This document shows positions 1 to 24,854 of a stretch of 24,854 bases of DNA, one piece after another; the first letter of the stretch is position 1; each line of letters opens with the position of its first letter. Source of the stretch: a virus. A program made the position numbers and the translations under genes. The DNA lies in the IMG/VR virus record IMGVR_UViG_3300028920_000255, positions 1 to 24,854 of that record. The stretch is one strand, 5' to 3'. The notes beneath the pieces are model-generated. The model did no database searches. It had not been told where the DNA came from and saw only the letters and a list, made by a program, of their open reading frames with translations.

Positions 1-179
1 TATTATTATTTGTAATAGTAGCTATAATAGGTTTGGTTTTATTTTCGCCAAGCGACAAAAACGAAAGATACTTATTATATACCGACTTTGCCAAACAAAA
101 CGCAGAACTGTTATACAAAATAAACGAGCTTGAAAAACAGGTCGACGATATCAAAATTGAATTGGAGAAAGTTCAATGA
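1..179 (+). CDS. Membrane-anchored coiled-coil protein, 3' end only
   Basis: Open from the window edge (first full codon at 3) to a TGA at 177-179; the start lies outside the window. The visible 58 residues begin inside a hydrophobic segment (LLFVIVAIIGLVLF), which looks like one membrane-spanning helix. A charged stretch follows, then a probable coiled coil (about residues 34-57, ending in IELEKVQ). The layout is an N-terminal anchor with a soluble helical tail. This is common in phage membrane proteins such as i-spanins, but nothing here is specific to that family, so I assign no function. The last codons overlap the next gene through ATGA at 176-179, which implies translational coupling. 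Confidence 0.7.
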   Translation, partial: LLFVIVAIIGLVLFSPSDKNERYLLYTDFAKQNAELLYKINELEKQVDDIKIELEKVQ

Positions 180-340
180 CAATTAAACAATGGTTAAAAA
201 CATATTACGACATAGATCTTTCGGATGAAAAAGCTGATGATTTTTTGTGTTATATTACAAATATATTGAAGTTAAACGGTTATGATATGGATGAATTGAT
301 TGAAATGTTTGGTAAAAGAAGGAGCATAGGATGCAAATAA
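176..340 (+). CDS. Small hypothetical protein (54 aa)
   Basis: A 54-residue ORF starting at ATG 176, which overlaps the upstream stop (ATGA). A GGAG Shine-Dalgarno lies about 9 bases upstream. It ends at TAA 338-340, inside the first codons of the next gene. The product is acidic in the middle (YDIDLSDEKADDF) and probably all helical, with no cysteines or membrane segment. I do not recognise the family. The tight overlaps at both ends and the SD support it as a real gene of the small-gene operon. Confidence 0.65.
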   Translation: MTIKQWLKTYYDIDLSDEKADDFLCYITNILKLNGYDMDELIEMFGKRRSIGCK

Positions 341-996
341 CAAAAAAACAATCGTTAAATTTTAAAATTTTCAAGTGCTGCTTGGATCTTGATAAAGTTG
401 AAGAATTTCTAAATAATTGTATGCGAGACAAAGATAAGGATTATTGGTTTTGTGAAACACAACAAGACGAAACAGGTATATTAACGTATTTCAAAGGAAT
501 TGCATATAAATCTGTCGAGGTTGCTGATCTTGAAGCGGGCGAAAATATACATCAGGAAGAAAAGGTAATAACTGAATGCTGTTTATTCATAACAAATAAT
601 CATATACTTATTACCGGGAAAGCTTATAAATCAGCTCTGCATGTTCTCGGTGTTAAATTCGAGCAGAAATTTGCCAAGATGATCGTTTATCAAGATATAT
701 TAAAAGAACTTGAAGCTGAAGCTGCGGAGATAAGCAGCATAAATTTATATAATACTGAACTGCATGATGTTACTACACTTAACATTAAAGGCAGATTGGA
801 AGATCCTTTTTTCATATCGGGGACGGCGAGCGGACGCATTAAAAATTTTAAAGGCAGATTTCAAACTTGTTTAGGAATGTCAACAATTTCATTTGATGAA
901 AAAGGTAAGATCGCTTTTAATAAAATACGCGGCAGGTGCATAAATACTGAACTTATTGTCGAGTTTTTAGGGAAGTTGGAAAGGGTTGAAGGATGA
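331..996 (+). CDS. Hypothetical protein (221 aa)
   Basis: ATG 331 is preceded by a strong AGAAGGAG site and overlaps the previous stop by 10 bases. No signal peptide or membrane segment is visible. A mixed N-terminal half (about 1-110) includes a helix-rich LDKVEEFL stretch. A helical segment around 115-137 (KMIVYQDILKELEAEAAEI) follows. The C-terminal part (about 140-205) looks beta-rich, with alternating charged and hydrophobic residues and repeated glycine-containing turns (NIKGRL, GTASGRIKNFKGRF). I recognise no family or catalytic motif. To the eye, it is less AT-rich and uses more GC-ending codons than the genes at 1191-4266, so it may have a different origin from that block. It couples to the next gene by ATGA. 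Confidence 0.8.
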   Translation: MQITKKQSLNFKIFKCCLDLDKVEEFLNNCMRDKDKDYWFCETQQDETGILTYFKGIAYKSVEVADLEAGENIHQEEKVITECCLFITNNHILITGKAYKSALHVLGVKFEQKFAKMIVYQDILKELEAEAAEISSINLYNTELHDVTTLNIKGRLEDPFFISGTASGRIKNFKGRFQTCLGMSTISFDEKGKIAFNKIRGRCINTELIVEFLGKLERVEG

Positions 997-1190
997 AAAA
1001 CAAAACATACAAAAATAAAAAATCAGGTAAATTATATGTAGTTGATAATATAGGAACAGTGAAACTAAACGGAGAATGGAAGAAATGCGTTGTTTATCAG
1101 AAGCAGACTTTGATCAATGCAGAGTGTGAAAAAATGTTTGTCAGGCTTTATGATGATTTTGTTGATAAGTTTGAGGTTGTGGAGGGATGA
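993..1190 (+). CDS. DUF1653-like small protein
   Basis: A 65-residue ORF whose ATG overlaps the upstream TGA (ATGA at 993-996). The sequence fits the short all-beta DUF1653 pattern: an opening YKNKKSGKLYVV strand, a central VVYQ, then FVRLYDDFVDKFE near the end. In the family this corresponds to the stretch 'vvYr.l.....wvRp.emF.e.Ve'. DUF1653 proteins are frequent in phages and bacteria and have no established biochemical function; some are fused to or sit beside nucleotide-metabolism genes. The match is by eye and moderate. The C-terminal VVEG resembles the end of the preceding protein (RVEG), probably because both ends encode the downstream SD. Confidence 0.6.
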   Translation: MKNKTYKNKKSGKLYVVDNIGTVKLNGEWKKCVVYQKQTLINAECEKMFVRLYDDFVDKFEVVEG

Positions 1191-1660
1191 TGAATTATTT
1201 AGATGTACTTTTTTTAATATTATTTATTCTTTGCGTTTCAGTTGCTGTTTATGCTTTTTTTAAAGATGAAACAAAATTAAAACAATCAAAAAAAGAAATT
1301 GATAAACTTTTAAAAGAAATTGATAATACTTTTGAGAACAAAGATAAACAAATAGAAATTTTAAATAAAAATATTGATGAATTGGAAAAAGAATATAAAA
1401 AACAGATTAAATGTTTAAAAGAAAAAGTTAGATACAGAGATCGAAAGCTTGAAAAATATAAAATGTTTACATATTTTTATAAAAGATTTCCTAAAGGAGA
1501 AATAAGTTTATTATTTACACCCTCCCGACTTGGCAGCGGTCTTTCTATTGATTATAAAAGATCAAAAAACATTAACAAACGTATCGAATGTGCTATTTTT
1601 GAAAATGATTTTATTTTTTATCAGAAAAAAGGTAAGATTATATATAAAGAGGGGTTATAA
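1187..1660 (+). CDS. Single-pass membrane coiled-coil protein
   Basis: Starts at ATG 1187, overlapping the previous TGA; a second ATG directly follows at 1190, and both are served by the GGAGGG at 1181-1186. Residues 3-25 form one hydrophobic helix (LDVLFLILFILCVSVAVYAF). A long Lys/Glu-rich coiled coil spans about 28-90. The basic motif VRYRDRKLEKY (81-91) follows, then a C-terminal domain of about 60 residues. The coiled coil probably projects from the inner membrane. The basic motif resembles IRHRNRQFDRF in the next gene, suggesting that the two proteins are related. Function is unknown. A spanin-like role is possible, but the protein lacks a diagnostic neighbour. Confidence 0.75.
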   Translation: MMNYLDVLFLILFILCVSVAVYAFFKDETKLKQSKKEIDKLLKEIDNTFENKDKQIEILNKNIDELEKEYKKQIKCLKEKVRYRDRKLEKYKMFTYFYKRFPKGEISLLFTPSRLGSGLSIDYKRSKNINKRIECAIFENDFIFYQKKGKIIYKEGL

Positions 1661-2200
1661 ATGATATCAGAAAATAATATAGATTATTTAAACAAATTTA
1701 TTGATAGCGATTTAATTGAAAAAGTTAGATACAAATATTTTTGTGATAAAGATATAATAAATCTTTACGATCAAATTGCAGAGCTTGAAGTATATTATCA
1801 AGACCTTATAAGTTATGTATTTGATACAAATGATATTGAAGAATACAAAACAACTATCAAAGTATTAATGACAAACATAAGACACAGAAATAGACAGTTT
1901 GATCGATTTGCAAACTGGTTTAAATTTGCAAGTCGTTGTTTTGACCGATATCTTTGCAAGTTTACATTAACATGTGATGACGATATGTATTGTATAACCT
2001 TTTATGATGATGATGAAAATGTATTTTTTGTTGAAGCTAAAACGTATCTCATGTTGATAGAAAAATTTGAAAAGAAATTATTTAAGAACAAGGATCAGAA
2101 ATTATTAAAGCAGATGAATCGAGCTATTCCTATGACCGCAGACGATAAGTTTTATTACAAAGGGCATTTTTATCACAAAGATCAAGAAATTATAATATGA
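1661..2200 (+). CDS. Hypothetical protein (179 aa), related to its upstream neighbour
   Basis: ATG 1661 directly follows the previous TAA, with AGAGGGG upstream as SD. The product is soluble, with no membrane segment. It is helical in the N-terminal 95 residues, which contain the basic motif IRHRNRQFDRF (73-83) followed by aromatic-rich NWFKFASRCFDRY. A beta-like acidic section (TCDDDMYCITFYDDDENVFFVEAKTY, about 104-129) comes next, then a helical tail. It shares the string EKVRY with the upstream protein, encoded by an identical 16-bp DNA stretch. It also shares the R-x-R-x-R-x-[LF]-[ED]-[KR]-[YF] motif. I do not recognise a named family. Confidence 0.7.
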   Translation: MISENNIDYLNKFIDSDLIEKVRYKYFCDKDIINLYDQIAELEVYYQDLISYVFDTNDIEEYKTTIKVLMTNIRHRNRQFDRFANWFKFASRCFDRYLCKFTLTCDDDMYCITFYDDDENVFFVEAKTYLMLIEKFEKKLFKNKDQKLLKQMNRAIPMTADDKFYYKGHFYHKDQEIII

Positions 2201-2206
2201 GGTTAT

Positions 2207-2557
2207 ATGCTATCTGATAGAGATTATTTTAAAAGTATAAGATCGCATAAAGTTGTGCCTCGATCGTGTAAAAAGAAGAAACTTGATGATGAAAGAACAA
2301 ATAAATTGAGGTTATTTAAAGACGATTACGGGTTTCAAAGAACCTGTAATTTGCTTAACATTTCAAACAAAACTTTAAGAGGTCTTATTCAAGGCAAACC
2401 TAAAACAATTACAACGATTGATAGAATTGAAAAAAGCATAGATAATCAATTTAAAATTTGGATAGCAGAACAATTTAAAATTAAAAATACAAACCCAAAT
2501 TATAAATGGGAAAGATTAGTCGAGGTTTTAGAGTGTAAGTATGGCCTCATAGTGTAG
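2207..2557 (+). CDS. Probable helix-turn-helix protein
   Basis: A 116-residue product starting at ATG 2207 with GAGG just upstream. A very basic N-terminus (RSCKKKKL around 19-26) precedes a segment that reads as a helix-turn-helix at about 42-76: GFQRTCNLLNISNKTLRGL, then a loop and TIDRIEKSI. This resembles the 'silent residues, A/C-LLNIS, T/S-L' pattern of small DNA-binding regulators. The C-terminal 40 residues are helical. It may be a phage transcriptional regulator, but this is an inference from the pattern only. The last 15 bases of the gene, including the TAG stop at 2555-2557, lie inside the tRNA-Gln gene. Confidence 0.6.
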   Translation: MLSDRDYFKSIRSHKVVPRSCKKKKLDDERTNKLRLFKDDYGFQRTCNLLNISNKTLRGLIQGKPKTITTIDRIEKSIDNQFKIWIAEQFKIKNTNPNYKWERLVEVLECKYGLIV

Positions 2558-2613
2558 TGGTAGCACGCGACATTTTGGATGTTGAGTCTTAGGTTCGATT
2601 CCTGATGAGGCTG
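2543..2613 (+). tRNA. tRNA-Gln (anticodon UUG)
   Basis: A full cloverleaf can be drawn by hand. The acceptor stem GGCCTCA pairs with TGAGGCT (first pair G-U), with discriminator G at 2613. The D stem is GTGT/GCAC. The anticodon stem CGACA/TGTTG (one G-U) carries the loop TTTTGGA. The variable region is AGTC. The T stem TTAGG/CCTGA closes the loop TTCGATT. The anticodon is TTG, which reads CAA. A weak 1-72 pair and discriminator G fit bacterial tRNA-Gln identity. The 3' CCA is not encoded, so the host would have to add it. It would support translation of the CAA-rich phage genes, notably the Gln-rich tape measure. Its 5' part overlaps the HTH-like gene, so it may be cut from a coding transcript. 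Confidence 0.92.
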
Positions 2614-2635
2614 TTTTATATAAGAAAGGTATTTT

Positions 2636-2998
2636 ATGAATGCAAATGAATTAAAAGAATTAAATTTAGTAAATAAAATTTTTAAAAGGTTATTTAAAGA
2701 TAGAATTAATGATAAAATATTTGGTAAAATAATGAATACAGAAAAAGCATTTAATCTTTCTTTTTGTGCAATACCAACTCATAAAAAAATTATAAACGAA
2801 CACTCTGAAGATGAAAAAAGTATATTTTATGAATTTCATATCGAGAATATATTAAAACGCAAAGAAAAAGAATTAAAAGCTCTTTATAATTCAAAAAAAG
2901 AAGCTTACTTTTATATAAATTTACGCGAAAGAACTAATAGGCCATATAATGATGAATTATATTTTCAAATAACTTTATTTAGAGAGAGAATCTCATGA
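2636..2998 (+). CDS. Hypothetical protein (120 aa)
   Basis: Starts at ATG 2636, 23 bases after the tRNA, with AGAAAGG as SD. The product is Lys/Glu-rich and mostly helical: an N-terminal helix (NELKELNLVNKIFKRLF), a middle section with one Cys, and a long charged helix around 75-100 (NILKRKEKELKALYNSKKEAYFY). No membrane segment or motif is recognisable. It ends with TGA 2996-2998, overlapping the next start (ATGA), and the gene's own last codons carry the SD of that gene (AGAGAGAGA). Family unknown. Confidence 0.7.
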   Translation: MNANELKELNLVNKIFKRLFKDRINDKIFGKIMNTEKAFNLSFCAIPTHKKIINEHSEDEKSIFYEFHIENILKRKEKELKALYNSKKEAYFYINLRERTNRPYNDELYFQITLFRERIS

Positions 2999-3198
2999 GC
3001 AAAAGTATAAAAGAACTTTTTGAAGATACATCCATGTATGAAAAATATCTTGATGACGAAAGATGTAGATGTTTTAATTGTGGTAAAATATCAAACAACA
3101 AAGATGAATTTGAACCACTTACAAACGATAATAAAGATGTTTGCGGATATATGTGTTTATCTTGTTTTTCAGAAATTTTAAATAAATCAAAAATTTAA
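2995..3198 (+). CDS. Small Cys-rich putative zinc-binding protein (67 aa)
   Basis: ATG 2995 overlaps the upstream stop. Cysteines lie at residues 24, 26, 29, 50, 54 and 57. The pairs C26-x2-C29 (CFNC) and C54-x2-C57 (CLSC) form a typical CxxC...CxxC zinc ribbon or treble-clef pattern, with a short helix after the second pair (FSEILNKSKI). The preceding 23 residues are helical. Small phage proteins of this kind often bind host enzymes such as RNA polymerase or nucleic acid, but nothing here identifies the target. It is the first of three consecutive Cys-rich genes. Confidence 0.7.
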   Translation: MSKSIKELFEDTSMYEKYLDDERCRCFNCGKISNNKDEFEPLTNDNKDVCGYMCLSCFSEILNKSKI

Positions 3199-3211
3199 GT
3201 GAGGTGTTATT

Positions 3212-3625
3212 ATGGAAAAAGAAATTAAAGATAAGATTAAAGAAATGAATTTTATGCCACAGGTTAATTTAGATGAACCAGGCAACATCATTTTAACAAA
3301 ACATTGTTTAGGAACAGACAAAGATTTAAAAAATTTAAAAGAAATTAGCGATTATGTTTTTGAAAATTGCGGCAAAAAAAATGAAATAATGTTACATAAA
3401 TTTTATGTAGATTATAAATTTTTAATAGTTGCATTGGCGTATCCAAGAAATAAAGAAGAAATGGAATCGTTTGAAAAATTTTGCAGATTTTTTTATCAAA
3501 ATAACAATCGATGTGATAATTGTGCTGAAACAGGAATAAAATCTTTTACTCCTTTTAGTCAACAGGAAAACATTTGCGAGGATTGCCGAAATAAAAATAT
3601 AAAAATTTTTAATCAAAAAGCATAA
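3212..3625 (+). CDS. Protein with C-terminal zinc ribbon (137 aa)
   Basis: ATG 3212 follows a good GAGGTG site. Residues 1-95 have no recognisable family and probably form a mixed alpha/beta domain. The last third carries CDNC (101-104) and CEDC (122-125), a CxxC-x17-CxxC zinc ribbon or knuckle. The CDNC...CEDC arrangement is like that of small zinc-binding domains in bacterial and phage proteins. The opposite strand is also open here, but it is AT-rich shadow sequence. Function is not assignable. It lies between two other Cys-rich genes in the same operon. Confidence 0.65.
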   Translation: MEKEIKDKIKEMNFMPQVNLDEPGNIILTKHCLGTDKDLKNLKEISDYVFENCGKKNEIMLHKFYVDYKFLIVALAYPRNKEEMESFEKFCRFFYQNNNRCDNCAETGIKSFTPFSQQENICEDCRNKNIKIFNQKA

Positions 3626-3667
3626 AGTGCATAAAGTTAAAAAAACTATTGAGGCAAGAGGTGTTTA

Positions 3668-4042
3668 ATGCAAGAAATAAACTGCTATGGTTGTTTTTAT
3701 TATGATGTTACAAAGTCATGTATTTATTACAACAAATGTAATAGACAAGGAAAAGATTATTATAAATTTAAACCTAAATATAAAATTGGTTCTGTTGTTT
3801 ATTTTAAAATACCTTCAGAATATGTTCACAATTATAAAATATCATGCGGAGTTATAACCTTGCGTCAACAAGATTCAAATATGGAAAAGTTTTTTTATTC
3901 AATTAAAACTTTAGACGATTTATATAATCGTGTTGATCAATGTTTTGTTTCTAAAAAGTTAAATAGATTTTTTGATATTAAAAACGTATGTTTATTTTTT
4001 GTTAAGAAAATATTAAGGAGAATAACATGTTTATTAAAGTAA
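3668..4042 (+). CDS. Protein with N-terminal Cys-rich knuckle (124 aa)
   Basis: ATG 3668 with AAGAGGTG about 6 bases upstream. The N-terminus has C6-x2-C9-x8-C18-x5-C24 followed by GKDYYKFKP. This is a layout seen in many small phage proteins, where a four-Cys knuckle precedes an 'RD-Y/K-P' sequence. The remaining 90 residues begin with KYKIGSVVYFKIP, which looks like a small beta-barrel strand set. The basic C-terminus is encoded across the start of the next gene (16-base overlap, 4027-4042). The role is unknown; metal binding is the only property I would infer. Confidence 0.6.
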   Translation: MQEINCYGCFYYDVTKSCIYYNKCNRQGKDYYKFKPKYKIGSVVYFKIPSEYVHNYKISCGVITLRQQDSNMEKFFYSIKTLDDLYNRVDQCFVSKKLNRFFDIKNVCLFFVKKILRRITCLLK

Positions 4043-4266
4043 CACCATTAAAAAAAGGCGGAAACAAACAAAGAATTAATACATTACATATAATATCATA
4101 TGTTGCTACAGAAGATAAAGCTAATTCTGTTATTATTTGTATTGATAACATGGTTGATGTATATGTTGAATCAGTTGAACAAATTGATCAACAAATTGCA
4201 GATATATTTAATAAAAATAATTGTGAAATATTAAATCTTGAACCGTTTATTAAACAAAACGCTTAA
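4027..4266 (+). CDS. FlbD-like small beta protein (79 aa)
   Basis: Begins inside the previous gene; the start at 4027 is supported by a strong AAGGAG about 8 bases upstream. The sequence MFIKVTPLKKG...QRINTLHIISYV...NSVIICIDN...VDVYVESVEQIDQQI follows the short pattern of FlbD and FlbD-like phage proteins: an opening 'I-x-V-T', a central 'I-N...I', then 'v-Y-V-E-S-v-e-q-I-d...I'. In flagellar operons FlbD is a small protein of poorly defined function; phage versions have no established role. The match is by eye. It is the last gene before the terminase regulatory region. Confidence 0.55.
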   Translation: MFIKVTPLKKGGNKQRINTLHIISYVATEDKANSVIICIDNMVDVYVESVEQIDQQIADIFNKNNCEILNLEPFIKQNA

Positions 4267-4447
4267 ACTTGTAAAATATAATTAAAAATTTACTTTTAAA
4301 ATTAAAATTTACTTTTAATTCAAAATAATTTATTTTAAAATAATATGCCTATTAAATAATGAAAAGTTTACTTTTAGTTTACTAATATTTACTTTTTAAA
4401 GTAAATGTTTACTTAAAATTTACTTTTATCTATGCTATAATAAAAAT
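4267..4447 (+). promoter_or_regulatory. Repeat-rich terminase upstream region (possible packaging or control site)
   Basis: This 181-bp gene-free stretch is extremely AT-rich. TTTACTTTTA or a close variant recurs: exact copies at 4289-4298, 4308-4317, 4367-4376 and 4419-4428; TTTACTTTTT at 4388-4397; TTTACT at 4378-4383; TTTACTT at 4408-4414. From 4367 on, the copies start 11, 10, 20 and 11 bases apart, close to whole DNA turns. An inverted repeat TTTACTTTTTAAAGTAAA lies at 4388-4405 and a perfect palindrome TTATTTTAAAATAA at 4330-4343. The region ends in an extended -10 box. Such arrays suit binding of a regulator or of the terminase, as in cos/pac sites, but I cannot tell which. Confidence 0.6.
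4433..4441 (+). promoter_or_regulatory. Extended -10 promoter of the terminase genes
   Basis: TGCTATAAT is a perfect extended -10 element (TGn plus TATAAT at 4436-4441). No good -35 hexamer lies 16-18 bases upstream; the sequence there is CTTAAA or TTAAAA. A GTTTACT heptamer occupies 4407-4413, roughly positions -41 to -35. The expected transcription start, about 7 bases past the -10 box, coincides with the ATG at 4448, so the transcript would have almost no leader. Confidence 0.6.
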
Positions 4448-5140
4448 ATGAACAAAAAAAGAAATTGGGAAAAAATATTTGAGGAACAAACAAATTCAGG
4501 ACTTTCAGCCAAAGAATATTGCAATGAAGAAGATATCAATTATTCTTTATTTTGCAGACAAAGAAGTAAGTTTACTAAAAAAGGAAAAGCAGTAAACCAC
4601 AAGGCTTCTAAAGCGAAAAAAGAATTAAAAAAGAAACTCAAAAGTAAACAATTGACCAAAAATGATAAGATAGTAAACTTTTTAGGTAAAGCCAATGATG
4701 ATGAAAAAGAATTGTTTACCGATCAAGATATTTTATGTGCTTTAGTGGAAACGAATTTTAATCTTTCTGATGCAGCCAAAATTTTAGATTGCTCTTATTT
4801 TACTTTATATAACAAGCTTAGAAAAAATGAAAACTTAAGAGATCAATACGATATATTACAAGATGCTATGTTAGATCAAGCTGAAATAGTGATACACGAT
4901 TTACTTTATTCACCGCACGACAAAGTTAGATTTAATGCTGCAAAACTTATGTTAAAAACAAAAGGTAAAAAACGCGGATGGACTGAAAAAATTGAACACG
5001 AACACATAGGCGATAAAAATAAACCTATTATTATATTGGATGCTGTTCCTTTTGAAGAAGATTTTGACCCTGATGAACCGCCTGATGATTTTTTAGATCC
5101 AGACACTAAACCAGAATCAGATAATAAAGATTTACAATGA
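4448..5140 (+). CDS. terS: Terminase small subunit (TerS)
   Basis: The DNA-recognition subunit of the packaging motor, assigned from its domain pattern and its position just before the large subunit (ATGA overlap at 5137-5140). Residues 7-41 (WEKIFEEQTNSGLSAKEYC...) resemble the HTH of IS66-type TnpA proteins ('W...I-x-E-q...SGLS-v-x-e-F-C'). A basic linker spans 42-75. A Fis-like HTH lies at about 104-127 (NLSDAAKILDCSYFTLYNKL). A helical segment at 128-185 with LMLKTKGKKRGWTEK is typical of TerS oligomerisation regions. The tail from 197 is very acidic. The start at 4448 fits the N-terminal domain, but no SD precedes it and the promoter's -10 box ends 6 bases upstream. The 5' third contains four GTTTACT/AGTAAAC heptamers. 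Confidence 0.85.
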   Translation: MNKKRNWEKIFEEQTNSGLSAKEYCNEEDINYSLFCRQRSKFTKKGKAVNHKASKAKKELKKKLKSKQLTKNDKIVNFLGKANDDEKELFTDQDILCALVETNFNLSDAAKILDCSYFTLYNKLRKNENLRDQYDILQDAMLDQAEIVIHDLLYSPHDKVRFNAAKLMLKTKGKKRGWTEKIEHEHIGDKNKPIIILDAVPFEEDFDPDEPPDDFLDPDTKPESDNKDLQ

Positions 5141-6363
5141 AACGTAAAATAAGATGCTCTAAAGTATATTATAAATATAAAAAAGCTTTAGAAGATGGCC
5201 ATGAACTTATTTTAAATTATGGCGGAGCAAGATCAAGCAAATCTTATTCGACAGCTCAATTAAAAATACACAGATTTTTAACTTTAAAAAAATATTCTCA
5301 ATTATGGTTAAGGAAAACGCTACCTTCTTTAAAAAGATCAATACTTAGAGATTTTTATACTATAATGTCTTATTATGGTTTAAAGTCAGGACTTCATTAT
5401 CATATCAATAAAACAGATATGCTTGCTACATGTTTGTATAACGGGAATACTATTGATTTTGTAGGTCTTGACAATCCTGAAAAAGCTAAATCATCACAAT
5501 GGAACGAAATTTGGATGGAAGAAGCCACAGATTTTTCATTTGATGATTATTTACAAATGGATTTAAGAACATCTGCGCCTGTTCACAACAAAGGAATAAA
5601 AAATACTTTAACATTAACGTATAACCCCATTGATGAATTTCATTGGATTAAAGAAAAAATATTTGATAATAACAGCATAAAAAAAGCTATTATTCACTCA
5701 ACTTATAAAGATAATCCTGCTTTACAATCTTTATATAAACAAAGAATTGAAAACCTTATAAACCAAGATATAAATTATTACAGAGTATACGCCAAAGGAT
5801 TATGGGGAAGGCTTGAGAACCTTATTTATAGTAATTGGTCAGAATTTAAAAATCATATTCCTGAAGGTGATGATGTTATATACGGCCTTGATTTTGGATA
5901 TGTAAATGAATCTGTTTTGGATAAAATAACATTAAAGAGACAAAAAAAAGGACTCCCAACAAAAGCATTTGTAGAAGAATTGATTTACGAATCAGGATTG
6001 ACAAACGAAATGCTTATTAAAAGAATGGATGAAGTTTTACCAAATAAAAAAGTTATGATTTACGCAGATCACAACAAGCCTGATTTTATAGATAAAATAA
6101 AAGAAGCCGGCTATTGCAATGTATTTCTTGCCAAAAAAGAAGTGTTAACTGGTATTGATACAGTTAAAAAATATCAACTTCATATTCATCAATCGGCAAC
6201 AAACACTTTAAAAGAAATTAAATCATATTCATGGAAAACAGATAAAAACAAAAGAGTTTTAGAAGAACCAGTTAAATTTATGGATCACGCGATGGATGCA
6301 ATTAGATACGCTTTACATTCTCATGAAAGTAAATACAGCGATATTACTTGTTTTTCTTTTTAA
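5137..6363 (+). CDS. terL: Terminase large subunit (TerL)
   Basis: The ATPase-nuclease that translocates and cuts phage DNA at the portal. The 408 residues contain both domains. The ATPase has Walker A GGARSSKS (29-36), Walker B with catalytic acidic pair IWMEEA (125-130) and a coupling motif LTYNP (160-164). The linker KGLWGRLENLIYSNW (220-234) is characteristic of the PBSX/phage terminase family. The RuvC-like nuclease has acidic residues in GLDFGYV (D252), YADHNKP (D311) and FMDHAMDAIRYAL (D383/D387). Length is normal for the family. It is translationally coupled to TerS. A 135-bp gap with its own promoter follows before the portal gene. Confidence 0.95.
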   Translation: MKRKIRCSKVYYKYKKALEDGHELILNYGGARSSKSYSTAQLKIHRFLTLKKYSQLWLRKTLPSLKRSILRDFYTIMSYYGLKSGLHYHINKTDMLATCLYNGNTIDFVGLDNPEKAKSSQWNEIWMEEATDFSFDDYLQMDLRTSAPVHNKGIKNTLTLTYNPIDEFHWIKEKIFDNNSIKKAIIHSTYKDNPALQSLYKQRIENLINQDINYYRVYAKGLWGRLENLIYSNWSEFKNHIPEGDDVIYGLDFGYVNESVLDKITLKRQKKGLPTKAFVEELIYESGLTNEMLIKRMDEVLPNKKVMIYADHNKPDFIDKIKEAGYCNVFLAKKEVLTGIDTVKKYQLHIHQSATNTLKEIKSYSWKTDKNKRVLEEPVKFMDHAMDAIRYALHSHESKYSDITCFSF

Positions 6364-6410
6364 CCGCCGACCTTTTAAATCATCATAAAATATGTTATAT
6401 AAATATTTGA

Positions 6411-6425
6411 GTGCAAATTTTGCAC
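6411..6425 (+). promoter_or_regulatory. Perfect inverted repeat beside the head-gene promoter
   Basis: GTGCAAATTTTGCAC has 6-bp arms (GTGCAA/TTGCAC) around a 3-base centre. It ends 5 bases before the -35 hexamer, which is itself TTGCAA. As a hairpin it is weak and has no directly adjoining U-tract, so an operator or activator site is more likely than a terminator. The binding factor is unknown. Confidence 0.5.
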
Positions 6426-6430
6426 ATATG

Positions 6431-6460
6431 TTGCAATTTTTTCATATATTGTGTTATAAT
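6431..6460 (+). promoter_or_regulatory. Sigma70-type promoter of the head genes
   Basis: TTGCAA at 6431-6436 and TATAAT at 6455-6460 are separated by 18 bases, and TGT precedes the -10 box, making an extended -10 (TGTTATAAT). Transcription should start near 6467, about 32 bases before the portal ATG. The promoter lies in the only sizeable gap between terL and the portal gene. Confidence 0.7.
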
Positions 6461-6498
6461 GATATTGTATTCATGTTCAGTTGCCTTTTCGAGGAAAA

Positions 6499-8610
6499 AT
6501 GTTTAATTTTATCAAATCCAAAATAAGTGACTTTGCAACAAGATCTTTTAGAAGTATAAGTGGAGAAATGTTTGCACGCGGTTTTTCAATGTTTGATATT
6601 GAAAGCCGATTTGGCGAAAAAGTTGTTGAACCGTTTAAGCAGGTTGATTTTGTTAATGCTTGTATACGCGAAATAGCTGAAGATATTTCAATGGTTCCAT
6701 TAAAGATTTATTCTCTTGATAAAGACAATCAAGAAATACCTATTGATTCTAATGATAAATTATATAAGTTGTTCGATAACCCTAACCCTTATATGGGAAA
6801 ACAGTCATTTATTGAGGGAACAAGCACGTTTACAAATATGAGAGGCGAATGTGTTATTATTGCAGAAAGACCGCGTATTGATGCAATACCTTTAAATTTT
6901 TATCCTGTTGATGCCAAATTATTAAAACCTATAATTGATAAAAGAACTAATCATATCATTAAATGGAAATATACTTTTACTACACCAGATGGAGCGCAGC
7001 AAGAATATTATTATGAACCTTTTGATATAATTCAAACAAAATTATTTAACCCTTTTGATTTCTTTAGAGGGCTTAACCCTCTTATAGCTTATATGATGAA
7101 AGCAAATACGTTATACAACGCCGATATTTATAATGAAAAATTCTTTTCAAACGGTGCGAATGTTTCAGGCTTCTTGCTTGCAAAAGAAGTTATGGGAGAA
7201 ACACAGCTAAAGCAGCTTGAAGCACACATGAATAAATATAAAGGTTCACGTAAAGCTTTTCAGACAATGTTTATAAACGGAAACGTAGATTATAAACAAG
7301 CAAAAGTTACCCATGAAGAAATGCAATTTTTAAAAACAAATTTTCAAAACGGTAAATCTATTTGTATGGCTTATGGAATGAACATCGCAAAATTAGGATG
7401 GTCAGACGAGGTTAAAAGTTTTGGCAGTCATAAAGAAATAAACAAAGAGCATTGGGAAGATTGCATACAGCCTCATGGGAATAGACTTGTAAATGCTTTT
7501 AATAATCAGTTTATGAGATATATTTATAACGGCAAATATAGAGTTAAATTTGATTATTCAGGTATTGATGCATTAAAAGAAGCTGAAAAAGAAAAGGCTG
7601 AAACAGCTAAATTATATTTTAGTATGGCGGTTCCTTTTAATGATATTAACAAAAAATTAAATCTTGGTTTTGAATCGATAGAAGGAGGGGATGTTGGATA
7701 CTTACCAATTAATCTTATACCTTCAACAGAAATTGGAGGAGAAGAAGAAGAAACAACAACAGACGAAGAAAGCAAAGAAAAAAATTATTTCAATGTATCT
7801 AAATTCAAAGAAATAGAAGATAAATTTGTTAATAAATTTTCTGAACATGTTGTTAAAGCAGCAAAAACTAAAATAGAAAAACAAAAAGAAATATATATTA
7901 AACTACAAAGGCCTATTGAAAAACAGTTTTTAGGTAAATTAAAAAAATATTTTATAGAGCAACGAAGCAGAGTTATTAAGCGTTTTAATGCTGAATTTAA
8001 TAAAGATTTAACAAGTGATGTTTTTCAGATCAAAAGCGAAACAGATAAATTAAAAAAAGTTTTGGCACCTTTATTTGAATTAGGTTTAGAAACAGGAGCG
8101 CAAAGCATAGCTGAATTGTTAGGTAATGCAGATTTTGAGTTTAAACCGATTGGCGTTTTTGCCGATTTTATAAATTTAAAAATAAAAACTATTCCTAAAA
8201 TTGTTTTGACTACTATTGAAAATGAGTTGAGAAGGACTATAAAAGAGGGAATTGAAGCCGGCGAAGGTATTAATGAATTAACAGATAGAATAAAAGCTAC
8301 TTATAGCACTATAGACAGATCGGGAGCGTTAAGAATAGCAAGAACGGAATCGGCATCAGCTATAAGCAAAGGCAGATATGAAGAAATGAAAATTGAAGGT
8401 GTTAAAAAACACACCTGGCTCACTGCAGCAGATGAAAACGTTAGAGACGGCCAAAAAGGAACATTTGACCACGCATCATTAGAAGGAATGACAATTGAAA
8501 TAGGAAAATCTTTTAATGATGATAATTTAAAATTCCCAGGTGATCCAGACGCTTCGCCTGGCGACATCATTAATTGCAGATGTCATACAATACCAGTGTT
8601 GGAGGATTAA
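6499..8610 (+). CDS. Portal protein fused to a MuF-like C-terminal domain
   Basis: Forms the dodecameric ring through which DNA enters the head and carries a minor head protein domain at its end. I choose ATG 6499 (703 aa, MFNFIKSKI...) because CGAGG lies just upstream; a TTG at 6481 is in frame but has no SD. Residues 1 to about 410 match HK97-type portals: NACIREIAEDISMVPLKIY near 50-65, LFDNPNPYMG, and the helical NFQNGKSICMAYG segment. A Glu-rich linker (EEEETTTDEES) and a helical region follow. The last 125 residues are the Mu gpF-like fold: RIARTES (613-618 region), HTWLTAADENVRDGQ, then GDIINCRCH with C693 and C695. No toxin domain follows the CRC motif. Confidence 0.9.
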   Translation: MFNFIKSKISDFATRSFRSISGEMFARGFSMFDIESRFGEKVVEPFKQVDFVNACIREIAEDISMVPLKIYSLDKDNQEIPIDSNDKLYKLFDNPNPYMGKQSFIEGTSTFTNMRGECVIIAERPRIDAIPLNFYPVDAKLLKPIIDKRTNHIIKWKYTFTTPDGAQQEYYYEPFDIIQTKLFNPFDFFRGLNPLIAYMMKANTLYNADIYNEKFFSNGANVSGFLLAKEVMGETQLKQLEAHMNKYKGSRKAFQTMFINGNVDYKQAKVTHEEMQFLKTNFQNGKSICMAYGMNIAKLGWSDEVKSFGSHKEINKEHWEDCIQPHGNRLVNAFNNQFMRYIYNGKYRVKFDYSGIDALKEAEKEKAETAKLYFSMAVPFNDINKKLNLGFESIEGGDVGYLPINLIPSTEIGGEEEETTTDEESKEKNYFNVSKFKEIEDKFVNKFSEHVVKAAKTKIEKQKEIYIKLQRPIEKQFLGKLKKYFIEQRSRVIKRFNAEFNKDLTSDVFQIKSETDKLKKVLAPLFELGLETGAQSIAELLGNADFEFKPIGVFADFINLKIKTIPKIVLTTIENELRRTIKEGIEAGEGINELTDRIKATYSTIDRSGALRIARTESASAISKGRYEEMKIEGVKKHTWLTAADENVRDGQKGTFDHASLEGMTIEIGKSFNDDNLKFPGDPDASPGDIINCRCHTIPVLED

Positions 8611-9567
8611 ATGGAAAAAGATAAAAAAGATGTTTTGAAATTAAACGAAAAAGGATTTATTGAAAGCATTGCAGTTGTTAAAAAAATAGATAAAGAGAAT
8701 TATACTGTTGATGTTGTTGTAAGTTCTGAAGCACTTGACAGACACGGTTCAATTATAAGAATAAAAGGTTGGGAATTGTCAAATTACGCTAAATTGCCAG
8801 TATTACAGAATTGTCATAAAGCTTGGGACGTTATGGATACTATAGGCAAAGCGTTAAAAGTATGGAAAGACAATAAAAATAAACAGCTTATTGCAAGATT
8901 TCAATATTTTGTTGGCGAAAACAATACAGCCGCTGATTATGCATGGACTATGATCGAAAAATTTGGATTAGCTGCTTATTCAGTAGGATTTCAACCTAAA
9001 GATACTGAAAAAATAACTGAATCTGATAAAAAAGAATTTCCTGATCTGTGGGTTATTTTTAATAATCAAGAATTACTTGAGATTTCTCATGTTGGAATAC
9101 CAGCAAATCCAGAAGCAGTTTTAAATTCTTTTGATCAAATAGAAAATATAAATATCAGGAATGAATATAAAAAGAAATTTAATGAAGAGGAGTGGAAAAA
9201 AGCTATGGCAGATTTAAAAATAAAACATTGTGAAATTATAGAATCTTCATATGAAGAAACTGAAACAAAAACAGAAAATACTACTGAAGAAAAAAATATT
9301 GATGATACTGTTGTAAAAACATTTGAAAAAGCAATTACAAGATTTTCAGAAACTATGCAAAGAATGACAAATGTTTTAGACGATAAAGTTGATCGTCTTG
9401 AAAATGGTTTAAAAGAAAATGCAGATGAAAACTCCGAGGCAGGTTCTCAAAATGATGAACAACTGTCTAACGGAGAAAATAACTCTGATGTTTCTTTAAA
9501 TATAGAAGACACTTATAAATTATTTGAAGAAGAATTTGTAAACAAATTCAAGAAAGGAGACAAATAA
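8611..9567 (+). CDS. Prohead protease (S78 family) with long C-terminal tail
   Basis: Processes the prohead during maturation by removing capsid N-termini. ATG 8611 directly follows the portal stop, with GGAGG upstream. The HK97-type S78 core covers residues 1-171: catalytic His in LPVLQNCHK (H69), catalytic Ser in AAYSVGFQP (S124), and the conserved ELLEISHVGIPANPEA segment (154-169). Residues from about 172 to 318 are extra. They are acidic and Glu/Thr/Asn-rich and contain a probable coiled coil around 238-272 (FEKAITRFSETMQRMTNVL...). Family members often carry such a tail as a scaffold, so a scaffolding role here is an inference. It is followed one base later by the capsid gene. Confidence 0.9.
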   Translation: MEKDKKDVLKLNEKGFIESIAVVKKIDKENYTVDVVVSSEALDRHGSIIRIKGWELSNYAKLPVLQNCHKAWDVMDTIGKALKVWKDNKNKQLIARFQYFVGENNTAADYAWTMIEKFGLAAYSVGFQPKDTEKITESDKKEFPDLWVIFNNQELLEISHVGIPANPEAVLNSFDQIENINIRNEYKKKFNEEEWKKAMADLKIKHCEIIESSYEETETKTENTTEEKNIDDTVVKTFEKAITRFSETMQRMTNVLDDKVDRLENGLKENADENSEAGSQNDEQLSNGENNSDVSLNIEDTYKLFEEEFVNKFKKGDK

Positions 9568-9568
9568 A

Positions 9569-10828
9569 ATGGATAAAATTAAAAAATTATTTGCTGAAAT
9601 GAGAACAGCAACCGAAACACTTATCGGCGAAACTGTAGAAGCAAAGAAAAAAGAACTGCAGGAAAACATCGATAAGATGGGTGAAGAAATTAAAAAAAGA
9701 GTTGATGATCTTGAGGAAGCTGCTAAAAAAAGTCAGAATGTTCCTGGTTTATCAGAAGCACTCGAAAAGAAAAGTTTTGATTTTCAAATTTTCTTTTACA
9801 ACATGCACAAAGTAAGAAGCACATCAAAAGAAATTAAAACTGTTTTCGAAGAAAATAACGGCGGTTATGAATATGAAGTTTTGAAAGCTATATCTCAACA
9901 AAGAGGCATGTCTACCATTATTGGCGAAGACGGAGGTTTCATTGTCAACGATCAGGTGCTTCAAGGCAGTATGATTGAATTTCTTAAACCTAAATCAACA
10001 CTTATGAAGCTTGGGCCGACTGTATTTTCAAACTTAACAGGCGGACAGTTTATTATCGGAAAACAAACTGATGATGTTGCTGCTTCATGGGGAGGCGAAG
10101 GTAAATCTTTATCAGAAACACAGATTAAAGCAGGAAAAGTTATTTTAAGGCCTAAAAAAATTGGAACTTTGGTTATAGTTCCAAATGAATTTAAACAGAG
10201 AAATACTATTGTTGGTGTTGATGCGTGGATCAGAAAACAGCTACAGGAAAAAATTGCACTTGCTATTGATGCAGCTGCTTATTACGGAAGCGGAAACGAA
10301 TATGAACCGCTTGGCCTTGCAAATAGAGATGGAATTAAAATCATTTCAATCGGAACAAATGGCGGTTTATTTGATTTTGACACAGCTCTTGATATGCAAG
10401 CATATACAATGGAAACAGATTCATATGATGAAAACGGTAATAACGGTTGGTTGATGCACACTAAAGTTATGAATAGAATGCGTAAAATAAGAATTGCAAA
10501 TTATTCAGCTCAAACAGATGGGACATATGTTACACCGCCTTTAATGTCTGTTAAGAAATTAAGGGAAATGTTAGGCGAAAATATGCAGTATACAACTTTA
10601 TTACGAGACGATCTTACAAAAAATGCAGGCACAAATCTTTGCGAAGCATATTATGGCAACTGGGAAAATATGTTTGTAGGATTTTGGAACGGTTTAAAAT
10701 TTGCTGTTTCTGATGATTATAAATTCAATACAGATGAATACGCAATTAGGGTTACACAGGAATGTGACATCAATGTTGCGCATATCGAATCATTTTCATA
10801 TTGTAAAGACGCTGATCCAGCGGCATAA
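9569..10828 (+). CDS. Major capsid protein, HK97 fold
   Basis: The main shell protein. ATG 9569 has a strong AAAGGAG site about 9 bases upstream. Residues 1-60 form a charged coiled coil (TVEAKKKELQENIDKMGEE), which looks like the delta domain removed by the protease. Cleavage is plausible near residues 105-120 (SQQRGMSTIIGEDGG). The fold body follows, with family-typical segments: GGFIVNDQVLQGSMIEFLKPKS, AASWGGEGKSLSET, LVIVPNEF, AIDAAAYYGSGNEYEPLGL, NNGWLMHTKVMNRMRKI and a C-terminal RVTQECDINVAHIESFSYCKDA. Length (419 aa) is usual. It should be the most highly expressed gene, together with the next one, because a terminator lies just after them. Confidence 0.95.
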   Translation: MDKIKKLFAEMRTATETLIGETVEAKKKELQENIDKMGEEIKKRVDDLEEAAKKSQNVPGLSEALEKKSFDFQIFFYNMHKVRSTSKEIKTVFEENNGGYEYEVLKAISQQRGMSTIIGEDGGFIVNDQVLQGSMIEFLKPKSTLMKLGPTVFSNLTGGQFIIGKQTDDVAASWGGEGKSLSETQIKAGKVILRPKKIGTLVIVPNEFKQRNTIVGVDAWIRKQLQEKIALAIDAAAYYGSGNEYEPLGLANRDGIKIISIGTNGGLFDFDTALDMQAYTMETDSYDENGNNGWLMHTKVMNRMRKIRIANYSAQTDGTYVTPPLMSVKKLREMLGENMQYTTLLRDDLTKNAGTNLCEAYYGNWENMFVGFWNGLKFAVSDDYKFNTDEYAIRVTQECDINVAHIESFSYCKDADPAA

Positions 10829-10849
10829 TTTTAAGAAAGGAGAAATATT

Positions 10850-11266
10850 ATGAGTTCATTAGTAGGCGAAAGAATTAAAGTAATGCAAACACTAAAAGCA
10901 CAGTCAAATGCTAAAGATGGCGTTGCTGAAGATGGTGTTGGCGTAGACAGAACAGGATTTCATTCAGCGGTATTGGCTTTTAATTTAGGAGCAGCAAGCG
11001 GAACTCCAACAAGTTATACAGCAGCTGTAAAACTTCAGGAAAGCGATGATAATGCATCTTTTTCAGATGTTTCTGGTCAAGCCTTAGCTTTGACAGATGC
11101 AGATGAAGATACATTATCTTTACTTGATGCAATAGATTTAAGAGGTTTAAAACAATATATCAGAGCTACGGTTACAGTTACATTTACTGGTGGAACTTCG
11201 CCAGAAGCTGTTTATGCTTGCAATATTATACTCGGAGATGCAGACGCAGAACCGGTATCATACTAA
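10850..11266 (+). CDS. Putative capsid decoration (head auxiliary) protein
   Basis: A 138-residue, acidic, Ala/Gly/Thr-rich protein immediately after the capsid gene with a strong AGAAAGGAG site. The sequence VDRTGFHSAVLAFNLGAASG, then KLQESDDNASFSDVSG, LRGLKQYIRATVTVTFTGGTSPEA and NIILGDAD follows a pattern often found next to HK97-type capsid genes. In that pattern, beta-rich 'D-R-x-G...A...KLQ-x-SDDg..wtDV.G...lRg.kqYiR' proteins are annotated as hypothetical or decoration proteins. The role is inferred from position and the beta-rich composition. It lies between the capsid gene and a terminator, so it is probably made in large amounts. Confidence 0.65.
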   Translation: MSSLVGERIKVMQTLKAQSNAKDGVAEDGVGVDRTGFHSAVLAFNLGAASGTPTSYTAAVKLQESDDNASFSDVSGQALALTDADEDTLSLLDAIDLRGLKQYIRATVTVTFTGGTSPEAVYACNIILGDADAEPVSY

Positions 11267-11282
11267 AAATAAAAAATAATTT

Positions 11283-11310
11283 AAGCCGGGCTTCGGCTCG
11301 GCTTTTATTT
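11283..11310 (+). terminator. Intrinsic terminator with cUUCGg tetraloop
   Basis: AAGCCGGGC pairs with GCTCGGCTT (9 bp with one G-U) around the loop TTCG closed by C-G, the very stable cUUCGg tetraloop. TTATTT follows at 11305-11310, a short and imperfect U-tract that continues the TT ending the stem. It lies 16 bases after the decoration protein gene and directly before the SD of the next gene. I see no promoter after it, so downstream genes probably depend on readthrough. Confidence 0.85.
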
Positions 11311-11320
11311 GGAGGAAAAT

Positions 11321-11587
11321 ATGGCAAAAGATTTTAATATTATTAAAGCAGATGAAAAAATTATTACAGAAGTAAAAAAAGGTAAAATATATAAAGAAAA
11401 AAGAAACAATGGTTTTGTTTCAAAAGGCGAAGGTCACAAAATAGTATTAACAAAACTTGAATATATGAAAAATTTGCACAAATTAAAATACATTGATGCA
11501 TACGAAGAAAAACCTGCTAAAAAACCTATTGCAAAACCTAAAGAAGAAAAACCTGCTGCAAAATATAAAAAGAAAGATAAAGAATAA
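11321..11587 (+). CDS. Small basic protein with Lys/Pro/Ala tail (88 aa)
   Basis: ATG 11321 is chosen over the in-frame TTG at 11309 because GGAGG (11311-11315) precedes it at a normal distance, and the TTG lies in the terminator U-tract. Residues 1-62 look like a small alpha/beta unit (IITEVKKGKIY...KIVLTKLEYMKNLHKLKYI). The last 27 residues are low complexity: EEKPAKKPIAKPKEEKPAAKY and a KKKDKE end. Small proteins with a charged flexible tail often sit between decoration and connector genes, but their roles are mostly unknown. It ends at TAA 11585-11587, overlapping the next start by one base (TAATG). Confidence 0.65.
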   Translation: MAKDFNIIKADEKIITEVKKGKIYKEKRNNGFVSKGEGHKIVLTKLEYMKNLHKLKYIDAYEEKPAKKPIAKPKEEKPAAKYKKKDKE

Positions 11588-11688
11588 TGAATATACGTCA
11601 CACAGCAATGATTTCACCGCTTAATTATCCAATGGGTAAACCTGAAGAAGTTAAGAAAGATGATGATAAAAAGAAGGAAAGCAAATAA
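11587..11688 (+). CDS. 33-aa miniprotein
   Basis: A short ORF, ATG 11587-11589 to TAA 11686-11688, with TAATG junctions at both ends. It exactly bridges the two flanking genes and would couple their translation. The product begins MNIRHTAMISPLNYPMGK and ends in a very charged tail, KKDDDKKKESK. AAAGAAAG (11571-11578) may serve as a weak SD. It has no recognisable family. The precise stop-start overlaps on both sides argue for a real reading frame rather than a spacer. Confidence 0.6.
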   Translation: MNIRHTAMISPLNYPMGKPEEVKKDDDKKKESK

Positions 11689-12266
11689 TGCCAATAGCAC
11701 TTATTTCAGTTGATGATCTAAAAAGAGCGTTAGGAATGCAATCTTGCAATGATTCTGAAGTTGATGATGAATTACAAGAAATAATTTACGATACTTCTGA
11801 AGACATTGAAGAATATTTAAATCGTAAGTTGAAAAAAGAACCGCGAATATTTAGAACAACAAGCGGTGAAATTAATACTTTTTTACCTGCATATCCTATT
11901 GATGAAAGTGAGACATTTTCAATAACGGTTGATGGAATAGTTTACGAAAAAGATACTGATTATTTTGTATGGCCGGATACCGGAATTGTTGAGTTTTATT
12001 TTCCAGATTATCCGATAGAGCCTAAAAATATTACCATCAATTATACTGGCGGTTATGAAGAAACAACAAGTATCTTAAGTGTTCCTCGAGGAATAAGAAA
12101 AGCTGCAAAATTACAGTGTATGTATGAATATCAAAATAAAAATAGAGTTGGCCAAAAATCTGTTTCTTATTCAGATGGAAGCGTAACGCAATTTGAAACA
12201 GGTCAATTTATAACAAGAGTAAAAGATATATTAAATAAATATAGGAAAATAACAACAGGATACTGA
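11688..12266 (+). CDS. Head-tail connector (HK97 gp6 / SPP1 gp15-like adaptor)
   Basis: Probably forms the ring under the portal that links head to tail. The 192 residues match the connector family pattern. An N-terminal helical part (ISVDDLKRALGM...DDELQEIIYDTSEDIEEYLNR) is followed by a beta section (about 55-125) with ITVDGIVYEKDTDYFVWPDTGIVEF and ITINYTGGYEE. A C-terminal helical part (VPRGIRKAAKLQCMYEYQNKN, 135-157) comes last. The 'dy.v.pdtG.v.f......i.I.Y.gGy' section and the 'vP.gi..A...q..y' helix are the most family-like. AAGGAAAG upstream is the SD, and the gene ends in a TGATG junction with the next. Confidence 0.8.
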   Translation: MPIALISVDDLKRALGMQSCNDSEVDDELQEIIYDTSEDIEEYLNRKLKKEPRIFRTTSGEINTFLPAYPIDESETFSITVDGIVYEKDTDYFVWPDTGIVEFYFPDYPIEPKNITINYTGGYEETTSILSVPRGIRKAAKLQCMYEYQNKNRVGQKSVSYSDGSVTQFETGQFITRVKDILNKYRKITTGY

Positions 12267-12880
12267 TGAATTTTACAATAACTTTAGAAGATAAAAAACT
12301 TAAAATAAACTTAAAGAAAATGACTAAAACAATTTTTAACGCCGTGATCAAAGAGATGAAAAATCAAAGCGTTAAATTAACTAATTATACTAAAATTCAT
12401 CATTTAAGAGGCGGAACAACAGATAGTAAGCTTAGAGTAAGAAGCGGACAATTATTAAGGACTACACGCGCAAAAAAGACTGAAAAACAATCAGGAATTA
12501 TAAAAGGCGGTGTTGTGTTCGGTGTTAAATACGCATCGATACACGTAGGAAGAAAAGGACAGGTAACAACTATAAAAGCTAAACCGGGTAAAGCGTTAAG
12601 CATTCCATTACCTCCTGCATTAACTCCTGCCGGCGTATTGAGAAAACCGCCAAGAGAATACAACGATCTGCAAATGATAAAAAGAGAAGGCCGACCGCCT
12701 TTATTGGCAAAAATATTTAAAAATAAAGTTGTGCCTTATTTTGTATTAAAAAAATCAGTTAAAGTTAAAAGTAGGGTGCATCCCGAAGATATTTTAAACG
12801 CAAACAAAAACAGTATTATATCAGGTTTTAGAAAAGCAATAACAGAAGCTATTGAAAGGAAGTTGGCAAGTGGCCAGTAA
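12266..12880 (+). CDS. HK97 gp10-like head-tail completion protein
   Basis: Probably a neck or tail-completion component. The 204-residue protein is basic. After an N-terminal helix (KMTKTIFNAVIKEMKNQS), it has LRVRSGQLLRTTR, GGVVFGVKYASIHVGRKGQVTTIKAKPGKALSIPLPP and a late PYFVLKKSVKVKSRVHPEDI. Proteins of the HK97-gp10 and Mu gpG-like families share the same sequence of features: 'l..rtG.L..s', 'v..gv.YA..he.G', then 'v..k.ala.p' and a final 'p.r.fl'. The assignment rests on that and on the position between connector and tail tube. The last 11 bases overlap the next gene. Confidence 0.75.
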   Translation: MNFTITLEDKKLKINLKKMTKTIFNAVIKEMKNQSVKLTNYTKIHHLRGGTTDSKLRVRSGQLLRTTRAKKTEKQSGIIKGGVVFGVKYASIHVGRKGQVTTIKAKPGKALSIPLPPALTPAGVLRKPPREYNDLQMIKREGRPPLLAKIFKNKVVPYFVLKKSVKVKSRVHPEDILNANKNSIISGFRKAITEAIERKLASGQ

Positions 12881-13316
12881 CAGACAAAACATAATTGAAG
12901 ATATAAAGACAACATTAGAAGCTATTGTTGATGGATCTGGTGATTCTATTTTTCAGCAAGTTAAAATTAAAAAACTTGAAATGCCAGATCTTGACGTTGT
13001 TTGTCAACCTGCAGCTTTTATATTTCCAGCTGAAGAAAATTTATTGATAAATGAAACTGATGGAGATAGGCCGCAATTAGGAAAAGATAACTGGCATTTT
13101 TATGTTGATATTGTTTTTTTCGGCAAAAATATAGATGCTGAAGATTATTTAAAATATATTCATGATGCATTGGAAGTAGATCCGCGACGTGGCGGATATG
13201 CAGAAATAACAAAAAGATTTTCATACTCACCATTTTCAATTGAGGTGATACCCGATACAATGGCTGGTATGATAACGTTTAAAATTTTTCATAGAACAAA
13301 ATATAAGGATATGTAA
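12870..13316 (+). CDS. Putative tail terminator/completion protein
   Basis: I place the start at GTG 12870 (148 aa, MASNRQNIIEDIKTTLEAI...) because AAAGGAAG lies about 8 bases upstream; an in-frame TTG at 12852 would put the SD inside the gene. The mixed alpha/beta protein has an N-terminal helix, PAAFIFPAEENLL, WHFYVDIVFFG, a helix DYLKYIHDALEVDP, and a final FSIEVIPDTMAGMITFKIFHRTKY strand pair. The same layout occurs in tail-terminator proteins (lambda gpU, HK97 gp9 type), and the gene sits where that gene is expected, directly before the tail tube. No single motif is diagnostic. Confidence 0.6.
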   Translation: MASNRQNIIEDIKTTLEAIVDGSGDSIFQQVKIKKLEMPDLDVVCQPAAFIFPAEENLLINETDGDRPQLGKDNWHFYVDIVFFGKNIDAEDYLKYIHDALEVDPRRGGYAEITKRFSYSPFSIEVIPDTMAGMITFKIFHRTKYKDM

Positions 13317-13328
13317 TAGGAGGTAATT

Positions 13329-14303
13329 ATGTCACAAGCAGAAGGTGGTAATCTGCAATATGTTATTGATAATGAATTAGTATTTAAACAAACACCGGTT
13401 GTAAAAGATGGACGAATTTTTCCATTAGTTATAGAAGGGCTGCAGCTTAAACGAGAACTTTTAGAATCTCAAGCATTGAGAGCCGGAAGAAATCCACAGC
13501 AGCCAGGAACAGGAAACTTTGATATTTCAGGCGATATAAATGTTGAGTTTAACCCGTTTTTTACAAGGATTTTTTATCATCTTTTGGGTGGTGCTGTAAC
13601 TGTTGATAATGGTGACGGAACTTATACGCACACTTTTAAAATAGGCGCATTGCCTCCTGGTATGGTTGTTGAAAAAGGTTGGACTGATATCAGCAAATAT
13701 TTTGTTTATAATGGTTGTAGAATCAATTCAATGAGTATGGATATTATTCCCGGCCAATTATTGACAGGAGTTATAAATATTCTTGGCGCTAAGTTAACGC
13801 CTCCAGCGGGCGCAAGTATTTTCCCTGCTGTAACAGATACAGGGCACAACCCTTTTTCTGAATTTGATACAGTTGGTGCACAATTTTTATTATCAAGCGT
13901 TGCATTAGGAACAGCAACAGAACTTAATTTTACATTTAATAATGATCTTGAAAGAACAAATGTTATAGGCGCACAAGGTGAAGCTGCAGGAATACCGGCC
14001 GGTAAAGTTGCTATCGAAGGAACATTAATAACATTATTTGAAGATACTACAATATATGATAAAGGTTATAACTTTACAGAAGAAAGTTTATCTGTTGTTT
14101 TGCAAAAAGGAACAGGAGACGGATCTCTTGGAAATGAAAAATTAAAAATTGATTTTCCTGAAATTAAATTCACTGTTGAAGATCCAATTGCAGATACACC
14201 ACGCGGCATTTTATTAAACTCACCATTTAGGGCGTTTTATGATAATGATGCAGGGGTTTCAGCTATGATCATTACATTGGATAATACAGAAGCAACAGTT
14301 TAA
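13329..14303 (+). CDS. Major tail tube protein
   Basis: Polymerises to form the tail tube around the tape measure. ATG 13329 has a near-perfect SD, TAGGAGGT, consistent with high expression. The 324 residues are beta-rich and typical of tube proteins of the 'phage tail tube' family: an N-terminal VIDNELVFKQTPVV, a GNFDISGDINVEFNPFFTRIFYHLLGG segment, DGTYTHTFKIGALPPGMVVEKGW, then INSMSMDIIPGQLLTGVINILG. The C-terminal half repeats similar beta elements (TELNFTFNNDLERTNVIG, VAIEGTLITLFED). The position between terminator candidate and tail chaperones supports the call. Confidence 0.85.
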   Translation: MSQAEGGNLQYVIDNELVFKQTPVVKDGRIFPLVIEGLQLKRELLESQALRAGRNPQQPGTGNFDISGDINVEFNPFFTRIFYHLLGGAVTVDNGDGTYTHTFKIGALPPGMVVEKGWTDISKYFVYNGCRINSMSMDIIPGQLLTGVINILGAKLTPPAGASIFPAVTDTGHNPFSEFDTVGAQFLLSSVALGTATELNFTFNNDLERTNVIGAQGEAAGIPAGKVAIEGTLITLFEDTTIYDKGYNFTEESLSVVLQKGTGDGSLGNEKLKIDFPEIKFTVEDPIADTPRGILLNSPFRAFYDNDAGVSAMIITLDNTEATV

Positions 14304-14311
14304 GGGGTTAT

Positions 14312-14761
14312 ATGAGAGAAAATAAATGTTACGTTATAGGTGATAAAACTTTCACACAAAATAAACTTAAAACAGGTCAATGGGAGCAGTTAGTTGAAGT
14401 TTTTGAAAGTATTGATTTAAAAGAAATACTTTTAGATATTCAAAACAACCCTGATTATATTAAAATAATCAAGGCACTTGGTAAAAATGTCATAAAAGCT
14501 GCCGCAATAATAATTGTTGATAAAGAATCAAGTCTTGCTGAAAAAGATTTAAATGAGGTTGAAAATTATTTAAGAAATAATTCTTATCCTGAAGATATAA
14601 CAGAAATTGTTAAAGATTTTTTTTACTTCAACCCGATTCACTCAAATTTCAACGATCTAAAAATGAAGTTCGGGGAAATAAAAGACCAAATAATAGAATC
14701 AATAAGCAAAATAGACTTCCTGAAAGATCTTGCAGTAAATCTCAAAAAACTGCCAGTGTAA
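14312..14761 (+). CDS. Tail assembly chaperone G
   Basis: A 149-residue, mostly helical protein. It occupies the slot between tail tube and tape measure, where lambda G-type chaperones lie. The family is poorly conserved, so the call rests on position and on the overlapping second frame, which is open from 14614 to 15018 in the -1 frame without its own plausible start. A slippery C AAA AAA occurs four codons before the stop. The chaperone would coat the tape measure and recruit tube protein during tail assembly and would not be in the mature virion. AGGGGTT precedes the start. Confidence 0.75.
   Translation: MRENKCYVIGDKTFTQNKLKTGQWEQLVEVFESIDLKEILLDIQNNPDYIKIIKALGKNVIKAAAIIIVDKESSLAEKDLNEVENYLRNNSYPEDITEIVKDFFYFNPIHSNFNDLKMKFGEIKDQIIESISKIDFLKDLAVNLKKLPV
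14743..14749 (+). other. Probable -1 frameshift site of the tail chaperones
   Basis: CAAAAAA is read as C-AAA-AAA in the G frame, four codons before the TAA at 14759-14761. A -1 slip moves ribosomes into the T frame, which is open here, continuing ACT GCC AGT GTA AAA. The fusion would be 146 + 89 = 235 residues. I see no strong hairpin downstream, and the P-site re-pairing on CAA is imperfect, which would suit a low efficiency. Confidence 0.65.
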
Positions 14762-15018
14762 AATTTAGAGATGTAATTGTTTTATTGTGTGACGGGGATA
14801 TTACAAAATTAAAATATATTTTGTGGGAAACTACACCAGACGAGTTAGAACCTTATCTTAAATTTAAAATTAGAGATAAGGTTTTTCGTGAAAAATTAAA
14901 CGCTGTATTGTGTGCTTTTGGAATACGAACAGAAGAAGAAGAAAGACAATGCAGTAAAATACATAATGACGATTTATATGAGGCTATTCAATGGCAGAAA
15001 CGTCAATTAACATCATAA
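14749..15018 (+). CDS. Tail assembly chaperone T domain (expressed as the GT frameshift product)
   Basis: The -1-frame extension of gene G, 89 residues from the slip site to TGA/TAA at the end of this frame (15016-15018). The only in-frame start without a frameshift is a TTG at 14785 with no SD. The sequence before it (TASVKFRDVIVLL) continues smoothly into CDGDITKLKYILWETTPDELEPYL, which argues for a frameshifted fusion. T domains bind the tube protein while G binds the tape measure in the lambda model. Its last 28 bases overlap the tape measure gene, as is usual for this cassette. Confidence 0.7.
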   Translation, partial: TASVKFRDVIVLLCDGDITKLKYILWETTPDELEPYLKFKIRDKVFREKLNAVLCAFGIRTEEEERQCSKIHNDDLYEAIQWQKRQLTS

Positions 15019-17828
15019 TAGATGCTATTAACAGAACTGAAAAAACTTTTAAAGATACAGTAAGCAGTTTTGATACTTTATCTAATTCTGTTGCTTTAGC
15101 AGCAGGAAAATTTTTAGTTATTAAAAATGCTGCTGAACAGTTTTTCAATTTAGTTGTTGGCGTTGCTCAACCTGCTTATGATGCTGTTGAAGAATTTAAC
15201 TTATCTATTGCTAAAATGACAGCTCTTATTATTGGATTACAAGACACAACAGGTAATGATGATATTGCAAGTCAATATCAAAGCGCAAATAATTACGCCA
15301 AAGAACTTGTTTTAACACTTGAAAAATTAAGTGCCGAAACTCTTGCTACCGGAAAAGAAACGCGACTTATAGCTGAAGAATTATTAAAACAAGGTATAAT
15401 AATAAAAAATACTGTTAAAGAATACGAAGCGTTAAAAAATATAACAAATGCAGTTGCTACAATAGCGGCAGGATCATTGAACAGAGAATTGCAAGTAAGG
15501 GAAGAAATAAGAAGTTTAGTATCAGGAACATTAAGGCCCGGCTCTGAATTGGCTCGATTGATAAATACTCAAACAGGAGATTTAAAAGGACAGCTTGAAA
15601 TATGGAAATCAACTGGATCGGTAATTGAAAATCTTGGTAAACAAACAGCCGGATTTGGAAGCATATCGAAAGATATTCAAGGAACTTGGGCGGTTATAGG
15701 AACTACTCTTGAAACTATACAAAAACGTATATTAAGAGAAGGATTTAAAAGCACTTATGAAGCAATAAACTCAACTTTAACCGATATAAACAAATTACTC
15801 GATGATCAAAGCGAATTAATATCTAATTCATTAAATAAAGCTTTAGTTTCAACAAGAGGAATAATTGAATCTATATTTATTATTTTAGAAACTTCTTTAA
15901 AACCTATTTTGACAATAATAAAACCTTTATTACCTTTGGTTAATCTTATTGCCGAAGGAATAGGAGTTACAGCATCTATTTTACCTGCTGTTTTACAATT
16001 ATTTAAAGATATTGCTGTTGTATTAAATGGCATTGTAAATTTAATTACTTTAACCGGAATAGGAATAAAACAATTAACCAGTTTTGATTTAAAAGGGTTT
16101 ACAAACACTCAAAAAATACTTGAAGCTCAAAAAGATTTAATTGAAAAAGATTTTAATAAAGCATTAAATGATTTTGATAAAAATTTAACTAAGACTGCAA
16201 ATAAATTTTTTAATATAACTACAGAGCCAGAAACAGAAACCAAAACACCTACAGCTAAAAAACCAATCGAAGAAACAGAAGTAAGAACACTAAGAATAGA
16301 TGTTAAAACATCAAAAGCACAACAACAAATTCAAGCTAAATTAAAACTTGATGAAGAACTTTTTAAGATACAGGAAAAGAATTTAGAATTATCTTTTCAA
16401 AAACAGGAAATAACCGAAAAAGAATTTAATAAAAAGAAAAGAGATTTATCGTTTGAAAGATTGCAAACAACTATAGAATCTTTAGAGTTGAGCAAAAATG
16501 TTTTAAAAAACGATCTTGATGAAAAGTTAAAAGTATTACAGACCGAAAAAGATAAACTGAAAGAAACAGCAGATTATAAAAAACAAGTTGCCGCTATAGA
16601 TGCTCAAATATCTGCGCAGCGCGCAAATATAGTTAAAACTAACATACAAGCTGAAATTGATATATTAAAAAAAGCAGCTGATATTGATAAAGAGCGAATA
16701 CAGGCATCTCAAAAAAGTTTTGAAGAACAATTAAAAAGACAACGCGAAATAAATGAAATTTTATTGCAAAACTCTAAAATAACACCTCTTGAAGCCAAAC
16801 AACAAGAAATTGATATTGAAAGACAAATCATTGAATTTAAAATAGAAAGCTTGAAAAAAACTAAAGATATTACTGTATCAGAAAAAGAAAGAATTAAAAT
16901 TGATGGTGAGTTATTGCAATTACAAAATAGTTTAAGCGATTCTGAAAAAGAATTATTACAGTTGCAACAAGCAAAACAACAAACATTACAATTAGAAAAA
17001 GATCGCGTTATTGCTTTAACTGAAGAAAAATTGAAACTTGCTGAATTAAAAAATGATTATGATGAAGTTTTAAATTTAAAACAAGAATTATCTAAATTAA
17101 GGTTTGAAAGAGCTGTTTTAGATACAGGTATAACACCTGATTTTGAAAAAGTATTAGCAGATACAGCAGCATTTCAGCAAAAGCAATTTGAACAGCTTAA
17201 AACTCCTTTTGGTGCTTTAACAGCAGGTTTTGATGAAATAGTTGCAAAATTTAAAGATACTTCATCACAAATGCTTGATATAGGTCGAAATTTAGCGCAA
17301 GGATTACAACAAACTTTTGAAGATACTTTTTTCAATGTTATAACAGGGCGTTTTGACAGCATAAGAAGCGCATTAAGTTCTTTGGTTGATCTTATTGCAC
17401 GCGAATTATCAAGAGTTGCATCTCAACAGCTTGTATCTCAAATAACACCGGGATTAACAAGTTTATTTGGCGGTATTTTTCATGACGGCGGTATTGTTTT
17501 AGATACTCCTGTATCGAGATTAAAACGATTTCATAATGGCGGTTTAAATAATGACGAAAGAATGATTGTGGCTCAAACTGGAGAAGGCATTGTATCAAGA
17601 AATGGCATGGCATCACTTTTTAATGCTCTTAATAAGGGTAATTTAAATAATGCAAATCAAGGACAAAGTATTGACACAAATGCGCTTGTAAATGGAATAG
17701 CTGCAGCAATACAAAAGCAGCCGATAACAATAGTAAATAATTTAGCTCTTAAAAAAGGTATAGAGGATTATTTAGATTCACCGTCAGGGCGCAAAAAAAT
17801 AAACAGTTTTCAAAATGATATTCAATAG
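14991..17828 (+). CDS. Tail tape measure protein
   Basis: Sets tail length and is ejected with the DNA. The 945 residues would correspond to a tail of roughly 140 nm at 1.5 angstrom per residue, which is an estimate. An N-terminal helical region (INIIIDAINRTEKTFKDTV...) is followed by a hydrophobic section at about 285-355 (IIESIFIILETSLKPILTI..., LLPLVNLIAEGIGVTASIL...) that could insert into a membrane. A long Lys/Glu/Gln coiled coil runs about 430-725. The C-terminal tape-measure signature has HDGGIV (about 831-836), RFHNGGLNNDERMIVAQTGEG and IVSRNGM. The gene is rich in CAA codons, matching the phage tRNA-Gln. GAGG lies upstream of ATG 14991. Confidence 0.93.
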   Translation: MAETSINIIIDAINRTEKTFKDTVSSFDTLSNSVALAAGKFLVIKNAAEQFFNLVVGVAQPAYDAVEEFNLSIAKMTALIIGLQDTTGNDDIASQYQSANNYAKELVLTLEKLSAETLATGKETRLIAEELLKQGIIIKNTVKEYEALKNITNAVATIAAGSLNRELQVREEIRSLVSGTLRPGSELARLINTQTGDLKGQLEIWKSTGSVIENLGKQTAGFGSISKDIQGTWAVIGTTLETIQKRILREGFKSTYEAINSTLTDINKLLDDQSELISNSLNKALVSTRGIIESIFIILETSLKPILTIIKPLLPLVNLIAEGIGVTASILPAVLQLFKDIAVVLNGIVNLITLTGIGIKQLTSFDLKGFTNTQKILEAQKDLIEKDFNKALNDFDKNLTKTANKFFNITTEPETETKTPTAKKPIEETEVRTLRIDVKTSKAQQQIQAKLKLDEELFKIQEKNLELSFQKQEITEKEFNKKKRDLSFERLQTTIESLELSKNVLKNDLDEKLKVLQTEKDKLKETADYKKQVAAIDAQISAQRANIVKTNIQAEIDILKKAADIDKERIQASQKSFEEQLKRQREINEILLQNSKITPLEAKQQEIDIERQIIEFKIESLKKTKDITVSEKERIKIDGELLQLQNSLSDSEKELLQLQQAKQQTLQLEKDRVIALTEEKLKLAELKNDYDEVLNLKQELSKLRFERAVLDTGITPDFEKVLADTAAFQQKQFEQLKTPFGALTAGFDEIVAKFKDTSSQMLDIGRNLAQGLQQTFEDTFFNVITGRFDSIRSALSSLVDLIARELSRVASQQLVSQITPGLTSLFGGIFHDGGIVLDTPVSRLKRFHNGGLNNDERMIVAQTGEGIVSRNGMASLFNALNKGNLNNANQGQSIDTNALVNGIAAAIQKQPITIVNNLALKKGIEDYLDSPSGRKKINSFQNDIQ

Positions 17829-17836
17829 GTGATAAT

Positions 17837-18640
17837 ATGTCTTATCAAACAGGAATAGCAAGCGATAGAATTGATTTATCGGATAAAATAGTAACTTTTG
17901 CATCTGCAAACGGATGGACTGTTTTAAAAAACGACGTTTATTCCGCACCTGATAAAGAAGTATTTTTAAGATCACCGTCAATAAACGGAAAAGATATTGT
18001 AATTGGATGGCAGACAAAAATTGTTTCGGGTGTAAATTATGTTTTGCAATTAACCGCTTGCCCTTTATATCAAGGCAATTCTTTCGGTTTAAATCAATAC
18101 GAATTGGCACCAGGAACAAACGCGTATATTAAATCATCAAATATCGCTCATACATATCATTTCTTTATTAACGATAAAAGATTAGTTGTTGCAACTTTTG
18201 ATTTTCCTGTTTATTTAGGATATTTAAGAGCATTTGCAAATAAAACTGATTGGGAAAAGCCTATTATTGTTGGTTATAATATGATTCCTTTTAGAACGAA
18301 TCATTTTATAGTCAATGCTTTTGGCGGAGAAAACACATCTTTTAAATTATTGTTAAATGATAACACTTGGGAAAGCGGAGAAAGTCAGCCAATTATCGAT
18401 AAAACAGGAAAAGGATTTTTTCCAAGTTTTACATCTGTTTTTAATAATATGCCAGATGGCACAGCAATGTGCTCGCCTTTAAACATTTATGATACTTCTC
18501 AAGATGGTTATTCAGGCGAGTTATATAATTTCTTTTGGGTAAACAGCGCAACACCGGTTACAAGCGATGAAATAAATATAAACGGTGATTTGTATTATGT
18601 TTTTCAACAAAATACTGTTTCTTTATGTGTGGGTAAATAA
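17837..18640 (+). CDS. Virion structural protein, paralogue A
   Basis: A 267-residue beta-rich protein directly after the tape measure, with a GGTGAT site before ATG 17837. It shares a layout with the next gene: a 'G.....i.L..Ki..FA...GW...k.D' opening (residues 5-33), a second part with 'AHTYHFFINDKRLVVATFDF', and a C-terminal section with several Gly, Asn and aromatic residues. Proteins with a 'yWFF.dkd.i...vk..g.Y.h.y.G' core occur in many phages downstream of the tape measure and are annotated as virion or tail proteins without known function. It probably belongs to the distal tail. Adjacent TAATG coupling links it to its paralogue. Confidence 0.6.
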   Translation: MSYQTGIASDRIDLSDKIVTFASANGWTVLKNDVYSAPDKEVFLRSPSINGKDIVIGWQTKIVSGVNYVLQLTACPLYQGNSFGLNQYELAPGTNAYIKSSNIAHTYHFFINDKRLVVATFDFPVYLGYLRAFANKTDWEKPIIVGYNMIPFRTNHFIVNAFGGENTSFKLLLNDNTWESGESQPIIDKTGKGFFPSFTSVFNNMPDGTAMCSPLNIYDTSQDGYSGELYNFFWVNSATPVTSDEININGDLYYVFQQNTVSLCVGK

Positions 18641-19587
18641 TGGGATTTGAACAAGGCAGCTTAACAAGTAACGTAGAACTCATAACAAAACTTAACGCTT
18701 TTGCTGTTGGTGTAGGTTGGATATTAGATAAAGTAACTGCTGATGAACTTTATTTGCATTCTTTAGGTGAATCGGGCGGAGAAAGTTTATATTTTTCTTT
18801 TAAAACAGAGAATCATCCAAATGTTATAGGCGATGCATTATTTGAAATAATAGGGAATACAGGATTTAATGGCGGTTCTGCATGGAATAATCAGCCAGGT
18901 AAATCAATAGTTGGCGGTTTTGATAATATATCTTTAGCGTGCTTAAAAACAACAGGAGCATCAAGATATTGGTTCTTTGGTGATAAGGATATAATAAATA
19001 TTGTGCTTGATATTGACGGAACAAATTATCAACATATTTGGTTTGGAGTTTTAGAAAGAACATTTACTTATAACGGTGGTCAGGCTTACGGTTGTAATTT
19101 TGGATATTATGATCGATTCAGAATTTTTAACGCTGCCGATACAAGAACTTATACAAATACATTAAATAGAAACCCTTATGGCGGTAAAACATTGGCTGCA
19201 ATGTCAGTTTATTACGAAACCGTTTGGTCGCCTAATGTAAATACTGAAGATTCTCCTAACCCGAATTGTTATGCAACTTTTAATTTTCCATCAACTTATG
19301 GGCCAGGCCTTGTATTAAATTCTTATCATGATTTTTTTAACAGTGAACTTACTAATATTGGAGTGAGCACAGTAAACGGATATTTGCCTTGCGAACCGAT
19401 TTATTATTCAACATATACTTTACCAAATAGGTTTTTAATAGGTCGATGCAAAGGTTTATGGATTGCAAAAATAACAGGAATAACACCGTCTACAGAACTT
19501 AAATACTTTGGAAAATTTTATATGGTGTTTCCTTTTTCAAAATTAAATCAAGATGATGTAGGTATTTTAATAAGGAAAATAGTTTAA
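18640..19587 (+). CDS. Virion structural protein, paralogue B
   Basis: A 315-residue protein whose ATG overlaps the previous stop (TAATG). The opening GSLTSNVELITKLNAFAVGVGWILDKVTADELYLHS aligns with the start of paralogue A. The core has ASRYWFFGDKDIINIVLDIDG, then YQHIWFGVLERTF, the more typical form of the family motif, followed by YGCNFGYYDRFRIF. It is beta-rich and probably a tail or appendage component. The pair suggests gene duplication, with one copy diverging. The end joins the next gene through another TAATG. Confidence 0.65.
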   Translation: MGFEQGSLTSNVELITKLNAFAVGVGWILDKVTADELYLHSLGESGGESLYFSFKTENHPNVIGDALFEIIGNTGFNGGSAWNNQPGKSIVGGFDNISLACLKTTGASRYWFFGDKDIINIVLDIDGTNYQHIWFGVLERTFTYNGGQAYGCNFGYYDRFRIFNAADTRTYTNTLNRNPYGGKTLAAMSVYYETVWSPNVNTEDSPNPNCYATFNFPSTYGPGLVLNSYHDFFNSELTNIGVSTVNGYLPCEPIYYSTYTLPNRFLIGRCKGLWIAKITGITPSTELKYFGKFYMVFPFSKLNQDDVGILIRKIV

Positions 19588-20465
19588 TGGCAATATATGG
19601 CGGATATTTATTAAAATCATTCAGAGATGTATATTTTTCATCAGTTGAATTAAATCCAAGCTCAAAAAGCTTAGGATATATTGATGCTGAAATAATTTTT
19701 GAAATAGAGATTAATAATAATACTGGCGAAACAAAAACTTTAAACGATATCACATTTACAAATTTAACAGGCGTTTCGTATTCAGGTATTGTTTTGCCTT
19801 ATGTTTTAATTGACGGCGATTCAGTATCGGTATTTATAACAGTGCCAAAAGAAGGAGATCCAAGTTTAAGTGGTATAATAAATTTTGAATTTGCAGATGG
19901 AACCAGTGAATTTTCATTATCTGGAGTAAGAGGTATATTTTTCCCTTTTTTTGCTCAAGAAAATTACAGCGAAGGAATTATACATCAGACCGATATTTTC
20001 GATGCAGATGACAGCGCAGAGATCAGAACAAATATTTTTGATGATCCTTTGCATACAAATTCTTTTATTATTCCAGTTGAAACGATACGAAAGCTTGTTT
20101 TATTGCAAAATACGCTTCGATACGGGCGCGATAAGAGCTTTATTATTCCTCTTTGGTATTCGGCAGCCAAATTGACAGCAAATGTTAATATAGGTGCAAC
20201 CATAATTCCTTCTGAAGCAGAATTTAAAGAGTTTGATATGGAATCAGCTTTTATTTTTAAAGATGAATTTAATTTTGAGATAGTAAGCGTTAACTCTTTT
20301 GCAGCTAATCAGGTTATTCTAAATAATGGAATTGAAAACGCATATGATACAGGTGATTTTATTATACCTGTTTATTTTGGAACTATAGAAGGAAACGCCG
20401 ATACACCTTTCAGAAATGACGGTTGGTCAAAAGAAGTTGCAGTAAGTTTTTTGGAGTTCAGATAA
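19587..20465 (+). CDS. Minor tail protein: Ig-like domain plus distal-tail-type domain
   Basis: A 292-residue protein in two parts. Residues 15-115 look like an immunoglobulin-type beta sandwich of the 'choice-of-anchor' or ASH kind (IDAEIIFEIEINNNTGETKTLNDITFTNLTG..., SVSVFITVPKEG). Residues from about 165 to 292 begin with LVLLQNTLRYGRDKSFIIPLW. This matches the block FFNTVKGRKNPFWLPSW of the following protein ('NT...GR...F..P.W'), suggesting a shared distal-tail domain. Position supports a tail-tip role. Function is otherwise unassigned; the Ig-like part could contact sugars or the tail exterior. Confidence 0.55.
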   Translation: MAIYGGYLLKSFRDVYFSSVELNPSSKSLGYIDAEIIFEIEINNNTGETKTLNDITFTNLTGVSYSGIVLPYVLIDGDSVSVFITVPKEGDPSLSGIINFEFADGTSEFSLSGVRGIFFPFFAQENYSEGIIHQTDIFDADDSAEIRTNIFDDPLHTNSFIIPVETIRKLVLLQNTLRYGRDKSFIIPLWYSAAKLTANVNIGATIIPSEAEFKEFDMESAFIFKDEFNFEIVSVNSFAANQVILNNGIENAYDTGDFIIPVYFGTIEGNADTPFRNDGWSKEVAVSFLEFR

Positions 20466-21053
20466 ATGGCTTATTTGGGTTATGAAATATTATTAGATCA
20501 GGTTACCGAAGTCAATAAACCTTCAATTAATATAATTGGAAATTTTGAAAACTTTGGTAAACTGTCAACCAAAAGACAGATCTTGACAATATCTGAAACT
20601 ATTGACGGCCAACAGTTTACTTTTGTTCAGGAAAATGATGAGGATAGGTATAATTTAAGATTATTTTTTAATACCGTTAAAGGCCGTAAAAACCCTTTTT
20701 GGTTACCTTCATGGAAAACTGATTTTAAATTAAGCCAAACAAACGCAGGCGCAAGTTTATATATTGAAAACGATAAATATACAGAATACTTTGAAAATTT
20801 AACAGATATGCATATAATATTTAGAGATGGTTATGATCATCCTACAAAAATTGTTTCGATTGCTGAAGTTGATGAAGATGAAGAATTTTTGGTTGTTGAC
20901 AGCGTTCCTGCTTCTGGGTTGCCTTTAGATTCTGAAATCGGTTTTTTATATTTTGTTAGATTTAATCAGGATAATTTGATTTTTGAACATGTTGAAAATG
21001 AAAAAAGTTTATGCACATTAACATTTAAAGAATTAAGAGAGGAAATGCCTTGA
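20466..21053 (+). CDS. Putative distal tail protein (DUF2460-like position)
   Basis: A 195-residue protein starting at ATG 20466 directly after the previous stop. It contains NTVKGRKNPFWLPSWKTDFKLSQ (about 71-93), a proline/tryptophan block typical of minor tail proteins, then a beta-rich remainder with GFLYFVRFNQDNLIFEHV and a final LTFKELREEMP. Such proteins lie just before the BR0599/DUF2163 hub in many siphoviruses and in gene transfer agents, where the corresponding protein forms the distal tail ring. I infer the same here from order; the sequence match to DUF2460 itself is not clear. SD usage is poor, so translation is probably coupled to the previous gene. Confidence 0.55.
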   Translation: MAYLGYEILLDQVTEVNKPSINIIGNFENFGKLSTKRQILTISETIDGQQFTFVQENDEDRYNLRLFFNTVKGRKNPFWLPSWKTDFKLSQTNAGASLYIENDKYTEYFENLTDMHIIFRDGYDHPTKIVSIAEVDEDEEFLVVDSVPASGLPLDSEIGFLYFVRFNQDNLIFEHVENEKSLCTLTFKELREEMP

Positions 21054-21850
21054 AATATAATCTTTATGATTTTTATATCGGTTCTCAATATTGGTATTAC
21101 ACAGACAACGCTGCCGGCGATGTTTCGTATAATGGTCATAATTATATAGCTATTGGTATTGATCGAACAGAGGTAATTTATAATAATCCTACAGAAGATT
21201 TACAGATCACCGTTCCTTTTGGAACTCAACCTATTTCACAAAATATAATTAAAGCTAATGACAAGGCGATAAATGTTACTGTTTATGAAAGTGATGGAGT
21301 TGATACAGATATTATTTATAAAGGCGAAATAGTATTATCTTTATACGACAACAGAAAACGCATTAAATCGCGTATCAAATCAATAGAAACATCACTAAGA
21401 TCAACAATTCCTCAAAAAGTATTTTCTCCAAATTGCACTCATAATTTATATGACAAAAATTGTGGGTTATCTGAAAATACTTATAAAATTACAATAACCG
21501 GAGCAGCTGCTTTTTCAAGACTGTCTTATGGCGATAACTTTTACAGCTCAACTGATCTTAATATTTTAGAAGGTTGGGGAGATTACAGAGATTTTAGTTA
21601 TGGCGTTTTAAGAATTAATGACGGTGAAGAAACACTACAAATTACAAAACAAACAAATGCAGGAAGTTTGACGACCGTTTACACATCAACTCCAAGAGTA
21701 ACCGAAATAGATGCAAGTTCAAAGCTTGAATTTATAATCGGTTGTGATCATACAAAAGATACATGTTATAATATAAATAACATTGAAAGATTTGGGGGTT
21801 TTCCAACAATTCCTCAAAACGATCCTTATTACGATTTACCGGGAGGTTAA
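21050..21850 (+). CDS. Baseplate hub protein, BR0599/DUF2163 family
   Basis: Central hub of the tail tip, equivalent to RcGTA g13 and functionally to lambda gpL. A TTG start at 21050 overlaps the upstream TGA; GAGAGGAA lies about 8 bases upstream and no other start fits. Residues 1-115 have YTDNAAGDVSYNGHNYIAIGIDRTEV and TEDLQITVPFG, typical of DUF2163. The C-terminal BR0599 domain has NCTHNLYDKNCGL, YGVLRINDG and GCDHTKDTCYNINNIERFGGFP. The four cysteines C129, C138, C232 and C239 show C-x8-C and C-x6-C spacing. As I recall, this spacing equals that of the [4Fe-4S] ligands of lambda gpL, so a cluster is plausible. Confidence 0.85.
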   Translation: MKYNLYDFYIGSQYWYYTDNAAGDVSYNGHNYIAIGIDRTEVIYNNPTEDLQITVPFGTQPISQNIIKANDKAINVTVYESDGVDTDIIYKGEIVLSLYDNRKRIKSRIKSIETSLRSTIPQKVFSPNCTHNLYDKNCGLSENTYKITITGAAAFSRLSYGDNFYSSTDLNILEGWGDYRDFSYGVLRINDGEETLQITKQTNAGSLTTVYTSTPRVTEIDASSKLEFIIGCDHTKDTCYNINNIERFGGFPTIPQNDPYYDLPGG

Positions 21851-21853
21851 AAA

Positions 21854-24175
21854 GTGGCTTTTGGTTTTTTTGGTTTATTTTTAGCATCAGTTGCAACTTC
21901 TTATGTAGCTTATCTTTTAAAGCCTAAGCCACAGATTCCTGAAGCACGCAAACCTAATGTTGATAATGCTGATGTTCCTCCCACTCAATACGGAACTGTA
22001 ATCCCTCGAGTTTATGGAACTGCAAAAGTAAAAGGTTTAATTATTTGGGTTGATAAATTGCAAACAATACCTATTTATTCAAGGCAAACGGTAGGCTCAA
22101 CATGGTGGGGAAAAAAGAAAAAAGAAGATGTTTTATCGGGATATCAGTATAAATTATCTTTTGCAGTTGCTTTTCACGCCGGAGAACCTTATTACGATAA
22201 TGTTATAGATGCAGGCATAAAAGCATTGTATTATGGAGGTCAAGAAGTTTGGAGTGGAAACGCTGCAGGCGGATCAACTTATGTTACGATAAAAAATCGC
22301 GGTAAAATAAATATTCATGGCGGTGTTTCGCCTCAAGCAACAGATCCTTTAATTGATGCTAAAACACCGTTAACACCCGGTTATTCAGGTATAGTTTATG
22401 CAACTTTTGAGGATTGGGATTTAGGTGATGCGCCACAATTAAAACCTATTGAAATGCTTATAAAAAATGAGATAGAAAACTTTGATATGATAGGCGATGA
22501 CGTTAATCCTGCCGGTATAGTTTATGATATGTTGACAGATGTTACTTATCAGCTTAGTTTAGATTCTTCTTTAGTTGATCTTGCTAATTTTCAGGCTGTA
22601 GCCACTGTTTTAGAAACAGAAGGCTTAGGAATGACGATTACAATGAGAAGCCAAAGAACAGCGCAACAATGGATTGAGGAAATTTTACGACACATTGACG
22701 GAATGTTGCAATTCAACAAATCAACAGGTAAATTTCAAATAAAATTATTACGTGATGATTATGACGAAGGTCTGTTAACTGTTTTTACAGAAAGCGAGAT
22801 AAAAGATTTTCAATTAGAGCGAAAATCATGGTCAGAAATAACAAACGATTTAACGGTATCTTATACAAATAGATCTGCAAATTATATTAAATCATCACTT
22901 TCAACAGTAAATCAGGCAGCTCAAGCAATGGCCGGACGAGTTAATAGAGAAAACTACGATTTTATGGGAATAACAACTTTTGCAAACGCTCAAAAGGTAT
23001 TGCAAAGATTAGTAAACAAAGAAAGCAGGCCTTTAGCATTTATAAAAATGGCTGTTCCTTTTGCTTTAGGAAAAGATTTTAAGCAGGGCGATGTATTTAA
23101 AATTCAATATTCTTTATATGACATTTCATCTTTTATAGTTCGTGTTCTTTCTGCTACATCGGGAGAAAATGACGATAATACAATAGAGTTAGAGGTTGTC
23201 GAAGATGTTTTTGCAACACCATACACAGGTGATTTTATAGAACAAGACAATGAATATGTTCCAACAGATTACACTATAACCAAAATAGATGAATGGAAAA
23301 TTTTTGACAGCCCTGTTCAAATTGATTCAACAGGAAGAAGCGTTGTAATTTTACCCGTAAAAAATTCAGAGTTTAGCTTTGCTGCAAAAGCTTATATGTC
23401 AGAGGATGGAGGAACAACTTATACAGAAATATCATCTTTAAGTTATCCTTATTGCGGGCGTTTAAACGGTGTTTATCCTATAGATACTTATGAAGTTGAT
23501 AGATTTGTTGGTTTTAGAGTTGATAATATTTATGGCCTTGATTTTCTAAGCTCATTAACAGAGGATGAATTTCAGGAAAGAAATTATTCATCAATATTAA
23601 ATAATGAGTTTATTTCTTTCAAAAACATTGATCTTGTTTCAGGTGATACTTATTCTATTATCGGAATAACACGAGGCGAATATGATACAAACGCACAGGC
23701 TCACGTTAATGGTGAGTTGTTGTTTTTATTAAATATGCCTAACCCGTTTACAATTTGCCCTATTTCTGATACATTAAATAGTTTTAAATTGAAAATAGTT
23801 CCACGAACACCATTCAGGGAAATAAGCGACGATGATATTGATGATGCTGATGTTATCGATTACGTTTACACAGAACGAAATAGAACTTTAATAAATCCGA
23901 CATTTTTGAAAGCCGAAAGAGTTGGTAATGTAAATAGTTTAGTCTGGGAACAAATTGCATGGGAAGCCGGAGCCGATTATTTTCCAGTTGACAGCCGGCC
24001 TGCATCAAATATTATTCAAAACGGTTTTTTTGAGTTAGTAATTAACGGAGCAAATGCTATAAATTTAACAGATTCATTTTATGAAGAAACAACAAGCATT
24101 ACAACAACTTATCAGGTAAGAACAAATATGCAGGGATTTTATACAGATTACGCAAGTGTAACATTAACAATATGA
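21854..24175 (+). CDS. Tail tip attachment protein (gpJ/Phage-tail_3-like)
   Basis: The large protein closing the tail tip. GTG 21854 is preceded by GGGAGG, and no better start exists (773 aa). Residues 3-22 are hydrophobic (FGFFGLFLASVATSYVAYLL), then KPKPQIPEARKPN leads to PTQYGTVIPRVYGTAKVKGLIIW, the usual opening of gpJ-type proteins. Family-like stretches include NPAGIVYDMLTDVTYQLSLDSSLVD (about 217-241), RTAQQWIEEILRHIDGMLQ, RKSWSEITNDLTVSYTNR and AMAGRVNRENYDFMGITT, followed by a beta-rich C-terminal third. No TIM-barrel glycosidase or peptidase domain is visible. It should help form the channel and contact the host surface. Confidence 0.8.
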   Translation: MAFGFFGLFLASVATSYVAYLLKPKPQIPEARKPNVDNADVPPTQYGTVIPRVYGTAKVKGLIIWVDKLQTIPIYSRQTVGSTWWGKKKKEDVLSGYQYKLSFAVAFHAGEPYYDNVIDAGIKALYYGGQEVWSGNAAGGSTYVTIKNRGKINIHGGVSPQATDPLIDAKTPLTPGYSGIVYATFEDWDLGDAPQLKPIEMLIKNEIENFDMIGDDVNPAGIVYDMLTDVTYQLSLDSSLVDLANFQAVATVLETEGLGMTITMRSQRTAQQWIEEILRHIDGMLQFNKSTGKFQIKLLRDDYDEGLLTVFTESEIKDFQLERKSWSEITNDLTVSYTNRSANYIKSSLSTVNQAAQAMAGRVNRENYDFMGITTFANAQKVLQRLVNKESRPLAFIKMAVPFALGKDFKQGDVFKIQYSLYDISSFIVRVLSATSGENDDNTIELEVVEDVFATPYTGDFIEQDNEYVPTDYTITKIDEWKIFDSPVQIDSTGRSVVILPVKNSEFSFAAKAYMSEDGGTTYTEISSLSYPYCGRLNGVYPIDTYEVDRFVGFRVDNIYGLDFLSSLTEDEFQERNYSSILNNEFISFKNIDLVSGDTYSIIGITRGEYDTNAQAHVNGELLFLLNMPNPFTICPISDTLNSFKLKIVPRTPFREISDDDIDDADVIDYVYTERNRTLINPTFLKAERVGNVNSLVWEQIAWEAGADYFPVDSRPASNIIQNGFFELVINGANAINLTDSFYEETTSITTTYQVRTNMQGFYTDYASVTLTI

Positions 24176-24183
24176 GGTGATTT

Positions 24184-24567
24184 ATGGATATACTATCAAC
24201 AATAGCCAACAATTCAACAGCATGGCTGCATATTATAAACAGCAATTCTGAAAAAATTGATGAAAGATTAATAAAACAAGATTTAAAAGCAAATATACCT
24301 GCTTTCGGTAAAGGATATCGATTATTTTATGCAACTGATACTAAAGAATGGTTTTATGATAATAATGCAGCATGGGTTAAATTAGGCGTTATTTTAATCG
24401 GTGCTTTAGGAAGTCGTCCGGCTGCAGGTAATCAAAACAGTTTATTTATAGATGAAAGTTCACGAGAGTTTTATATTGATGACGGCGCAGCTTGGCAATT
24501 GGTTAAAGCTGAAGGCACAGTTTCACCCGATGAAGTTCAAGCCGTTTGCATGAGTATTTGTGCATAA
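24184..24567 (+). CDS. Short tail fibre or appendage protein with duplicated beta unit
   Basis: A 127-residue product, ATG 24184 after GAGGTG. The N-terminal 40 residues are helical (TIANNSTAWLHIINSNSEKIDERL). Two similar units follow: RLFYATDTKEWFYDNNAAWV (46-65) and SLFIDESSREFYIDDGAAWQ (86-105). The 'LF.at.t.e.Y.DdgaaW' unit recurs in many phage fibre and collar proteins, where it forms small beta modules. The N-terminal helix may bind the tail tip or pair in a trimer. A fibre-related role is likely from motif and position; the receptor is unknown. Confidence 0.6.
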   Translation: MDILSTIANNSTAWLHIINSNSEKIDERLIKQDLKANIPAFGKGYRLFYATDTKEWFYDNNAAWVKLGVILIGALGSRPAAGNQNSLFIDESSREFYIDDGAAWQLVKAEGTVSPDEVQAVCMSICA

Positions 24568-24594
24568 TGAGAATAATAGAATTTAGGAGGATTT

Positions 24595-24854
24595 ATGGCT
24601 TTAACAAGAAAAGTTTTATATTTTGGTCAATTAGCATCCGCAAAAGCTGATATTTATGTTCCTTCGGGTGTTAAAGGATTTGTTCATAATCTAACAATAC
24701 ATAATACTGGCGTTACAACCGAAAAAGTTGTTTTATATTATAATGATGGCGCAAATGAATATAAATTTATAAATGTTGATATAAATTCAAACGAAACTTT
24801 ATTTATTGATTTTCGTGGCGAAGGCTTTGTTGTTGAGTATGGTGAAAAAATAAC
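24595..24854 (+). CDS. Beta-rich tail appendage protein, 5' part only
   Basis: ATG 24595 follows a very good TAGGAGG site; the frame stays open to the window edge (86 full codons). The visible part reads FGQLASAKADIYVPSGVKGFVHNLTIHNTG, then KVVLYYNDGANEYKFINVDINSNETLFIDFRGEGFVVEYGEKI. Small phage proteins with this 'q.a..ktdiYvP.g.kg.v.ni.lhNt' opening and 'netl.id..GfvV..Gd.I' closing are common near fibre genes and form beta sandwiches, often annotated as hypothetical structural proteins. The true length and function cannot be seen here. Confidence 0.6.
   Translation, partial: MALTRKVLYFGQLASAKADIYVPSGVKGFVHNLTIHNTGVTTEKVVLYYNDGANEYKFINVDINSNETLFIDFRGEGFVVEYGEKI

Follow-up and report, generated by a model that had tools for sequence, protein, structure and literature searches.

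A heptamer iterated across the promoter and start of a viral small terminase gene: a proposed SPP1-like pac site

The window, i.e. the whole stretch of 24,854 nucleotides that was analysed, carries a small terminase gene (terS) followed by genes for the large terminase subunit (terL), a portal protein with a Mu F/SPP1 gp7-like domain (the gp7 model itself scoring under its cut-off), a capsid protein and tail proteins. From terS on, all of the long genes lie on the + strand. TerL matches TIGR01547 at 137 bits (cut-off 105) as well as Terminase_3. A promoter-like site ahead of terS, identified by consensus match only, shows a consensus -10 with TG extension (TGnTATAAT) and a poor -35; 6 nt lie between the end of its -10 and the terS ATG. 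This ATG is not preceded by a Shine-Dalgarno sequence, which most genes in the window possess, and from this and the position of the -10 the terS message may be leaderless. A second promoter-like site (TTGCAA-18-TATAAT with TG) occurs in the terL–portal gap, where two 20-bp repeats, TGCAAATTTTGCACATATGT, adjoin it (6412–6460).

The terS product is a member of the TerS family by alignment, profile and fold. Its residues 90–190 align with TerS proteins of other viral contigs, and 37 of the 46 members of the alignment match TerS family phrog_309. A predicted model, for which window and locus proteins were used, has good confidence at residues 91–180, with helices at 92–172. In structure comparison it comes closest to gp1 of Shigella phage Sf6 (Z 7.7 and 7.5 over 109 residues) and to the SF6 G1P DNA-binding domain (Z 5.5), these Z values being middling; Foldseek alone returned no significant fold match. 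The model and the family profiles together describe the architecture of an SPP1-type TerS, i.e. a helix-turn-helix (HTH) together with oligomerisation helices.

The first 86 residues of TerS precede the usual DNA-binding domain of this family. When residues 1–62 were tested alone, residues 3–52 matched the IS66 accessory protein TnpA (NF047593; E-value=3e-11) at 43.6 bits against a curated cut-off of 28, over profile positions 2–48 of 79, while the pairwise match to plasmid IS66 accessory proteins is weak (approximately 37% identity). This extra HTH, which is absent from the preliminary description of this DNA, is present in one of the 46 TerS homologues; in the searches made, no TerS with an IS66 TnpA-type HTH was found in other phages, nor was a gene for an IS66 transposase noticed in the open reading frames of the window.

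The preliminary description had drawn attention to the heptamer GTTTACT (AGTAAAC on the other strand), of which it listed seven copies in about 310 bp, with three more in the rest of the window. A recount of the 24,854 nucleotides returned exactly these copies: seven within 4366–4678, on the strands stated, three of them in the gap ahead of terS and four within the gene, and three in the remaining 24.5 kb (19371, 20615 and 23011); the spacings that it quoted (11, 30, 21 and 52) are likewise correct. The excess over chance that it had estimated by hand was borne out by simulation. Dinucleotide shuffles of the whole window predict 3.7 strict copies in total, and shuffles of nucleotides 4267–4700 predict 0.10, the highest count among 20,000 of them being 2. 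Among 200 third-order Markov simulations of the whole window, in which every 7-mer with at least two G/C was allowed to compete, none contained a 7-mer occurring seven times within 313 bp. As a count, seven was too low: when the first base is relaxed to RTTTACT, 12 copies are found in 4288–4678, where 0.4 would be expected from local composition, the additional ones reading ATTTACT (Table 1). RTTTACT is the common core of the cluster, no flanking base outside it being common to all copies. The copies are mostly forward ahead of terS and mostly reversed inside it, with a copy-free gap between. Predicted intrinsic curvature is high at the array (96th–99th percentile), peaking over the in-gene part; such values are unexceptional in this AT-rich record, and DNA bending was discarded as a special feature of the site.

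Table 1. Positions of the heptamer copies and associated features in the window
Feature	Position	Strand	Basis
ATTTACT, upstream outlier	4288..4294	+	word search
ATTTACT, upstream outlier	4307..4313	+	word search
GTTTACT, phased array position 0	4366..4372	+	word search, phasing
GTTTACT, phased array +11	4377..4383	+	word search, phasing
ATTTACT, phased array +21	4387..4393	+	word search, phasing
ATTTACT reversed, in inverted repeats with neighbours	4400..4406	-	word search
GTTTACT, phased array +41	4407..4413	+	word search, phasing
ATTTACT, phased array +52, overlapping promoter -35 end and spacer	4418..4424	+	word search, phasing
Promoter-like site TTAAAA-17-TATAAT with TG extension	4413..4441	+	consensus match
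Stretch without copies, predicted first packaging cut	4425..4569	.	inference, SPP1 pacL-pacC-pacR analogy
terS, 230 aa, no Shine-Dalgarno before ATG	4448..5140	+	alignment, profile, fold
IS66 TnpA-type HTH, TerS N-terminal extension, codons 3-52	4454..4603	+	profile
GTTTACT inside terS	4570..4576	+	word search, codon shuffle
GTTTACT reversed, inside terS	4591..4597	-	word search, codon shuffle
GTTTACT reversed, inside terS	4643..4649	-	word search, codon shuffle
GTTTACT reversed, inside terS	4672..4678	-	word search, codon shuffle
Standard TerS HTH DNA-binding domain, codons 87-131	4706..4840	+	model, structure comparison
terL, PBSX/SPP1-class large terminase	5137..6363	+	profile

The in-gene heptamers fall in terS codons 41–77, mostly in the linker behind the TnpA-type HTH. 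They are read in two frames and the peptides encoded there (SKFTK, KAVNH, KSKQ and KIVNF) are dissimilar, so that a peptide repeat is not their cause. Synonymous-codon shuffles within terS produced at least four strict in-gene copies in approximately one of 10,000 trials. Since this result is joined by the use of two frames and by the differing peptides, the DNA word itself appears to be under selection, as had been suggested from the presence of copies in coding sequence. The same data bear on the explanation that the cluster has no function. Its intergenic copies would then be what decay has left of a tandemly repeated AT-rich unit (AGTTTACTTTT), and those in the gene a coincidence in codons rich in Lys and Asn. 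Tandem Repeats Finder does report weak arrays of period 19 and 11 at 4280–4341 and 4365–4396, as such an origin would predict; however, the P value of about 1e-4 for the in-gene copies under codon shuffling, in two frames, and the variation of flanks and orientation among copies that share the 7-bp core alone make this explanation improbable.

Spacings of 11, 10, 20 and 11 bp separate the five forward copies directly ahead of terS (4366–4418) and place them on the same face of the helix; a scan of periods 10–11 gave R 0.98 near 10.3 bp, with P 0.002 after the scan. All 12 copies taken together are also phased (R 0.79, P 0.004), with a best period of about 10.15 bp, which is below that of free DNA and on which no weight is placed. 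With its neighbours, the reversed copy at 4400 forms two inverted repeats, TTTACTTT-TT-AAAGTAAA (4388–4405) and AAGTAAA-TG-TTTACTT (4399–4414), and a further inverted repeat inside terS pairs the forward copy at 4570 with the reversed copy at 4591.

The main rival to packaging is that a separate regulator of late genes, activator or repressor, uses this array as its operator and controls the morphogenesis operon that starts at terS, in which case the in-gene copies would be additional operators downstream, for looping or as a roadblock. Direct repeats that keep helical phase up to and across a promoter are what such a regulator would use, the palindrome at 4399–4414 would suit a dimeric one, and the long genes from terS on share the + strand; moreover, late transcription in phage SPP1 requires an early factor that is as yet unidentified (PMC6316719). 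A simple operator would nevertheless need fewer than twelve copies over 390 bp, of which four, mostly reversed, lie 120–230 bp inside the gene; the upstream half and the palindrome suit an operator, but the reversed in-gene copies are poorly accounted for by one. The second promoter-like site (6431–6460) has no copies nearby. None of the upstream genes tested could be assigned to a regulator family, and the HTH-like open reading frame at 2207–2557, a candidate regulator, had no family match. On these grounds the operator is considered unlikely.

The layout of the locus is that of a known packaging site. In phage SPP1, pac consists of direct repeats that reach across the late promoter into the beginning of terS (PMC4737164, PMC6316719); it overlaps the promoters PL1 and PL2, the ribosome binding site and codons of the DNA-binding domain, gp1 binds at pacL and pacR while gp2 cuts at pacC in between, and PL1 combines a canonical -10 with an atypical -35 (PMC6316719). 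A report cited in the reference list of PMC6316719 has the SPP1 terminase repressing its own synthesis. In the window, 12 copies of the iterated word are placed around the promoter-like site (4413–4441) and the ATG (4448), a predicted late promoter, whose -10 is canonical and whose -35 is atypical, lies by consensus match inside the array, and the terminase is of the PBSX/SPP1 class. The window thus follows the SPP1 plan, using the same word for its two flanks. An autoregulated pac site is therefore proposed; we regard this SPP1-like reading, with predicted TerS binding, a nearby cut and autoregulation of the terS promoter, as probable. The preliminary description had named a pac/cos-type site or a late-regulator site. 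The anatomy favours pac, yet the two are not clean alternatives, given that in SPP1, the most thoroughly studied pac phage with a terminase of this class, pac overlaps a late promoter and the terminase reportedly represses itself. The statement that no such motif is known holds for the word and not for the layout, i.e. repeats spanning the promoter and the start of terS, which is that of SPP1 pac (PMC4737164, PMC6316719).

Under the proposed pac reading, TerS would bind the RTTTACT copies that lie to either side of the point where terS starts. The mainly forward, helix-phased array over the promoter would correspond to a pacL-like flank and the mainly reversed group within terS to a pacR-like one. 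Bound TerS would then recruit TerL, which would make the first cut close by, probably in the copy-free stretch (4425–4569). The upstream array covers the terS promoter, so that TerS, on binding there, is also proposed to shut down its own late promoter. Two domains of the protein could share this work: the IS66 TnpA-type HTH at the N-terminus is the candidate, and likely, reader of the heptamer, while the standard TerS HTH ring would provide non-specific wrapping.

How the small terminases of headful phages select their own DNA is an open question, the purified proteins of pac phages mostly binding weakly and without sequence preference (review, PMC9611059). A small terminase that captured an IS66 TnpA-type HTH and reads an iterated heptamer, giving a headful phage a truly sequence-specific pac, would if true provide an answer; as a specific proposal it is offered tentatively, being possible and rather doubtful at present. 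The locus combines many phased copies of a defined 7-bp word with a TerS that carries an additional HTH, and word and reader are thus separately testable on short pieces of DNA and protein.

Relatives of the window were sought by means of TerS, TerL, the capsid and a tail protein. No close ones were found, TerL reaching 34–52% identity and TerS approximately 31% over its conserved part. More broadly, TerS relatives were found at 18–32% identity, too distant to bear on conservation of the word; a few of them carry arrays, which are built of other words, and the heptamer is not shared among the distant TerS loci. Repeated words at terS in 46–51 distant TerS loci showed no general excess (11 rank first, 7 being expected), and repeats at terS compared with those at other gene starts gave a Mann-Whitney P of 0.39, in a pair-count test that is insensitive, the window itself scoring only z 1.4. 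A general rule of repeat arrays at terS starts is thus unsupported by the rank and Mann-Whitney tests. These results count against the pac reading, whereas two individual loci, with arrays of other words at terS, count for it. The best TerS match (L003) contains five perfect 21-bp tandem repeats at 1348–1452, in the 5' coding part of terS, and in locus L157 a TTACACA/TGTGTA-like array lies directly ahead of the gene for a 111-aa TerS (about 210–440), possibly a pac array with another word.

Viral contigs were also scanned for the same word with a 21-base pattern, and the matches were mostly tandem repeats, regular arrays of 36-bp spacing, or chance. Among those set aside were L082, a tandem repeat unrelated to pac, and L075, in which six AGTAAAC copies (7944–8118) lie approximately 3 kb upstream of terS and the TerS is a distant relative of that of the window. 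In L073, twelve GTTTACT copies (1240–1541), several of them 10–11 bp apart, occupy an AT-rich gap beside a replication/primase-like gene, read by eye from the sequence. This flanking gene lends something to a third explanation, in which a replication initiator of the phage binds the array as an origin or as another kind of iteron site, AT-rich iterated words being typical of origins. A word shared with L073 can, however, be due to chance in AT-rich DNA, and that contig has no gene in common with the window in the test run. With no replication gene recognised next to the array in the window and four of the seven strict copies in terS coding sequence, an origin is very improbable.

The proposed pac site can be set against four known systems. 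The N-terminal HTH of IS66 TnpA (NF047593) matches TerS residues 3–52 above the curated cut-off; here, unlike in IS66, it is fused to TerS. P22 pac also lies within the terS coding sequence (PMC9611059), but is a single asymmetric 22-bp sequence without iteration. In lambda cosB a single word is repeated (R3, R2 and R1) as the TerS binding site (PMC4856287), as is proposed here, but its three sites all lie to the same side of cosN, an IHF site is present and the TerS has a winged HTH, whereas in the window twelve 7-bp sites are distributed over the two sides of the terS start and TerL is of the PBSX class. SPP1 pac (pacL-pacC-pacR) and its SF6 counterpart are the closest, sharing repeats that span promoter and terS, the type of -10 and -35, the terminase class and two flanks around a gap. 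SPP1 differs in having three unlike boxes, its pacL and pacR lacking shared identity (PMC4856287), whereas here one heptamer serves both flanks, largely in forward orientation ahead of the gene and reversed within it, terS has no ribosome binding site and the cut site is a prediction. The SPP1 layout was thus already known; what is new, within the searches made, is the use of a single word for the two flanks and the presence of a TnpA-type HTH in TerS.
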